From Taibaiella lutea (lineage in GTDB: Bacteria; Bacteroidota; Bacteroidia; Chitinophagales; Chitinophagaceae): a DNA stretch of 64,000 nucleotides. How positions within the stretch are numbered: the first letter of the stretch is position 1; every line of letters begins with the position of its first letter. A program made the translations under genes and the position numbers. This document shows positions 1-64,000 of the stretch, one piece after another. A model generated the notes under the pieces. The model did no database searches and was not told the origin of the DNA. It was given only the letters and a program-made list of their open reading frames with translations. The stretch spans positions 1,515,990 through 1,579,989 of the forward strand of contig NZ_VWSH01000001.1 of NCBI RefSeq assembly GCF_008629695.1, written 5' to 3'.

Positions 1-2546
1 AGAAAAGAAGCAAGCTTTACCCGTTGTGCTTCTCCGCCACTTAATGTATTGCTGCTCTGACCTAATTTTACATAACCCAAACCTACGTCAGACAAGGGTT
101 GCAGCTTTTGAGCCAATGCTTTTTCATCCTGAAAAAACACGATCGCTTCATCTACACTCATTTCCAAAACATCATGAATGCTTTTTTCACGGTAAGTAAC
201 TTCCAGTACTTCATCCTTGAAACGTTTGCCTTTACAACTTTCACAAAGCAAATGCACATCCGCAAGAAATTGCATTTCAACCACTACTTCACCTTCTCCT
301 TTACAAGTATCACAACGTCCGCCATCTACATTGAAAGAAAAATGTTTCGGTTGGAAACCACGCATCTTTGCCACTCTTTGTTTGGCGTATAGATTCCTGA
401 TTTCATCATAAGCTTTAATATAAGTAACAGGATTGCTTCTTGATGATTTACCAATCGGATTCTGGTCCACCATTTCAACATGGGTAATACTTTTCAAATC
501 ACCTGTTAAAGACTTATGTGCTCCCGGCCTGTCCGTACCTTCGCCAAAATGTTTCATCAGCGCAGGATACAAAGTTTGTTTTACCAATGTTGTTTTACCC
601 GAACCACTTACACCCGTCACTACACAAAGCATGTTCAATGGAAACGCAATATCAATATCTTTCAGGTTGTGCTGACGACAACCTTCTAATTTTATAAAGT
701 TGATAGCTTTTCTCTTTTTATTGTTTTCTTTACCACTAACAACTTTCAGTTCACCTGACAAATAACGTCCCGTAAGGCTTTCAGGAGCTTTCAAAATCTC
801 TTTATAATTGCCTGCTGCAATAACTTCGCCACCTAAATGTGATGCCAATGGCCCCATATCGATAATATGGTCTGCTTCTTCCATCATCATTTCATCATGC
901 TCTACAACTACAACTGTGTTATTCAAATCACGAAGATGCTTTAGCACTTTAATCAATCGTGCTGTATCTCTCGGATGCAAGCCGATACTTGGTTCGTCTA
1001 AAATGTAAAGGGAATCGGTAAGATTACTCCCCAGAAATTTGGTCAATTGAATACGTTGGCTTTCACCACCTGAAAGGGAATTAGCCAGACGATTTAAAGT
1101 AAGATAGCTTAAACCCACATCTAATAATGTTTTCAGACGTTGGTTAACTTCTATCAATATTCTGGAAGCAATCGTTTCTTCATTTTTGGTTAGTTTGATT
1201 TTCTCAAACCAGTTATTCAGATTTTCGATGGGCATATCGCTCAATTCAGCAATATCTGCACCATTCACTTTCACATATAAAGCATCGGGACGCAATCGGG
1301 AACCCCCACAGGTAGGGCATTTCGTACGACCACGATATCGTGCCTGCATGACACGGTATTGAATCTTGTACAAATTTTGTTCTACCATTTTGAAAAAATC
1401 ATCAATCCATTTTTGCAAAACAGCTTCTTGTTCTTTGTTTAATTCCTGTATGGGTTTATGAATCGGGAAACCTTTTTTGCCTTCCTGCCTGATAAATGCA
1501 TCTTTCCATTCTCCCATCTTCTCACCTTTCCAGCAAACCACCCCATCTTCGTACACACTCAATCGTTTATCAGGAATCACCAAATCAATATCAATACCTA
1601 AAACCTGCCCAAAACCTTCACAGGTTGGACATGCGCCATAAGGATTATTATAAGAAAAAAAGTTTGGTGTTGGTTCTTCAAACACAATGCCATCGGCTTC
1701 GAATCTATGGTTGAAAGTATGCCATTTGCTTCCGTTCACTTCCAGCAAGCATTCACCTTCACTCTCATAAAATGCAGTCTGTACACTATCCGCAATGCGA
1801 TGCAAATCATCTTCGTCAAATGCTTTCTTGGCTACGATACGATCAATCAGCAAATAGATTTGAGATTTAGCAGATGAGATTAAAGAAGCATCTTCCAATA
1901 CGTCTTCAATGCGCATCATTTCGCCGGCTGTGTTTTTCTTTATTACTACGTAAATTCTGGAAAACCCTTTTTGCAACAATACATTCAGCTCTTCTTCCAT
2001 CGTTCTTCCGCTCAATGTCCTGAATGGAACCATGATTTGAACTTTAGAACCTTCATCCAGTTTTTGAATGAAATCCACGACATCACTTACATCATCTTTC
2101 TTCACTTCTTTTCCCGAAACAGGAGAATAGGTACGGCCGACGCGTGCAAATAATAAGCGCAGATAATCCTGCAATTCAGTCATAGAGCCGACTGTAGAGC
2201 GTGGTGTACGTGTGGTAACTTTTTGCTCGATTGCAATAGCAGGGCAAATGCCTTTAATGAAATCTACATCAGGCTTATCCATCCGCATCAAAAACTGACG
2301 CGCATAAGAACTTAAGCTTTCAGCATAACGGCGTTGACCTTCGGCAAAAAGCGTGTCCATTGTAAGTGAAGATTTCCCTGAGCCTGAAACGCCTGTAACC
2401 ACGACCAGTTTATTTCTTGGAATAGATACGGTAATGTTTTTCAGGTTATGCATTCGCGCTCCCTGAATGACAATAGCATCTTGTTCTGGAGATTTTTTAA
2501 CAGGTTTTGTGGCTTTATTTTTTGGTGGTTTTATTGTTGCTGGCAT
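1..2546 (-). CDS. uvrA: UvrABC excinuclease subunit A (C-terminus cut off by window edge)
   Basis: Damage-recognition ATPase of nucleotide excision repair, a cytoplasmic dimer that loads UvrB. The start is the ATG at 2546, followed by a basic, Pro/Lys-rich leader of about 20 residues. The first Walker [10 protein letters not shown], lies near residues 52-60. A CPTCGG zinc-finger half is encoded near 1305-1325, a second Walker A (VSGSGKT) near 595-620, and the ABC2 signature LSGGEAQR near 20-50. About 848 codons are visible, so roughly the last 90-100 residues of a usual 940-residue UvrA, including the second Walker B, lie outside the window. The gene follows a toxin-antitoxin pair on the same strand by about 80 bp. 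Identification is secure. Confidence 0.97.
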
Positions 2547-2627
2547 TGAATTTTGATAATATTGAGTATTTGAAAATGCTTTGATTCTCAAATAAGATAG
2601 TTATGACTTAGGCGAGCTTTCTAAGCC

Positions 2628-2933
2628 CTACCTAAATTTTTTCTTTACACTTCTTTTTGTATGAAAAATGGATACGATATAAATTTCATTTTTTATCGCA
2701 TTTATTTTGAAAACAATAATAAATGGAAAATCATTTACTGATGCTTCCCTATAAGGCCTTTTTGAAAAACCATAGAATTGAGGCTGAATGGTTAGTTTAG
2801 TCAGAATAATTTCAACTTCTCCCTCAAATCTTTCACCCAGGCCTATAAGTTGTTCCTCATACCAATTATATGATTGATTATACTCTTCTTCTGCAAGAGG
2901 ATGAAATACAATAGAATATTTAGGAAGCGTCAT
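2628..2933 (-). CDS. RelE/ParE-family toxin of a type II toxin-antitoxin pair
   Basis: This 101-residue basic protein has the RelE/ParE layout: an N-terminal FHPLAEEEYNQSYNWYEEQ helix, a central segment with RPYREASVNDFPFIIVFKI, and a C-terminal IYIVSIFHTKRS strand. Members act as ribosome-dependent mRNA interferases or gyrase poisons. The sequence alone does not say which, although the YxxxxxDFPF...IVFKI pattern is common in ParE-like members. Its start overlaps the antitoxin stop by 4 bp, giving a translationally coupled pair. The order is antitoxin first, as is usual. There is no sign of truncation. Confidence 0.85.
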   Translation of the reverse strand: MTLPKYSIVFHPLAEEEYNQSYNWYEEQLIGLGERFEGEVEIILTKLTIQPQFYGFSKRPYREASVNDFPFIIVFKINAIKNEIYIVSIFHTKRSVKKKFR

Positions 2934-3178
2934 CTTTTTAAAGAAGCTTTGGCTCTTTGTTTTACTTCCTCCCAGGTATATCCCTTTTCGGAGCCATCTT
3001 CTAATGAAAGCGAACGACGATTCAATTCAGTCACGAATTCATCTGTATAAACTACATCTGTATTTTCATTTAGGGCAAATGTTTTAGCGACCGCTAATAA
3101 TGCTTCTTTTTGATGTATTGTTAATACACCGAGATATTGGTTTATTTCCTTATCCAAACTTCTTGCTGTATTCTTCAT
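2930..3178 (-). CDS. Antitoxin of the RelE/ParE pair (addiction module component family)
   Basis: An 82-residue protein whose C-terminus (ELNRRSLSL...GYTWEEVKQRAK) matches the short antitoxin family known as putative addiction module component, in which an ELxRR helix and a WEEVK tail bind the toxin. The N-terminal half is helical with no obvious ribbon-helix-helix or HTH motif. It is the first gene of the pair, and its stop overlaps the toxin start. Such antitoxins usually autoregulate. A perfect TAATTTTG -7 element lies about 20 bp upstream. Confidence 0.75.
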   Translation of the reverse strand: MKNTARSLDKEINQYLGVLTIHQKEALLAVAKTFALNENTDVVYTDEFVTELNRRSLSLEDGSEKGYTWEEVKQRAKASLKR

Positions 3179-3197
3179 ACATTTCTATCCTTTGTAT

Positions 3198-3205
3198 CAA
3201 AATTA
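3198..3205 (-). promoter_or_regulatory. Candidate -7 element for the toxin-antitoxin operon
   Basis: Minus-strand TAATTTTG matches the Bacteroidota sigma factor -7 consensus TAnnTTTG. It lies 20 bp before the antitoxin ATG, which predicts a very short leader. No convincing -33 TTTG was found. Confidence 0.45.
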
Positions 3206-3289
3206 AGTATTTATCACTGACGAAATCTGTCATAAAAACTTTAAGTTTAATTTGTGAACTTTGAGTCACAAATTGATTGAATGATGTTC

Positions 3290-5389
3290 CTATTCCTCCA
3301 GCAAATCTCCAAACTCATCTTCCGTTAAAACCTTTACAGTACCAAGCTTTTTAGCCTTTTCCAATTTGGAACCCGCATCAGCACCAACAATCAAATAATT
3401 CAACTTGCTGCTTACGCCACTTAACAATTTTCCGCCGCGCTCTTCAACCAGTGCTTCCGCATCACTGCGCTTGAATCTGGAAAGTGTGCCGGTAAACAGA
3501 AATGTTTTTCCACTCAAAGCACCGTTCTCCTGGTTCCCATCTTTTTTATGCTGATTGGTTAAAGTCAAACCAAGCACTTCCAGTTCATCCAGAATATGAA
3601 TGTTTTCATGTGCCTGAAAAAACTGATAAACAGAGCCGGCAACTTTCGGGCCTATATCTTCCAGGGTACAAAGTTGTTCAACAGTCCATGTCTGAAAATC
3701 CTTCAAATGATTTACCGCATTAGCTAAAGTCTTTGCCGTGGTTTCGCCTACATATCGAATTCCCAGACCAAATATCAAACGATTGAGCGGTTGTTGCTTT
3801 GATTTTTCAATGGCTACCTTTAAATTTTCAACGGATTTCGCCCCAAACTTTTCAAGTCCGTTTAATTGTTCGTAATCTATTTTATAAATCCCCGCTATAT
3901 CTTTTACAATGCCCATATCATGAAACCTGCGAATATTGGAATCTCCAAAACTGCGGATATCCATCGCATCTTTCGATGCAAAATGAATCAGTCTTTCTAC
4001 TACCTGTGCTTCGCAACTTACATTGATACAACGCCATGCAGCTTCACCTTCGGGCTTAAACAGTTCTTCTTTACAAACCGGGCAATGTGTAGGAAAAATA
4101 ATTTCCTCTTCCGTACCATTTCTTAATTCCGGATTGGATTTCACTATATAAGGAATAACATCTCCTGCACGTTCTACCAAAACGGTATCGCCAATCTTTA
4201 AATCTTTTTCTTTAATAACTTCTTCATTAAATAAAGATATACTACCAACAGTAACACCGCCAATAGGAACAGGTTCAATTTTGGCAACCGGTGTAATGCT
4301 TCCTGTCCTTCCTACCTGAAATTCCACGCGCAATAATTTACTGGAAGCTTGTCTGGCCTTGAATTTATAGGCAATAGCCCAACGCGGATGATGAGTGGTT
4401 TGACCTAATCTATCCTGCAATTCAAGGCTGTTCACTTTGATAACCATACCATCTATTTCAAATGGCAAATCGTCACGGTGCTGCTCAAAATCCAACACAT
4501 AATCAATTACTTCATCAATGGTTTTGCAACGTTTCATGTTTTTAACAGGAGAGTTGAAACCTATATTGTAAAGCCATTCCAACGTTCCGTAGTGCGTTTG
4601 CATAACTTCCGGGTCAGCAACATTATTTTCAGTAGTATGATAACTGACATGATAAAGAATGGCGCTCAATCCTCGTTTTGCAACTTCTCTGGGGTCTAAC
4701 ATACGCAAAGTTCCCGAGGCCGCGTTTCTTGGATTAGCAAGCGGGGCAAGGCCTTCGGCAATTCTTTGTTCATTATAGTTCTTAAAAGTGTCTTTAGGAA
4801 TTATTACTTCACCGCGGATTTCTAAAGATTGTATATGTTGTTTTGATAAAGCAGCCGATAAAGGAATGGATTTTATCTGTTTTACATTTGGTGTAATATC
4901 TTCACCCATTATACCATCACCACGCGTCGCGCCACGAACCAATTTATCATCTTCATAATATAATGAAATCCCTGCTCCATCATATTTTGGTTCGACTGTA
5001 TATTCAATTTCCGACTCCTTAGATGTTTCTCTGCAACGTTTATCCCATTCTCTTAAATCCTCTGCGTTATAAGAATTTTCCAGACTCAGCATCGGCACCA
5101 AATGCGATACCGAAGTAAATTGCTCGCTTAAGCCTTTTGCAATTCTCTGAGTTGGAGAATCTGCCGTAATTAAGTCCGGATGTGCATTTTCAAGTTCCTT
5201 TAATTGTTTGAATAAAGTATCATACTCCACATCGGCCAATACAGAATTGTCTTGAACATAATACTTCCAGTCATTGTAATTAATAACCGAACGCAACATA
5301 TCTAATTGCGTTTGTACGTCTTCATTTGAAGACTTCAATAATTCTTTTGCCCAAAGTGACAGGCGTTGTTCGTCTTCAGGTTGGTACAT
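3290..5389 (-). CDS. ligA: NAD-dependent DNA ligase LigA
   Basis: Seals nicks in replication and repair using NAD+. The 699 residues cover the full family architecture. Domain Ia has YYVQDNSVLADVEYD near 43-58. The adenylation domain has the LVPMLSLENS motif at 97-106 and the KYDG nucleophile motif with K135. An OB fold follows, then a four-cysteine zinc finger (CPVC...C...C) encoded near 4020-4090. Helix-hairpin-helix motifs come next, and a C-terminal BRCT domain (GKTFLFTGTLSRFKRSDAE, then LNYLIVG) covers roughly the last 75 residues. The ATG start agrees with usual length. It is flanked by spacers on both sides, so it is probably monocistronic. Confidence 0.97.
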   Translation of the reverse strand: MYQPEDEQRLSLWAKELLKSSNEDVQTQLDMLRSVINYNDWKYYVQDNSVLADVEYDTLFKQLKELENAHPDLITADSPTQRIAKGLSEQFTSVSHLVPMLSLENSYNAEDLREWDKRCRETSKESEIEYTVEPKYDGAGISLYYEDDKLVRGATRGDGIMGEDITPNVKQIKSIPLSAALSKQHIQSLEIRGEVIIPKDTFKNYNEQRIAEGLAPLANPRNAASGTLRMLDPREVAKRGLSAILYHVSYHTTENNVADPEVMQTHYGTLEWLYNIGFNSPVKNMKRCKTIDEVIDYVLDFEQHRDDLPFEIDGMVIKVNSLELQDRLGQTTHHPRWAIAYKFKARQASSKLLRVEFQVGRTGSITPVAKIEPVPIGGVTVGSISLFNEEVIKEKDLKIGDTVLVERAGDVIPYIVKSNPELRNGTEEEIIFPTHCPVCKEELFKPEGEAAWRCINVSCEAQVVERLIHFASKDAMDIRSFGDSNIRRFHDMGIVKDIAGIYKIDYEQLNGLEKFGAKSVENLKVAIEKSKQQPLNRLIFGLGIRYVGETTAKTLANAVNHLKDFQTWTVEQLCTLEDIGPKVAGSVYQFFQAHENIHILDELEVLGLTLTNQHKKDGNQENGALSGKTFLFTGTLSRFKRSDAEALVEERGGKLLSGVSSKLNYLIVGADAGSKLEKAKKLGTVKVLTEDEFGDLLEE

Positions 5390-5483
5390 ATAGATTGTTA
5401 GATATTAGTATTTAGACAGTAAATTCAATGTTGTATTGTTAAGGAGCAATAGTTTATTTGATTACAATTTTTCCTCTCCCGTC

Positions 5484-5515
5484 AATCCTTACAAGTTTCA
5501 AAACCTATAAGGATT
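5484..5515. repeat. Short imperfect palindrome (REP-like) in the ligA-sufS spacer
   Basis: AATCCTTA at 5484 is matched by its reverse complement TAAGGATT at 5508, around a 16-bp spacer that itself holds near-symmetric AAG...CCT. It lies in the 247-bp spacer between sufS and ligA, both minus strand. No T-run follows, so a terminator role is not supported. It may be a degenerate dispersed palindrome. Confidence 0.35.
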
Positions 5516-5636
5516 CTAAAAGGCATTAATATTAGGTTCTTGAAATTGGAAATTAGGTTGAGACAGAAAAAGATTAGAACAAAGAGGAATTATGTTTTAT
5601 TCATCCGGTTATCTAACGTCTGAAATCTAATCTCTC

Positions 5637-6866
5637 CTACCCTAACATAGCAGCGCCCCTTTCAATTCCTTTCACTAAAGCATCCACTTCTTCCTTTGTA
5701 TTATAAAAAGAAAAAGATGCACGAACCGTTCCCGGAATCTGATAATGCTCCATAATCGGTTGACAACAATGATGTCCGGTTCGAACTGCAATTCCTTGCT
5801 TATCCAGTATTTCACCCAAATCAAAAGGATGGATATCATTTATCAGAAAGGATAAAGTACCGGCACGTTCTTTTGGATTACCGATAAATCTTAATCCTGA
5901 AATAGTCGAAAGCTTTGCTTCGGCATATTCCAGCAATTCATGCTCCGCATCGAAAATGGTATCTAAACCAATTTCATTCATATAATCCAAAGCTTTACCA
6001 AGCCCGATGATACCGGAAACATGCGGCGTTCCGGCTTCAAATTTAAAAGGCAAGTCAGCCCAGGTAGTTTTTGCAAAAGTCACCTGTTTTATCATAGAAC
6101 CACCTCCTTGATATGGCGGCATTTCATTCAATAATGCTTCTTTTCCATACAAAACGCCGATTCCGGTCGGAGCATAAATCTTATGTCCGCTGAAGACCAA
6201 GAAGTCTGCATCCAAAGCCCGTACATCGACATGCGTATGTTGTATAGCCTGCGCCGCGTCCACTAATACCTTTGCGCCTTTCGCATGAGCCATCTCAATG
6301 ATTTGCCTGATAGGATTCACCGTTCCTAAAGTGTTGGAAACCCATGTCACAGCAACAATGCGTGTTTTATCATTCAGGAGTTTATCAAACTCGTCCAGCA
6401 TCAGTTCTCCGTTCTCATCTATCGGAATTACGCGAAGCGTTGCACCACGGTCTTCACAGGCAATTTGCCAGGGAACAATATTAGAATGATGTTCCATTGC
6501 CGAAACAATAATTTCATCACCCGGCTTTACATATTGCTTGCAAAAAGAATATGCAACCAGATTAATACTTTCGGTTGTTCCCCTTGTAAAAATGACTTCA
6601 TATTCATGCTTTGCATTGATGAAGTGTTGCACCTTTCTTCTTGCTGCTTCCTCCGCATCTGTTGCTTTCTGACTCAGGAAATGAACGCCACGATGCACGT
6701 TACTGTTGTATTCATTATAATATTGGGAAACAGCGTCAATAACTTGCTTTGGCTTTTGAGTAGTTGCTCCATTGTCAAGATACACTAATGGTTTGCCATA
6801 AATCGTCTCATTCAAAATCGGGAAATCAGCACGTATTTTTTCTATATTCAATTTTGTTGTCGGCAT
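5637..6866 (-). CDS. sufS: Cysteine desulfurase, SufS (group II) type
   Basis: PLP enzyme that transfers sulfane sulfur from cysteine for Fe-S cluster assembly. All 409 residues are present. The PLP lysine K229 is in SGHKIYAPTG, cofactor-binding histidines are in SAMEHHSNIVPW (123-134), and the active-site cysteine C367 is in RTGHHCCQP, the SufS-type loop. The neighbouring C368 is an extra cysteine. None of sufB, sufC, sufD or sufE is adjacent, so the gene stands alone here. Its predicted leader carries a strong stem-loop (6881-6911) below a perfect -7 element at 6976-6983. A second, IscS/NifS-like desulfurase lies at 24400. Confidence 0.93.
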   Translation of the reverse strand: MPTTKLNIEKIRADFPILNETIYGKPLVYLDNGATTQKPKQVIDAVSQYYNEYNSNVHRGVHFLSQKATDAEEAARRKVQHFINAKHEYEVIFTRGTTESINLVAYSFCKQYVKPGDEIIVSAMEHHSNIVPWQIACEDRGATLRVIPIDENGELMLDEFDKLLNDKTRIVAVTWVSNTLGTVNPIRQIIEMAHAKGAKVLVDAAQAIQHTHVDVRALDADFLVFSGHKIYAPTGIGVLYGKEALLNEMPPYQGGGSMIKQVTFAKTTWADLPFKFEAGTPHVSGIIGLGKALDYMNEIGLDTIFDAEHELLEYAEAKLSTISGLRFIGNPKERAGTLSFLINDIHPFDLGEILDKQGIAVRTGHHCCQPIMEHYQIPGTVRASFSFYNTKEEVDALVKGIERGAAMLG

Positions 6867-6880
6867 TTTATATACTTAAT

Positions 6881-6911
6881 AGATTGACAACTTTTTGAAA
6901 GTTGTCAATCT
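6881..6911 (-). other. Stem-loop in the sufS leader
   Basis: A 14-bp perfect stem (AGATTGACAACTTT and its complement, 6881-6894 and 6898-6911) with a 3-base loop. It ends 15 bp upstream of the sufS ATG. It lies between the predicted sufS -7 element and the start codon, so it would be in the mRNA leader. It could influence translation, or it could be a dispersed palindromic repeat. No T-run supports termination toward sufS. Confidence 0.5.
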
Positions 6912-6975
6912 TATTGTGAATGTTGTTTCCAATGTTATAAAACTCTAATCGATGATTTGCTTCTCGATTTCCGGG

Positions 6976-6983
6976 CAAAGTTA
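6976..6983 (-). promoter_or_regulatory. Candidate -7 element for sufS
   Basis: Minus-strand TAACTTTG is a perfect TAnnTTTG match about 110 bp upstream of sufS. A plus-strand TATCTTG at 7006-7012 could serve the divergent glycosyltransferase, giving back-to-back promoters. Confidence 0.45.
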
Positions 6984-7048
6984 GGCAAAAGGGCAGCGGA
7001 TTTATTATCTTGCGGCCTCTAATTACGATATCCATTTTCTATTCCTGC

Positions 7049-8254
7049 ATGAAAATTCTTCAATTGGTCAACCGTATTCCTTTTCCGCTGAATGATGGCG
7101 GAAATATTGGTGTGCATTATTATACAGAAGGCTTTCTGGAGGCGGGTATTGAATTAAGCATGCTTGCAATGAATACCACAAGGCATTGGATAGATATAGA
7201 AAAATTGCCCGCATTATATTCAAAATTAGCATATTTCAAAGCCGTAAAAGTGGATAACCGCATCAAACCGGTGGATGCTTTATTGAACTTATTCAAAAAA
7301 TCCTCTTATAACATTGATCGATTTATTTCCAGAGCGTATGAACAGGAGTTAATACAACTTTTGCAAAATAACGATTATGATGTAGTTCAACTGGAAGGAT
7401 TATATCTGGTTCCGTACATAGAAACCATTAGAAAATACAGCAAAGCAAAAATCACTATACGACAGCATAATATTGAATTCAGGATATGGGAACGCTTGAC
7501 GGAACAAGCGAAAAATCCACTCAAAAAAGCATACCTGAATTTGCTGACCAACAGATTAAAAGCTTATGAAATAGATCACAAAAATGATTACGACCTCGTA
7601 TTAACTATTTCAAAAGAAGACGATAACTTTTTCAAAGCTTTAGGACAAACAAGCCCGACTTTTCTACATCCCTTTGGAATCAAAATGACCGATATTCCTT
7701 TTAGTCCGGCCTCAGAACAACCTTTAAGTTTGTATCATATAGGTGCCATGGATTGGCTGCCTAATCAGGAAAGTGTGAATTGGCTTTTGAGGAATGTAAT
7801 GCCTTTGGTCATTGAAAAAATGCCGGACGTAAAGCTATATCTCGCAGGTAGAAATATGCCGCAACATTATTTTCAGGAGCAAAACAAAAATATTGTTGTA
7901 TTAGGTGAAGTGCCCGATGCACAAGCATTTGAACGTGATAAGAGCATTTTAGTTGTGCCACTCTTATCAGGTGGCGGCATTAGGATTAAAATCTTCCAGG
8001 CGATGGCAATGGGCAAAACGATTGTTACTACGTCCATTGGTGTGGAAGGCATTGAGGTTGAAAATGGAAAAGAAGTTTTTGTAGCGGATAATGCAGCTGG
8101 TTTCGCTGAAAAGATCATTGAAATAACCAAACACCCCCAATTGATAAGATCGACAGGATCGGCTGCAAGGTTACTTATTGAGCAAAAATACAACCGGCAA
8201 ATCCTGATAAAAGAGTTACTGGACAAGTATAAGGAATTAATTAACAAGCAATAA
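7049..8254 (+). CDS. Glycosyltransferase (GT-B fold, GT1/GT4-like)
   Basis: About 401 residues. A longer frame reaches a TTG at 7010, but that TTG overlaps the likely -7 element (TATCTTG, 7006-7012). The ATG at 7049 also opens with MKILQLVNRIPFPLNDGG, the usual N-terminal strand and glycine-rich loop, so it is preferred. The C-terminal donor-binding domain shows LYHIGAMDWLPN, VVLGEVPDAQAF and VPLLSGGGIRIKIFQAMAMG, then STPMD-type IGVEGIE, the E-rich nucleotide-sugar site of GT4-like enzymes. It probably transfers a sugar in surface polysaccharide or glycolipid synthesis. The acceptor cannot be told. It stands alone and converges on a lipoprotein gene 11 bp away. Confidence 0.82.
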   Translation: MKILQLVNRIPFPLNDGGNIGVHYYTEGFLEAGIELSMLAMNTTRHWIDIEKLPALYSKLAYFKAVKVDNRIKPVDALLNLFKKSSYNIDRFISRAYEQELIQLLQNNDYDVVQLEGLYLVPYIETIRKYSKAKITIRQHNIEFRIWERLTEQAKNPLKKAYLNLLTNRLKAYEIDHKNDYDLVLTISKEDDNFFKALGQTSPTFLHPFGIKMTDIPFSPASEQPLSLYHIGAMDWLPNQESVNWLLRNVMPLVIEKMPDVKLYLAGRNMPQHYFQEQNKNIVVLGEVPDAQAFERDKSILVVPLLSGGGIRIKIFQAMAMGKTIVTTSIGVEGIEVENGKEVFVADNAAGFAEKIIEITKHPQLIRSTGSAARLLIEQKYNRQILIKELLDKYKELINKQ

Positions 8255-8265
8255 TGTCCAAATTA

Positions 8266-8835
8266 TTACTCGTCTAAAGAACTCATAGCATTCCCTTTCA
8301 AGTCATATACAAACCTGTAATCCTTTTGGGAAGCCTTATCCAATAAAGTGATATAATAAAAAATACCTGTTTCTTTTGAATTCATCTGATGCTTGGAACT
8401 TACCACTGCAGATACAAAAACAGGGTCTTTTATTTGTTTCTCCTTTGCCAGCTGAGCTTTTGATTTTTCAAGCAAATCGCTCATAGTCGAAAGGCTCACT
8501 TCTTTATTCAACTGAAACATGAATGATTTGGCTTCAGCACCTTGTACAGAAAATATAACATCTGCTTGCTTTTCCCATTCTCCACCACCATAACGCAACC
8601 ATTGTTCCTGCTTCATGGAAGAAGGATCTTTCGTTTCCGTCACCAAAGCAGAAACCTCAGATTCTGTGGTTAATGTCAATTGTATATCCGTATAATAAGC
8701 ATCTGCACCATATTTTGAAATCAGTTCTGTCTGCAGTTTTTCAAAGCCTGTTTTGTTAGGCTCAAGTTTTCCGCCGCAGGACAATATGCTACAAATGCCA
8801 CAAATTAAAAGTATATAACCAACTGCTTTCGTCAT
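8266..8835 (-). CDS. Putative lipoprotein of unknown function
   Basis: 189 residues beginning with a signal peptide and lipobox (ILSCGG, Cys about residue 20), so it is probably anchored in the outer or inner membrane facing the periplasm. The mature part mixes strands and one helix (LLEKSKAQLAKEKQIKD) and ends in DYRFVYDLKGNAMSSLDE, which looks like a small alpha/beta domain. I do not recognise a family. It converges with the glycosyltransferase and has no partner on its strand. Confidence 0.6.
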   Translation of the reverse strand: MTKAVGYILLICGICSILSCGGKLEPNKTGFEKLQTELISKYGADAYYTDIQLTLTTESEVSALVTETKDPSSMKQEQWLRYGGGEWEKQADVIFSVQGAEAKSFMFQLNKEVSLSTMSDLLEKSKAQLAKEKQIKDPVFVSAVVSSKHQMNSKETGIFYYITLLDKASQKDYRFVYDLKGNAMSSLDE

Positions 8836-8964
8836 TGTTAGAAAGTTTAATGCAGGAATAAAATATTTTTAAAATAAACAATACAATTTTTATCTTTAAA
8901 ACACACAGTTTTCAGGCTAACAAATCTTTATATTTTGGTTACACAAAACACAATCTCAATTGTT

Positions 8965-8972
8965 TATCTTTG
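8965..8972 (+). promoter_or_regulatory. Candidate -7 element for the TPR/OMP cluster
   Basis: TATCTTTG is a perfect TAnnTTTG match, 74 bp upstream of the TPR gene start and followed by GC as is typical. No good -33 TTTG was found at normal spacing. Confidence 0.45.
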
Positions 8973-9046
8973 CTGCATTTGATAAAAATGATTAATTTAC
9001 ATAATCCGTAAAACATACGCGTTTTACAGTATAACACAATCATTTA

Positions 9047-12000
9047 ATGGGCCATTCACTAAAGCGATTTTTTATATATTCCGGCGTTTTTTCCGCCTTT
9101 TACTTATCTTCTTTTTCCCCTGAAGCTTGCGGTCAGATTCCCGTAAGTAACAGTAAAGAGTACAATTTGTTGAAACATGGCATTGAACAATTTCAGCAAA
9201 GCCATTATATCCTTGCTTGCAAAACTATTCAGGAGTTTTTAAGCCAACATATTCAGCCCACTGAAACACTTAATGATAAAACGTTATCGCTTGCTATTCA
9301 GCAGGCTAAATACATTTTGTCATTAAGCAATCTCAAAGCTAATAATAAAAATGCAGTTCCTGAAATTACGCTTTACATTGATGAAACAGTCAATCCTGTT
9401 TACAAGCAACGTGCGGCCTTTGCGCTGGCGCAATACTATTTCCAGCAAAACAATCTGGAAAATGCTATCACTTATTATGAAATTGCCGGTATCGACAATC
9501 TGAGTAATAATGAAATCGCAGATGCAAAATTTGAACTGGCTTACAGTTATTTCAACGAAAAGAAGTTTGACAGGGCAAAACCACTATTTGGCACCATAAA
9601 AGAATTGCCTGAAAATAAATATTACCTGGCCGGCAACTATTATTATGGTTTACTGGCTTATAATGATAAGGATTATGAGTTGGCATTAAAGAGTTTTGAA
9701 CGCATCCATAATCAGGAAGAATACAAAGACATTATTCCTTATTATGAAGCCGAAATCAATTACTTCAAAGGAAATTACGACCAGGTGCTGACCTTATCCA
9801 ACAGATATTTGCGCAAATCTGACAAATTGTTTTACGACAAGGAAATGCATTTGCTGACGGGACAGACTTATTTTGAGCAAAAGAAATTTAAAGAGGCATT
9901 GCCCTTCTTTGAACATTATTACGACAATTCGGAAAAAATCCGCAAAGAGGAACTATATGAATTGGCTTATACCTATTACCGTCTGGAAAAATGGCAGAAA
10001 GCTATTGAAAGATTCCAACCTTTAAGCAATGCACAGGATTCTCTCGGACAGACTTCCATGTATTTATTGGGCGATTGTTACCTGAAAATAGGCGACAAAA
10101 AAGGGGCACGTAATGCCTTTGAAACTTGCGCCAACATGGACTACAATCCTTCGCAGCAAGAAGCCGCAAGTTTCCTTTACGCCAAGCTTTCTTACGAGTT
10201 GGGCATTGAAGGCCTTGCTACGCGCAAGCTATATGACTTTATCAAAGTTTATCCAAACTCTAAATTTACACCTGAAGCACAAAAGCTGCTTACAGGCTTA
10301 CTGACAAAATCGAGCAATTACAGCGAAGCATTCGCCATCATGAGCGACATGGCTGTAAAAGATGATGCCATGTGGGCATTATACCAACAAGTAGGTCTGG
10401 GCCGCGCTATACAACTGATGCAGAGCAATCAGAATGCAGCAGCAGACAGCGTGCTAAACCTTTCTTTGCAACAACCCATCAATAATACTTATGAAGCAAT
10501 TGCCTACTTCTGGAAAGGCGATATTGCTTACAAAGAAAAACGTTACCCGCAGGCTATCCAGTTCACCCAGACATTTCTGGACAGAGTAAAAGGGCAGGAA
10601 GATGCTGCGCGAAGAATAAGCCCCCAGGCAACGGTACAGAATGCAAACTTTAATATCGGGTATGCCCAACTGGAGTTAGGTCAATACAACGATGCTGCTA
10701 CGGCCTTTGCTTCCGTGCAAAATACAACCAGCAATTCAGGGTATAACGATTTGGTTGCTTCGGATGCTATTGTGCGTCAGGCAGATGCTGCCTTTATGCA
10801 GAAAGACTTTGACAAGGCTATACAGCTTTATGACAAATTCATCAATGCCAATGTGGGCAATACGGATTATGCCAAATATCAGAAGAGCCTGATACTTGGT
10901 TTGCAAGGCAATAACGATGCAAAAATCCAGATACTGAATAACCTTGTCAGCAAATATCCTGTTTCAGAATACAAAGATGAAGCTCAGTATGAATTAGCCG
11001 TATCTTATCTGGAATCGGGCAGGAACAGCGAGGCAATCGACCTTCTGAAATCACTGTCGGAAAATACATCCATTCAGGATAACCTTCGTGCGAAAGCATT
11101 ATCCAAATTGGCTTACAGTTATCAGGTAGCTGATAGGGATAAGGAAGCTATTACCACTTACAAAAAATATATTGCTGCTTATCCTTCGGCTCCCGACAGA
11201 GCCGCAGCGACTGATGCTTTACGCAATTTATATATCAGCACAAGCCAGCCTGAAGCTTATGCACAGTTCCTGAAAGAAAACAATATGCCGGAAGAAGGCG
11301 ATGCAGGCATCGAACAAACCTATTATGCTGCTGCGGAATCTGACTTCGGAAACAACAACTGGACAAAAGCCGTAGATGGTTTTACAAAATACCTGAATCA
11401 ATTTCCGAATGGCAATAATGCCAACAAAGCGCATTATTACAGAGCTGAAAGCTATTATCAGTTAAAGGACAAAACAAAAGCCCTGCCTGATTATGATGCT
11501 GTTGTAAATGCAGGATGGAGCGACTTTTCGGATGATGCAGCTGCACGCGCTGCTGAAATAGCTTATCAGAATAAAGACTATGTTGCCGCTCAGAAATATT
11601 ATAAAGCCTTGCGCAGCGCAGCGTTGGACAACAATAACTTACAAAAAGCATACACAGGTTTGCTGATTACAAGTTACGAAAACAAAGATTTTGCAGCTTC
11701 CAATGCGTATGCAGACACGCTTTTATCGCTACCGGAAATAAATGTAAATGCCCAGAACGAAGCGCGTCTTTACAAAGCCAAATCTTTGCAGAACAACAGT
11801 CAGTTTGACGAAGCCATGTCTTTGTACCAGGCTATTGATAAAATGAATTTAGGTGTGGCAAGCGGAGAGGCAAGATACCGGATGGCGGAAATACTTTTCT
11901 CGCAACATAAATTAAAAGAGGCCGAAGAGCAGGCCAGCTATGCCGCACAGGCTTCGGGCGGTTCCGATTACTGGACCGTGAAAGACTATATCCTTATTGC

Positions 12001-12160
12001 TGATATACTTACTGAACAAAAAGATTACTTCAATGCAAAAGCTACTTTACAAAGTATTGTAAAGAACACAAGCTATGCCGATGTTAAAGACGAAGCGACC
12101 AAGAAACTGGCAAACGTAAAGCAGTTGGAAAAATCCACTTCAAAACTTTCAGAAGAATAA
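9047..12160 (+). CDS. Large tetratricopeptide-repeat protein, probably periplasmic or outer-membrane associated
   Basis: 1037 residues with an N-terminal signal-like segment (FFIYSGVFSAFYLSSFSPEACGQ). The rest is helical TPR repeats, with many ALAQYYFQQNNLENAITYYE or YELAYTYYRLEKWQKAIERF type units from about residue 105 to the end. No catalytic domain is seen. Genes of this kind in Bacteroidota encode envelope scaffold proteins. Its stop is 18 bp from the start of an outer-membrane protein gene, followed by an HU/SPOR gene, and the three probably form one operon from the promoter at 8965. A role in envelope assembly or division is inferred from the SPOR neighbour only. Confidence 0.85.
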   Translation: MGHSLKRFFIYSGVFSAFYLSSFSPEACGQIPVSNSKEYNLLKHGIEQFQQSHYILACKTIQEFLSQHIQPTETLNDKTLSLAIQQAKYILSLSNLKANNKNAVPEITLYIDETVNPVYKQRAAFALAQYYFQQNNLENAITYYEIAGIDNLSNNEIADAKFELAYSYFNEKKFDRAKPLFGTIKELPENKYYLAGNYYYGLLAYNDKDYELALKSFERIHNQEEYKDIIPYYEAEINYFKGNYDQVLTLSNRYLRKSDKLFYDKEMHLLTGQTYFEQKKFKEALPFFEHYYDNSEKIRKEELYELAYTYYRLEKWQKAIERFQPLSNAQDSLGQTSMYLLGDCYLKIGDKKGARNAFETCANMDYNPSQQEAASFLYAKLSYELGIEGLATRKLYDFIKVYPNSKFTPEAQKLLTGLLTKSSNYSEAFAIMSDMAVKDDAMWALYQQVGLGRAIQLMQSNQNAAADSVLNLSLQQPINNTYEAIAYFWKGDIAYKEKRYPQAIQFTQTFLDRVKGQEDAARRISPQATVQNANFNIGYAQLELGQYNDAATAFASVQNTTSNSGYNDLVASDAIVRQADAAFMQKDFDKAIQLYDKFINANVGNTDYAKYQKSLILGLQGNNDAKIQILNNLVSKYPVSEYKDEAQYELAVSYLESGRNSEAIDLLKSLSENTSIQDNLRAKALSKLAYSYQVADRDKEAITTYKKYIAAYPSAPDRAAATDALRNLYISTSQPEAYAQFLKENNMPEEGDAGIEQTYYAAAESDFGNNNWTKAVDGFTKYLNQFPNGNNANKAHYYRAESYYQLKDKTKALPDYDAVVNAGWSDFSDDAAARAAEIAYQNKDYVAAQKYYKALRSAALDNNNLQKAYTGLLITSYENKDFAASNAYADTLLSLPEINVNAQNEARLYKAKSLQNNSQFDEAMSLYQAIDKMNLGVASGEARYRMAEILFSQHKLKEAEEQASYAAQASGGSDYWTVKDYILIADILTEQKDYFNAKATLQSIVKNTSYADVKDEATKKLANVKQLEKSTSKLSEE

Positions 12161-12178
12161 ACAGCACAATATTTATAC

Positions 12179-13831
12179 ATGCGCAAGTACACTAAATATA
12201 TTTCGTTTCTGGCCTGTTCGTTTTTTATAAACGACATTGCATTGCATGCACAGCAAAAGAACGATACTACTATAGATAACCAGACAATTGAAATTACCCA
12301 GACATATAAACCTGAAATTGCCAAACCTTCCAAACCGGTTATCATACCGTCTTTGCCAAGAGTTGATACTGTCAAGCCCAGATTTCAGTATGAAGTACCG
12401 CAACAGACTTTAAGTTATACCTATCATTCTGTTCCTATCAGGCCTCTGGCTTTGGGTGCTTCCAAGTCTCCCATGCCTTTTCAGAATTATGTAAAGCTTG
12501 GTTACGGTAATTTATCTTCGTTATATCTTGATGCAGGCGTTGGCAGCGTTAAAACAAACGATTATGAATTGAGCGCTCATTTCTCCCATCTTTCGCAAAA
12601 GGGGAATATAGAAAACCAGCAATCGTCAAGGACAAATCTTGATGCCGGCGGGAAGTATTTTACATCGGGCCATGCTATAGGAGCTTCCGTTAATTTCCTT
12701 CGTAACGGCAATACGCTTTACGGATATGACCATGACCTTTATGAATATCAGAAAAATACCATCAAACAGGCATTTACGGGCGTCAACCTGACATTGAGCG
12801 CAGAGAATACGCAAATGAATAACAGCATGAACATCTGGTACAAACCAAATGTAAGCTTCGGTTTGTATGGCGATAAATTTGAAGCAAAAGAAAGATACTT
12901 TGCTTTTGACATACCGGCCTATATGCCGATTGATGATTCTTCCATGATTTTCAGTCTGGGGTTGAAAGGTAATTTCACGCGATTTGAAAACAGCTTTATA
13001 GCTACCAATAATAATTACCTGCAGGTAAATCCGGCTTTGGATATCATTACCGAAAAATCGAATATCCATATAGGCGTGAGCCCGACCTGGGGCAAAAACA
13101 GCACTTGTTATTTATTGCCTGATATCTCTCTGAACACAAGAATTTTCAAAAAAGGACTGGCATTGGTTGCGGGCTGGAAAGGCGGCCTGAATCAGAATAC
13201 TTACCAACAGTTAAGCCAGAAAAATCCTTTTATTTATAATGATTATAATATACAGCAAACCAAGACCGACCAGGTGTATGGAGGCTTCGAGTCTGCATTC
13301 GGAGAGCACATTTCATTCGGAGGAACAGCTGCATGGCACCAGTATAAACATCTTGCCCTATTTGTAAATGATTATGTAACGGAACAGGATGGCAAGGTTT
13401 TTGATGTAGTATATGACAATAAAGTACAGGCCATCAGCATAGACGCATTTATCAGGTATCAGGTAGGGAATACCTTCGGCGTAAGCGGAAGCGCATCCTG
13501 GTATAATTTTTACAAAACCACCACCTTTGACAAAGCTTACCATGAACCGGCTTTCAAACTGACCGGCAACCTGTATTTCCATCCTTTGCAGCAATTGCAT
13601 TTAAATGTGAATATGGATTTCTGGAATGGCATGTATGCGCTTAATGCAGATGGCACTAACCGTACGATGCCGGCATTTGTGGACCTGAGCGCCAACGCAG
13701 AATACAATATTATACCAAGGCTTTCTGCTTTTGTTCAATTGAACAACATTTTCGGAAGCCATTACCAGCGTTGGAACCAGTATGATTCTTATGGTTTTAA
13801 TATAATTGGCGGAATCAGGTTTAAATTTTAA
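12179..13831 (+). CDS. Outer-membrane beta-barrel protein, TonB-receptor-like
   Basis: 550 residues with a signal peptide ending near HAQQKND. A Pro/Lys-rich periplasmic linker follows (TYKPEIAKPSKPVI at about residues 42-55, then PRVDTVKPRF). From about residue 100 there are alternating aromatic/hydrophobic beta strands, ending IIGGIRFKF with the terminal Phe typical of barrel proteins. The late segment NAEYNIIPRLSAFVQLNNIFG resembles the last strands of TonB-dependent receptors, but no plug domain or clear TonB box is present. It is probably co-transcribed with the TPR gene 18 bp upstream. The substrate is unknown. Confidence 0.75.
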   Translation: MRKYTKYISFLACSFFINDIALHAQQKNDTTIDNQTIEITQTYKPEIAKPSKPVIIPSLPRVDTVKPRFQYEVPQQTLSYTYHSVPIRPLALGASKSPMPFQNYVKLGYGNLSSLYLDAGVGSVKTNDYELSAHFSHLSQKGNIENQQSSRTNLDAGGKYFTSGHAIGASVNFLRNGNTLYGYDHDLYEYQKNTIKQAFTGVNLTLSAENTQMNNSMNIWYKPNVSFGLYGDKFEAKERYFAFDIPAYMPIDDSSMIFSLGLKGNFTRFENSFIATNNNYLQVNPALDIITEKSNIHIGVSPTWGKNSTCYLLPDISLNTRIFKKGLALVAGWKGGLNQNTYQQLSQKNPFIYNDYNIQQTKTDQVYGGFESAFGEHISFGGTAAWHQYKHLALFVNDYVTEQDGKVFDVVYDNKVQAISIDAFIRYQVGNTFGVSGSASWYNFYKTTTFDKAYHEPAFKLTGNLYFHPLQQLHLNVNMDFWNGMYALNADGTNRTMPAFVDLSANAEYNIIPRLSAFVQLNNIFGSHYQRWNQYDSYGFNIIGGIRFKF

Positions 13832-13884
13832 ATGAAATTGTACATTCGGCCTTAATTGAACGGGGCTTTAATAAATCAGAATCG

Positions 13885-14844
13885 ATGGACATAGCAAATT
13901 ATGTTGGATTATTCCTACTGAAAAATGAATATTGCTTTTTACCGGGCATCGGCAGCCTAATAGTACAAAAGCGCCCGGCTGTATATAATAAAGAGACAAA
14001 AGAAATGTCTGCTCCTGCTTATGATATTGTTTACCGGCAGGAAGGTGGCTCCATCGATGATTCTTTTGCGAATTTCATTGCGAATAATGAACGCATCAGT
14101 ATTGCACATGCCGCCAATCACCTGAAAGATTTCTGTGCAGCAGCAAAAGCAGATTTAAAGGAAGGAAAATCAGTAATCATTCCCGGCATCGGCAGCCTGC
14201 AGCCAAATAACGGCAGCATTCAATTTGTAAAAGATCCATCATTGCACATTGAAGGAAAGGCGATTCCTTACTTCAGAAACAGCGATGCTGTAACTGCAAA
14301 GAAAGAGGAAGCATTAAGCAATATCATTGAACGTACCAATATCCGCGAACCGAAGGCAAATGAGCAGATTGAATACAAAGCACCTTCTGTTAACTGGGGC
14401 AAGATAGGTGCGCTGGCCGGTATTCTTATAATACTTATTGCGGGTGGCATTTACCTGTTCATGACCTTAAATAAGAACAAAACAGAAGATGCTGTTCCTC
14501 CGGTTGATACCGTTCAGCAGGAAGTTGCTCCGCCAACAGTTGTTATTCCGGATAGCACAGCTTCATCGGTTGATACCGTTGCTGTGACCAATGCGCCTGC
14601 AAGTGCAGATGGAATGATTCAGTATAAAGTTGCCCTGAATTCTTATCCTACAAGGCAGGGAGCCGAAGGCCGCGCAAACAAGCTGAAATCTTACGGCCAT
14701 GCTGAAGTGGAAGTATTCGCCAAAGATTCAGGCAGTTATTTTGTTGTAATTCCTGTTACCTCTTTAGCTTCGGACACTACAAAGATTGTAGATTCATTAA
14801 AAAGGCTTTATAATCCGAAGGGTACATTGCCTATTATCAGATAA
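13885..14844 (+). CDS. HU-CCDC81-like and SPOR domain protein, single-pass membrane
   Basis: 319 residues. The N-terminal 120 residues contain two HU/CCDC81-like units, each with an LPGIGSL or IPGIGSLQ motif (residues 19-25 and about 101-107). One transmembrane segment follows at about 172-194 (IGALAGILIILIAGGIYLFM). After an acidic, Pro/Thr-rich linker, a C-terminal SPOR domain (MIQYKVALNSYPTRQGAEGRANKL...YFVVIPV) could bind denuded peptidoglycan at division sites. This architecture is characteristic of Bacteroidota. The HU part would be cytoplasmic, suggesting a bridge between the cytoplasm (DNA or division proteins) and septal peptidoglycan. The molecular role is not established. It is the last gene of the cluster and is followed by a strong terminator. 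Confidence 0.85.
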   Translation: MDIANYVGLFLLKNEYCFLPGIGSLIVQKRPAVYNKETKEMSAPAYDIVYRQEGGSIDDSFANFIANNERISIAHAANHLKDFCAAAKADLKEGKSVIIPGIGSLQPNNGSIQFVKDPSLHIEGKAIPYFRNSDAVTAKKEEALSNIIERTNIREPKANEQIEYKAPSVNWGKIGALAGILIILIAGGIYLFMTLNKNKTEDAVPPVDTVQQEVAPPTVVIPDSTASSVDTVAVTNAPASADGMIQYKVALNSYPTRQGAEGRANKLKSYGHAEVEVFAKDSGSYFVVIPVTSLASDTTKIVDSLKRLYNPKGTLPIIR

Positions 14845-14862
14845 AAAGCATTTTCGCTATAA

Positions 14863-14904
14863 AAATAATAATGGCTGCATCTTTCGGTGCAGCCATTATT
14901 ATTT
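14863..14904. terminator. Rho-independent terminator, usable in both directions
   Basis: A 17-bp perfect stem with GGCTGCA/TGCAGCC at its top and A/T-rich bases below, and an 8-base loop. It sits 18 bp after the HU/SPOR stop. A-rich and T-rich flanks allow termination of the opposing DUF2490 gene too. Confidence 0.85.
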
Positions 14905-14992
14905 CAGGTAATTCCGGCGAACAATATGTTTATTCAATAAGGCAGATAGAACATTAACTCGGATACAATTCCCATAAAATTATCCATGAAGC

Positions 14993-15757
14993 TTAATTCC
15001 AGTTAAAGTTGGCATTCAGCATAAAGCCATTATTATACTGAAAAACAGATTTGCCATCTATTTGTGCGCCTTGCTGAACGGTCTGGTTAAATGCCACAAC
15101 TTCAAAACCAAGACGCTTATTGAGTTTATAACCCAATGCCAGGCCTATCCTATTCTGGTCAAAAACATTTGCATTTACATTTTTACCAAAACCGATAAAT
15201 ATCTCATCAAATGCAGCGGTATAAAAAGTATTGTCAGTCAGGGTTGCATTATTAAGGGGTAGTGTAACCCTCAGCTGATACCTCAATCTGTTCAGGTAAT
15301 TCCATTTTGTAATAGCTCTCCCGTCAGTTGCCGCAGGGTCTAAAACGCCCAAAAAACGTTGTTCCAGTCTGCCGCGATGATTCAGCAGTACCCTTCCTAT
15401 ATTATCGTTCCATATTACCTGCTCATAAATTCTGTGTTCAGGAAAAGGCTGCGCAGCTTTGGGTGGATAATCGCCGTAGGGAAAGGTTTCGGTCCATGCG
15501 TAACCGGCCAACACACTCAGTCCGTTTTTGAATTTATACTGAATGCCGCCGCGTAACAGGCTTTGTTGCCATGATTTCAACCCTTCGGTCCTGCGCCATT
15601 GATATTCGGCCAGTACTGCAATATGCTCGTTAATATTAATTGTATGAAATTGATTAAGCCAGATGACGGTATTATTTGTCTTAAGTCTGTTTTGAGCAAA
15701 ATTTAATTTAGGAATACAAAATAGCAATAGGAATAAGCCTGCAATTTTTCGGTTCAT
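14993..15757 (-). CDS. DUF2490 outer-membrane protein
   Basis: 254 residues: a signal peptide ending NFAQN, then a predicted small beta barrel rich in amphipathic strands. The DUF2490 hallmarks are visible: TVIWLNQFHTININEHIAVLAEYQWRR early on, HRIYEQ and HRGRLEQRF in the middle, and NRLRYQLRVTLPLN before the last strands, ending in NFNWN. The family is common in Bacteroidota outer membranes and its function is not known. It faces the HU/SPOR cluster tail-to-tail across the shared terminator. Confidence 0.85.
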   Translation of the reverse strand: MNRKIAGLFLLLFCIPKLNFAQNRLKTNNTVIWLNQFHTININEHIAVLAEYQWRRTEGLKSWQQSLLRGGIQYKFKNGLSVLAGYAWTETFPYGDYPPKAAQPFPEHRIYEQVIWNDNIGRVLLNHRGRLEQRFLGVLDPAATDGRAITKWNYLNRLRYQLRVTLPLNNATLTDNTFYTAAFDEIFIGFGKNVNANVFDQNRIGLALGYKLNKRLGFEVVAFNQTVQQGAQIDGKSVFQYNNGFMLNANFNWN

Positions 15758-15796
15758 TTAAAACAAAGATTGTTGAAGGCTTCAAAAATAAAGAAA

Positions 15797-15830
15797 AATA
15801 CCCGCATAGTTTGGGAGCTTTGCGGGTATT
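15797..15830 (-). terminator. Terminator after mazG
   Basis: AATACCCGCA pairs with TGCGGGTATT around a 14-base loop. On the minus strand it is followed by TTTTTCTTTATTTTT. It lies 60 bp downstream of the mazG stop and closes the gldF-rsgA-SCO-mazG run. Confidence 0.8.
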
Positions 15831-15889
15831 CAAAATATAAAATTCATTTTGGCAGCATGTTTACCGGTTATTGCCGGAGCCGGTTATCC

Positions 15890-16225
15890 TTACATCAGCT
15901 TTTCATTATCCTGATGACGTTGTTTGTCTCTGTTCGTTTTCTTTTCAAAATTCTTCTGTAAAGCTTCGTTCAGGTTAACGCCTGTCTGATTAGCGAGACA
16001 CATCAGAACCCAAAGTACATCAGCCATTTCATCTGCCAGCTCTTTTCCTTTATCCGATTCTTTAAAAGACTGTTCACCGTATTTACGTACCATCAATCTG
16101 GCAAGCTCTCCGGTTTCTTCCATCAGAATACCCAGATTGGTAAGCGGTTCAAAATACCTTACGCCAATGGTTTTAATCCATTCGTCCACCTTTTGCTGCG
16201 CTTCCGTCAGACTGAGTTCCTGCAT
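15890..16225 (-). CDS. MazG-like nucleotide pyrophosphohydrolase
   Basis: 111 residues, a single-domain all-alpha NTP pyrophosphatase of the MazG/dCTPase superfamily. The metal-binding pattern is visible as EETGELAR (about 31-38) and ELADEMADVLWVLM (about 62-75), the ExxE...ExxxD arrangement. It hydrolyses (d)NTPs or modified nucleotides to monophosphates and is thought to cleanse the pool. It is the last gene of the likely operon, 27 bp after the SCO gene and before a strong terminator. Confidence 0.88.
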   Translation of the reverse strand: MQELSLTEAQQKVDEWIKTIGVRYFEPLTNLGILMEETGELARLMVRKYGEQSFKESDKGKELADEMADVLWVLMCLANQTGVNLNEALQKNFEKKTNRDKQRHQDNEKLM

Positions 16226-16252
16226 TTTCTGAATCGATAAAAGGATGAAAGG

Positions 16253-16909
16253 TTATTCTTCGTTTTCCAACAGCTTGATATCTTCAATCAGTTGTGCCAC
16301 CGATTTTTCATTGGTTCCGTCATAAGCTTCCGCTTCGCCTTTAGATGTCAGGCGCATACGCAACCTACCTTTTTTATCAACCAATACGAATTTCTGCGTA
16401 TGAATAAAGTCTTCGTCAATATTGGGATTTCTTTCTTCAACAGCGGTCATCATATAACTGTAGTAGGCTTGGTCATACAGCGCTTTCTTGCTTCCCGTAA
16501 GAAACATCCAATGTTTGGGGTCTGCATCAAAACGCAGGCTGTAAGCCTTCATGGCGGCAACAGAGTCACGCTCGGGGTCAACCGTATGAGAAAGGATTAC
16601 AACATTGTCATCATTCCTGAATGCCTGATACACTTTTGCCATGTTCTCATTCATTTTCGGACAAATACCTTTACAAGTGGTAAAGAAGTATTCCACTACT
16701 GCAACCTTTCCTTTCATCACCTTTTCGGTAATGGTATCGCCTTCCTGATTCAAAAAAGAAAACGGCCTGATATTCTGGCCCGGTTCACCTACCACGGCTA
16801 TGTCCGGTTGTTTGCTTTTTTTGATTGCGGGATAGTAAAAAATAAAGAATCCTGCTCCAAGTAATATAAAGAAGGAAACCAGAAAGACCGTAATCCGTTG
16901 ATTTTTCAT
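16253..16909 (-). CDS. SCO1/SenC/PrrC-family copper protein
   Basis: 218 residues with an N-terminal membrane anchor (VFLVSFFILLGAGFFIFYYPA) and a thioredoxin-fold domain. The copper site is complete: TTCKGICPK (CxxxC) after FF and the distal His in EDFIHTQKF. SCO proteins metallate CuA of cytochrome oxidase subunit II or act as thiol reductases. A second SCO gene sits inside the oxidase cluster at 29214, so this copy, placed between rsgA and mazG, may have another target or simply be a paralogue. Confidence 0.9.
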   Translation of the reverse strand: MKNQRITVFLVSFFILLGAGFFIFYYPAIKKSKQPDIAVVGEPGQNIRPFSFLNQEGDTITEKVMKGKVAVVEYFFTTCKGICPKMNENMAKVYQAFRNDDNVVILSHTVDPERDSVAAMKAYSLRFDADPKHWMFLTGSKKALYDQAYYSYMMTAVEERNPNIDEDFIHTQKFVLVDKKGRLRMRLTSKGEAEAYDGTNEKSVAQLIEDIKLLENEE

Positions 16910-17066
16910 CCGTAATTTTTATTTTTTTATAGTCGGATGGAACTTATCATTATAAAATCTTCATCTTTTGTTTATAAAAACGAAAACTTATTATGAACGT
17001 TTCATTGTAGTTTGACAGCCGCAAAGGTACAGGCACATCAAGCATTAAGATGATAAGTATTTGTTA

Positions 17067-17981
17067 TTAAAGACTTGAAAGGATGGCAATATAACTTTCA
17101 AATCGTTCCATACTTACTTCTCCTGCTGCCACAGCTGCTTTTACAGCACAACCCGGCTCGTTTATATGAATACAATTATTAAACTTACAATCATTTATCA
17201 GCACTTTCATCTCGGGGAAATAATGCGAAAGCTCTTCCCTTTCCATATCTACAATTCCAAATTCCTTTACGCCGGGTGTATCAATAATACGGCCGCCTTG
17301 CGGCAAATCAAACATTTCGGCAAAAGTGGTGGTATGCTGCCCTTTGCCGCTCCATCCCGAAACTTCCTGTACTCTTAAATTCTGATTCGGTATGAAATAG
17401 TTGATTAATGTACTTTTCCCCACTCCGGAATGCCCGCTGAACAAAGTGGTTTTATCTTTCAACATATCTGCAAGCGCATCAAGGCCAAGTCCTTTTTCTG
17501 CGGCTGCAAGAAAGGTTTTGTAACCTATCTTTTCATAAATGGCTTTCCTGTTTTCATATTCCTCCATGCTTTTGCCTTCCAGCAAATCGGATTTATTGAA
17601 AACAATAATTGCCGGAATATGATAGGCTTCTGCGGTTATGAGGAAGCGATCAATAAAGCCGTTTGAAGTGCGCGGCTCTGCCATGGTAGCCACCAATAAT
17701 GCAAGATCGATATTCGCTGCGACGATATGTTTCTGATGCTTGTTATGAGGAGAAGTACGCACCATGTAATTATTGCGCTGCTTTATATCCATTATAATAG
17801 CGCTGTCTTCTCCTTCATTCTCTACCGTCAACGCTACTATATCGCCAACAGCTATAGGATTGGTCGAAGAAATATCGGTGTCGATTTTCAATTTACCTCT
17901 TACGCGGCAATTCCATTTCCTGCCCGATGCATCATAGGCGAGGTAAAAACTACCGGTAGATTTATATATGGTTGCAATCAA
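17067..17981 (-). CDS. rsgA: Ribosome small-subunit GTPase A (RsgA/YjeQ), TTG start
   Basis: Circularly permuted GTPase that tests late 30S assembly. The 304 residues carry an OB fold (1-70), G4 NKSD at 129-132, G1 GHSGVGKS at 183-190, G3 DTPG at 234-237, and the zinc knuckle C265, C270, H272, C278. The start is unusual: the frame opens with TTG at 17981 (IATIYKSTGS follows, the normal N-terminus). The next ATG is about residue 64, inside the OB fold, so TTG must be used. The gldF stop is only 6 bp upstream, so translation may be coupled. Confidence 0.94.
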   Translation of the reverse strand: MIATIYKSTGSFYLAYDASGRKWNCRVRGKLKIDTDISSTNPIAVGDIVALTVENEGEDSAIIMDIKQRNNYMVRTSPHNKHQKHIVAANIDLALLVATMAEPRTSNGFIDRFLITAEAYHIPAIIVFNKSDLLEGKSMEEYENRKAIYEKIGYKTFLAAAEKGLGLDALADMLKDKTTLFSGHSGVGKSTLINYFIPNQNLRVQEVSGWSGKGQHTTTFAEMFDLPQGGRIIDTPGVKEFGIVDMEREELSHYFPEMKVLINDCKFNNCIHINEPGCAVKAAVAAGEVSMERFESYIAILSSL

Positions 17982-17987
17982 AGGTAT

Positions 17988-18719
17988 CTATGCTTTTTTC
18001 TTTACAAGGGTGAATTGCGTAAGTGTTATAAACAAAGCAACTAAGGACAGAAAATATACTACGTCGCGGGTATCAATAACGCCACGGTTCATACTGTTGT
18101 AATGGTAATCCACGCCGATAAGACTCAGGTAAAAATCTGCACCGCCACGGAATGCCGCCACACGGCTCAATGCTTCAAAACCAAAATACAGCAGGAAGCA
18201 GCAGAAGAATGCAACGAGAAAACTTACAATCTGATTATCGGTAAGCGCAGAACAGAAAATACCAATTGCCGTAAATGCTGCGGACAAAAATAACAGCCCG
18301 ATATAGGAGCCTATTATGCCACCCATATCCAGAGCAGCATTTTCCATTGCCAGATAATTGATACTGAATATATAGAGCATGGTAGGCAAAATTGCAATAA
18401 TTACCAAGCTCAATGCGGCAAAGAATTTACCAAAAATAATTGCTCTCGTGGAAAGAGGCTTTGTGGAAAGCCATTCTATGGTTCCTCCTTTAAATTCGTC
18501 AGCAAAGGAACGCATGGTTATGGCAGGAATAAGGAATAACAATAGCCATGGCGCCACCGTAAAAAACTGCTCCATAGATGCATAACCGTAATCCAAAATG
18601 CTGGTATCTGTGAAAACCCAGAGAAACATTCCTGAAGCAATCAGAAACACTAATAAAACCACATATCCGACTATAGAACTGAAAAAGGAACGGAGTTCTT
18701 TGAAATATATACTTAGCAT
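17988..18719 (-). CDS. gldF: Gliding-motility ABC transporter permease GldF
   Basis: 243 residues with six hydrophobic segments. The start MLSIYFKELRSFFSSIVGYVVL and the FADEFKGGTIEWLSTKPLSTRAIIFGKF segment (about 72-99) are characteristic of GldF and related ABC-2 permeases. In flavobacteria GldF pairs with GldG and the ATPase GldA. Here neither follows, and the next gene 6 bp away is rsgA. T9SS substrates elsewhere in the window fit a genome with gliding/T9SS machinery. It could be a general ABC-2 permease rather than a motility protein. Confidence 0.8.
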   Translation of the reverse strand: MLSIYFKELRSFFSSIVGYVVLLVFLIASGMFLWVFTDTSILDYGYASMEQFFTVAPWLLLFLIPAITMRSFADEFKGGTIEWLSTKPLSTRAIIFGKFFAALSLVIIAILPTMLYIFSINYLAMENAALDMGGIIGSYIGLLFLSAAFTAIGIFCSALTDNQIVSFLVAFFCCFLLYFGFEALSRVAAFRGGADFYLSLIGVDYHYNSMNRGVIDTRDVVYFLSLVALFITLTQFTLVKKKA

Positions 18720-18739
18720 AATAAAAAACTAAAGGTCAG

Positions 18740-18747
18740 CAAATTTA
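18740..18747 (-). promoter_or_regulatory. Candidate -7 element for the gldF-rsgA-SCO-mazG operon
   Basis: Minus-strand TAAATTTG is a perfect TAnnTTTG match, 20 bp upstream of the gldF ATG. Confidence 0.45.
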
Positions 18748-18836
18748 CTACCTTCTTTTACTTAACCTAATAATATACTCCGGTTTGGAGGAAAATAAAG
18801 CAGCAATATTTATAATAAATTTCAAAAATGACAAAA

Positions 18837-18869
18837 AAAAGCAGGACCTCTGTTTCGTGTCCTGCTTTT
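18837..18869 (-). terminator. Terminator after the first beta-barrel gene
   Basis: AAAAGCAGGAC pairs with GTCCTGCTTTT around an 11-base loop, followed on the minus strand by a T-run. It is 20 bp past the stop at 18889. Confidence 0.85.
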
Positions 18870-18888
18870 CAAAGGAGATTATCTTCTG

Positions 18889-19557
18889 TTAGAAACGATA
18901 TCCTAAAGTAACGGAAAACTGTCCGGTAACGTCCATTCCTTTACTGTCGGTATAGCCGCCGTAGGTTTCTCTGTCAATATATCTTACACCCAAGCCCCCT
19001 TGTAAGCCAAGGTTGAAGTTCTTTGTAAACTGAAAATTCAAATAGTTGTTGATAAGAATGCCCAACCTGAATTTTGATATTTCCTGGGTGTACATGTAAC
19101 CATTCATATCGTATTGCACTTCTTTTCCTGTACCGCCTCCAACAAATAAATTCGGACCGATAGCATAAGTTGTTTTGCGTTGCCCAAAAGGATACACTTT
19201 TAAGCCCGGGGCAAAGTAAAAATAAGAACCTGAATTATTATCGTTGTAATAGGAGTCATTTTCAAAATCATTAAACAAAATATAAGCAGGTAAGACAATT
19301 CCAAGATTCTGGTCTGCACCAAAAATCTTCTCATAACTTATTCCGACACCAACACCCACATCCAATACCGCAAACGGAGCGAGGCTTAAGATATTAGTTC
19401 CGTAATCTGTAACAGGCTGCTGACGCATTTGTTTTTTTTGTTCTCTTTCCTGTCTGGCCAATTCGGCTCTCTCTTTTCTGAAATCTCTTTCCTGAGCAGA
19501 CAAGGATTGAAAAGTCAAGGCAATAATTGAAGTTAACACTGCAATTTTTCGAAGCAT
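18889..19557 (-). CDS. Outer-membrane beta-barrel protein, paralogue of the next gene
   Basis: 222 residues: a signal peptide ending SLSAQ, a charged segment (REQKKQMRQQ) of about 25 residues, then a barrel-like domain with LAPFAVLDVGVGVGISYEKIFG, YFYFAPGLKVYPFGQRKTTYAIGPNLF and the ending GQFSVTLGYRF. It shares this pattern in order with the product encoded at 19607-20263, so the two arose by tandem duplication. The function is unknown. It lacks the OmpA peptidoglycan-binding domain. Confidence 0.72.
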   Translation of the reverse strand: MLRKIAVLTSIIALTFQSLSAQERDFRKERAELARQEREQKKQMRQQPVTDYGTNILSLAPFAVLDVGVGVGISYEKIFGADQNLGIVLPAYILFNDFENDSYYNDNNSGSYFYFAPGLKVYPFGQRKTTYAIGPNLFVGGGTGKEVQYDMNGYMYTQEISKFRLGILINNYLNFQFTKNFNLGLQGGLGVRYIDRETYGGYTDSKGMDVTGQFSVTLGYRF

Positions 19558-19606
19558 AATGTGTATTATTTGTTGTTTATTTAAATGTACTATCCTGAAA
19601 AGGAGT

Positions 19607-20263
19607 TTAAAACTTATAACCTATGGATAAAGAAAACTGACCGGTTATATCTACTCCTTTATTTTTGGAAGGGTCGCCCGGATAGAATTCAGGACCTTTG
19701 TAGCTTTCTCTGTCGAAATAACAAACACCCAAACCGCCTTCCAGCCCAATATCGAAATATTTGCCGAATTCCAGCGTTACATAATTATTAGCCAAAACTC
19801 CAAAACGCTTACGGGCATATCTTACAGTTGCGGTTATGGGCTCGCCCTTATCGTTTGTGCCCGGAATCTCAAATTTGCTGTTGCAAAAACCGAACATCAG
19901 CGATGGACCAAAAGCATAGGTTAACTTTTTATGTCCTTTAGGGTAAAATTTAAATCCGGGAGCAAAGTAAAAATAAGCATCGTAGCTTTTATTGTTTTGA
20001 TCGACCGTTGCCGGGTTGGAATTGCTTTGCAGTATTAAAAAGCCGGGCAATACTAAACCGAGATTCTTTTTTTGGCCGAACAATCTTTCGAAGCTTGCAC
20101 CAACGCCTACTCCTACATCCATCACAGCGAACGGATATAATCTTGCGATGTTGTCTTTTGGTGTTGCTGCAGTAGTTTGTGTAATAGCAACATCCTGATT
20201 TTGCGCATATAAGCTGTTATACCCAAATGTTAAAGTCAACAGAAAAATGTAAAATCCTTTCAT
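19607..20263 (-). CDS. Outer-membrane beta-barrel protein, paralogue of the previous gene
   Basis: A longer frame reaches 20350 but overlaps the SET gene. The ATG at 20263 is preceded by AGGAG at good spacing and opens a signal peptide (MKGFYIFLLTLTFGYNSLYAQ), so it is the start, giving 218 residues. Shared blocks with the neighbour are LYPFAVMDVGVGVGASFERLFG, FYFAPGFKFYPKGHKKLTYAFGPSL and GQFSLSIGYKF. It lacks the neighbour's charged linker. The gap between the two genes is about 50 bp without a terminator, so they may be co-transcribed. Confidence 0.72.
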   Translation of the reverse strand: MKGFYIFLLTLTFGYNSLYAQNQDVAITQTTAATPKDNIARLYPFAVMDVGVGVGASFERLFGQKKNLGLVLPGFLILQSNSNPATVDQNNKSYDAYFYFAPGFKFYPKGHKKLTYAFGPSLMFGFCNSKFEIPGTNDKGEPITATVRYARKRFGVLANNYVTLEFGKYFDIGLEGGLGVCYFDRESYKGPEFYPGDPSKNKGVDITGQFSLSIGYKF

Positions 20264-20297
20264 TATTTCTCCTTTTTTAAAAATAAAAACGGACAGA

Positions 20298-20696
20298 TTA
20301 TTCAATATGGGTTTCAAACCAAACCGGTTTTTTATCATCCCAATCACCATTGTAATTAATGGTCAGTTCCTCGCCTTGTAATATTTTTCTTACGGTTTTG
20401 ACACTTATAACATTTTTATCAAAATCCATAAAATATTCACAATTAGCTTCATAACTGTGATTGTACATAGAAACATACCCCCAGGCAACACAACATTGAT
20501 TTTCGTCGGAACCCCATTCAAAAATATAGTCGTGCAAGGTGGTCTGATCTAATAATTGCCGCGCAGCGGCATCCATCACCAATACAGACGATGTTTCTAT
20601 TACTTTCATTGGGGGCAAATCTTCACGTGTAAAAACGCCACGGCCTTTTCCCGGTGTTTCATCAATGAATAAGGAATGGGCGATTTTTATTTGCAT
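20298..20696 (-). CDS. Small SET-domain protein, putative protein-lysine methyltransferase
   Basis: 132 residues made of little more than a SET domain. GKGRGVFT (16-23) is the SAM-binding start, NHSYEANC (79-86) matches the NHSxxPNC pseudoknot, and GEELTINY (108-115) matches GEELTxxY with the catalytic Tyr. There is no pre-SET or post-SET zinc cluster. Bacterial SET proteins of this size methylate lysines of unknown targets. The gene lies 34 bp before the start of a beta-barrel gene on the same strand. The target is not deducible. Confidence 0.82.
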   Translation of the reverse strand: MQIKIAHSLFIDETPGKGRGVFTREDLPPMKVIETSSVLVMDAAARQLLDQTTLHDYIFEWGSDENQCCVAWGYVSMYNHSYEANCEYFMDFDKNVISVKTVRKILQGEELTINYNGDWDDKKPVWFETHIE

Positions 20697-20759
20697 GAAT
20701 GGCAGAATTCAAAAAATACGTGTATAAGATATTTATCAGCTTTTCGACAAATATGAATG

Positions 20760-20767
20760 CAAAAATA
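20760..20767 (-). promoter_or_regulatory. Candidate -7 element for the SET gene
   Basis: Minus-strand TATTTTTG is a perfect TAnnTTTG match, 63 bp upstream of the SET ATG, in the spacer after the helicase gene. Confidence 0.4.
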
Positions 20768-20822
20768 AAAAATTTAAGGACTAAGAATCATTATTATTTC
20801 ACCGGCGAATTCCACATTGTTG

Positions 20823-23690
20823 TTATCCAAACAAATAAGCGACGTCTTCTTCACTTAAGTTCTTTACAAAACCTTCTTCAGCGCTGATTAAATCTTCTGA
20901 CAAGGCCCTTTTCTTCTGTTGCAAGGCTATGATTTTTTCTTCAATTGTGTCCTTGCAAATCATTTTATAAGCAAATACGTTTTTAGTCTGCCCGATACGA
21001 TGTGTTCTGTCTATGGCTTGCTGCTGAACGGCAGTATTCCACCATGGGTCAACAAGGAAAACATAATCGGCAGCTGTCAGGTTTAAACCTGCATTTCCGC
21101 TTTTAAGGCTTATTAAAAATACTTTTGTATTGTCCTCTTCCGATTGAAATTCACTTACCATTCGTTGTCTTTCCTCCACAGGCGTATCGCCGTCAAAATG
21201 GAAATAAGAGATATTTTGTTCCCTGCATTTTGCTGCAATTAAATGAAGCATGCCTTTGAATTGGGAGAAAACAAGTGTCTTGTTATGTTTAAGATTTTCC
21301 AATTCTTCCATCAATATTTCAATTTTGATCGACTCCTGAAAATCTTTGTTTTCTTCCATTAAAGAAGGCGCTCCGCAAACCTGCCGCAGCTTCATAATGC
21401 CGGCAAGGATATTGAGTTTATTTTTTTCTAACCCGCTGGATTTTATATTAAGAAAAATACTGTCCCTGATTTGATTTTTCACAACTTCATACAACGCTTT
21501 TTGTTCCTCACCCATCTGGCACCAAAGCACACTTTCCGTTTTTTCCGGAAGATCGGGGGCTACCTGCTCTTTCGTACGGCGCAGCACAAATGGCGCTGTC
21601 ATTTTTTGCAATGCTTTTATTTTCTCTTTATCTCCGTCTTTATCAATCGGGTTGGCATATTCTCTCCTGAAAAATTCCTGTCCGCCAAACATACCGGGCA
21701 ATAAAAAGTTAAGCTGCGCAAATAAATCAAAAGTGTTGTTCATGATGGGCGTACCACTCAAAGCTACTTTCGCTTTGGCATCCAACTGATTGGCAGCTCT
21801 GGTTATTTGTGCCTGCACATTCTTTATATTCTGGCTTTCGTCGACTACTGCCGTATCCCAGGGAATGATTTTTAGCTCCTCAATGTCGCTCCGCATCGTA
21901 CCATAACTTGTAATAAGCACGTTACAACCCTCTGTAAAAAAGGATTCGAGGTTTCTTTGCAAGCCATTATATACAAAGATTTTTAATGCGGGAGCAAACT
22001 TTTCCAATTCATTTTTCCAGTTGTAAATAAGAGAAGCCGGGCAGGTGATAATATGCCTGGATTCCGGGTTTTGCTGTAGCCGCCAGGACAAGAAAGTAAT
22101 GGTTTGCAAGGTTTTCCCCAAGCCCATATCATCTGCCAGACAAGCGCCTGCACCTATTTCAGACAACAAAGCCAGCCATTCAAAACCTTTATGCTGATAA
22201 GGCCTTAGCGTAGCATTAATATTTGCCGGAATTTCATAAACCGTTTGATTTTCGTCCTGCCAGTTCTGCCAACGCTGCAACCATTCTTTGTTTATAGTTG
22301 GTTCCAAAACATCTTTAGCTTCTCCTTTTTCAAGGCTTAACATCATCCATTGCGGAATGGTAATTTCGTCTTTTGAAATTTTCCCATGCTTAACAATCGG
22401 AGCATATTGCGCCATCCAGGCATCTTCAAAAATGGCGATGGAATTATCTTTCAGCAATACGGAGTTTTGTCCCGCCAGTAATAATTTCTGCAACTCATTC
22501 AGGGCTATCTTTTCTTTTCCGAAAGTTACCTGAAATTGTAAGGTAAGTGTTTCATCCTCCTGTTTTAAAACAGCCATTGCAGTATTTGCTTTGTATTCCG
22601 AATACCTGAAATGACGCAGCATTTCCAGACCGATAATTTCACAATTCTGCTCCAGCAATCCATGATAAACTTTTAAAAACCATTGCTTCTTTTTGGCATC
22701 TGCAAAACTGAGGTAGAAAAATTTATTACTCTGTTTTGCAAAATTTGCATGAAGCGATTGGAGGTATTGTGTAAAATCGGATTCATTTTTTTGCCTGCGT
22801 ACGATGGAATAAGCTTCACCATTTCTTGTAGTTTCATGTCTTTCCTTCCATTCTCCGTCTACAATAATACCATCGTATTTCCACCTTGGGGTAAACATCA
22901 ACATTGTTTCGCTTATCTCGCTCAGGTAAACACAATTTACAGGTTCCGCATCAATCTCCCGTTTAGAGAAAAGATTGTTCCGGTTTACTTTATGTGTTTC
23001 TTCCAGCTTCTGAACAATCCGCTGGGCAAGCATTACAGGATTATGGCTGTATTGCTGTGGCTGACTGGCTTCCAACCAATCCAATGTCAGATAATCATTG
23101 GGGTGCAGAAGATAATAATCTGAATTGTTTTCTATGAGGAAACGATATCGTTTCACTTTGTCCAAAGGGAAAATAGTATCGCCGCATTGCAGGATGGGTT
23201 GAATATACAAACCTCCGTCACTATCTTTTTCTACTTCAAACCGTAATGCAGGCAAGGCCTTATGAATGGTACATCTCGATATGAGGTAGCTTTTGTTTTC
23301 AGGATTTTTAATGCGGTGATACGTACGTAAATCCGGTTCAGCCTTCATCAAATCACTTAACAATTCATGAATATAACGCGTTACCGTTTTATCGAGAAAA
23401 CGTTCTAAGGGAATGCCGGATTTTTCTTTTGCATGTTTTTTCTTTAACTGGCTTACTTCAAAAGCAATGTCTTCGTCATTAAATCTTGATAATAAAGTTC
23501 TGGCTGCATCCGAATATTTATTAAAATAACGTTCAATCTGCGAACCATCTAAAGGAAACATTTCAAACGGAACCTTTTGGTTGGCCCGGACATGTAAAGA
23601 ATTAAAAATACTGTTGTGATTAAAAATTTCATCCGGACATAAAACCAATGCGGCTACAGGTACGGTTCTTACAGGAACAGATGGGGGCAT
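20823..23690 (-). CDS. SNF2-family DEAD/DEAH-type helicase/ATPase
   Basis: 955 residues. The N-terminal 490 residues are the extended region of bacterial SNF2 proteins, without a recognisable zinc-binding SWIM motif. The SF2 core follows: Walker A in LADDMGLGKTLQT near residue 518, motif II as DESQ in VVDESQNIKN near 615, motif III-like LSGTPIMNN, then the second RecA lobe with LVFSQFKGML, FLISLKSGNAGLNLT and motif VI QAIDRTHRIGQ. It is probably a DNA translocase that remodels nucleoprotein or transcription complexes. No methylase, nuclease or Dnd/defence partner is adjacent, so nothing marks it as a defence gene. Confidence 0.88.
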   Translation of the reverse strand: MPPSVPVRTVPVAALVLCPDEIFNHNSIFNSLHVRANQKVPFEMFPLDGSQIERYFNKYSDAARTLLSRFNDEDIAFEVSQLKKKHAKEKSGIPLERFLDKTVTRYIHELLSDLMKAEPDLRTYHRIKNPENKSYLISRCTIHKALPALRFEVEKDSDGGLYIQPILQCGDTIFPLDKVKRYRFLIENNSDYYLLHPNDYLTLDWLEASQPQQYSHNPVMLAQRIVQKLEETHKVNRNNLFSKREIDAEPVNCVYLSEISETMLMFTPRWKYDGIIVDGEWKERHETTRNGEAYSIVRRQKNESDFTQYLQSLHANFAKQSNKFFYLSFADAKKKQWFLKVYHGLLEQNCEIIGLEMLRHFRYSEYKANTAMAVLKQEDETLTLQFQVTFGKEKIALNELQKLLLAGQNSVLLKDNSIAIFEDAWMAQYAPIVKHGKISKDEITIPQWMMLSLEKGEAKDVLEPTINKEWLQRWQNWQDENQTVYEIPANINATLRPYQHKGFEWLALLSEIGAGACLADDMGLGKTLQTITFLSWRLQQNPESRHIITCPASLIYNWKNELEKFAPALKIFVYNGLQRNLESFFTEGCNVLITSYGTMRSDIEELKIIPWDTAVVDESQNIKNVQAQITRAANQLDAKAKVALSGTPIMNNTFDLFAQLNFLLPGMFGGQEFFRREYANPIDKDGDKEKIKALQKMTAPFVLRRTKEQVAPDLPEKTESVLWCQMGEEQKALYEVVKNQIRDSIFLNIKSSGLEKNKLNILAGIMKLRQVCGAPSLMEENKDFQESIKIEILMEELENLKHNKTLVFSQFKGMLHLIAAKCREQNISYFHFDGDTPVEERQRMVSEFQSEEDNTKVFLISLKSGNAGLNLTAADYVFLVDPWWNTAVQQQAIDRTHRIGQTKNVFAYKMICKDTIEEKIIALQQKKRALSEDLISAEEGFVKNLSEEDVAYLFG

Positions 23691-23803
23691 TTTATTTGAT
23701 GTAAGATATTAGATGTTAGATTTTATATATTAGGAAATGACAATTTGATTCATCAGGATTAAAGGAAAATTAGTAAATCATAATAATCTTTTAATCCAAT
23801 AAA

Positions 23804-24211
23804 CTATAGTGAGGATCTTTCCTGACATAATTCTATCAAAACGCCATTCGTTCCTTTGGGATGCAGGAAACAAACCAGTTTATTATCGGCTCCTTGCTTT
23901 GGTTTTTCATTTAAAAGCACAAAACCTTCTGATTGTAATCTTTTCATTTCTGCTTCTATATCCTCCACATCAAAAGCTATATGATGCATACCTTCTCCTT
24001 TCTTTTCCAGAAATTTAGTAATAGGACTTTCGGCTATTGTTGCCTCCAGTAATTCAATTTTGGTTTCGCCGGTTTGAAAAAAAGCTGTGTTTACGCCTTC
24101 GCTTGCAACAGTTTCTGTTTTATAGCAAGTTGTGTTCAATAATTTTTCAAATAAAGGAATGGAAACTTCCAAGTTATTTACAGCTATTCCAATATGTTCC
24201 ACTTTCTTCAT
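23804..24211 (-). CDS. mce: Methylmalonyl-CoA epimerase
   Basis: Interconverts (R)- and (S)-methylmalonyl-CoA between propionyl-CoA carboxylation and the B12-dependent mutase. The 135 residues form a vicinal-oxygen-chelate protein with two beta-alpha-beta-beta-beta halves. Metal ligands appear as His in VEHIGIAV, His in GMHHIAFDV and Glu in VLIELCQE. The KGEGMHHIAF block is characteristic of the epimerase rather than of glyoxalases. No mutase or carboxylase gene is adjacent. Confidence 0.92.
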   Translation of the reverse strand: MKKVEHIGIAVNNLEVSIPLFEKLLNTTCYKTETVASEGVNTAFFQTGETKIELLEATIAESPITKFLEKKGEGMHHIAFDVEDIEAEMKRLQSEGFVLLNEKPKQGADNKLVCFLHPKGTNGVLIELCQERSSL

Positions 24212-24399
24212 TTTTACTAATAGTTTTTATAGATATGAAAATCAATACAGGCAATGGTTACAAAAGGGCGAAAATAAAACATTAAAGCTAATTTTGTCCG
24301 AATGCATTAATTCGAAATTGAAATAAACAGCTTTGTGTTTAACAAGAATTGAAATAATTGCGGGGAAATTTTATACTTTGGAACGGAAGCTAATGAACT

Positions 24400-25545
24400 A
24401 TGATTTATCTGGACTATAATGCTACCACGCCATGCGACGCTGAAGTATTGAAGACCATGTTGCCTTATTTCACAGAGAAGTTTGGGAATGCTGCATCAAA
24501 AACACATCCTTATGGTTGGATTGCAGATGAGGCTGTGACTAAAGCAAGAAAAGAAATTGCCCGTTTGATAAATGCCGCTGATAGTGAAATTGTATTTACT
24601 TCAGGCAGTACGGAAGGGTGTAATCTTGCGCTGAAAGGCATTTATGAAAACTATGCTTCAAAAGGCAATCATATTATTACTTGCCGGACAGAGCATAAAG
24701 CGGTTTTAGACACTTGCCAACATCTTGAAAAACAAGGCGCTGAGGTTACGTATTTGGGAGTGGATAGTAAGGGTTTAATAAATCTTTCGGAACTGGAAGA
24801 AGCCATCAGACCGGAAACGATTTTAATAGCGCTGATGTATGCCAATAATGAAACAGGTGTTATTCATCCGGTTAAAGAGATAGGAATTATTGCAAAACGG
24901 CATAAGGTTTTATTTTTTTCGGATGCTACACAGGCAATCGGAAAATGTAAGGTGGATGTGGAGGAAGATGAAATTGATATTCTGGCAATGAGTGCACATA
25001 AATTTTATGGGCCAAAAGGTGTCGGAGCTTTATATATCAGAAGAAGAAATCCGAGAGTTAGTATTGCTGCTCAGATAGACGGTGGCGGACACGAACGGGG
25101 ATTCAGAAGTGGGACATTAAATGTACCCGGTATTGTGGGGATGGGTAAAGCGACAGCGCTTTGTTTTGTGCAATTGCAGGAAGAGCGCGATCATATAAGA
25201 AAATTAAGAGACAGATTGGAAACCGGTTTGGTTAATTTGGGAAATGTTATAATAAATGGAGATACGGCAAAAAGATTGCCTAATGTTACAAACCTTTCTT
25301 TTGAAGGGATTGGCGCAGAAAAGCTACTAAGCCTGCTGAATGGCGAAATTGCATTTTCATTGGGTTCAGCTTGTACATCGGCAAGTAAAGAACCTTCACA
25401 TGTTTTGGCGGCAATGCATCTGGAAGATTCGATTATTAAAGAATCCATCAGGTTAAGCCTGGGAAGATTTACAACGGACGAGGAAATTAATATGGCAATT
25501 CAGATTTTCGGGAAAGCCATAAAACGATTAAGACATATTGATTGA
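24400..25545 (+). CDS. Cysteine desulfurase, IscS/NifS (group I) type
   Basis: 381 residues beginning MIYLDYNATTP, the hallmark of group I desulfurases. The PLP lysine K201 is in SAHKFYGPKG. The catalytic cysteine C325 is in the long flexible loop GSACTSASKEPSH. It supplies persulfide sulfur for Fe-S clusters or tRNA thiolation. A TAATTTTG match at 24289-24296 is a possible promoter. The IscA-type gene follows 66 bp later, which suggests a Fe-S role, but iscU and the ferredoxin gene are absent. Whether it is the housekeeping IscS or a NifS-like paralogue cannot be decided here. Confidence 0.9.
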   Translation: MIYLDYNATTPCDAEVLKTMLPYFTEKFGNAASKTHPYGWIADEAVTKARKEIARLINAADSEIVFTSGSTEGCNLALKGIYENYASKGNHIITCRTEHKAVLDTCQHLEKQGAEVTYLGVDSKGLINLSELEEAIRPETILIALMYANNETGVIHPVKEIGIIAKRHKVLFFSDATQAIGKCKVDVEEDEIDILAMSAHKFYGPKGVGALYIRRRNPRVSIAAQIDGGGHERGFRSGTLNVPGIVGMGKATALCFVQLQEERDHIRKLRDRLETGLVNLGNVIINGDTAKRLPNVTNLSFEGIGAEKLLSLLNGEIAFSLGSACTSASKEPSHVLAAMHLEDSIIKESIRLSLGRFTTDEEINMAIQIFGKAIKRLRHID

Positions 25546-25571
25546 TTTATTTTAAATAAAATTTAACTTTG
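25542..25571 (+). promoter_or_regulatory. Promoter candidate for the IscA-type gene
   Basis: TTG at 25542-25544 and TAACTTTG at 25564-25571 are separated by 19 bp, matching the Bacteroidota -33/-7 layout. It starts within the last codons of the desulfurase gene, so the IscA-type gene can be transcribed independently. Confidence 0.55.
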
Positions 25572-25611
25572 CGGAAATCGCCGCTTAAGCACACAGATTA
25601 AAAACTTTATC

Positions 25612-25938
25612 ATGATTTTTATTACGGACAAGGCCAAAGAAAGAGTATTGCAAATACACGAGGAAGAGCATTTGGGGCCTGATTACTTCCTCAGAATCAG
25701 TGTTGTGGGAGGAGGTTGTTCCGGACTTTCCTATAAACTTGACTTTGATAATGAGCCTCAAAAGGGCGATCAAATCTTTGAAGACAAGGGAATAAAGTTG
25801 GTAACGGATATCAAAAGTTTTCTTTATCTTTGTGACACTACATTAGAATTTACAGCAGGCCTGAATGGAAAGGGCTTTCACTTTATAAATCCGAATGCAA
25901 GCAGGACTTGTGCATGCGGAGAGAGTTTTGCGGTGTAG
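25612..25938 (+). CDS. IscA/HesB-family iron-sulfur carrier
   Basis: 108 residues, an A-type carrier that binds iron or [Fe-S] and passes it to apoproteins. The three conserved cysteines are present: C36 in VVGGGCSGLSY and C100 and C102 in RTCACGESF. It follows the group I desulfurase and has its own promoter candidate and terminator. The respiratory oxidase genes begin just downstream. IscA, SufA and ErpA cannot be told apart from sequence alone. Confidence 0.93.
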   Translation: MIFITDKAKERVLQIHEEEHLGPDYFLRISVVGGGCSGLSYKLDFDNEPQKGDQIFEDKGIKLVTDIKSFLYLCDTTLEFTAGLNGKGFHFINPNASRTCACGESFAV

Positions 25939-25991
25939 GTGATACATTGAACGTTGGCCATAGCGGAACTAAGCCTAAACTGCAATTTTTG

Positions 25992-26017
25992 GCGGGAGCA
26001 ATTAGCTCCCGCTTTTT
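25992..26017 (+). terminator. Terminator after the IscA-type gene
   Basis: GCGGGAGC (25992-25999) pairs with GCTCCCGC (26005-26012), loop AATTA, followed directly by TTTTT. It separates the Fe-S genes from the oxidase cluster. Confidence 0.9.
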
Positions 26018-26113
26018 ATGGCTTATACTTGATTGATATTCATTATAAGTCATTATTAATCAGCAAGATTCGACACTTTCCAAAATTCTTCCGTCAAAAA
26101 ACTGTAAAACTTT

Positions 26114-26121
26114 TACCTTTG
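26114..26121 (+). promoter_or_regulatory. Candidate -7 element for the cytochrome oxidase cluster
   Basis: TACCTTTG, a perfect TAnnTTTG match followed by GC, 42 bp upstream of ctaB. The -33 region is weak. Confidence 0.5.
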
Positions 26122-26162
26122 CGCCTCGATACCGTCTTCCATAATCAATTTTAATACAATTC

Positions 26163-27074
26163 ATGCTTCGGGAAGAGCCTATAAAAGTAAAAGAATACTC
26201 CTTTGCAGTTGCGAAAATCCGCGATTATGCTCAGCTAATGAAGCCTAACCTGAGCTTCATGGTAGTATTCTCCAGTGTGGTAGGATATCTGATAGCTCCC
26301 GGCATCCCTTTTGTTTGGTCAAAGGTGTTATTGCTCTTCATGGGTGGCATGTTGATTACAAACGGCGCCAATATTATCAATCAGATTCTGGAACGATACA
26401 GCGACCGGATGATGAAACGCACCATGAACCGTCCATTGCCTACAGAGCGTATGGGAACTACGGAGGCATGGGCTTTGTGTTTGGTTTCAGCTGTCAGCGG
26501 CTTCTTCATTCTTGCTTATTATTTCAATTTATATTCCGCTTGCCTTAGTTTGTTATCATTATTGCTTTATGGTTTTGCATATACGCCCATGAAGAAGATA
26601 CATCCTATTGCAACATTCATTGGAGCAATTCCGGGTGCATTACCGCCGCTTATCGGATGGGTTGCAGCAACAGGAACCCTTTCGGGCCAATTGGGCTTAG
26701 GCGGATGGGCTTTATTTCTAATCCAGTTTTTCTGGCAGTTTCCGCATTTCTGGGCTATTGCCTGGGTGGGTTATGAAGATTATCTGAAAGCCGGCATCCG
26801 CATGTTGCCCTCGGCTCAGGGCAAAACATCTTTTACTGGATTACAATGTATTTTTTACAGCCTTACACTGATTCCATTGGCAATGTTGCCACATCAGTTA
26901 GGCTTAAGCGGCCAGACCGGTATGTGGATTTGTATTGGTTGCGGTTTTATGTACACATTCACTTCCTTTTTATTCTATTTGAAAAACGATAAGGCATCGG
27001 CCAAAAGACTGATGTACTCTTCTTTTATATATCTTCCGACCGTACTACTGGCTTTGTTGATTGACAGGCCCTGA
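26163..27074 (+). CDS. ctaB: Protoheme IX farnesyltransferase (heme O synthase)
   Basis: UbiA-superfamily membrane prenyltransferase that farnesylates heme b for the oxidase. It has 303 residues and about eight to nine transmembrane helices. The prenyl-diphosphate motif is NQILERYSDRMMKRTMNRPLP (about 73-93), in which the first Asp of the usual NxxxDxxxD is Glu. The second polar loop is YTPMKKIHPIATFIGAIPGALPP, followed by FFWQFPHFWAIAW. It heads a same-strand cluster of oxidase genes. Confidence 0.93.
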   Translation: MLREEPIKVKEYSFAVAKIRDYAQLMKPNLSFMVVFSSVVGYLIAPGIPFVWSKVLLLFMGGMLITNGANIINQILERYSDRMMKRTMNRPLPTERMGTTEAWALCLVSAVSGFFILAYYFNLYSACLSLLSLLLYGFAYTPMKKIHPIATFIGAIPGALPPLIGWVAATGTLSGQLGLGGWALFLIQFFWQFPHFWAIAWVGYEDYLKAGIRMLPSAQGKTSFTGLQCIFYSLTLIPLAMLPHQLGLSGQTGMWICIGCGFMYTFTSFLFYLKNDKASAKRLMYSSFIYLPTVLLALLIDRP

Positions 27075-27112
27075 TTAACCGGAAGAATTAATCTTGCAAA
27101 AATTTACACGCA

Positions 27113-27679
27113 ATGATGACTGCACAAGAAAGCACACAAAGAAAGAAAATCAATCCGAAGAAGTTTGCCATGTGGATAGCAATAGGCAGCATCATAATGA
27201 TGTTTGGCGGATTGACAAGCGGTTATATTGTACGCAGATCTCAAGGCAACTGGGAAAATATTAAGCTTCCTGTTGAATTTTACATTTCCACAGTAGTTAT
27301 ATTATTAAGCAGTGCCACTCTTATGCTTGCATTGAGGAGCTTCAGGCAACGGAAAATGCAATTACACCGTAGCATGGTAGGTATTACTTTTGCGTTGGGC
27401 ATTACATTTACAGTATTACAATATTTTGGCTTCAAAGATTTATTGAACCATATGCAATGGGCAGACAATGTCTCGTTCCAGTATCTGATAGTAATTATTT
27501 TAGTACATGCCTTGCATATATTGGGTGGCGTGGTAGCGTTATTTGTTTTATTCCTTCAGACTTACAGCAGAAATGTAAAAAATTACAGTTCCAATGCATT
27601 GGAAATTGCAGGTACTTACTGGCATTTCGTTGATATTCTCTGGATATATCTTTTCATATTTTTCCTTACAAATAGGTAA
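27113..27679 (+). CDS. coxC: Cytochrome c oxidase subunit III (first copy)
   Basis: 188 residues with five hydrophobic segments, the short type of heme-copper oxidase subunit III. Recognisable parts are KKFAMWIAIGSIIMMFGGLTSGYIVRR near the N-terminus, VIILVHALHILGGVVALF, and the C-terminal IAGTYWHFVDILWIYLFIFFL with the conserved WHFVD. Two ATGs at the start (27113 and 27116) are equally possible. Paired short and long subunit III genes are common in Bacteroidota caa3-type clusters. Confidence 0.9.
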   Translation: MMTAQESTQRKKINPKKFAMWIAIGSIIMMFGGLTSGYIVRRSQGNWENIKLPVEFYISTVVILLSSATLMLALRSFRQRKMQLHRSMVGITFALGITFTVLQYFGFKDLLNHMQWADNVSFQYLIVIILVHALHILGGVVALFVLFLQTYSRNVKNYSSNALEIAGTYWHFVDILWIYLFIFFLTNR

Positions 27680-27687
27680 AATAAAAT

Positions 27688-27718
27688 CGACTCGTTCTGT
27701 CTTCGACAAGATGAGTCG
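27688..27718. repeat. Imperfect hairpin between the two coxC genes
   Basis: Fourteen-base arms starting CGACTC and ending GAGTCG, with one mismatch and two G-T pairs around a 3-base loop. No T-run follows, so it is a weak attenuator, a processing site or a degenerate dispersed palindrome. It lies in the 207-bp gap between the two subunit III genes. Confidence 0.4.
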
Positions 27719-27886
27719 TTACATAGTTATTGAGCTTGTTGAAATGGGAAACAGATAAAACAATTTAATAATAAGGGAGCATTTTCTGCTGATAAATAAA
27801 AAAATATTGCGCGGTTCCTTTAATTAATAAACAACAAATACTAACTTGCAGCGTCTTTCGAGCTATTAAAAAAATTTTACAGTCTT

Positions 27887-28630
27887 ATGACACAAGCTTC
27901 TACAGCTACAGCGGATACAAATAAATGGAACGGAGGGACCTCTCCCTTTAACCTGAGTTACGGTAAAATAATGATGTGGTTTTTCCTGCTTTCGGATGCA
28001 TTGACATTCGGGGCATTGCTGATTAGCTACGGTACCAAACGTTTCTTCAGTAATGTCTGGCCTGATTCCAACCACGTATTTAAGTCATTTCCCGGCTTTG
28101 GTGAAAAGAACCTGCCATTGATGTTTGTGAGTCTGATGACTTTTATTTTGATTATCAGTTCCGTTACAATGGTATTGGCGGTGCATGAAGGTCACCATAA
28201 TAACAAGAAAGGTGTTATTAAATGGTTGCTTTGGACTATCATCGGCGGTATCGCATTCCTTAGCTGCCAATGCTGGGAGTGGGTTCACTTACATGGTGAA
28301 GGTGCCTGGTGGGGAAGCTTTGTTGACCCTAAAACAACTTCATTACACGATTTAGAACATTTTTACAATCCTAAGGTATGGGCTTCCATGTCTATTCAGG
28401 ATGGTGTGAATGCAACTACAAGCTTCTTCAACTTCTTCTTTACGATTACCGGTTTCCACGGTATGCACGTATTATCCGGCGTGGTATTGAATGTAATGAT
28501 TCTGGTAAATACAGTAAATGGCACTTACCAACGCCGCGGCCACTACGAAATGGTTGAAAAAGTAGGTCTTTACTGGCACTTTGTGGATTTGGTTTGGGTA
28601 TTTGTGTTTACTTGTTTCTATCTATTGTAA
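27887..28630 (+). CDS. coxC: Cytochrome c oxidase subunit III (second, longer copy)
   Basis: 247 residues. The N-terminus NLSYGKIMMWFFLLSDALTFGALLISYG, the large polar loop with CWEWVHLHGEGAWW, and the FFFTITGFHGMHVLSGVVLN...LYWHFVDLVWVFVFTCFYLL C-terminus are classic subunit III. The loop of about 50 residues between the third and fourth helices distinguishes it from the shorter copy upstream. It probably acts with that copy in one oxidase. The catalytic subunits I and II are not in the window. Confidence 0.92.
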   Translation: MTQASTATADTNKWNGGTSPFNLSYGKIMMWFFLLSDALTFGALLISYGTKRFFSNVWPDSNHVFKSFPGFGEKNLPLMFVSLMTFILIISSVTMVLAVHEGHHNNKKGVIKWLLWTIIGGIAFLSCQCWEWVHLHGEGAWWGSFVDPKTTSLHDLEHFYNPKVWASMSIQDGVNATTSFFNFFFTITGFHGMHVLSGVVLNVMILVNTVNGTYQRRGHYEMVEKVGLYWHFVDLVWVFVFTCFYLL

Positions 28631-28713
28631 TAAAGTACAAAAGATAAAGTACTTCCTATCAGGATTTCTGAATTTCAATTTGCATTTTTAAAATATTATA
28701 AAGCTTAAAAAAT

Positions 28714-29154
28714 ATGTCTGCACATCATAACAGCGACGACTTATTACATTATTACGAAGGCGATCAATCAAAATTATATTCCGGCATTCTGGCTCATCAT
28801 AGCGATGAAGCAGGCAGCAAAAAGCAAGTAAGGAGAATTATGATGATTACGCTTTGGCTTACAATCATCACTACTGCAGAAGTGTTGGTAGGTTTATATG
28901 CACACTATAATGGCAATATCAGTAAAGTTGCGCTTGCGTTTTATTTCCTTGGGCTTACTGTATTTAAAGCTGCTATGATCGTAAGAGTTTTCATGCACCT
29001 TGGAGATGAGAAAAAGAACTTTGTAATGGCCGTTATTATTCCATTGTCATTGTTTATCTGGTTTATCATTGCATTTATTTCAGATGGTGCTTTCTGGTTA
29101 AGAATGAATAACACACAAGCTCATACAAAAACGGAGCAGGTACAAAAATGGTAG
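28714..29154 (+). CDS. coxD: Cytochrome c oxidase subunit IV (prokaryotic type)
   Basis: 146 residues with a long polar N-terminus and three transmembrane helices (about 47-66, 75-95 and 106-126). It includes the FFLGLTVFKAAMIVRVFMHLGDEKK segment typical of the COX4/CyoD-like family. It is placed between subunit III and the SCO gene as in other Bacteroidota clusters. It is thought to be an accessory subunit that stabilises the complex. Confidence 0.85.
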   Translation: MSAHHNSDDLLHYYEGDQSKLYSGILAHHSDEAGSKKQVRRIMMITLWLTIITTAEVLVGLYAHYNGNISKVALAFYFLGLTVFKAAMIVRVFMHLGDEKKNFVMAVIIPLSLFIWFIIAFISDGAFWLRMNNTQAHTKTEQVQKW

Positions 29155-29213
29155 TTACTTTTTAGGATTTGCCCTCTTATTCTTTAAAATAAGTATCAGT
29201 TAAGTTTATTACA

Positions 29214-29909
29214 ATGCGTTCCAACAAAACATTAAAATATATTATAGGAGTTTTGATAGCGGCAGCCGTGCCGCTATCTTTTTTTTTCGTCACAAGACAT
29301 TTCTCTGACGGGAAACTGAAAATTCCGGGTTATTACCGCCCTGAAGGAACACATGTGGTTATGGAAGAGGGAAAACCTTTTACGGATACCGTTTTCCACA
29401 AAGTAAAAGATTTGCAGCTTACTAATCAGCTGGGTAAAACCTTTAGCCTGAATAAGGATTTACGTGGAAAGATTCTGGTAATAGATTTCATTTTTACTAC
29501 CTGTCCTTCTGTTTGTCCGAAGCTGACTTCCAATATGAATGAAATTCAAAAAGCTTATATTCAGAAGAATCCTGATTTAGTTCAGTTCATTTCCATTTCC
29601 GTGGATCCGGTGAGAGATTCCGTTGCTGCGCTAAGGGCTTATGCTAACCGTTTTCATGCCGACCACGACCGTTGGTATTTTTGTACAGGCAACCAGGACA
29701 GTATTTTTGATTATGCCAAGAATGAGCTGGGGCTTTCGTTAGATAATGCAGATGTGGCGGGCGATTTCATTCATTCCCAACAAATGGTTTTATTGGATAC
29801 AGCAAGAAATATCAGAGGTTATTTTGATGGTCTGGACAGAAAAGAAACAGGCCGTCTTGCTGATGATATTTACATATTGAATATCGAAAAACGGAAACAC
29901 GGCAGATAA
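29214..29909 (+). CDS. SCO1/SenC-family oxidase copper chaperone
   Basis: 231 residues: an N-terminal membrane anchor (LKYIIGVLIAAAVPLSFFFV), then a thioredoxin fold with TTCPSVCPK (CxxxC) and the distal His in DFIHSQQMVLL. It probably loads copper into the CuA centre of subunit II. It is similar in length and motifs to the SCO protein at 16253 but has a longer N-terminal domain. It lies within the oxidase cluster, so this copy is the better candidate for oxidase assembly. Confidence 0.93.
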   Translation: MRSNKTLKYIIGVLIAAAVPLSFFFVTRHFSDGKLKIPGYYRPEGTHVVMEEGKPFTDTVFHKVKDLQLTNQLGKTFSLNKDLRGKILVIDFIFTTCPSVCPKLTSNMNEIQKAYIQKNPDLVQFISISVDPVRDSVAALRAYANRFHADHDRWYFCTGNQDSIFDYAKNELGLSLDNADVAGDFIHSQQMVLLDTARNIRGYFDGLDRKETGRLADDIYILNIEKRKHGR

Positions 29910-29953
29910 AAACAGCAAACTCAAACAAAAAATTTCAAGTAATAAATCAAAAG

Positions 29954-30541
29954 ATGTTAACTCCCTTATTTAAGAAGAATGATAAAAAAGCCAATTGGCT
30001 TATCGGTATTGTATCAGCAGTTATAATTTTAGTAGTGGCATCTTTAAGCCGGATACATCCCCCGAAGTTTCCATTTGATTTCAATGTGCATGTTTTTGCT
30101 TTTATTAATGCACTTATTAATTCTGTTGTAGCTGTATTACTAATTGCAGGGCTTTGGTCGGCTAAGCAAAGGAAATATACATTGCATCGCAATATTATGA
30201 TTGCTGCACTGCTGTTATCTGTTCTTTTCCTGGTTTTTTATATCAGTCATCATTTATTTGCGGGCGATACTAAGTTTGGCGACATCAATCACGATGGTAT
30301 TTTATCAGACATGGAAATTGCAGCTGTTTCAAATGTCCGCACAGTTTATTTCTTCATCCTGGCGAGCCATATTATTTTGGTGACTGTAATGCTGCCATTC
30401 ATATTATTTACGGCTTACAGGGCTTTAATAGGAGAATATAGCCGCCATAAGAAACTGGCAAGATACACATGGCCTTTGTGGCTTTATATAGCCATTACGG
30501 GTGTTGTGGTTTACTGGATGATTATGCCTTATTACAATTAA
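29954..30541 (+). CDS. DUF420 membrane protein
   Basis: 195 residues with five transmembrane segments. It has the DUF420 pattern of conserved histidines: NVHVFAFINAL, YTLHRNIMIAAL, FYISHHLF and FILASHIILV, ending LYIAITGVVVYWMI. Family members sit next to SCO and cytochrome oxidase genes, here 44 bp after the SCO gene. They are thought to help oxidase maturation, possibly by binding heme or copper, but this is unproven. It is the last gene of the cluster. Confidence 0.88.
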   Translation: MLTPLFKKNDKKANWLIGIVSAVIILVVASLSRIHPPKFPFDFNVHVFAFINALINSVVAVLLIAGLWSAKQRKYTLHRNIMIAALLLSVLFLVFYISHHLFAGDTKFGDINHDGILSDMEIAAVSNVRTVYFFILASHIILVTVMLPFILFTAYRALIGEYSRHKKLARYTWPLWLYIAITGVVVYWMIMPYYN

Positions 30542-30564
30542 GTTTCCCTCGTAATCGCAAATTA

Positions 30565-30606
30565 TAAAAGAAGGTGTTTTGTTCAGCTACAAAACACCTT
30601 CTTTTA
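30565..30606. terminator. Bidirectional terminator between DUF420 and parA
   Basis: A stem of about 17 bp (TAAAAGAAGGTGTTTTG and its complement) with an 8-base loop, flanked by A/T-rich sequence. It overlaps the last codons of the convergent parA gene. Confidence 0.8.
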
Positions 30607-31327
30607 TTTCAGTCCATAAGTCAATGAAACATTGTGCCGCTCTGCCATTGGGAGCAAAAGCAGTTACAGGCGCCTGCTCTATGCCCATTTTTTCAACCTC
30701 TGATAAATAAGGAATAAAATGTTCAAAGAAGCGATGGTCTTTTGAAAGAGATGCCATAACTTCTGTATGCAATTTCTTACGCATGTCAACCATAGTGAAA
30801 AAGCACATCAGCTTTTCAAGAGGTAAATCTTTTTGCTCGAAATAAGCCTTTACAATTTCATAAGTCCTGAGTGAAAGCGTGGTTGGAATGGTAGGCAATA
30901 AAATAGCATCTGCAGCTTCAAAGATATTGTCGGCCAAAACGGAGAATCCGGGCGGGCAATCGATAAACACAAAATCATAGTTGTTCTTCGCTTGCCGGAG
31001 CATTTGCTTTATCTGTTTCTTTGAGTCTTTATGTTCATCTAAAAGAATATCAAGTTTACGCGAACTTTGATCAGCAGGAATTATATCCAGATAGTCATAT
31101 TCACTTAACTGCATCAATTCATCCAACGACAGGTTTTTCTCCAATAGCTTTTTAATGCCGCTTTTGGTATTTGCTTCTGTTTTATAATAATAGCTTGCTG
31201 CGCCTTGCGGATCAAGATCCCAAAGCAAGGTCCTGTAACCATCATTGGCAGAAAGGTGTGCCAGATTTACACAGGAAGCCGTTTTACCTACGCCGCCTTT
31301 TAAATTATATAATGCAATTACAAACAT
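30587..31327 (-). CDS. ParA-family ATPase (orphan)
   Basis: 246 residues with the deviant Walker A KGGVGKTAS (9-17), LLWDLDPQGAASYYY (Walker A' region) and FVFIDCPPGFSVLADN (Walker B). This is the small ParA/Soj type without an N-terminal HTH. No parB or parS-like site is adjacent, so it is an orphan or acts with a distant partner in positioning DNA or a protein complex. The TAATTTTG at 31345-31352 overlaps the end of the upstream kinase gene. Confidence 0.87.
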   Translation of the reverse strand: MFVIALYNLKGGVGKTASCVNLAHLSANDGYRTLLWDLDPQGAASYYYKTEANTKSGIKKLLEKNLSLDELMQLSEYDYLDIIPADQSSRKLDILLDEHKDSKKQIKQMLRQAKNNYDFVFIDCPPGFSVLADNIFEAADAILLPTIPTTLSLRTYEIVKAYFEQKDLPLEKLMCFFTMVDMRKKLHTEVMASLSKDHRFFEHFIPYLSEVEKMGIEQAPVTAFAPNGRAAQCFIDLWTEIKEGVL

Positions 31328-31344
31328 ATCAGGAATTGAAGAAT

Positions 31345-31352
31345 CAAAATTA
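31345..31352 (-). promoter_or_regulatory. Candidate -7 element for parA
   Basis: Minus-strand TAATTTTG, a perfect TAnnTTTG match 18 bp before the parA ATG, at the stop of the kinase gene. Confidence 0.4.
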
Positions 31353-31976
31353 AAAAGTCAAAATACCTTCAGGTAAAGACCCTTCTGATTCTATATATTT
31401 AGTTAATTGGTTAAAGTATTGTGGTTCATTAAAATCTACGGTGGTATTGTCCAGCCATAAAACATTGTCCGGGTGCTGTTTGAAATACTGCAAGTATGCA
31501 TCTTCAATTTCCATCAGATAGCGGGCTGAAATATTCTGCTCATAAGACCTGCCTCGTTTTTTAATGTGTCTTTGCAACCTTTCTACCGGAGTATGAAGAT
31601 AGATGAATAAATCGGGTTTCGGAAGCGTTGTCTTCATCATATCATGAATGTCGCAAAACAACTTAAATTCTGCTTCATTCAGGTTATTTTTTGCAAACAA
31701 AGGGCTCTTTAATATCGTATAATCAGCAACAATCAATTCCTGCTTATCCTGAAACTCTTTTAAGCTTGACTGCAATTGTTGGTACCTGTCTTTGAGAAAA
31801 GATAATTCGAGGGGCAGTGCATATTTTTCTTTGTCTTGATAAAACAAGGGGAGAAAAGGGTTCTCCGCAAATTGTTCCAATAAAAGTGCTGCGTTGTAGT
31901 ATTCGGCCAGTTGTTTGGCGAGTGTAGTTTTGCCGGCACCGATATTTCCTTCAACTGTAATGAAATGGTATTTCAT
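31350..31976 (-). CDS. Deoxynucleoside kinase (dAK/dGK/dCK family)
   Basis: Phosphorylates deoxynucleosides for salvage. The ATG at 31976 (MKYHFITVEGNIGAGKTT) is chosen over the in-frame ATG at 31997 because it places the Walker A GNIGAGKTT at the usual position. It gives 208 residues. Other hallmarks are the catalytic Glu in LLLEQFAENPFL, LPKPDLFIYLHTPVERLQRHIKKRGRSYEQ (lid with Arg residues) and the YLMEIEDAYLQYF helix. Specificity for dA, dG or dC cannot be told. Confidence 0.9.
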   Translation of the reverse strand: MKYHFITVEGNIGAGKTTLAKQLAEYYNAALLLEQFAENPFLPLFYQDKEKYALPLELSFLKDRYQQLQSSLKEFQDKQELIVADYTILKSPLFAKNNLNEAEFKLFCDIHDMMKTTLPKPDLFIYLHTPVERLQRHIKKRGRSYEQNISARYLMEIEDAYLQYFKQHPDNVLWLDNTTVDFNEPQYFNQLTKYIESEGSLPEGILTF

Positions 31977-32071
31977 GCTATAAAGATAAGAAAGCAACGT
32001 GTAAGTTTAAATTACAATTGCAAAGCCACAAGTGTTGACCTGAGGAGCAGAAGTTGCATCTTATAAAATGT

Positions 32072-32108
32072 AAAAGGAGCTGTCCAAAAAATGAACAGCT
32101 CCTTTTTT
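32072..32108. terminator. Terminator between the kinase leader and the 1298-residue protein gene
   Basis: AAAAGGAGCTGT pairs with ACAGCTCCTTTT around an 11-base loop, with T-rich sequence on both sides. It lies 17 bp past the stop of the minus-strand gene ending at 32125. Confidence 0.85.
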
Positions 32109-32124
32109 ATCTAAGAAATAGATA

Positions 32125-35100
32125 TTAGTTCTTAGTCACTTTTATTACAGATGAGTTACTGTTATCATTATACTTAATGATGTAAGTACCATTGGACAAA
32201 GCGCTCATGTCAATATTTGTATCATTTGAGGATACTTGTATTTTCTGAATTATTTTGCCTGTAATGTCAATCACCTGAATTGTTGCTTTACCATCTATTT
32301 TACCATTTACAGAAACGTTTAATGTCTGATTAACCGGATTTGGACTGGCAACCAATGAAAGTCCTGCAGATGATTTTACGGATAATATTACAACATCAGA
32401 AAGAACAGATTTACCATTCGCATCCACCATGTTCAGACGATAGAAATTCCTGCCTTCAAAAGGTTTAACATCGGTAAATTCATATTTGCTGCCTGTTGAA
32501 ACGTTCTGTGCATTAACAGTAGTCAGTTTTTCAAACTTGCTGCCGTCATTGGAACGCATAATATCAAAATGGCTTGCATCTTTTTCATTCGCGGTTGTCC
32601 AGTTCAGAATATTAACAGCACCGGCATTACGACCTGTAAAGGATGACAATTTAACCGAAAGCGGTGTGCTGGTCAACAACAACACGAAGTCAGAAAAGCC
32701 TGTTACACCTGTTCTTGAAACGGTGAAATTTGTAGCCGAACCGGTTGCTGCAACAGCAGTACCGACAAGTGCCCAAGGATCTGCCGAAGTAGATCTTTTA
32801 CCAATCGTAACTGTAGAATAATCAGGAGCATCGCTACCACCGGTAAGTGTCATTGCAACTGTATAAGTACCACCGGCAAGTCCATCTCCTGTACTTACAG
32901 TCCAGTAACCGTTTGCAGAAGTATTGGTGTATGTATTACCACCTTCTGTCAATGGCAAACCTGCAGAACCCGGCGCACCTGAATTCCATTTAGCAGTAAG
33001 GCTTCCTCCTGTAGTAGGTGCTGTAGTAAAGTCTATAGAAACTTTCCTGCCTACATTTCCCATTCCTATATCAAAAGCCCTCGCCCCTGTTGAAGAACCC
33101 AGCCATCTTTTAAACCCACCGATTATTACACCAGCGGAATAAGTATAAGTTCCGGTTGATGAAGCAGAAATTCCTAATACAAAAGTATTTGAGCCTACAT
33201 TAATTTTACCGGCAGTCATTGTTAAAGTACCGGATACTGTTCCTGTATTTGTACCGCTCAACAACGAGTTGGCATCAGCAAAGGTTACACCTGTTGCATT
33301 TGTGTTATTAACTGTCAAAGATGCGAAGTTTGCAGTAGGGCTTGTAGCAGCATTTCTAAATATACCGGAACCTGAAATTACCTGCGCATTTGTTGAAGGT
33401 GCAATAGTTGATGTACCGGTATAATAGTATAAACCAAGCGTAGAGGTACAGGTGAAATAACTATTTTCAGTTACAGTAAGATTTCCATTCAGATGCACGA
33501 TACCAGATGTCCTGAATTCACCACCATTTGTTATCAACAGATTGCCATGTATAGCAGTTGAATAAACTGTTGTAACAAACCTGTTATTTGCAGCTGTACC
33601 GTTGATGGTGATATTACCAAAATTCAATTTATTGGATCCCACATAGTTATTTACATAAAATCCGTTAGTAGATCCTCCAGCATCTGATGACACACCATTT
33701 CCGAATGCCATTGTATGTGTAGCCGGTACTTCTATGTTAGCAGTACTATTACTGTAATAGAAAGCATAATTCGTACCAGAAGCTGCGTGAGGATCGACGA
33801 TAGTAAATGTTCCACCTGTCCAGTTAACGTTTTGAGTGGAAATACTTACAAGATAAGTTCCTGAAGCTACACTATTGGCCGTTACCCCGGCGGCATTACC
33901 ATCTACGTTGATATTACCGCCGCTTTGATTGAATGTAGAACCGGAGTTGATTACCATATTACCATTTAAGTTTAAAGTACCGCCGCTTACAGTCAATATG
34001 CCGCTGCTTGTAAATACTTTTTTATCACCGCCTGCAGCACCCATTGTCAAATCGCCGGATGAAATAATCAAAGAAGCACCTGTATTTACTGTTACATTTG
34101 ACGCAACATTTCCTGAAGTAGAAACGGTAACAGCATTATTGATGTTTACGTTTGAAGAACTTGTAGGAATATTACCACAAGCCCAGGTAGCAGGAGAACT
34201 CCAATCTCCGTCAGCAGCAGTGTTATAAGTAGTTGCTGTTATGATACCTTTTTTGATATTGGTTGATGGCGCAGCTACACTAATTGCCGAGATATTTGTT
34301 GTAATACTTACCGGAGTGGCTATAACAGAATCGACACCTACTACTGTACCTGCATTGCAGCTTATATCATAGGTCAACCAGAAATTATTGCCGGTACCTG
34401 CTGCCAATGCTTTTGACCCGTTAAATGTAATATCTCCATTAGGATTTAGTACAGGAGTACCGAATAAACTGTCTGTATTAAATGTTGTACCCGTGGTGTA
34501 GTAGCATCTTGCACGGCTTATATCGGCAATAGTAGAACCAGCCGTATTAAACTTCACAGAAGTAACGCTTGTGTTACAATTATCACCTGCAATATTAATC
34601 CTGCCCAAAGTGATATTTGTATTTCCTACCGCTGCAGAAGTTGTAGTAGTAGAAGTATAAGTAGGAGCAACTTGCGCATTTACTTTCTTTTTAGCATTGG
34701 TTGAAGGTGTGGCAACGTTCAATAACCCAACATTGGTTGTAATACTCACAGGAGCTCCAACCACTGAATCGACACCTACAACAGTTCCTGCACTGCAACT
34801 TATGTCATAAGTTAACCAGAAATTATTACCTGTACCTAAAGCCAATGCTTTTGATCCGTTAAATGTAATGTCTCCGTTAGGGTTTAGAACCGCAGTACCA
34901 AACAAGCTATCTGTATTAAATGTTGTACTTGTAGTGTAATAACACTTTGCAAGACTTATATCGGTAACAGGAGAACCAGCGGTATTAAATTTAACAGAAG
35001 TAACAGCTGTATTACAATTATCTCCTGTAATATTTATTCTGCCCATAGTAACATTTGCAGTACCCACAGTTGTTGATGTGGTAGTTGTGGCAGTATATGG

Positions 35101-36021
35101 AGGAGCAGAAGCAGCTACAATATCACGCGTACCCGTAGGATTAGGAGTGGCGGGAACTGAAGGAGTACCTGCAAAAGTATAAGTTGTAAGTCCTGCGTCC
35201 AGAACATCTGTCAATGTTGCATTACAAGCGACATCATAGGTCAGCCAGAAATAACCTGTAGAACCGGAAGTTAAACTCTGTGTTCCTACAACAGTAAAGC
35301 TACCATTAGGGTTTGCAACAGCGCTACCAAACTGAGATGATGATGAAAATGTTGTAGAACTGGTGTAATAAACCTTTGCATTTGAAATATCTGCCGCATT
35401 GGTACTTCCTGCCGTTGTAAATGTAAGACTGGTAACATCACCTGCCGAGCAAGCCGGAACATCAACCCTTAACACCTGAATGCCCGGTGCACCTATAGCA
35501 GCACTTGAAGTTGATGGTTGGTTAGTACCCGCGGTTGAAGCACAAGAGTTACACTGCATGGTAAAATAGTTACATTCATTACCTGAAGAAACACACCCTG
35601 ATTTAAAATTCTTCGTGTAAATAGTAGTTGTTGTAGCAACAAATGTAACCGAAATAGGAAACGTCGCATTTGTAGTAGATGCCAGAGGTGTAGTGCCAGA
35701 TGTAATAGCTGTATAAACACCTAATGTAAATGGCCCACCGGCAGTTGTCGTTGTATTAGTCGTAGTAATTGTATAAGTTTGTCCAACTGTAAGTCCATTA
35801 AAAGTAGCATATTCACTAAAGTAATGGCATTGTTGTGTTCCGGTAGTCGTCGGAAGACATGACGTTCCTGCAGTCCCCGTTCCATAAAGAGCACCTGTAT
35901 TCCAGTTACATTGTGCATTAGCGGTACCAGCGCCTGTCATTGCGAAAAGCGCTAACATCAAAATCCACTTACTTAAAAGTTGTGGTTTTTGTAAAAAAAC
36001 ATTTGTAATTTTTTGTATCAT
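32125..36021 (-). CDS. Large secreted protein with T9SS type A sorting domain
   Basis: 1298 residues. A signal peptide (WILMLALFAMTGAGTANAQ) is followed by a Thr/Ser-rich region, then three tandem units of about 140 residues at roughly 175-600. Each has TSVKFNTAG, YYTTSTTF and FWLTYDISC motifs. A region rich in short Gly/Asn/Ser beta strands follows (about 600-1000), like a beta helix. The C-terminus has FYRLNMVDANGKS, SPNPVNQTLNVSV, VIDITGKIIQKI and NGTYIIKY, the type A sorting domain cleaved during T9SS export. Function is unknown; adhesion or a surface coat is likely. A damaged copy of its C-terminus lies just upstream (36454-36735). Confidence 0.85.
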   Translation of the reverse strand: MIQKITNVFLQKPQLLSKWILMLALFAMTGAGTANAQCNWNTGALYGTGTAGTSCLPTTTGTQQCHYFSEYATFNGLTVGQTYTITTTNTTTTAGGPFTLGVYTAITSGTTPLASTTNATFPISVTFVATTTTIYTKNFKSGCVSSGNECNYFTMQCNSCASTAGTNQPSTSSAAIGAPGIQVLRVDVPACSAGDVTSLTFTTAGSTNAADISNAKVYYTSSTTFSSSSQFGSAVANPNGSFTVVGTQSLTSGSTGYFWLTYDVACNATLTDVLDAGLTTYTFAGTPSVPATPNPTGTRDIVAASAPPYTATTTTSTTVGTANVTMGRINITGDNCNTAVTSVKFNTAGSPVTDISLAKCYYTTSTTFNTDSLFGTAVLNPNGDITFNGSKALALGTGNNFWLTYDISCSAGTVVGVDSVVGAPVSITTNVGLLNVATPSTNAKKKVNAQVAPTYTSTTTTSAAVGNTNITLGRINIAGDNCNTSVTSVKFNTAGSTIADISRARCYYTTGTTFNTDSLFGTPVLNPNGDITFNGSKALAAGTGNNFWLTYDISCNAGTVVGVDSVIATPVSITTNISAISVAAPSTNIKKGIITATTYNTAADGDWSSPATWACGNIPTSSSNVNINNAVTVSTSGNVASNVTVNTGASLIISSGDLTMGAAGGDKKVFTSSGILTVSGGTLNLNGNMVINSGSTFNQSGGNINVDGNAAGVTANSVASGTYLVSISTQNVNWTGGTFTIVDPHAASGTNYAFYYSNSTANIEVPATHTMAFGNGVSSDAGGSTNGFYVNNYVGSNKLNFGNITINGTAANNRFVTTVYSTAIHGNLLITNGGEFRTSGIVHLNGNLTVTENSYFTCTSTLGLYYYTGTSTIAPSTNAQVISGSGIFRNAATSPTANFASLTVNNTNATGVTFADANSLLSGTNTGTVSGTLTMTAGKINVGSNTFVLGISASSTGTYTYSAGVIIGGFKRWLGSSTGARAFDIGMGNVGRKVSIDFTTAPTTGGSLTAKWNSGAPGSAGLPLTEGGNTYTNTSANGYWTVSTGDGLAGGTYTVAMTLTGGSDAPDYSTVTIGKRSTSADPWALVGTAVAATGSATNFTVSRTGVTGFSDFVLLLTSTPLSVKLSSFTGRNAGAVNILNWTTANEKDASHFDIMRSNDGSKFEKLTTVNAQNVSTGSKYEFTDVKPFEGRNFYRLNMVDANGKSVLSDVVILSVKSSAGLSLVASPNPVNQTLNVSVNGKIDGKATIQVIDITGKIIQKIQVSSNDTNIDMSALSNGTYIIKYNDNSNSSVIKVTKN
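34240..35490 (-). repeat. Three tandem coding repeats of about 400-440 bp in the T9SS protein
   Basis: The segments about 34250-34680 and 34690-35100 are clearly alike at the DNA level, including long shared stretches around TTTTGA(T/C)CCGTTAAATGT. A third, more diverged copy lies at about 35110-35490. Each unit encodes one ~140-residue domain with a conserved Cys pair. The similarity suggests recent duplication and a potential for recombination. Confidence 0.75.
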
Positions 36022-36453
36022 AAAATCATATTTAATAACACCTACTATTAAAGGGTTTCAGCTTTCCCTGCTTACTCTTGCGGATTTTCAGCAACCTCCT
36101 TGGACTTGTGTTTTTTTGCCTTGGATAAATTTTTGAGGTTAAATAATTTGGTTAAAAAAAAGGATCAGGTATTTATTCATGGAATAAATGCCCTTGGAAA
36201 AAAAAGAAAAAGAATCTGGTGGTTAAACTCTCAGTATAATTGTGGTTAAAATTTTTACTGCAGCTGCAGCTAAATAAACAGTTTTAACCCTAATAAGTTT
36301 TATTTTAGTTTATGTATTCTCAAACCAATCAGGGTTGAATTTTTACGGTTATAATTAAACAGAATAGCTCTTTATTGCTTTATAACCGATGAATTACTAG
36401 AGTACCTGAAGGCAATGCCCTCATATAAATACAGTATCATTTGATAAAAATAA
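36022..36453. other. AT-rich spacer without recognisable gene
   Basis: Leader region of the minus-strand gene at 32125-36021. I see no convincing reading frame, RNA or TAnnTTTG element. Confidence 0.5.
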
Positions 36454-36735
36454 CTATCTCCCGAACTGCTTTACCTGTGTAATATCAACTACCTGAATCA
36501 CTACTTTATCATCGTTCTCGGCGTTTATTGAAACATTCAATAAACGGGTAACGGCATTGGGACTTGCAATCAATGAAAACCCTTCAAAATAATTTTACTG
36601 ATAATACCACAACATCGCAATAAACAGATTTTGTCATTCAGAGCTTCATATTCAGAAACTTAAAAAGATATACTTCATTTCGTTCATACTTCCCTGTGTC
36701 CAGACGGCATTTCGAGGCTGATAAAATTTTGTATG
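36454..36735 (-). pseudogene. Decayed fragment of a T9SS type A C-terminal domain
   Basis: Read on the minus strand with frameshifts, this segment encodes a degraded copy of the end of the 1298-residue neighbour. A part with TGKYE, RNEVYLFKF and KSVYCDVVVLSVK, interrupted by a stop, is followed after a shift by GFSLIASPNAVTRLLNVSIN and VVIQVVDITQ, ending in a stop at 36454. These align with TGSKYEF, RNFYRLN, KSVLSDVVILSVK, LSLVASPNPVNQTLNVSVN and TIQVIDITG of the intact protein. No start or upstream domains remain. It is a remnant of a third T9SS gene or of a partial duplication. Confidence 0.82.
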
Positions 36736-36742
36736 CTGTTTT

Positions 36743-36779
36743 AATTAAGAGGCTGCCATCTTTTGACAGCCTCTTAATT
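36743..36779 (-). terminator. Terminator after the 2.3-kilo-residue T9SS gene
   Basis: AATTAAGAGGCTG pairs with CAGCCTCTTAATT around an 11-base loop, 19 bp after the stop at 36799 on the minus strand. Confidence 0.8.
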
Positions 36780-36798
36780 TCAAACTGAAAAGCAGCGA

Positions 36799-39700
36799 TT
36801 ATTGTTTGTTCATTTTTATTGTTTCGCTATGTGAATCATCCACATATTTCAACAAATAGATGCCATCAGCTACTTCATGCATATCAAGTGTTGCAGTATT
36901 ACCTGCCACTTTTATTTGCCTGATAATACGTCCGGAAACATCCATAAGCATTAATTGTGCATTGCTGCCTTGTGTGCCTGATACTTTAATGTTTACCAGG
37001 TCTTTGGCCGGGTTAGGATACGCTTCTACTACAAAATCATTTGCAGTATGTACCATAAGCGTAACAGTTTTACTAAAGTCCTGATTTCCTTTAGTATCTG
37101 TCATCAGCAAACGATACTGATTCATACCTGATGCCGGATTTTCATCGTAGAAAGTATAGGCGCCTTTACCGATTGCTGCAACTGTGCCTATGCCTGAGAA
37201 GTTACGTCCATCTGTACTACGTTGAACAGTGAATTTATCTCCTATACTTTCTTTGGCAGTTGACCAATCCAAACGATTGCGTTTGCCTTCATTAACACCT
37301 GTAAAATCCAGCAATTTAATTTCAAGTGGTATTGCACCGCCTGCGTAAATAAAGAAAGTAGAGAAACCTGGAGTGTTCACAGTAATTTCCCACCAGCTTT
37401 TCGCCGCATTCCAGTTAACAGAAGTCGGTGTCAGCATTATGCCTCCGGTACCTGGTGTTGCAGTAGCATACTTGGCAACCTTAACATTTGCAATATTAGG
37501 ATCACTATTGCTACCTGTAACAGGCAAATGAAGCGCACTTGCACCTGCTGCAGTGTTGTATGCATCAAACTCACCTTGCGTAGCATATAGCGTAACCATT
37601 GCCGGACCATTGGTCGCCGGTGTAATGGTATAATGGCGCTGTACATAAGGAGCACTGTTATAGGTTTGTACTGTCGGGTCAATTGTTACGCTTGCAGTAA
37701 CTGCACCAAGCGAATTGCCGGAGGTTGTAATGCCTGCAATAAGATCACAGGAGCCATCTGTATAAAGATAAGAGGTACCTGATGCTTGTGTGTTATTACC
37801 ACTTGTACCTGTAGGTGCGAGTGTTGGAACAGCGTTAACTGTGACCGGAACCACGTTGGAAGTTAAAGGACAACCCATCGCTGTTGTTGAACAGGTATAA
37901 TTTGTATTAACAGTTGGATTTTTAACCAATGGATTGGTCGTTCCGACTGTAGTGCTTCCGTCGCTCCACGAATAGGCTTGTGTATTTGGAGTAGCCTTTA
38001 TTGAAACGTTATCAAGTAACCAACCATAATATGTAACACTGCCATCTGATAGAATCCTGAATCTGATTTTGAACTGAGAAGTCAATGCAGCGGCAGGGAT
38101 ATATATTAATTCATTCTTCCACAAAGTATTATTAGGCAGAGATGAAGAACCTGCGCCGAAAGCTGTAATCCAGTCAGGATAGCTAAAAGCAGAGAATCCA
38201 ACCTGTGAATTATATAAATTGGTTGCACCGCCTCCATAGCTTGATGCAGGGAAGGTTGTCCAGTTCGTACCACCATCACTGGAGTATTCTACAATACCTT
38301 TATCAGAAAAGGCTGCATAACTTTCAAGACAAGCAATGTGCGAAAAAGTAAGAACTGCACCTGTAGAGGTACTCAAATCAACATTCGCATTCATAGTCAG
38401 GCTCACATCTGCATTAAAGCTTGATGTTTTGAACAACATCGACGCTGCTCCTGACTTAAAGTAAGTTATATCTTGGGTAGCACTTGCGACACCTGATACT
38501 GCGCTTGTACTAAATGTTGAAACAGGAAACGTTGTTTCAAAACCTTCAGTAGTTGTAGGTATATAAACCTGCATATTCAGACTTGTAGCACTTCCCAAAC
38601 AAATAGTTGACGGAGTAGCAGTAGCCATTGAAGTAACAACAGATAAAGGATCATTTACTATTACATTAACTGTATCGATAGTTGTACAACCACCATCTAC
38701 ACCGGTAATGGTATAAGTATAAGTACCTCCGACAGTCGGAGTTACGGTTACCGGAGTAGATAAGCTACCTGCTACACTTGTAGGAATACCGCTTCCGGCA
38801 GAAGGCGTAGCTGTCCATGTGAGGCTATAGGTATTTGAAGAACCTGTTTGCGCAACAGATAGACTTGTACTTCCACCTACACAGGTTAATGAAGTATTAC
38901 TTGCCGATGCAATCAGAGGATTACTTGTAAACGAAACCGATACAGGTGTACGGGGGCTTTCGCAACCGCCTGTTCCTAATTCAGAAACATAGAACGTAGT
39001 AGCGCTTGGTATAGAACTTTGATAAGTTGTATAACCCGGAACTATATTATTTGTTTTAATGATCAAATTATCCAATGCAAAACCTCCGGCAATACCTCCG
39101 CTGCGAGCTTTAAAGATATGTGACCATGTAGATTTATTAGCATTTATGAAGGCCGCCGGCAATTGAACATTGGTAAATATTGGATTGCCTGCAAGTGATA
39201 ATGAAATTTGTCCGGCTGCATTTATAGAAACAGTAACATGACTTGTTTGTGATGTAGCACTGGTAGGTATCCAACTTACATCAGGAACATAGGCTAAAAC
39301 ACCCGGTGTTGTACTGGTATAATTTGTCGAAGAGCCATCTGCTGTTGCATTATACATTACATATATACCTTTCCCGTTATTGCCGTTTATTGCATCGTAG
39401 GTATCAAAGCTAACTTTCAGCTTCGTACCGGTTCCATGTTCTGCACCAGGAGATGTACTGCTTGCAGAGCCATCGTCAGAGAAACTGTAGCTAAGTCCGT
39501 CTGCTACATCAGTACCTGTAGACGTAACTGTCATATCAAAATCAACCTGATATTGATTAGAATTAACATTACTCGCATTTACGGTCAATCCGCCTGCCTG
39601 ACTTGTGGTTGCAGGTGTCAATGCCAGACTACCCGATGCAATTGCAGCATTACCTGTTATTGAAGAGTTGCTCAATGTAGCAGAAGAAAAGTCGTTGGTA

Positions 39701-42700
39701 TAATAATTACTTAAAGGACCATATGCTTCACCTTGTAACTTATTACCACCGGTTGGCGCATCATACCAATAAAAAGTTCCTGAACCTGCAGCGCCGGCAG
39801 TAGAAGCTACGGAAGCGGTTGGAATACCGGCACCGCATTGTGAACTGTTGGTAGCAGCCGGAGCTGTTGGCAAAGCAATTGTGTTGACTGTAACCGGATT
39901 GGTAACAAAAGGACATCCTGAAGCCGTTATTGTAGCCGTATAAGTAGTATTGCTGCTGACATTTACACTTAAGGGGTTCGTAGTTCCGACAACTGTACTT
40001 CCGTTTGAAAAAGAATACGCTGTAGCCGGCGCCGGTAATTGACCTGTAAAAATAATATTAGGCCTTGTTGCGTATGCAGTTCCCGCATTGGTACTGTGAT
40101 TTGCTACTACTGTATTGGCAACAGTGGTAGTATAATACGTTTGTGCATTGGTTGATGCGTCAATGCCACTATAGCTTAGATCCACTATTACGTTAGATGC
40201 ACCATCCCAGTTATATGGAGTTGTAAAGGTAATCTTGTTAAATCCTATAGCATGCGTATAATTTGCAGCAGGGAATACCGGAGTATATCCTGAAGTGGAA
40301 ACATAACCAGTTAATGAAGTAGCATTTGTGGCACCCATCAATACGGTATAATTTGTATTGGATGCACTGGAGCCTATGGTATTAACTTTGAAAGTAATAG
40401 CAGATATCTGACCTGCAGAAAGCCCTGCAGCTATCAAATCTGCAGCCGTGTATAAAATCTGCATATGGAATGTCGGCCATCTGTTACCAAAAGCCGTTAC
40501 ATCGTCATTATCCCCTGTCAAGGTAGTACCTGCTCCAATGGATGAAGCATCGCCGGGAGATGCTAAAACTGCACTTAAAGTTGTAGCATTGCCTGTACAT
40601 ACCGTTGTTTGAGAAGCGCTCAAAATTGCGTTGGCACCCAAAAATGGATTATCATTATAATCTGTTCCGGTCTGTGTTTTAGTCAGGCCATTTGCATCTG
40701 TTGCGGTTATTGACCATGAAACCGTAGCATTAACAGGAGATACGGTAGGAATTGTTCCGGACCAGTTATTACCGATTGTATTAGTCATACTTACAGCAGG
40801 TTGAGCCGTTCCGTTAACTGAGTAATTAATAACAACTGTAGATATCGCAGCACCACCCGGTGTTACAGTAGCAGTAACTGTACGTGTAACGTTTGTACAT
40901 TGATTTCCTGTCGGAGAGATAGCTAAATTGCTAATAGTTGCTGCAGCACGGGTACCAAATACATAGTAACCCAACAGACTTGTCAGGCCCGGGTTTGTAG
41001 TAGTTATAGATGTAGCAGTAACTACAGGTGTAGTTCCTCCAACTAATCCATATGCTCCTGTTAATGTACTGCTTCCTGCAATAGCATCAGCAGAACCAGG
41101 TGCATCATACAAGCGCATGTTGCCACTTGTAAAGTTTGCAGCTCCATTTGTAGCACTTATTGCCCAATATCTGTTGGAATTGATTGCGCTTATACTTGTG
41201 CCTGCAGCACCACCGGAACCTGCATCAATTGCTTCAGCAGAAATTGTCACAGTACCACCTGCGTTAGTTAAAGGGTTAATCAATTCCATTTGATTATAAG
41301 TGCCTTTACCAATCGGGAACAGATAGGTTGAGCCTGTTGCAAGACTTGCAGGCAGGCTTCTTGCAACTGCTCCTTTAACATATGCAGTTGCAGAACCTCC
41401 GGTAACACCACCTGTTGCGGTATTTGCAACAGATATCGTATTTCCTGAATTATTCAATATACCCGCAGTCATTGCCAATACACCACTGGTACCTAAAGTT
41501 CTGCTGAATGGAATATTAACCACATTATTCGGAGCAGTAGCAGTATTATTAATAGTTAAGCTGGCAGGGCCATTTGTGGTCGGGAATTCTATTGCATTAG
41601 CTGTTTGAGTGCCGGCTGTTCCATTATATATTAATTTACCTGAAGTAGCATTATAAGAAACAGTACCTGTACCTGTAACGTTACCATTGGAAATAGTTAA
41701 AGTAGCACCATCATTTACTAATAAGTTACCGGTAAGGTTAACACCGGCAGCATTGTTGATCCTTACATTAAGGGCCCCTGTACCCATTGTTCCTATGGTT
41801 GCATTCTGAGCTGCAGTACCATTGAATTCCAAAGTATTGCTGGTTCCATTTGCATCCAATGTACCACCGGTCTGATTAAAGTTACCGGCAAGCTTTACAC
41901 TGCCGGCACCAGCAATCTGAAGTGTACCACCACTCAGGTTTATGTTTCCTAATACTGTTAATACACCACTGGAAACAGGACGAATATTTCCAGTACCGGA
42001 CGCTACGATATTAAGGTTACCGTTAATAGTAACCGTGGATGAAGTAAACAACCCGAGGTTAGCGGTTAAGGTAGTTGTGTTAATAGTAACGTTACCAAGT
42101 GGCGTAGAACTATTGGATACACCTGTTCCTGTAGTTCCGCCCGATAAAGTTATGTTAGAGTTGTTATTCCATGTAGCAGTCGGGATATAAGTATCAGATG
42201 TTGTATAACCTGATGCGTTATAATTGGAACCGAAAGCAAAATTTAAGGTAGTTGTACTTCCCACTAATAATGCAGTAGATGAAGCAGCCGTAGAATTTAC
42301 TGTACCACCTGTTTGCACGGTCACCAATGTTCCGGTGCCACCTGTGGTAGTAACTTTATTGCCGGTACCGCCTCCTAATGTAAGTGTACCTGAAATGCTT
42401 CCTGTATTACCGGTACCTGTAAACACTATAGCAATTGCGTTAGTGGCATGGTTCATGATAAGGCTGCTTCCTGCAGTGATATCAAGATCATTTCCTGCAC
42501 CGCCTGTTATGGTTAAAGTACGTGTAGTCGAGGAAGAAGACTGAAGGTTAACAACAGTGCTGTTAGTAATTCTTAAAAGGCCGATAGATGCACTTGCACT
42601 TATATTGATTGTAGCAGCAGTACCCGATGTTGTACCATCACCATCAATGATCAATGCATCTGTTGCATCAGCAACTGTTCTTGCTGCACCTGAACCATCT

Positions 42701-43839
42701 GCAATTGTATTCCAGTTGGTACCTGTATTGAAATCCGCACCACCGGTTCCAACCCAATAATATGTAGCCGCAGCTGAAGTTGGTTGTGTTCCATTCAATG
42801 ATGTAGCACTTAAAGCGCCTTCACTTACAGAAAAAACCTTCCAGAAATAGTTTGTTCCCGGAACAAGGCCTGTTACTGCAAGTAGATTAGTTCCGACGTT
42901 TACCGTATTTACATAGTTATAGTTAGTACCATCTGTTGAATTATAAACTACATATTTCACGATACCTGTAGCTGGAGAAGGCTCTGTCCAGTTTAATGTC
43001 ATTGCACTGGCAGCTACAGATGTAAAGGTCAAATTGGAAGGGGCAACTACCGACGGAGCCGTGAATATATATTGCGTCCTGCTTCCATCAGCATTTGAGT
43101 TCAAACCAGCCAAAGGGCCTAATGCTGTAACAGACGGATTACCCGCATAAGGAGATGTTGTGGAGACTGTTTGTGTTGCATATAAAACTGAAGCAAAAGC
43201 TCCGCTTGCAGAACCTGTATAAAATCCGATATGCGGCGCCCTGTTACCTCCTGCTCCAGCAGTTGTTACATCTGTTGCGGACATGGTACCATATACATAT
43301 TGGATCTTTCCTGTAGATTCATACATCCTCATTTGAAAAGTGGATGTTCCTGCAGCGGCGGCAGAAGTGTAAAACAAGGTCATGTTCTGAAATTCTATGA
43401 CAAGCACACGGTTAGGCGCAGTTCCGATAAGTTTGTAATGTATTTTACCATTTGTACCGGTCCTCATATCACCACAAAAAGGTGAAAGCCTGGGCGCAGT
43501 AGAAGTTCCGCCTGCAATAGTATAAGTATTGGTTGAAGGCGCAGTACCGCCTAATTGCACGATCCCATCTTCCTGAACACCAAATTGAGTATATCTGCTA
43601 CCCATAAAGAAGAAGTCAAATCCGATATTGGTTACAGCCGAAGCACCGGCATCCACACCGGAAGCAACAAGTTGAGTGGTTCCCGTGCTCATATCAATCG
43701 GGTTGGCATTCAAGTCTACAGCCATTGAGCCCGTTAAATTGGTTGAAAAAGCGTAGTTGACGGTTGATTGTGCCCACGCTACACCATTTGTGCCAAAGAA
43801 AGCAATCATCATTAGCAATATGCTGAGCCTTCTTTTCAT
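36799..43839 (-). CDS. Giant modular surface protein with T9SS type A sorting domain
   Basis: About 2346 residues from the ATG at 43839; an in-frame ATG at 43863 is possible but the signal peptide (RRLSILLMMIAFFG...WAQ) fits the later start. Order, with rough residues of the longer frame: an N-terminal beta domain (30-270); fibronectin type III (272-365, APSNLTFTSV...MTLNWTEP); a long Gly/Thr/Asn-rich repeat region like a beta helix (375-960); Ig-like units; a legume-lectin-like domain (about 1380-1600, with FDMTVTSTGTDVADGLSYSF and GGFALDNLIIK); SprB-type Ig repeats; a MAM-like domain (about 1770-1960); and a sorting domain (AYPNPAKDLVNIKVSG, DVSGRIIRQIKV, DGIYLLKYVDD). It is probably a carbohydrate-binding adhesin. 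Confidence 0.85.
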   Translation of the reverse strand: MKRRLSILLMMIAFFGTNGVAWAQSTVNYAFSTNLTGSMAVDLNANPIDMSTGTTQLVASGVDAGASAVTNIGFDFFFMGSRYTQFGVQEDGIVQLGGTAPSTNTYTIAGGTSTAPRLSPFCGDMRTGTNGKIHYKLIGTAPNRVLVIEFQNMTLFYTSAAAAGTSTFQMRMYESTGKIQYVYGTMSATDVTTAGAGGNRAPHIGFYTGSASGAFASVLYATQTVSTTSPYAGNPSVTALGPLAGLNSNADGSRTQYIFTAPSVVAPSNLTFTSVAASAMTLNWTEPSPATGIVKYVVYNSTDGTNYNYVNTVNVGTNLLAVTGLVPGTNYFWKVFSVSEGALSATSLNGTQPTSAAATYYWVGTGGADFNTGTNWNTIADGSGAARTVADATDALIIDGDGTTSGTAATINISASASIGLLRITNSTVVNLQSSSSTTRTLTITGGAGNDLDITAGSSLIMNHATNAIAIVFTGTGNTGSISGTLTLGGGTGNKVTTTGGTGTLVTVQTGGTVNSTAASSTALLVGSTTTLNFAFGSNYNASGYTTSDTYIPTATWNNNSNITLSGGTTGTGVSNSSTPLGNVTINTTTLTANLGLFTSSTVTINGNLNIVASGTGNIRPVSSGVLTVLGNINLSGGTLQIAGAGSVKLAGNFNQTGGTLDANGTSNTLEFNGTAAQNATIGTMGTGALNVRINNAAGVNLTGNLLVNDGATLTISNGNVTGTGTVSYNATSGKLIYNGTAGTQTANAIEFPTTNGPASLTINNTATAPNNVVNIPFSRTLGTSGVLAMTAGILNNSGNTISVANTATGGVTGGSATAYVKGAVARSLPASLATGSTYLFPIGKGTYNQMELINPLTNAGGTVTISAEAIDAGSGGAAGTSISAINSNRYWAISATNGAANFTSGNMRLYDAPGSADAIAGSSTLTGAYGLVGGTTPVVTATSITTTNPGLTSLLGYYVFGTRAAATISNLAISPTGNQCTNVTRTVTATVTPGGAAISTVVINYSVNGTAQPAVSMTNTIGNNWSGTIPTVSPVNATVSWSITATDANGLTKTQTGTDYNDNPFLGANAILSASQTTVCTGNATTLSAVLASPGDASSIGAGTTLTGDNDDVTAFGNRWPTFHMQILYTAADLIAAGLSAGQISAITFKVNTIGSSASNTNYTVLMGATNATSLTGYVSTSGYTPVFPAANYTHAIGFNKITFTTPYNWDGASNVIVDLSYSGIDASTNAQTYYTTTVANTVVANHSTNAGTAYATRPNIIFTGQLPAPATAYSFSNGSTVVGTTNPLSVNVSSNTTYTATITASGCPFVTNPVTVNTIALPTAPAATNSSQCGAGIPTASVASTAGAAGSGTFYWYDAPTGGNKLQGEAYGPLSNYYTNDFSSATLSNSSITGNAAIASGSLALTPATTSQAGGLTVNASNVNSNQYQVDFDMTVTSTGTDVADGLSYSFSDDGSASSTSPGAEHGTGTKLKVSFDTYDAINGNNGKGIYVMYNATADGSSTNYTSTTPGVLAYVPDVSWIPTSATSQTSHVTVSINAAGQISLSLAGNPIFTNVQLPAAFINANKSTWSHIFKARSGGIAGGFALDNLIIKTNNIVPGYTTYQSSIPSATTFYVSELGTGGCESPRTPVSVSFTSNPLIASASNTSLTCVGGSTSLSVAQTGSSNTYSLTWTATPSAGSGIPTSVAGSLSTPVTVTPTVGGTYTYTITGVDGGCTTIDTVNVIVNDPLSVVTSMATATPSTICLGSATSLNMQVYIPTTTEGFETTFPVSTFSTSAVSGVASATQDITYFKSGAASMLFKTSSFNADVSLTMNANVDLSTSTGAVLTFSHIACLESYAAFSDKGIVEYSSDGGTNWTTFPASSYGGGATNLYNSQVGFSAFSYPDWITAFGAGSSSLPNNTLWKNELIYIPAAALTSQFKIRFRILSDGSVTYYGWLLDNVSIKATPNTQAYSWSDGSTTVGTTNPLVKNPTVNTNYTCSTTAMGCPLTSNVVPVTVNAVPTLAPTGTSGNNTQASGTSYLYTDGSCDLIAGITTSGNSLGAVTASVTIDPTVQTYNSAPYVQRHYTITPATNGPAMVTLYATQGEFDAYNTAAGASALHLPVTGSNSDPNIANVKVAKYATATPGTGGIMLTPTSVNWNAAKSWWEITVNTPGFSTFFIYAGGAIPLEIKLLDFTGVNEGKRNRLDWSTAKESIGDKFTVQRSTDGRNFSGIGTVAAIGKGAYTFYDENPASGMNQYRLLMTDTKGNQDFSKTVTLMVHTANDFVVEAYPNPAKDLVNIKVSGTQGSNAQLMLMDVSGRIIRQIKVAGNTATLDMHEVADGIYLLKYVDDSHSETIKMNKQ

Positions 43840-44810
43840 TCTAAGTGTATAAATTTTATACATAAGATTGGTTTTTGGTTAAATAATTTTTTAATTAAGA
43901 AGAGTTTTGCAAACAAAGCGATTTTAAAAAACGAAAAACAGCAAACTTTATAACGCCGGATCCTGTCTTATCAATTGTTGCAATAATTATATCATTCTAA
44001 TTCTTCAGGCTGCCTGATATTAAAGGTGACTATCCCTCATTTCTATACTGAGCCTAATCAGTCAATTGTTTCGCATGTTCTTTTGCCATAATGGAGTTTA
44101 CCGGTTAAATAAAATGATTGGTTTTTAGAAAAAATTTCAAGGCATTCCAGTTGTTATTTGGATGCCTGGAAAAACATTAATAATTTTAAAAGAGTAAAGA
44201 GTTAAATTTTATTGGTCGATATAAATATAGAAATAGCTTTTTTAATATCAAACCGTGCAAAAATCACTTATTGATATTTTATTATCCATACACTATGTAT
44301 TTTAATAAACGTAATATATAAATATTCTGATTACTTATGCCGATGATTAAAATCAATTTGTTAACAAATGCATAATGTTATCTTAACACCACATCATCAT
44401 GCAGTCCATTAAAATGTAGTTTAATTTAATTACAACCGATATCTCTAAACAGTTAATAGACAATGACTTAATAGAAAAGGACATTATTATACTACATGAA
44501 TATTATTTCATTTTATTGTTATTCGTATCTAAGCAAAGTGTTATTTACTCTTTTTCTGAGTAAAGGAGAGTTGAAATATAGATATTTCGAGATTTTATCA
44601 GAATTGTCTATGTTTTCATTTAACTCAATTTGATATAAATAAAATATATAAAACAACAGTAGTTAAATGTCGGCGCGTAGTATTTATTGTAAATGATACA
44701 CACAATAAAGCAATGTTTTATTGTGTGTATGAAGAGAAAATCAAACTGTAATCAATATGAATTTCCATCTATCACAATGAACAGATGTATTAATCAGGAG
44801 AAGGAAGGGA
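43840..44810. other. Long AT-rich spacer without a gene
   Basis: Nearly 1 kb with no supported frame longer than a few dozen codons and no tRNA-like fold seen. It holds the palindrome at 44696-44730 and probably the promoter of the giant T9SS gene, but no clear TAnnTTTG match was found near its start. Confidence 0.55.
44696..44730. repeat. Perfect 14-bp inverted repeat downstream of folK
   Basis: ATACACACAATAAA and its complement around a 7-base loop. It is 80 bp past the folK stop. It lacks a clean T-run on the minus strand, so it is a weak terminator or an operator-like site. Confidence 0.5.
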
Positions 44811-45299
44811 TTATTTACCGGTAACAGGAGTAGCTTTCAGCTTATCTTTAGATTGCTTCAGCAACTGCTTATTGCTTACAAGGAAGACAGGGTGCAACAT
44901 ATCGGGGGCAATTTCGGAAAGAGGCGCCAATACGAAATTTCGCTCCTGCATTAAGGGGTGTGGAACTATAAGTTCCGGAAGACGGATAATCTTATCTTCA
45001 AAATAAATGATGTCAATGTCAATAGCTCTTACGCCCCATTTATCCTGCCTTACTCTTCCTAACTTTGCTTCGATAGCATGAATGGATTTCAGCAAATCCA
45101 ATGGCGGCAATAAAGTCTTTATTAAAACGGCCTGATTTAAATGCGCAGGAAGATCTTCGTTGCCCCAGGCTTCTGTTTCGAATACGGAAGAAGTTTGTTC
45201 AATAAAGCCAATATGCTCTTCCAACTCCCGAATAGCTTTGGCAAGCTGTTCTTCCCTGTTACCAAGATTGCTGCCTGTCAACAAAAAAACGGAATACAT
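44811..45299 (-). CDS. folK: 2-amino-4-hydroxy-6-hydroxymethyldihydropteridine pyrophosphokinase
   Basis: Transfers pyrophosphate from ATP to hydroxymethyl-dihydropterin in folate synthesis. The 162 residues show the family pattern: LTGSNLGNREEQL at the N-terminus, SSVFETEAWG, FLNQAV-type HLNQAVLIKT, the signature KWGVRAIDIDIIYF (with RxxDxD) and VPHPLMQERNFVLAPLSEIAP. It is third in a likely operon with DUF2480 and a DEDDh exonuclease, 23 bp after the latter. Confidence 0.96.
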   Translation of the reverse strand: MYSVFLLTGSNLGNREEQLAKAIRELEEHIGFIEQTSSVFETEAWGNEDLPAHLNQAVLIKTLLPPLDLLKSIHAIEAKLGRVRQDKWGVRAIDIDIIYFEDKIIRLPELIVPHPLMQERNFVLAPLSEIAPDMLHPVFLVSNKQLLKQSKDKLKATPVTGK

Positions 45300-45322
45300 A
45301 AAAAGGAAAGATTTAATGCTTA

Positions 45323-45880
45323 CTAACTTTGTTGCGGTTGTTTAGCCGGATGTAATAATTCCATTTCCTGAACCATGGCGGCAGATTTACCTTCAAGGTG
45401 CATCATGAACAATTGGGCGCATGCTTTCGCATCTGACAATGCATTGTGATGGATCAATTCAATGTTATACTGATTGCAAAGGAGAGAAAGTTTCCTTTTA
45501 TATATTTCGACGGTACAATGCTGTTGAAACCGGACTCTTGGTAATTTGTAATATTCCAGAGTATGCCTGAGGCTTGTACAATCAAAAGAGGCATTATGCG
45601 CCACTACATGCTGGCCGGAGATATAAGGTTTTATTTGCGGCCAGATAGCTGCAAAATCGGGCGCTTCGGCGGTATCTTTTTTTGTAATGCCATGTACTCT
45701 TGAATTGCCCCAATGATATTCATTACCGGGAGGCTGCACCAGTATTTCCAATTCTTTTACAATAACACCTTGTTCCACACGAACCAGACCAACCTGGCAG
45801 ATGCTCCAAAATTTCCCGTTTGCCGTCTCAAAATCTATTGCCGTAAAATTGGCTAATGAGGAAAAATCCTTCAAATGCAT
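45323..45880 (-). CDS. DEDDh 3'-5' exonuclease (DnaQ-like)
   Basis: 185 residues. The catalytic residues are present: D and E in AIDFETANG (about 16-24), D in AHNASFDCTSL, and H and D in HNALSDAKACAQLF. It matches free-standing DnaQ-like or RNase T/EPSILON-type exonucleases used in proofreading, repair or RNA trimming. It is not fused to a GIY-YIG or BRCT domain. The substrate is unknown. It is separated by 6 bp from the DUF2480 gene. Confidence 0.88.
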   Translation of the reverse strand: MHLKDFSSLANFTAIDFETANGKFWSICQVGLVRVEQGVIVKELEILVQPPGNEYHWGNSRVHGITKKDTAEAPDFAAIWPQIKPYISGQHVVAHNASFDCTSLRHTLEYYKLPRVRFQQHCTVEIYKRKLSLLCNQYNIELIHHNALSDAKACAQLFMMHLEGKSAAMVQEMELLHPAKQPQQS

Positions 45881-45886
45881 GTAAAT

Positions 45887-46396
45887 TTATTTTCTTTTAA
45901 ACACAGGTACTGTCGAACAAGGCTCACCATACATCAGGCTTTTAACCACGGGTCTTAATTTTTGAGTAATAGCAACAAAGGCCGCTTCGGGCAGGCTCCT
46001 GTCACCGCAACCTTTAATGACTACTCTTTTATCAATATATTCTTCTACGCTGATTTCTTCAATTGATTTTAATATCAGATGCTGCAACAATGCATCTTCT
46101 GTACCAAAATACACATTATTTGCAAAAGGATGCAATGAAGATGCGACTAACATATACGCCCACATCGGAATAATGGCATCTGCAGTACAAACGACAGCAA
46201 CATGCTTACCTTCATATTGTTGCCAATCGTGTTCCGTAACAAATTGCCTGAAGTCCTTTTCTTTCACAATCATCTCCTTAAATAAAAACGGCTTTAAATC
46301 GAAAGTTGCTATTAAATCTGCTGAAGGTATATATTGTTCTAGGTTCAAAGTAATAATTCCGCTATCGGCCACTTTATTTACTATAATGCTATCCAT
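45887..46396 (-). CDS. DUF2480 family protein
   Basis: 169 residues from the ATG at 46396; a TTG two codons upstream is possible but unnecessary. Features of this Bacteroidota family are FDLKPFLFKEMIVKEKDFRQFVTEHDW near residues 32-58, IIPMWAYMLV, and the ending VVIKGCGDRSLPEAAFVAITQKLRPVVKSLMYGEPCSTVPVFKRK with cysteines that could bind metal. The function is unknown. It is the first gene of the run with the exonuclease and folK. Confidence 0.85.
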   Translation of the reverse strand: MDSIIVNKVADSGIITLNLEQYIPSADLIATFDLKPFLFKEMIVKEKDFRQFVTEHDWQQYEGKHVAVVCTADAIIPMWAYMLVASSLHPFANNVYFGTEDALLQHLILKSIEEISVEEYIDKRVVIKGCGDRSLPEAAFVAITQKLRPVVKSLMYGEPCSTVPVFKRK

Positions 46397-46425
46397 GTTC
46401 AAACTGATATGCTGTTTTCAGGAAG

Positions 46426-46433
46426 CAAAATTA
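46426..46433 (-). promoter_or_regulatory. Candidate -7 element for DUF2480-exonuclease-folK
   Basis: Minus-strand TAATTTTG, a perfect TAnnTTTG match 29 bp before the DUF2480 start. Confidence 0.45.
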
Positions 46434-46481
46434 CGCAATAATATTCCGGCAAATGGTAAACAATAGGACTATTGTAAAAAG

Positions 46482-47282
46482 CTATCCTTTTTTAATCAGG
46501 GAAGTAAGGGGAAATTTGAGGCCGGAATAGTCAATCATATCGACTTTTACGCTCCCTACGAGAATCGGACTGTTTACACGGAGCGGGATATGGTTTTTAT
46601 CATCGCTTACCCAAACTTCCATATCTTCCCCACCTTTGAAAATGGTGCCTTTTATAAGCAGAGGGGCAATTTTTATAGCATTGAATGTACCATATTTTGT
46701 TTTTACTTTTGTTTTCCCGATGTAACGGATATAAAGGTCATATACTTTATCATCCAAAAACATGGAGAAAGGAATTTTAGTGCCGGGCTTCAGATTGTCG
46801 TAGTCAATGTTGCGGGCAAAATAAATGGCGGAAAGCACATCCTTTACGCATTTGGGCACATCAAATGTCTTTTTGTTTGAGTAAGCTTTTTGTTTTTCCT
46901 GATCAAAAGATACGTTATTGGTAAACTTATAACCGCCTTCATCTACATTACGTACAAATTTAAGCGGCCATAGGTTGTCCGTTCTCATAAATGTCTCATA
47001 CTTATCTCTCACCCTGAATATCCAGTCATAGGAGCTATAGGTGTTTCCGATAGCTGTTATATGAAAGACGGATTGGCCATTCAATGTTTCCTGCTGGGTA
47101 TTGAAGGTGGCTTCACCTGCCGGAACCCATAATGCACTGAGGTTATAATAAACTTTAAAAGTGAGTAGTTCTCCGGATTTAAGGCAAATACTTTTAACAT
47201 CGCAAAAATCATTTTGCGCATGTACGTATTGAGGAATAAAAAAGAGCCATGTAACAATTAAGGTACTGCGAAATATATTCAT
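46482..47282 (-). CDS. DUF3108 domain protein, exported
   Basis: 266 residues. The signal peptide ends VHAQN. The mature protein is mostly beta: LKSGELLTFKVYYNLSALWVPAGEATF at the start, VRDKYETFM, a central FSMFLDDKVYDLYIRYIGK and the ending EVWVSDDKNHIPLRVNSPILVGSVKVDMIDYSGL, all features of the DUF3108 family. The family is periplasmic and its function is unknown. It lies 43 bp after the TPR gene on the same strand. Confidence 0.87.
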   Translation of the reverse strand: MNIFRSTLIVTWLFFIPQYVHAQNDFCDVKSICLKSGELLTFKVYYNLSALWVPAGEATFNTQQETLNGQSVFHITAIGNTYSSYDWIFRVRDKYETFMRTDNLWPLKFVRNVDEGGYKFTNNVSFDQEKQKAYSNKKTFDVPKCVKDVLSAIYFARNIDYDNLKPGTKIPFSMFLDDKVYDLYIRYIGKTKVKTKYGTFNAIKIAPLLIKGTIFKGGEDMEVWVSDDKNHIPLRVNSPILVGSVKVDMIDYSGLKFPLTSLIKKG

Positions 47283-47325
47283 ACTGTTTCTGACACAAAA
47301 ATGAAATGAAAGTTTAGCGTTCTTT

Positions 47326-49170
47326 TCAGGATGCGGCTTTATTCAGTTTCAATTTTTGATATTTGACCCTTGCTATCTGGATAAAGGTACTGCCGGGAAA
47401 ATCTGTTATTAATTTCTCATAATAAGTAATGGCTTTCGGAATGTCTTTCAATTGTTCTTCATAAACAGAGGCAAGTTTATATACGGCATCATCTGCCAGC
47501 ACATCATCGCCGTATTTTGTTACAATTGTTTCCAGAAAAGCAATACCGTCTGCATTGCGTCCTTCTTCCAATGCTATTTTGCTGCGCTGCATCAGTATAT
47601 CGTCCTGCAAGGCGCTTTCGGAAAAATGTGTGGCTATACTGTCCAGCAATATATCCGATTCTTTAGTCTTATTCTGAAATAATAAAAGGTCAGCAACGGC
47701 AAAGCGCATTAAGGGAACAAGATTGCTGTCGGCCGGTGTATTTTCAGTGATTAATACGGAAAGGTATAGGGCATCATTGGCAATAAGCTCTGTTGTGGAA
47801 GCTTTCAGTACGGATAACTGCGTTTGTGCCCAGGTAAAATCGCCCCGGTAGTAAGCGAGCTTTGCATTTCTGAAACGGGCTTCTTCGCCTAACTGGTCTT
47901 CTTTAAAATCTTTATCTACCTGCGAATACAGTAATGTAGCGTCCCAAACTTTATCTTTCAATATGTAATAATCGCCTAAATCGAGTTTACAATAGCCTAT
48001 AAAGTCATTACGGACATTAGGTGCAGCAATAGCCTTCTCCAGTGCGGCAATGGCAGTATCTACATTGCCTGCAAAACGAGCCTGTACTTTAGCATATATA
48101 CGAACGAGGGGTGAGGTAAAGTATTGCGGATAAGCGGTAAAGCAATCATGAAACTCGCGTAAAACTTCCTTTAACAAAAGCGGGTCAACGGGCTTTTTCA
48201 TTTCGAGCTGCGCAACCAGTGTTTTTATTTTGCCCAATCTTGCCAGCTCATACATTTGCTGTTCGGGGCCTTTGTCTATTATATACTGATAAGCTTTCAA
48301 AGCAATGATATACTGACCTTCGGCAGCTATATTATCACCAAAACGAAGCACGCGTTCGCCCGATTCGCCGAGGTTTTTATCAATAGCTGTTATTTGCTTG
48401 TATGCTCCTTCATAATCTCCTTTCTGAATATACATCCATGTGAGCAATTCGTTCCAGTAAGGATTGGAGGGATCGCCTGAAATACGTTTTAAGATCTGCT
48501 TATGGACTATTGCAAGTTTCTTGTCGTCACCGTCAATGAGTTGCAGCAAGGATGATTTTATGTTATCGAGTTCATTGGGTTGTGTTGTCAGCACATCCAT
48601 CATGGCGTTGGAAGCGTCTTCGGTATTGCCTTCTTTTCCGTAAAGCAAGGCCAGTTGGGTGCCGAACAAATACTGGTTTTGCATCAATACTCTTGCGCGT
48701 TTATATGTTTTGATGGCATATTCGTTATTGCCTAAATGTGCAAAAGCATCGGCAATCTTCAATGTATTAAAATCATCGCCGCTTACTTTTTCCAATGCGA
48801 GATCAAATTGTTCTGCCGCTTTCTTTTTTTTACCTGCAAGGGCATATACATTTCCCAAATCAATCAATACCGTAGGGTCTTCCCTTCTGATTTTGGACAT
48901 GTAAAGTACCAAAGCTTCTGCATCATCGTATCTGGTGGCCAACAATAAAGCATCGAGATATTCATTGTAGGCATCTTTGTCAAAAGGGGCATAATCATAC
49001 AGCTCTTTCAATATGGGAATAGCTTTTTCATATTCCTTGCCTTGCATAAACTGACGGGCAAGGGCAAGCTGCTTTTGTTCCTGTGTCTGCTGCTGTGCAT
49101 TTGCATGATTGCAAAACAAACATGAAAAAAAGAGAAAAAAGGCTATTATTTTATATCGCTTCCGTTGCAT
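47326..49170 (-). CDS. Tetratricopeptide-repeat protein, exported
   Basis: 614 residues. The signal peptide ends ANAQQ. TPR units occur from about residue 35 to the end, for example LARQFMQGKEYEKAIPILKELYDYAP, ALAGKKKKAAEQFDLALEK, AFAHLGNNEYAIKTYKRA and VYEEQLKDIPKAITYYEKLI. No catalytic domain is seen. It is probably a periplasmic scaffold and forms a pair with the DUF3108 gene 43 bp downstream. No clear TAnnTTTG element was found upstream. Confidence 0.85.
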   Translation of the reverse strand: MQRKRYKIIAFFLFFSCLFCNHANAQQQTQEQKQLALARQFMQGKEYEKAIPILKELYDYAPFDKDAYNEYLDALLLATRYDDAEALVLYMSKIRREDPTVLIDLGNVYALAGKKKKAAEQFDLALEKVSGDDFNTLKIADAFAHLGNNEYAIKTYKRARVLMQNQYLFGTQLALLYGKEGNTEDASNAMMDVLTTQPNELDNIKSSLLQLIDGDDKKLAIVHKQILKRISGDPSNPYWNELLTWMYIQKGDYEGAYKQITAIDKNLGESGERVLRFGDNIAAEGQYIIALKAYQYIIDKGPEQQMYELARLGKIKTLVAQLEMKKPVDPLLLKEVLREFHDCFTAYPQYFTSPLVRIYAKVQARFAGNVDTAIAALEKAIAAPNVRNDFIGYCKLDLGDYYILKDKVWDATLLYSQVDKDFKEDQLGEEARFRNAKLAYYRGDFTWAQTQLSVLKASTTELIANDALYLSVLITENTPADSNLVPLMRFAVADLLLFQNKTKESDILLDSIATHFSESALQDDILMQRSKIALEEGRNADGIAFLETIVTKYGDDVLADDAVYKLASVYEEQLKDIPKAITYYEKLITDFPGSTFIQIARVKYQKLKLNKAAS

Positions 49171-49470
49171 TAATAAGGTTATTACTGATTGCTAATGTAC
49201 GAATATTTGCGGGAGCGGTGGAATAGCATAAGGGAGAGATTATCCTTAATAAGTATTTAACGCTCTCCGGGAACAGATGCAGACTCTAAATGCTGTTTAC
49301 ATTACCTTGAATTACACTCTTATGCTGTCTGCAAATTGCGCATGGTTTCTGCAATTTTATAAATGGACTTTGCATCTTTGGGAACGCGCGTTGAAACTTT
49401 TCACATGCACATTAAATCTTTGGGAACGGAGCAATTTGTGAAGCGGTAAGACGATTATTCAAAATATAAA
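49171..49470. other. Spacer with a 13-bp direct repeat
   Basis: No gene is supported. ATCTTTGGGAACG occurs at 49374-49386 and again at 49416-49428. This region contains the leader of the TPR gene and the downstream flank of the lipoprotein gene. Confidence 0.4.
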
Positions 49471-49502
49471 AAAAACCTTCGGAGATAAATCCGAAGGTTT
49501 TT
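49471..49502 (-). terminator. Terminator after the beta-helix lipoprotein gene
   Basis: AAAAACCTTCGGA pairs with TCCGAAGGTTTTT around a 6-base loop, with T/A-rich flanks, 41 bp past the stop at 49543. Confidence 0.85.
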
Positions 49503-49542
49503 GATTCCAATGGTGAAGGAATTACAGTTATGCGTATGATTA

Positions 49543-50973
49543 TTAATATGCAGTGTTTTCAGCAGCCCAGTTTGTCCAGTTTGCAGTCCAGTCAGTTGAA
49601 CCGTCAAATGCACCAACATAAGTTGTAGTAGCAGTAAACATAGTAAGACCTGTAAAGCTTGCAGCACCCAATGCAGGAGAAGTAGAGCTTAACAAGAAGT
49701 TAGGACGACCTGCAGAAGCAGAAACGGCAGGAGAATATTTGAAAGGATCAACTAAACCCGCTTTATATGTACTATCCAGAATCTGGTTGTTATTAGCACC
49801 TACATAAGTTACCAAATCAGCCTGGAAAGAAGCTGTAGAAGCTTTAAGCGGAGTTGTGCAACCTGCAATGATGTTGTTTTTGAATTGCAATGTACCTGCA
49901 GTTAAATTACCTGAAGTAGATGTTCCTTTTGTATCATCGATATACAAACCATTAGGGTAACCCATAATGATAGAGTTGTAAATAGAGATAGAAGAGTTAC
50001 GACGGATTTGAGCTGCCCAAACGTAGTTAGCGTTGATTGCTGTATTCAGTTGCGCCATTGGCCCAACAATTGTCATGTTAGAGAAGTTAGCTTTAGTTTG
50101 CGGTGCGTTGGTAGAACCGTTTGCATCGTTATCAGACTCAAAGCTTTCAGATTTACTTTGGTCAGCGATGGTAGGAACACGCAAAGCAACACCAAATTGT
50201 ACGTTACCGGAGAAACCGTTATCTGTATCGAAATCATCATCCCATGTATAAGCAGCTACAAGGTGATCGCAGTTTACTGTACCGCCAAACCACTCGTAAG
50301 CATCATCACCGGAACGGTAAACTTCTACGTAGCTGATAGTAGTACCACTACCAACGCCACCCATTGTCAAACCGTTGATTTCATTATCAGGAGAATAAGC
50401 GATACCTGCAAATTCAATACGTACATATTTGATTATACCTGAGTTGTCAGCAGCGTTTGTACCACCAAACCAGATGTATTCTGTTTCTTTAGAAGCATCT
50501 GTTGGTACTAAACCACCTTCGATTCTTGCTGTACCACCTGTTGGATTGATTGGAGCGCTACCCAAGATGATAACACCACCCCAATCGGCTTCGCGACGTG
50601 CACCTGCAGGTTGGTTAGATGTAAAAATGATTGGTTTGTCAACAGTACCCTGAGCATCAATTTTACCGGTACGGGTAATAACCAAAGTTCCTTTGCTGGC
50701 TTTATCACCTTTGATGATAGTTCCTGCAGGGATTGTCAATGTTGCTCCGTCTTTTACATATACGAATCCTTGCAACAAATATTTTCTGTCAGCAGACAAA
50801 GTCATATTGGTTGTAATGTCGCCAGAAAGGATAATAACGGCGTTAGGATCAGTTGTGTCAGTTGTGTCAGTTGTGTCAACCGGTGGCGGAGGTACTACGA
50901 TAGGGTTCTTTTTGTCACAAGATGCCATATATAAGGCTATGGCGCCAAAGCTAAGCAGGACAAGCTTTTTCAT
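49543..50973 (-). CDS. Surface lipoprotein with right-handed beta-helix-like repeats
   Basis: 476 residues from the ATG at 50973; an earlier frame start at 51000 lies inside the promoter. The signal peptide has a lipobox (MASCDKK), then a PPPP...TDTTDTTD linker. The mature domain has SGDITTNMTLSADRKYLLQGFVYV, TLTIPAGTIIKGD, ADWGGVIILG, GGTNAADNSGIIKYVRIEFAG and SYVEVYRSGDDAYEWFGG, a parallel beta-helix pattern. I recognise this Bacteroidota protein type but know no function. It lies 160 bp after the TonB receptor stop, has its own promoter with three 11-bp-phased repeats, and is probably its surface partner. Confidence 0.82.
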   Translation of the reverse strand: MKKLVLLSFGAIALYMASCDKKNPIVVPPPPVDTTDTTDTTDPNAVIILSGDITTNMTLSADRKYLLQGFVYVKDGATLTIPAGTIIKGDKASKGTLVITRTGKIDAQGTVDKPIIFTSNQPAGARREADWGGVIILGSAPINPTGGTARIEGGLVPTDASKETEYIWFGGTNAADNSGIIKYVRIEFAGIAYSPDNEINGLTMGGVGSGTTISYVEVYRSGDDAYEWFGGTVNCDHLVAAYTWDDDFDTDNGFSGNVQFGVALRVPTIADQSKSESFESDNDANGSTNAPQTKANFSNMTIVGPMAQLNTAINANYVWAAQIRRNSSISIYNSIIMGYPNGLYIDDTKGTSTSGNLTAGTLQFKNNIIAGCTTPLKASTASFQADLVTYVGANNNQILDSTYKAGLVDPFKYSPAVSASAGRPNFLLSSTSPALGAASFTGLTMFTATTTYVGAFDGSTDWTANWTNWAAENTAY

Positions 50974-50997
50974 AATTTTCTGTTTTGTAATTTGAAG

Positions 50998-51044
50998 CAA
51001 AAGTAGCGGGCCATTGTTACCGAAATATTACGTCATTATTATGC
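50998..51044 (-). promoter_or_regulatory. Promoter of the lipoprotein gene with three 11-bp-phased operator repeats
   Basis: On the plus strand GTTACCG (51016), ATTACGT (51027) and ATTATGC (51038) start exactly 11 bp apart. On the minus strand, 10 bp downstream of the first, is TACTTTTG (51005 to 50998), a perfect -7 element 25 bp before the start codon. The layout, with repeats covering the -33 region, suits activation by a PhoB/OmpR-type response regulator. Confidence 0.65.
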
Positions 51045-51082
51045 CTGTATGAACATTTCAGATGGCTGAGGGGACAAAAACA

Positions 51083-51113
51083 AAAAGGGCAACGCTTTAC
51101 GCATTGCCCTTTT
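51083..51113 (-). terminator. Terminator after the TonB-dependent receptor gene
   Basis: An AAAAGGGCAA arm pairs with TTGCCCTTTT, with one mismatch and GC closing pairs around a short loop. A T-run follows on the minus strand. It is 21 bp past the receptor stop. Confidence 0.8.
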
Positions 51114-51133
51114 CAGTTATTTTATAATAAGAC

Positions 51134-53935
51134 TTAGAATTTCAAAGCGTAAGTCAGAGAAATAGTTCTTCCCGGTTTATACTGTTGATATATCATATCT
51201 TTTGTCGGGTCAATATTGCCATCAGCAGTCAGACCTGCACCTGAAAATTTCTTATCGTTATCCTGGTCAAAATAGAATACTATAGGATTATTGAAAAGGT
51301 CTTTCATGTTCAACCTGAATTCGCTGCGCTTGGTTACATTGTAGCTTATCTGCAGATCCATAAGGTTACGGGATCTTTCATATACGTGTCCTAAAGCATT
51401 ACCACCTACAAGATACAATCTCTGACCGATACGGTTATATAGCAAATTAAAGTTCAATTTACCGTTTAAGGCTGCATAGCTAAGACCACTGTTTATGGAA
51501 TAAGGCGCTTGTCCGGCCATCGGGCGGTCTGTAACCAGTTTGTTTGCAACAACTGAAATGGTATCATAAGTAACTTTAGACTGAATGATAGCAACATTGG
51601 TATAGAAAGTAACATCTTTCAGGAAAGATTTAGGTGCAATAAAGGCAAGGTTCTTCCTGATTTCAAATTCAAGCCCTGCATCATAAGCTTTCTGGAAGTT
51701 CTCAGGCTTAATTTCGTAGATACTGAATGCGTACACTTTATTTTCAATCTGCTGATCAAAGTTTTTATAGAAGACAGATGCGGATAGTACACCACCTTTT
51801 TCCATATACCACTCATATCTTAAGTCGAAGTTGTTGATATGTGTGCGTTGCAAAGCAGGGTTACCCAAAATGTTTGCAGACAATTCGTAATCATAGTAGC
51901 CTAAGTTAGTTAATTCACGCAATTCAGGACGGGCAAGGCTTCTGAAATAAGATGCTCTCAGGTTTGCCTGGTCGCTCAAGCTATATGTAAGGTTTACGGA
52001 AGGCAAGATGTCAGTCCATGTCTGGTCTGCTTCTGTTTTGTCAACGGAATTTACAACGATGTTGTATGATTCTAAACGTGCTCCCCATACAGCTCTGAAC
52101 TTATCTGTAAACTTATTGTCAATCATAGCATAACCACCCATTGTTTTTGCAGTTGCATCATAAGCATCTGCATTACCTGATTGATCCAAAAGTGTGTAAT
52201 AACCCTGGTCAATAGCATCTTGTCCGAATAAAGTACCTATTGGTCTTGCTTCAATATCAGCAGCACCCAATTTACTTTCATTCATTTGCAAGCCCAAATA
52301 GCGGTTGTTGAAACTACGTGTTCTGTACTGGCCAAATGCACCAATCTTAATGCTGGTCTTTTTAAATAAAGAAACAGGTTGAATATAATTAAGAGCAGCG
52401 TTAACTACACTCTCATTCATATCACTGAATAATCTGTTGTTTGATTTACCGATTGAAGATAGTTGTGCAATATATTGCTGGCTGATATCATCGTATGAGT
52501 ATGCTACTTTACGTTGATCGGGTTGATTATTATTAATATAGTTGTAAGATACTAACCAATCAATTTTGGCATCTTTTTTACCTATTGAGTGTGTTCCGTC
52601 CAATGAAGCCTTAAATAAGGATTTTTGAATCAGGTCATAAGCATAATATCTTATATCGGAAGAGTTACTGTTGTTAGTACCTTCACGATAAAGGAAGTTG
52701 TCGTCAAAATTGCGGTTGTAAAGTGTTTTCAGATTAAACTTGCTTTTACCTACGTAATAACCAAGGTTCAATAAACCACCAAGATTTGTAGAATACACAT
52801 AGTTATTGTCTGTATAATTATAATCACCGTATTGACGCAAAAGGTTTGGTTTAATGTTTTCGCTATGATTATAGGTCACTGCTGCGGTAACACCAAAACG
52901 ACTATTGCCCTTCAGGTTATACAAACGTCCTACAGAACCCTGCAGATTTATCTGAGGTAATGCACTGTGTTCGCGAACGCCATAATCATTGTTCAATGCA
53001 TTGATGTAAGGAATGGAACCTTTTCCCGGATCAGGATAGGTAGATAAAGTCTGAAGACTTTGAGATGTCGGAAAATAAGGACTCAACTGACGTTTACCGT
53101 TATCAAAACCTAAGAAATCGGTTGGAGAACGATAGCCTGACTGGAATTTTTTGAAAGTAGATGCGGTGTTTATACCGGTACCGATAGAGAAATTGTTGAA
53201 ATTCTCTTCAGGAACTTCTTTGGTAAGGATATTTATGGCGCCGCCTGCAAAATCTCCCGGCAAATCAGGGGTAGCTGCTTTTGTGATGATGATATTATCA
53301 ATCATGTTAGCAGGAATGATATCGAATGAGAAGGCCTTACGGTTAGGCTCCGTACTTGGCAAAGGCGCACCGTCAACCATTGCTGTATTGTAACGGTCAC
53401 TCATACCGCGAATTACCACAAATTTATTATCGACAATTGTTGTTCCGCTGATTCTTTTCAATACATCACCTGTACTGCGGTCAGGAGATTTCCTAATAAC
53501 GTCTGCAGAGATACCGTCGGATACGGCAACTGCATTTTTTTGCATGGTATAAAGTGCACTTACCGATTCCTTCTTCATAGAAGACTGGATTACAACTTCT
53601 TCCAGGTCGGTGCTTGCTTTATCGCTCATGGTAATATCCATTTTGGTATTCTTACCATTTACTACAACGATTTCGGTTACTCTTTGTGTCTGAAACCCCA
53701 TGTACTTTACTTCGATTTCATAAGTGCCTGCTTCGGCTTCGAAGACATAGTGTCCGTCCACATCTGTTATAGCGCTTAACAACGGGATGTCGGCGCCTTC
53801 TTTAAATAAAGAAACAGTCACACCAATGAGTGTTTCTGCAGTAGTACTGTCCGTGACGGTACCCTGAATATTTCCATTTGCAAATGCCTGTGCAGTAATG
53901 ACTAAGCACAGAATAAGAGAGAATAACTTACGCAT
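51134..53935 (-). CDS. TonB-dependent outer-membrane receptor with CarboxypepD_reg domain
   Basis: 933 residues from the ATG at 53935 (signal peptide MRKLFSLILCLVITAQAFA); the frame continues to 53986 but that part overlaps the promoter repeats. An N-terminal CarboxypepD_reg-like domain (GTVTDSTTAETLIGVTVSLF) is followed by a plug (SVSALYTMQKNAVAVSDGI, then VVIRGMSDRYNTAMVDGAPLPSTEPNRKAFSFD) and a 22-strand-type barrel ending TISLTYALKF. Energised uptake across the outer membrane is expected. The substrate is not given by sequence. Context (divergent PhoU-like/Pit genes, phased operator) suggests phosphate or a phosphorylated compound. Confidence 0.92.
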   Translation of the reverse strand: MRKLFSLILCLVITAQAFANGNIQGTVTDSTTAETLIGVTVSLFKEGADIPLLSAITDVDGHYVFEAEAGTYEIEVKYMGFQTQRVTEIVVVNGKNTKMDITMSDKASTDLEEVVIQSSMKKESVSALYTMQKNAVAVSDGISADVIRKSPDRSTGDVLKRISGTTIVDNKFVVIRGMSDRYNTAMVDGAPLPSTEPNRKAFSFDIIPANMIDNIIITKAATPDLPGDFAGGAINILTKEVPEENFNNFSIGTGINTASTFKKFQSGYRSPTDFLGFDNGKRQLSPYFPTSQSLQTLSTYPDPGKGSIPYINALNNDYGVREHSALPQINLQGSVGRLYNLKGNSRFGVTAAVTYNHSENIKPNLLRQYGDYNYTDNNYVYSTNLGGLLNLGYYVGKSKFNLKTLYNRNFDDNFLYREGTNNSNSSDIRYYAYDLIQKSLFKASLDGTHSIGKKDAKIDWLVSYNYINNNQPDQRKVAYSYDDISQQYIAQLSSIGKSNNRLFSDMNESVVNAALNYIQPVSLFKKTSIKIGAFGQYRTRSFNNRYLGLQMNESKLGAADIEARPIGTLFGQDAIDQGYYTLLDQSGNADAYDATAKTMGGYAMIDNKFTDKFRAVWGARLESYNIVVNSVDKTEADQTWTDILPSVNLTYSLSDQANLRASYFRSLARPELRELTNLGYYDYELSANILGNPALQRTHINNFDLRYEWYMEKGGVLSASVFYKNFDQQIENKVYAFSIYEIKPENFQKAYDAGLEFEIRKNLAFIAPKSFLKDVTFYTNVAIIQSKVTYDTISVVANKLVTDRPMAGQAPYSINSGLSYAALNGKLNFNLLYNRIGQRLYLVGGNALGHVYERSRNLMDLQISYNVTKRSEFRLNMKDLFNNPIVFYFDQDNDKKFSGAGLTADGNIDPTKDMIYQQYKPGRTISLTYALKF

Positions 53936-53960
53936 AACTATGTTATATAGAATTTGAGTG

Positions 53961-54040
53961 CAAAAGTCGACTCTCAATATTACCACAGCATTAGCTGTAT
54001 GTTACGACTGAGTTACCTTAATGTTACGTAAATATTAACA
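53961..54040 (-). promoter_or_regulatory. Receptor promoter with six 11-bp-phased operator repeats
   Basis: On the plus strand, 7-mers begin every 11 bp: ATTACCA (53979), ATTAGCT (53990), GTTACGA (54001), GTTACCT (54012), GTTACGT (54023) and ATTAACA (54034). All fit RTTA and four fit RTTAC. On the minus strand, 10 bp after the first repeat, is GACTTTTG (53968 to 53961), a one-mismatch -7 element 26 bp before the receptor ATG. The same 10-bp spacing is found at the lipoprotein promoter. A small inverted repeat, ACAGC-ATTA-GCTGT (53985-53998), overlaps the array. Confidence 0.7.
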
Positions 54041-54300
54041 GGCGTAATAATGAAGCCAATATGTAATATTTAAATTTACCTGACAATCTGATGCTGTTTA
54101 CAGGTAAAAGTTTTGAAGACAACCGGTGGTTTTAACCATTATATCTTGCTAAAAAATGGTATAAATTATTGATTTACAATGGGATTATTTTTACAACATT
54201 TCAACGTTATCAAATTATTAAGAATTGCCAAAACAAGTAATTTGCGGTGCAGGAAAGGTAATTTTGCGGCCAATTATAATAATGTATTAACTAAGACTTT
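54041..54300. other. Divergent spacer with candidate promoter for the PhoU-like/Pit genes
   Basis: TAATTTTG at 54259-54266 is a perfect -7 match, 34 bp before the DUF47 start. A near-repeat, GTAATTTGCGG at 54237 and GTAATTTTGCGG at 54258, overlaps it. An inverted repeat, TTTACCTG (54075-54082) and CAGGTAAA (54101-54108), lies farther up. I found no 11-bp array at proper spacing to this promoter. Confidence 0.4.
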
Positions 54301-54948
54301 ATGGGTTTAAATTCCATTATCAAAATCTTCCTTCCAAAGGACAAAGTATTTTATAGCATTTTTGAACAGATGGGCGCCAATCTTATTGAGATGGGAGGAG
54401 CTTTCAGGACAGCTATTGAAGAAGAAAATCCGACAAAACGTACTCAACTGTTGCGTGCGTTAGAAGATTTGGAACATAAAAATGATGAGTTGACCCATAA
54501 GATTTTTGTTGAATTAGGTCAGAATTTCATTACTCCGTTTGATCGTGAAGATATCCATTACCTGGCAACTTCTTTAGATGATGTGGCTGACTTCATTTAT
54601 GCTTCTTCCAAAAAAATAGTGAACTATCAGGTTAAGGAAGTAGATCAATATATGAAGGATATGGTAATTGTTATTCAAAATGCCATTAAGTCTCTGGCGA
54701 AAGCTTTGCATGAGTTACGTAATATGAAAAACCTTCATGCTATTACCGAAGCCTGCGTTCAGATCAACAGCCTGGAAAATCAGGCGGATGATCTTTTGGA
54801 TGATGCGATTATAAGATTATTTGCCAGTAATATAGATGCCATTGAATTGGTTAAACTTAAGGATATTTATCAGGACATGGAGGTTATTACAGACAAGTGC
54901 GAAGATGCGGCGAATGTAATTGAATCCATCATTATTAAATATGCTTAA
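54301..54948 (+). CDS. DUF47/PhoU-like phosphate transport regulator
   Basis: 215 residues, all helical, with the DUF47 pattern: LPKDKVFYSIFEQMGANLIEMG at the start, EDLEHKNDELTHKIFVELGQNFITPFDREDIHYLATSLDDVADFIY in the middle, and SLENQADDLLDDAIIRLF and EVITDKCEDAANVIESIIIKYA at the end. Acidic clusters (ExxxD, DD) could bind metal as in PhoU. Members are encoded next to Pit transporters, as here (63 bp before the Pit gene), and are thought to control them. It is cytoplasmic, and the two are probably one transcript. Confidence 0.92.
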   Translation: MGLNSIIKIFLPKDKVFYSIFEQMGANLIEMGGAFRTAIEEENPTKRTQLLRALEDLEHKNDELTHKIFVELGQNFITPFDREDIHYLATSLDDVADFIYASSKKIVNYQVKEVDQYMKDMVIVIQNAIKSLAKALHELRNMKNLHAITEACVQINSLENQADDLLDDAIIRLFASNIDAIELVKLKDIYQDMEVITDKCEDAANVIESIIIKYA

Positions 54949-55011
54949 TCATAAGTAAAAGCAATTTCAGGTATTGCTTATTGCCTATTCAAAACCGCTT
55001 CTTCCGGCATT

Positions 55012-56475
55012 ATGAGTTTACTACTAATTATCATTATCATACTGGCTCTGATATTTGACTACATCAATGGTTTTCATGATGCAGCCAACTCCATTGCCAC
55101 GATAGTTTCCACTAAAGTACTTACACCTTTTCAGGCGGTACTCTGGGCGGCATTATTCAATTTTGTTGCGTTCTTTATCTTTAAGGATCATGGCGTTGCC
55201 AATACTATTGCAAAAACGGTAAAAGAAGGGCAAGATGCCGCAGGCGTTCCTTTCATTACATTAACGGTTATTTGTGCGGGCCTTATTGCATCTATTGTAT
55301 GGAACCTCATCACATGGTGGTTTGGTATTCCTTCCAGTTCCTCTCATACCTTAATCGGAGGCTTTGCAGGCGCGGCTATTGCCCATGCAGGTTTCGGAGC
55401 TATTGAAGTTGGTACTATTATTAAAATTACCAGTTTTATTTTCCTTGCACCGCTGATTGGGTTAATCATGGCATTTATTATTTCGGTCTGGTTCCTCAAT
55501 TCTTTCCGTAAAAGTATTCTGCCAAAAATCGTTTCCGTTCTTGTTATTGCCGGCTCCCTGTTTATGATTTCGCAATGCCTTGAAACAAGTACTTCTAAAA
55601 TCCTCGGTGTTAAAAAAACCGAGAAATCTGAAAAAGGTCTTGTAATCAAAGACGTGGTGAATAAGACGCCTGCTCAGGTTATGGGCCTGAAGAAAGATGA
55701 TATTGTTACCAATATCAATCCGGTAAATGTAATTAATGAAAGAACGCTGGATGCAGCTTTTAATTATCACAAGCAAGATGAGGCCATTGTGATTAATGTA
55801 ATAAGAGATGGTAAACCGGTACAACTCGAAACGACTTACCAACCGCGATTCGCATCGAGGACAATAAGCATGCTTGTGTTTGGGGAGAATGTAAAATGGT
55901 TATTGATTGCATTTATCGCTACTGCGATGGCTATATTCTCCTTATTTTTCAGCATTATGAATTATGCCCAGAGCGAACGCTGGTTCAAACGTATGCAATT
56001 AGTTTCTTCTGCAGCATTCAGTATCGGGCATGGTGGTAACGATTCTCAAAAGGTAATGGGTATCATTACGGTGGCTTTGATTGCCGGCGGACAAATTAAT
56101 AATTTTGAAGCAATGCCTACATGGGTTCCCCTGGCATGTTATACTGTTATTGCATTGGGAACAATGAGTGGTGGATGGAAAATCATTAAAACAATGGGAA
56201 CGCGTATTACTAAAGTTACACCGTTTGAGGGCGTAGCAGCAGAAACAGCAGGAGCTTTGACATTATTCATTACCGAAATGCTGAAAATACCTGTTAGTAC
56301 TACACATACCATTACCGGTTCCATTATTGGTGTTGGGGCCACTAAAAGGCTTTCTGCTGTAAGATGGGGTGTTACTATCAATTTACTTTGGGCCTGGATT
56401 ATTACAATTCCGATAAGTGCGTTGATGGCAGCTCTGGTTTACTGGGTATTGAAATTAACAGGTGTAGGCGTATAA
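55012..56475 (+). CDS. Pit-family phosphate transporter with an inserted PDZ-like domain
   Basis: 487 residues. Each half of the inverted-repeat carrier has its signature: GFHDAANSIATIVSTKVLTP (about 20-39) and GHGGNDSQKVMGII (about 342-355). PSSSSHTLIGG (residues about 107-117) and PVSTTHTITGSIIG (second half) are also typical. Between them, at about 205-280, lies a soluble segment of about 75 residues with KGLVIKDVVNKTPAQVMGLKKDDIVTNIN, then AIVINVIRDGKPVQLETTY. This is the GLGF-like PDZ layout of HtrA-type PDZ domains. Such an insert is not part of the standard Pit fold. It may sense or tether a partner. It may be cytoplasmic, like the large central loop of Pit proteins, but the side is uncertain. 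Confidence 0.9.
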   Translation: MSLLLIIIIILALIFDYINGFHDAANSIATIVSTKVLTPFQAVLWAALFNFVAFFIFKDHGVANTIAKTVKEGQDAAGVPFITLTVICAGLIASIVWNLITWWFGIPSSSSHTLIGGFAGAAIAHAGFGAIEVGTIIKITSFIFLAPLIGLIMAFIISVWFLNSFRKSILPKIVSVLVIAGSLFMISQCLETSTSKILGVKKTEKSEKGLVIKDVVNKTPAQVMGLKKDDIVTNINPVNVINERTLDAAFNYHKQDEAIVINVIRDGKPVQLETTYQPRFASRTISMLVFGENVKWLLIAFIATAMAIFSLFFSIMNYAQSERWFKRMQLVSSAAFSIGHGGNDSQKVMGIITVALIAGGQINNFEAMPTWVPLACYTVIALGTMSGGWKIIKTMGTRITKVTPFEGVAAETAGALTLFITEMLKIPVSTTHTITGSIIGVGATKRLSAVRWGVTINLLWAWIITIPISALMAALVYWVLKLTGVGV

Positions 56476-56495
56476 TCCTATTATAATATTTATAA

Positions 56496-56533
56496 GATAA
56501 AGGAGTCAGGCTGCGTAGTCTGACTCCTTTATC
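56496..56533 (+). terminator. Terminator after the Pit gene
   Basis: GATAAAGGAGTCAG pairs with CTGACTCCTTTATC around a 10-base loop, followed by TTTAT, 20 bp past the stop. Confidence 0.85.
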
Positions 56534-56696
56534 TTTATAGAATGTTCTCCTCTTTAAGAAACAGGAATAATCTTTCAGCATAAAACCTGATGTTTAATTT
56601 CAAACCGAATAGTTCCAAAGCATACGTTCAAATAAGAAAGCCGCGACCTTTTTACAGAATCGCGACCTTCACCCATTAAACCCAATGCAAGAAATC

Positions 56697-58829
56697 TTAC
56701 AGCTTGCTGAATTTTCTGAATTCAGCTTTATGCTCCTTCTCAAATTCCATTTTCAGGAAGTAAATTCCTTTGGATAATGAGGAGATATTAATTTTATTGT
56801 CTTTCAGGTTATTGTAAATCTTAACCACTTTTCCTTCAAGATTCATTATAGTTACCGATTGAATTTTAACACCTGCCTGCAGTTCAAAATTCAGATAGTT
56901 ATCGGCAGGGTTCGGGAATACATTCAACACTTTATTTAGTGTTTGTTCTTTAATGCCTGTTGTAGTACCATTAGTAACTGTAATGTATGCTGTTTTTGTA
57001 GCCGAATCAGATCCTAAGTCGTTTGTTGCCTTTAACTTAATGGTATAAGTACCTGCGGCTGTAAATATGACTTTCGGATTCTGAACAGTAGAATTCCCAT
57101 TATTCTGGTACACGAAGGTATTGGGGGTAATAGTCCAATACCAGGAAGTAGGAAGATGTTGACTCAAATCGGTAAATGATACTACAGTCTGGTTTTTAAT
57201 CGCGTTTGTAACATCAGCAGCGAAATCAGCATCAGGAACAAATATACTCGGCACTACATTGATGTAATTCGTTTTGGTAACGCTGTCCGTTCCTCCATTA
57301 TTAGAAGCCACCAGTTTAACTGAATACATGCCCGGATTATTAAATGTCACTTCCGGATTTTGTGAAGCAGCAGATGTACCATTCACATAAGTTACCGTAT
57401 TAGGTGTAAATGTCCAGGCCCAGGTAGTAGGCCCGTTGGTAGTAAGGTCGGTAAAATCAAATATGGTCTGGGCAGCATTACCATTTGTAGTATTTACATT
57501 GAAATCTGCATCTGGCGGCTGATTTAAAATAGTAATATAGTTGGCTGCTACAGAAGAATCTGTTCCTACATTATTGCTTACCGCTAATTTAGCAGTATAT
57601 GTACCGGCTTGTGTAAATTTCACAACCGGATTTTGCGATGTAGCGGAAGTGCCATTCTGGTAACTTACATTATTAGGTGTAAACGTCCAGCTCCAACTTG
57701 TGGGGTTATGAGAACTCTGGTCCGTGAAAGTAATATCGGTTGCGTTAGAAACACCATTAAGCGGGTTAGCTATGAAAGCTGCATCCGGCGCCTGTGGCGG
57801 AGAAGCTGTAATATAATTTGTCTGTGTCAACGAATCTGCACCGAAAGCATTGGTTACTTTCAATTTAACTGTATAAGTGCCATTAGCAGTAAAAAGTACC
57901 TGCGGGTTTTGAGAAGTTGCAGATGTGCCGTTTTGATAGGTTACTGTATTCGGTGTTATTGCCCATTGCCATGCTGCAGGAGCATTGATGCTTTGATCGG
58001 TAAGCGTAACGGTGCTTATGCCTGTTGTAGGATTAAGGTTATTAGCTGTAAAAGCTGCATCGGGAGGCGGAGGGTTAGTAATAGTAATGTAATTGTTCTT
58101 GGTATGTGTATTGTTACCTGCTGCGTTGGTCGCTGTCATTGCAACAGTATATGTACCTGCTGCAGTGAATCTCACCACCGGATTTTGAGAAGTAGCAGAT
58201 GTGCCGTTTTGATAAGATACGTTATTGGGTGTGAACGTCCATGCCCATGATGTTGGGTTATTGGTACTTTGATTAGTAAAAGTGATATTGGTGATATTTG
58301 TCTGTCCGTTTAGCGGATTGCCTGAAAATGCTGCAACCGGTGCAGGTGCGCCTGCTCCTTCGTCGCCTGCAGCAATAGCTGTATTGACAGTGCTCTGATA
58401 GCCATAACTTTTAACGGTAAAAGTATAAAAAGGTTGAGCTGCACCGGCAACGCTAACCTTGAACCAGCCATACCTATAATTACCCGTAGCACCCACCCTG
58501 AATCCTAAATATTTATCTGTCACTGGGTATGGGTTATTGCTTGGCCATGCATCTACGTTCCATGCATTAGTTGGACCAATCATATCTCCCTGATTCAATA
58601 CGGCTATCCAATCAAAACCATTATCAATGACCATAACATTTTGCCCACCGAAGGGATCAGTGGCAAACACACCGGAACCCCATCCGCCAAAGGTAAATGT
58701 AGTACCTAAAACGGCTTGTTGTACAGATGTCCCATTTAGGTCGGGAACGATATCCTGATACACGATTTGCCCTTTTGCATTGAATGCAAAGCTTAATAGG
58801 AAGATGAATAATAATTGAATCTTTTTCAT
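56697..58829 (-). CDS. PKD-repeat protein with T9SS type A sorting domain
   Basis: 710 residues. A signal peptide (LLFIFLLSFAFNAKGQ) is followed by a beta domain of about 140 residues (FTFGGWGSGVFATDPFGGQNV, GNYRYGWFKVSV), then five PKD repeats of about 90 residues from about 160 to 615. Each has SWAWTFTPN or similar, NPVVRFTAAGTYTVAMTATN and a Tyr-Ile-Thr end. The C-terminus has VFPNPADNYLNFEL, IMNLEGKVVKIYN and KGIYFLKME, the type A sorting domain. It is surface-exposed or secreted. Its job is unknown, and PKD units often act as spacers for adhesins or enzymes. Confidence 0.87.
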   Translation of the reverse strand: MKKIQLLFIFLLSFAFNAKGQIVYQDIVPDLNGTSVQQAVLGTTFTFGGWGSGVFATDPFGGQNVMVIDNGFDWIAVLNQGDMIGPTNAWNVDAWPSNNPYPVTDKYLGFRVGATGNYRYGWFKVSVAGAAQPFYTFTVKSYGYQSTVNTAIAAGDEGAGAPAPVAAFSGNPLNGQTNITNITFTNQSTNNPTSWAWTFTPNNVSYQNGTSATSQNPVVRFTAAGTYTVAMTATNAAGNNTHTKNNYITITNPPPPDAAFTANNLNPTTGISTVTLTDQSINAPAAWQWAITPNTVTYQNGTSATSQNPQVLFTANGTYTVKLKVTNAFGADSLTQTNYITASPPQAPDAAFIANPLNGVSNATDITFTDQSSHNPTSWSWTFTPNNVSYQNGTSATSQNPVVKFTQAGTYTAKLAVSNNVGTDSSVAANYITILNQPPDADFNVNTTNGNAAQTIFDFTDLTTNGPTTWAWTFTPNTVTYVNGTSAASQNPEVTFNNPGMYSVKLVASNNGGTDSVTKTNYINVVPSIFVPDADFAADVTNAIKNQTVVSFTDLSQHLPTSWYWTITPNTFVYQNNGNSTVQNPKVIFTAAGTYTIKLKATNDLGSDSATKTAYITVTNGTTTGIKEQTLNKVLNVFPNPADNYLNFELQAGVKIQSVTIMNLEGKVVKIYNNLKDNKINISSLSKGIYFLKMEFEKEHKAEFRKFSKL

Positions 58830-59178
58830 TAATTTAAAATTTATAAAATGAATTTATTAGTACTTTACTAAAGACTAAATAATGACTATTTTGGCTAAAA
58901 GACTTTATTAATGGCTTATAAGGTTGGTTTTGAAAGCATATTTTTTATTTAAAATCACTGTAGTATGCTTAGAAATAAATATACAAAATGTAATTACTTG
59001 CCGCAAACTCTGATAAAATGCTTTTCATATGAGGTAGTACAAATATCGTGCCAAACTTTACCAACCGGAAAAACGAGGGGTATTCCCAGCCTTTTATTTT
59101 GAATATTTACAAAAAAGGATTCCGTTTTCTTTAAATCTTGTTATACTTTTACCGCATTATTTTAATTTGATTACACTT
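58830..59178. other. AT-rich divergent spacer
   Basis: No gene or RNA seen. It contains the leaders of the PKD gene (minus) and the enoyl-CoA hydratase gene (plus). TACTTTTA near 59148 is only an approximate -7 match for the latter. Confidence 0.4.
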
Positions 59179-59952
59179 ATGATCGCAAAACATCCGGAAG
59201 GATACGTGCATACTTCCATTGAACACGGAATAGGAAAAGTTGAATTTTACCATCCTTCAAGCAATTCTTTGCCTGCAGCTATTTTAACCGATATTGCCCG
59301 CGCCATTAACGATGTAGGTACAGACGACAGGGCCAAAGTAATTGTGCTGCAAAGCGCAGGAGAACGTTCTTTTTGCGCCGGCGCATCTTTTGATGAATTG
59401 GTGGCTATTGAAAATGAAACCGCCGGGAAAAAATTCTTCAGCGGATTTGCTTTGGTAATCAATGCCATGCGCAAATGCCATAAGTTTATAATTGTGCGTG
59501 TGCAGGGTAAGGCAGTTGGTGGCGGTGTAGGCATTATTTCTGCTGCAGATTATGCTATTGCTGTTGATACTGCTTCTATTAAATTAAGTGAGCTTGCCGT
59601 AGGTATCGGCCCGTTTGTGGTAGGGCCTGCCGTTCAACGCAAAATAGGTGTTGCCGGATTTTCTGCACTGGCTATTGATGCAACAGAATGGCGCAGCGCT
59701 GAATGGGCACGCAGGCATGGTTTATATGCCGAAATACACACTGATGTTGCACAAGTCAATGAAGCGGTATCGGTACTGGCCAATAAACTTGCTCATTCCA
59801 ATCCGGAAGCAATGACACAGTTAAAAAAGGTTTTCTGGGAAGGCACTGAAAACTGGGACGAATTGCTTACACAACGTGCTGCCATCAGCGGTAAACTTGT
59901 TTTAAGTGAGTTCACACACAACGCAATACATTCATTTAAGAAAAAAAGCTAA
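59179..59952 (+). CDS. Enoyl-CoA hydratase/isomerase family protein
   Basis: 257 residues from the ATG at 59179; the frame also offers a TTG at 59167, which is less likely. The crotonase fold is evident: SFCAGASFDEL (oxyanion hole, about 68-78), VQGKAVGGGVGIISAADYAIA (second oxyanion region) and KLSELAVGIGPFVVGPAVQRKIG, with the Glu that is one of the usual catalytic residues. The second catalytic Glu position (around PFVVG, normally PGxGG with Glu) is not obvious, so activity could be isomerase- or hydratase-like. Substrate unknown. It precedes infC but has no other fatty-acid gene beside it. Confidence 0.85.
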   Translation: MIAKHPEGYVHTSIEHGIGKVEFYHPSSNSLPAAILTDIARAINDVGTDDRAKVIVLQSAGERSFCAGASFDELVAIENETAGKKFFSGFALVINAMRKCHKFIIVRVQGKAVGGGVGIISAADYAIAVDTASIKLSELAVGIGPFVVGPAVQRKIGVAGFSALAIDATEWRSAEWARRHGLYAEIHTDVAQVNEAVSVLANKLAHSNPEAMTQLKKVFWEGTENWDELLTQRAAISGKLVLSEFTHNAIHSFKKKS

Positions 59953-59979
59953 TTTTTTATTTTGGTTTTAATTAAAACC

Positions 59980-59987
59980 TATCTTTG
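59980..59987 (+). promoter_or_regulatory. Candidate -7 element for infC
   Basis: TATCTTTG, a perfect TAnnTTTG match followed by CTC, 27 bp before the infC ATG. A TTTG at 59961-59964 is only 15 bp away, shorter than the usual spacing. Confidence 0.5.
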
Positions 59988-60013
59988 CTCCATACTTAAC
60001 ATTTAAAAACTTA

Positions 60014-60562
60014 ATGCAGAAAAGAGTAAAACCGAGATTACCCATTAGGAAAGAAGCGGAACACCGCATAAATCAACACATTAGAGCTACTCAGGTTCGT
60101 GTTGTGGGTGAAAATATAGAACCTGGCGTTTATTCCCTTGAAGAAGCCCGTAAAATGGCGGAAGAACTTGAAGTGGATCTTGTGGAAATCTCGCCTAATG
60201 CCGACCCTCCGGTTTGTAGATTGGTTGATTATAACAAATTCCTTTACGAGAAGAAGAAGAAAGAAAAGGAGCAAAAGGCAAAAGCAAAACAAACGGAAGT
60301 AAAAGAAATCAGGTTTACGCCAAATACGGATGACCATGATTTCGACTTTAAAGCCAAGCACGCAGAAAAGTTCCTGCAGGACGGCAATAAGGTAAAATGC
60401 TTCGTACAATTTAAAGGTCGTTCCATTTTGTTTCAGGACAGAGGTCAATTGCTGTTATTGAAATTTGCGGAACGTCTTGCAGAATGGGGAACATTAGAGG
60501 CTATGCCGAAGATGGAAGGTCGCAGAATGCTTGCGATGTTCACTCCGAAAAAGAAAAAATAG
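60014..60562 (+). CDS. infC: Translation initiation factor IF-3
   Basis: Binds 30S subunits and checks start codons. The 182 residues contain the N-terminal domain (INQHIRATQVRVVGENIEPGVYSLEEARKMAEE, then LVEISPNADPPVCRLVDYNKFLYE), a lysine-rich linker (KKKKEKEQKAKAKQ) and the C-terminal domain (KEIRFTPNTDDHDFDFKAKHAEKFL...KVKCFVQFKGR). Unlike E. coli, it starts with ATG, not AUU. The usual rpmI-rplT partners do not follow; after a terminator the next gene is an unrelated repeat protein. Confidence 0.97.
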   Translation: MQKRVKPRLPIRKEAEHRINQHIRATQVRVVGENIEPGVYSLEEARKMAEELEVDLVEISPNADPPVCRLVDYNKFLYEKKKKEKEQKAKAKQTEVKEIRFTPNTDDHDFDFKAKHAEKFLQDGNKVKCFVQFKGRSILFQDRGQLLLLKFAERLAEWGTLEAMPKMEGRRMLAMFTPKKKK

Positions 60563-60659
60563 AACAAAAAAAGAAGTTTAGTAAGGAAAAGCTCCTTGCG
60601 ATTTTTCTGTATTTGTTTTATATTTACACTTTGTTTTCATGGTGATAGGGTTTATAGGG

Positions 60660-60681
60660 GCTGACTCATTCTTGGGTCAGC
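60660..60681 (+). terminator. Terminator after infC
   Basis: GCTGACTCA pairs with TGGGTCAGC (one G-T pair) around TTCT, followed by TTTCCATTTTT. It is 97 bp past the stop, in the 258-bp gap before the next gene. Confidence 0.7.
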
Positions 60682-60820
60682 TTTCCATTTTTACAGACTT
60701 CCCGACAATTGCTTTTTTAAATGTTAAGAGGTTATAACTAATATGCATAAAATGCATTTATCTTAAAGCCATTTCTTACTTTTACGCTGTACCCACCTTT
60801 TCAAACAAGATACACTTAGG

Positions 60821-61969
60821 ATGAAAATAAGATTTACCCTGTTCCTGTTGCTGCTTATTTCTATAAGCGAATCAAAAGTAAACGCACAGCTTTCTGCTTA
60901 TACTAATTTCCAGAACCAGTTCATGGTTTTTGATAATGCTATCATCCGCAAAATTGAATACCTGGTCCCCATACAATATAAGGTAGGCCGCATTGCCATT
61001 CCATATCTTGACAATTCAAGAAATTTTAAAATTTATTATAATGGCGGTTCTACTAAAATAAACGATGGCTTTACGTCTAATTTTCAGGTAACAGACAACT
61101 TGCTCACTTACCAAAATGCAAAAGCACTATGGGTTTGGGATAAAGGTAGTGTCATGAATCTATCTAAATATTGCGACCAGTTTTATACCGGAGATAGTGT
61201 GGTTTTGTTTTTTGAAGGCGTACAGAAAGAGTTTAAGGCTTATTATAATGGCGAGATCTATCCAATTGAAAACTTCCTGGCAGCAACCAGCAGTGATTTA
61301 TTTTCACAAGACACTACCGTTGTTATTTCCAATGAAATGGATATTGCATCGGGGGCTTTGCCCAGCATAAAGGTGTCTGATAATATTGCTGCCTATGTAA
61401 ATTACGCCGACCAATTCCGTATTTTTTATCATGGTGCAATAGTAGAACAGGAAAATAATCTTGTCACAAGTTTTGACGTGGGCAGAAATACAACTGCTTA
61501 TGTTGACATCAATAAAACATTCAAGATTTTTCATGGCGGTAAAACCACAAAGGTGGACGAATTTCAGCCGTATAGTTATTCCGCAGGAGATGATGTAGTG
61601 GCTTTTGTAGGTTATGATAATTATTTTAAGATATTCTATCAGGATTCGGTTTATAACATAGGTTATTTTCAGCCTGACTTCAGGGTAAAAGACAATGTAG
61701 TAGCTTTTCAGGATGCAACAGGCTATTTCAAGGTTTTTTATAAAGGAACAATATATACTTTGGAAAGCTATTATCCTGCAGACTTTAAAGTAGCTTACAA
61801 CTCAGTAGTCTATAAAAACAGGTCAAATGTTTTGAGGCTATTTTCTGACGGCAATATATACGATGTAACAAGTGCTGACATCACCGATTGGCGCCTTGAT
61901 TATGATGTGCTTCAATATCGCTTCGGAGCCAATATGTACAAGGTATTTTATAAGGGGCAGACTTATTAA
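60821..61969 (+). CDS. Exported protein made of about ten 35-residue repeats (unrecognised family)
   Basis: 382 residues. The signal peptide (FTLFLLLLISISES, ending VNAQ) is followed by repeats with a core FKIFYxGxxYxIExFxP...VxDNVVAFxD. Core aromatic-basic pairs are at about 33, 69, 103, 138, 199, 234, 269, 303, 338 and 373, so most lie 33-36 residues apart, with one 61-residue gap at 138-199. Each unit starts with a beta strand and ends with a predicted turn, which could build a propeller or a solenoid. No sorting domain or lipobox is seen, so it is probably periplasmic or soluble secreted. I recognise no family. Confidence 0.72.
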   Translation: MKIRFTLFLLLLISISESKVNAQLSAYTNFQNQFMVFDNAIIRKIEYLVPIQYKVGRIAIPYLDNSRNFKIYYNGGSTKINDGFTSNFQVTDNLLTYQNAKALWVWDKGSVMNLSKYCDQFYTGDSVVLFFEGVQKEFKAYYNGEIYPIENFLAATSSDLFSQDTTVVISNEMDIASGALPSIKVSDNIAAYVNYADQFRIFYHGAIVEQENNLVTSFDVGRNTTAYVDINKTFKIFHGGKTTKVDEFQPYSYSAGDDVVAFVGYDNYFKIFYQDSVYNIGYFQPDFRVKDNVVAFQDATGYFKVFYKGTIYTLESYYPADFKVAYNSVVYKNRSNVLRLFSDGNIYDVTSADITDWRLDYDVLQYRFGANMYKVFYKGQTY

Positions 61970-61990
61970 ACTACTTTATTCATTTAGTGA

Positions 61991-62037
61991 TTTACAGAAT
62001 TGTGCCGGATATTTCATATCCGGCACAATTCTGTAAA
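61991..62037. terminator. Bidirectional terminator, 22-bp perfect stem
   Basis: TTTACAGAATTGTGCCGGATAT and its exact complement around a 3-base loop TTC, with an A-run after it on the plus strand. It lies between the convergent repeat-protein and membrane-protein genes. Confidence 0.85.
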
Positions 62038-62052
62038 AAATAATTACTGACA

Positions 62053-62556
62053 TTATTCAATAAAAGGTTTGTCTTCTTCGATGTTAGAACCTTCTTTACC
62101 TTCAAAACTAATTTTCCATTTAGATTCTATTTTAACCAATTTGATAAGATAAGGAATCAATAATATTAATTCTAACCTAAAAATAAATTTGGTATCTGGC
62201 GTAATTAATACCATTGTCATCGAAACAATGCAGGTCAAGATTCCGACAATCGCATCTATTACTCCGACTTTTATAGCAAAGTCTTTTTCAAACCATAAAG
62301 CATAGGAAGCGATACCTTTTAAAAGGGTAAGTCCAATGATCATTAAACCTGTTATTGAGTAAGGATTATGAGTTTCAAAACCATATAAACTTAAATTCGG
62401 TTGAAATCCAAATAAGCTGATAAGAAGGCAAACAATAGCCAATATACCAATTAACATAAAAAACCAGCAGAATATTTTAATCCACCAAGGCAATAATTGT
62501 CTTCTGCTTAATCTTATTTGATCAATATTATCAAAAATACTTGTTGTGTTTTCCAT
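62053..62556 (-). CDS. Small membrane protein of unknown function
   Basis: 167 residues with four hydrophobic segments, for example IKIFCWFFMLIGILAIVCLLISLF (about 27-50), YSITGLMIIGLTLLKGIASYALWF and VGVIDAIVGILTCIVSMTMVLI. The C-terminal tail is charged and rich in Glu and Lys. No family is recognised. It stands between a shared terminator and miaA, with its own ATG and no clear -7 match. Confidence 0.65.
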   Translation of the reverse strand: MENTTSIFDNIDQIRLSRRQLLPWWIKIFCWFFMLIGILAIVCLLISLFGFQPNLSLYGFETHNPYSITGLMIIGLTLLKGIASYALWFEKDFAIKVGVIDAIVGILTCIVSMTMVLITPDTKFIFRLELILLIPYLIKLVKIESKWKISFEGKEGSNIEEDKPFIE

Positions 62557-62640
62557 TGTATGTTTTAGAATCCATAATTAGCCGCTAAAATAGTAATAAA
62601 TGTAAAATCATGCATCGCAATATGCAATAAGTTAAAAAAG

Positions 62641-63552
62641 TTAGCTTCTCTCCACCGCCGATAAAATACCTTTTAAATCAGTCGGCTCAAACCATTTAAA
62701 ATCTTTATCCTTCCTGAACCAGGTTAATTGTCTTTTGGCATAGTTGCGACTATGTTGCTTAATCAGTTCAATGCTTTTCTCTTGTGTAATAACACCATCA
62801 AAGCATTCAAATATTTCGGTATAGCCAACCGTTTGCAGGTTCTTCAACGCCCTTTGCGGATAAAGCGCAACAGCTTCTTCCCAAAGACCCTGCGCCATCA
62901 TAATATCTACCCTTCTGTTGATTCTATCATATAAAATTTCACGTGGCAAATCAAGGCCGATTTTAATGATATCAAAATATCTTTCCTTTTGATTGCCACT
63001 TCTGAAATGCACAATGGAAATACCTGTGCTCCGCCTAAAAGCAATGCCCCTTATCAGCCTTGCAGGGTTTTGCTGTTCTGCAGCGGCATAAAATTCAGGA
63101 TCTTCTTTTGCTACTATGTTCTGCAACCATTCCATACCATTTTCATCATAACCATCCTGCAATGCCTTTTCTATTGCGCGGTCTGTTTTAGGCATTTCAT
63201 CAATGCCTTCACATAATGCCTTGATGTATAAACCCGTTCCACCACAAACAACAGCATAATCACTTTTGCTGAAAACAGCATCGCAATAACCCAATGCCAA
63301 TTGCTCGTAATCACCGGCATTCAATTCTTCTGTAATACTATGGGAATTTATAAAATAATGATGAACGGCTGCAAGCTCCGCCGCGTCAGGCTTTGCAGTG
63401 CCAATGCTCATCTCACAGTAACATTGCCTTGAGTCGGCAGAAATAATTTCTGTTCCGAAATGCTTTGCTACATGAATAGCCGCAGCCGTTTTGCCAACAG
63501 CCGTAGGTCCTGCTATTACTATGAGTTTTTTCTTGTTATGCATATCCAGCAT
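62641..63552 (-). CDS. miaA: tRNA dimethylallyltransferase
   Basis: Adds a dimethylallyl group to A37 of tRNAs reading UNN codons. The 303 residues have Walker A GPTAVGKT (15-22), the SADSRQCY motif near 40-47, CGGTGLYIKAL (about 101-111) and the late LIRGIAFRRSTG and QLTWFRKDKDFKWF parts. Two in-frame ATGs (63552 and 63543) are possible. The first lies only 7 bp from the palindrome at 63559-63599, which might limit its use. Confidence 0.95.
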   Translation of the reverse strand: MLDMHNKKKLIVIAGPTAVGKTAAAIHVAKHFGTEIISADSRQCYCEMSIGTAKPDAAELAAVHHYFINSHSITEELNAGDYEQLALGYCDAVFSKSDYAVVCGGTGLYIKALCEGIDEMPKTDRAIEKALQDGYDENGMEWLQNIVAKEDPEFYAAAEQQNPARLIRGIAFRRSTGISIVHFRSGNQKERYFDIIKIGLDLPREILYDRINRRVDIMMAQGLWEEAVALYPQRALKNLQTVGYTEIFECFDGVITQEKSIELIKQHSRNYAKRQLTWFRKDKDFKWFEPTDLKGILSAVERS

Positions 63553-63558
63553 TCATCA

Positions 63559-63599
63559 AAATTTGTAGAGACGTTGCTATGCAACGTCTCTACAAATTT
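63559..63599. repeat. Near-perfect palindrome (REP-type) upstream of miaA
   Basis: Nineteen-base arms (starting AAATTTGTAGAGACGTTGC) around TAT. The GTAGAGACGTTGC core is a palindrome I have seen dispersed in several bacterial genomes. It lies between the partial pRiA4b protein gene and miaA and could also act as a terminator for the former. Confidence 0.65.
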
Positions 63600-63619
63600 A
63601 TCCTATAATAATGTTTTTA

Positions 63620-64000
63620 TTAAAATGCCTCATCGCCATCTGTTACAAATCCTGAAGTATCATCATCAGAACCATTTTTCTCCTCACCTTCATCGCTAAA
63701 ACCTTCGCTCATATCTTCAGAAGTCAAATCATATTTTTCCTCAATTTCCACCAAACGCTCATTAGCCAAGCCTTTTATACCTGTCTGCGCAGGCGCAACG
63801 CCTTCTTTTTTGAAGCAATAAGGATATTCTTTTCTGCTGTCTTCTTCCTTTTCGACTCCGATTAATTCTATCAAAAATGTCCATTTTTTTACTGGATCAT
63901 AAGTATAAACAAATTTTTCATCAGGCTTTTCCACCAGTGCAGAAACAGGAGTCTTTATCATAGACAAGGCCGGCGCTTCTTTTTTGTTGACCAACACTTC
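63620..64000 (-). CDS. Plasmid pRiA4b ORF-3-like protein, N-terminus cut by window edge
   Basis: The frame runs open to the right edge, with GTG at 63997 as an internal codon, so the true start is outside. About 127 residues are seen. FVYTYDPVKKWTFLIELIGVEKEED and YPYCFKKEGVAPAQTGIKG match the pRiA4b ORF-3 family, in which a YxYDxGDxWxHxIxLE-type region is followed by a YPxCLxGEGACPPED-type region. The C-terminus is an acidic tail of about 40 residues. The function of the family is not known. Confidence 0.75.
   Translation of the reverse strand, partial: EVLVNKKEAPALSMIKTPVSALVEKPDEKFVYTYDPVKKWTFLIELIGVEKEEDSRKEYPYCFKKEGVAPAQTGIKGLANERLVEIEEKYDLTSEDMSEGFSDEGEEKNGSDDDTSGFVTDGDEAF

Follow-up and report, generated by a model that had tools for sequence, protein, structure and literature searches.

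The PhoP box of Bacillus subtilis is composed of TTAACA-type repeats and, by this consensus, has in common with the arrays described below an 11-bp phase and a TTAACA-like core, while the phylum and the type of promoter differ. For the Bacteroidota, to which Riemerella anatipestifer belongs, no definition of a tandem Pho box was found in the open literature, most subscription papers lying outside the search. In Escherichia coli the Pho box is likewise made of tandem 11-nt direct repeats, bound head to tail by the OmpR-family regulator PhoB, and is defined as two units with the core CTGTCAT (PMC4415409). The PhoP protein of R. anatipestifer is raised in phosphate starvation, and its DAP-seq motif has the published core TTTAACA, which the authors liken to ArcA; compared by this core, it shares the TTAACA-like core of the arrays, which means that such a core was already published for the phylum, and the accessible part of the paper mentions neither an 11-bp register nor a distance to a -7 box (PMC9603813). 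In Bacteroides fragilis, that is, in the same phylum, PhoB binds a phosphate promoter, that of pstC, in EMSA with a 512-bp fragment, the box sequence not being given in the accessible text (PMC3547664).

A functional parallel is found in Flavobacterium johnsoniae, where Pi depletion induces a TonB receptor (Fjoh_0545, fold change 8.02) and an FII lipoprotein (Fjoh_0546, 9.91) situated beside phoBR, as well as phoB (3.06) and the glycosyltransferase Fjoh_0541 (5.42); the PhoX-like Fjoh_2478 ranks with the most strongly induced genes, and the OprP gene Fjoh_0542 is not induced (-1.3, not significant) (PMC8115612). That study reports no promoter motif, the terms "promoter" and "pho box" occurring 0 times in its main text (PMC8115612).

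The locus under study belongs to Taibaiella lutea and lies in a stretch of 64,000 nucleotides, below called the window. It comprises the following features.

53973-54038, minus strand: six-unit array of 11-bp direct repeats, core (G/T/C)TAA(C/T), supported by pattern, Markov control and congeners
54028-54038, 54017-54027, 54006-54016, 53995-54005, 53984-53994, 53973-53983, minus strand: the six units of this array
53961-53968, minus strand: -7 promoter box GACTTTTG, 10 bases after the last core
51134-53935, minus strand: TonB-dependent receptor, 933 aa (Pfam PF00593, PF07715, PF13620, PF13715)
51043-51053, minus strand: degenerate TTCAT unit beside the second array
51010-51042, minus strand: second array, three units (ATAAT, GTAAT, GTAAC), also the top match genome-wide of the promoter model R1 described below (E 3.6e-8)
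50998-51005, minus strand: perfect -7 box TACTTTTG of the lipoprotein promoter, again with a 10-base gap
49543-50973, minus strand: lipoprotein-like protein, 476 aa, relative of the F. johnsoniae FII type (lipobox by eye)
54259-54266, plus strand: TAATTTTG, which probably serves the phoU-like/PiT pair as -7 box
54301-54948, plus strand: PhoU-like DUF47 protein (PF01865), divergent neighbour of the receptor
55012-56475, plus strand: PiT-type phosphate transporter with a PDZ insertion (PF01384 and PF13180)

An earlier note on this DNA had described six seven-base words matching RTTA in exact 11-bp phase, ending cleanly on both sides, and every position holds: the cores start at 53979, 53990, 54001, 54012, 54023 and 54034, while the in-phase positions 53968 and 54045 do not match. 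Read on the minus strand, the array runs TTAATATTTAC GTAACATTAAG GTAACTCAGTC GTAACATACAG CTAATGCTGTG GTAATATTGAG, and ten bases past the last GTAAT stands the box at 53968-53961 with one mismatch to TAnnTTTG, which agrees with the distance given in the note. Its count of nine repeats in the window is also correct, the remaining three being the units ATAATAATGAC GTAATATTTCG GTAACAATGGC before the lipoprotein gene, where the -7 box again follows ten bases past the last core. The ATG of the receptor is at 53935; as the Bacteroidota -7 box was mapped at -12 to -5 in F. psychrophilum (PMC9723704), the receptor transcript is predicted by analogy to start near 53956 with a leader of about 21 bases.

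AT-rich intergenic DNA is rich in TTA words, which might suggest that such a series arises by chance or from low-complexity sequence. Against this explanation, the array is the sole RTTA run longer than three in the window (periods 9-12, both strands), and a six-run at one period on both strands is expected 4.6e-7 times. Among 100 dinucleotide-Markov simulated windows, scanned at five periods on two strands, the longest RTTA run was 4 (reached in 4 of 100) and the longest run of the looser word TTA was 5 (in 2 of 100), none being longer. The array is also repeated at the next gene and kept in both congeners examined, in which six units stand in register, five with TAA cores and one with TTTAC, and in which the gene order is common, the receptor and lipoprotein being divergent from phoU-like and PiT genes. 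Between the own array and that of either congener 25 of 30 core positions are identical compared with 18 of 36 spacer positions, and thus across the two congeners the cores are better conserved than the spacers. With the own-genome scan given below contradicting it as well, chance has a practically negligible probability, and the receptor array is almost certainly a real operator.

The geometry was followed through genomes of the same family. The pattern GTAAY-6-GTAAY-10-TANNTTTG gave 28 matches in 294 family genomes, spread over 26 of them, compared with 7 for the reversed pattern. Downstream there are 17 TonB-receptor N-termini (4 Pfam-scanned, the others by eye), 4 lipoproteins of the window-lipoprotein family, one being the window's own, a single PstS with permease- and ATPase-like genes behind it, a PF04185 phosphoesterase, two SdiA-regulated/phytase-like proteins (one scanned) and one unknown protein; two matches from one genus have no clear gene, one of them about 1.4 kb from phoB. 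From 73 units, of which 28 had GTAAY forced by the search and 45 more were picked for TAA, the consensus on the minus strand is (G/T)TAAYATTNNN, with G in 46 and T in 21 units at the first place and C in 42 and T in 30 at the fifth, while the three positions after the core, unspecified in any search, carry A in 51, T in 40 and T in 53. The statement that the core differs from CTGTCAT of E. coli is thereby borne out; the arrays seen here also have two to six units instead of two, and their partner box is TAnnTTTG.

Three GTAAY units searched with no promoter criterion gave 77 matches in 147 genomes versus 42 for the reversed control, a mild enrichment. Loci were available for 30 of these matches; 12 of them carry TTTG at exactly offset 41, and no other offset from 30 to 69 has it in more than 2; the 10-bp gap between the array and the -7 box is fixed. 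Genes after these matches include PhoX (PF05787) and, in one case, a purple acid phosphatase, where no TTTG is present at offset 41. Upstream regions of PhoX-like genes, with one representative per genus, 25 of 30 loci scored and several of the top scorers being weak PF05787 matches, exceed a score of 10 in 6 of 25 cases (5 of 23 distinct, two genes being counted twice) versus 0 of 19 others. Lipoprotein loci beside the congener test gave a scorable upstream region in 8 of 30 cases, and 4 of the 8 exceed 10. None of 29 upstream regions of PF12849 genes in relatives does so (29 of 30 loci scored); PF12849 was dropped as a probe for pstS, since by eye it is mostly a non-Pst binding protein, with any true pstS genes pooled among the 29. 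The expectation of arrays before phosphate genes thus stood in relatives for PhoX, purple acid phosphatase, PstS, PF04185 and phytase-like genes, and it did not for PF12849 or for the PhoX-like gene of Flavobacterium limi, whose upstream region scores a weak 5.0.

Two further arrays were noticed. At locus L360 (about 3940-4010, minus strand) the six near-perfect units GTAACATTAAA GTAATATTCAC GTAACATTAAG GTAATAATGAC GTAACATTAAC TTAACATTGCG precede a 242-aa protein of unknown kind, and at L359 (2801-2850) four phased units, 128-150 bases from a downstream gene judged by eye to be replicative helicase-like, lack a -7 box at the standard distance.

The genome scan proposed in the earlier note was largely run with R1, a sequence-only model of repeats and -7 box built from a gap-free alignment of 25 of the 28 promoters found by the pattern above. 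None of the 25 is from the own genome, whose promoter was left out; of the 27 others, two were omitted because they lack an upstream TAA unit. In the 4.27-Mb genome 150 of 3296 first-look candidates were scored, so that the list may be incomplete. It holds at least 12 matches, of which seven, representing six places, are as follows. Among the matches listed the lipoprotein promoter ranks first, the promoter of an S1/P1 nuclease (PF02265; C4:169592) second (E 3.5e-4), the window receptor third (E 0.012), phoB fourth (E 0.11), a second TonB receptor fifth (E 0.26), a phytase-like gene (PF13449; C2:418566) ninth and the lower half of the window receptor array tenth; before the other five listed no phosphate gene was recognised by eye. 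Phosphate-scavenging genes and phoB are thus picked among the matches listed. Within the window, filters off, the three best matches are the two arrays and the next has E 0.62. The nuclease promoter (C4:169592-169633) has by eye two units, a gap of 10 and a -7 box with one mismatch, and the phytase-like promoter (C2:418566-418589) has units in phase, one degenerate, and a perfect -7 box; these two genes are likely further members of the regulon of the window receptor. A pattern search, not R1, also found the array geometry, with one -7 mismatch, at C2:358022 before a protein that combines a Lamin-tail domain and a type IX sorting tail.

Loose patterns gave no enrichment in the own genome: four TAAY units with one mismatch yielded 10 matches versus 14 in controls, and a pair of units combined with the -7 box yielded 37 versus 38 when one mismatch was allowed and 2 versus 3 when the gap could vary, one of the 2 being the lipoprotein promoter. 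As sole detector such patterns were abandoned, being useless alone. At C1:1353490-1353529 a phased array was observed 181 bases before a second TonB receptor, but a -7 box is missing from its customary place.

In the foreign-matrix test a weight matrix from the window's family was applied to 79 named loci of other lineages, where the scoring was confined to loci in which a lipoprotein ORF was recognised, to upstream regions of at least 150 bases and to genes with gaps of at least 80 bases. The 65 receptor promoters, which belong to related species and cannot count as independent, and whose receptors were labelled by length and place instead of Pfam, have a median of 11.4 at period 11 versus -5.9 to -1.4 at periods 9, 10, 12, 13 and 14. 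The median is 6.9 for the 40 lipoprotein promoters, -1.6 for the regions before 35 further response regulator genes and -6.9 for the 461 other upstream regions, only 18 of the last exceeding 15; a score above 5 is reached by 59 of the 65 receptor promoters versus 65 of the 461 other regions. Of the TTTGC words in regions scoring at least 8, those phased as expected number 38 of 41 before receptors, 10 of 11 before lipoproteins and 12 of 18 before other genes. A divergent response regulator gene lies within 900 bp in 41 of the 65 receptor loci, and receptor promoters with and without a scored regulator gene have equal medians (11.4, n=35, and 11.2, n=30). The 11-bp phase and the 10-bp gap are kept upstream of receptors in other families, often beside a response regulator.

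R1 itself, run over 70 of the 79 loci, gave 32 matches up to E 10, labelled as 20 TonB-dependent receptors, 5 glycosyltransferases, 1 lipoprotein and 6 other or none; of the 20 receptor-labelled matches L179 and L184 contribute two each, and that of L212 (9685-9723) stands by eye before a PiT transporter. In three Flavobacterium genomes R1 found nothing significant (best E 0.119, 150 candidates scored per genome). The Flavobacterium unit is looser, e.g., ATAAC, CTAAC and TTTAC, with TTTCTTTG. The promoters of F. johnsoniae were judged via relatives, as this species is not among the 79 loci. In F. limi the row of a Porin_O_P gene, histidine kinase, PhoB-type regulator, receptor and lipoprotein corresponds to the order of Fjoh_0542-0546 (PMC8115612), the window receptor and lipoprotein being distant relatives of the F. 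limi proteins (26% and 36% identity). Some of the top-scoring other regions lead into Porin_O_P-like genes or the cluster's glycosyltransferase gene, and strong arrays are carried by Porin_O_P orthologues of Fjoh_0542. At L154, L158 and other Flavobacterium loci the best non-receptor arrays were noticed before Porin_O_P-like genes.

As the array abuts the -7 box at a fixed distance and its region is 70% A+T, the repeats might, instead of being an operator, belong to the basic promoter as an upstream element that is curved or AT-rich. This is very improbable: the adjoining phoU-like/PiT promoter has a good -7 box with no phased array before it, R1 giving only 3.2 bits there, the 461 other regions score as low as reported above, and the core is a defined GTAAY instead of an A-tract. 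The same observation qualifies the claim that the repeats are the Pho box of the lineage, which is supported by the genes that the arrays accompany and not by the adjacent pair: the phosphate genes next door, which had suggested the idea, carry no array and stand outside the switch. As side observations, the PDZ domain of the window PiT transporter sits inside its PHO4 domain, and the transporters of the two congeners are similarly long (481 and 482 aa).

A candidate regulator is available. The own phoB (C1:260645-261313) is the sole match below 1e-40 to the response regulator adjoining a histidine kinase at locus L144, with 53% identity, and encodes an OmpR-type regulator (PF00072 and PF00486); its promoter reads GTAACAATTTC GTAATGTTAAC + TAATTTTGC, where two units are clear and the gap exceeds the usual one by a single base. 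The lipoprotein beside phoB at L144 shares 36% identity over 298 residues with that of the window. Since 11-bp direct repeats suit any OmpR/PhoB-type regulator, a different member of this family, serving for example outer-membrane receptors or envelope stress, might bind the arrays, with a secondary link to phosphate; the high share of TonB receptors among the promoter-pattern matches (17 of 28), the arrays of OprP orthologues with no Pi induction in F. johnsoniae (PMC8115612) and the targets of Riemerella PhoP with no obvious phosphate role (PMC9603813) are in its favour. Still we consider it improbable, because the recognised non-receptor targets include PhoX, purple acid phosphatase, PstS, S1/P1 nuclease and phytase-like genes, phoB carries an array itself, and response regulators are divergent neighbours of so many receptors.

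The repeats are most probably the Pho box of the lineage of T. lutea, and the receptor array is very probably a landing site of PhoB. This assignment draws on the arrays, their phase and gap, their conservation, their company genome-wide and their co-location with response regulator genes in other families; 11-bp tandem repeats at a set promoter distance, phosphate-acquisition genes downstream and a PhoB orthologue in the genome are all present. The induction of the homologous F. johnsoniae pair beside phoBR on Pi depletion (PMC8115612) speaks for it too. Against it weigh the PF12849 result, the low score of F. limi PhoX, the three Flavobacterium genomes without a significant R1 match, the OprP arrays without induction, the unenriched loose patterns, the mild enrichment of three repeats alone, the irregular promoter of phoB, the low median of the other response regulator genes and the relatedness of the 65 receptor promoters.

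In the proposed mechanism for T. lutea low phosphate would lead the sensor kinase PhoR to phosphorylate PhoB, which would bind the (G/T)TAAYATTNNN repeats head to tail on one helix face. As the last unit, 10 bp before the Bacteroidota -7 box, occupies the place of a -33 element, bound PhoB may recruit the main sigma factor and RNA polymerase; the polymerase would then turn on the receptor gene as a response to phosphate, and the lipoprotein gene would use its own copy of the switch. The system is of a known kind; its core, the length of its arrays and their fixed distance to the Bacteroidota -7 box mark it as a lineage variant.

By extension, a general Bacteroidota Pho box may be proposed, with 2-6 (G/T)TAAYATTNNN units locked 10 bp from TAnnTTTG, the number and quality of units setting the strength of the starvation response, and with a TonB receptor and a beta-helix lipoprotein as the commonest members of the regulon, forming an organic-phosphorus uptake route absent from textbook Pho regulons; as one joint claim this is only slightly favoured. 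A consensus with a fixed -7 distance would make the phosphate regulon of a major phylum of soil, sea and gut readable from sequence, including the control of phosphate-scavenging genes, as a like switch also precedes them. It would also give a testable role, phosphate starvation, to a large receptor and lipoprotein family of unknown function.

The window lipoprotein-like protein has no Pfam match, and a beta-helix fold is putatively assigned to it because Fjoh_0546 bears the label IPR011050. Of 247 genomes sampled from the phylum, 162 have a member of its family (E 1e-20), and in two places (G506:C12 and G490:C15) single ORFs of about 2320 aa were observed with four tandem matches to the lipoprotein model.
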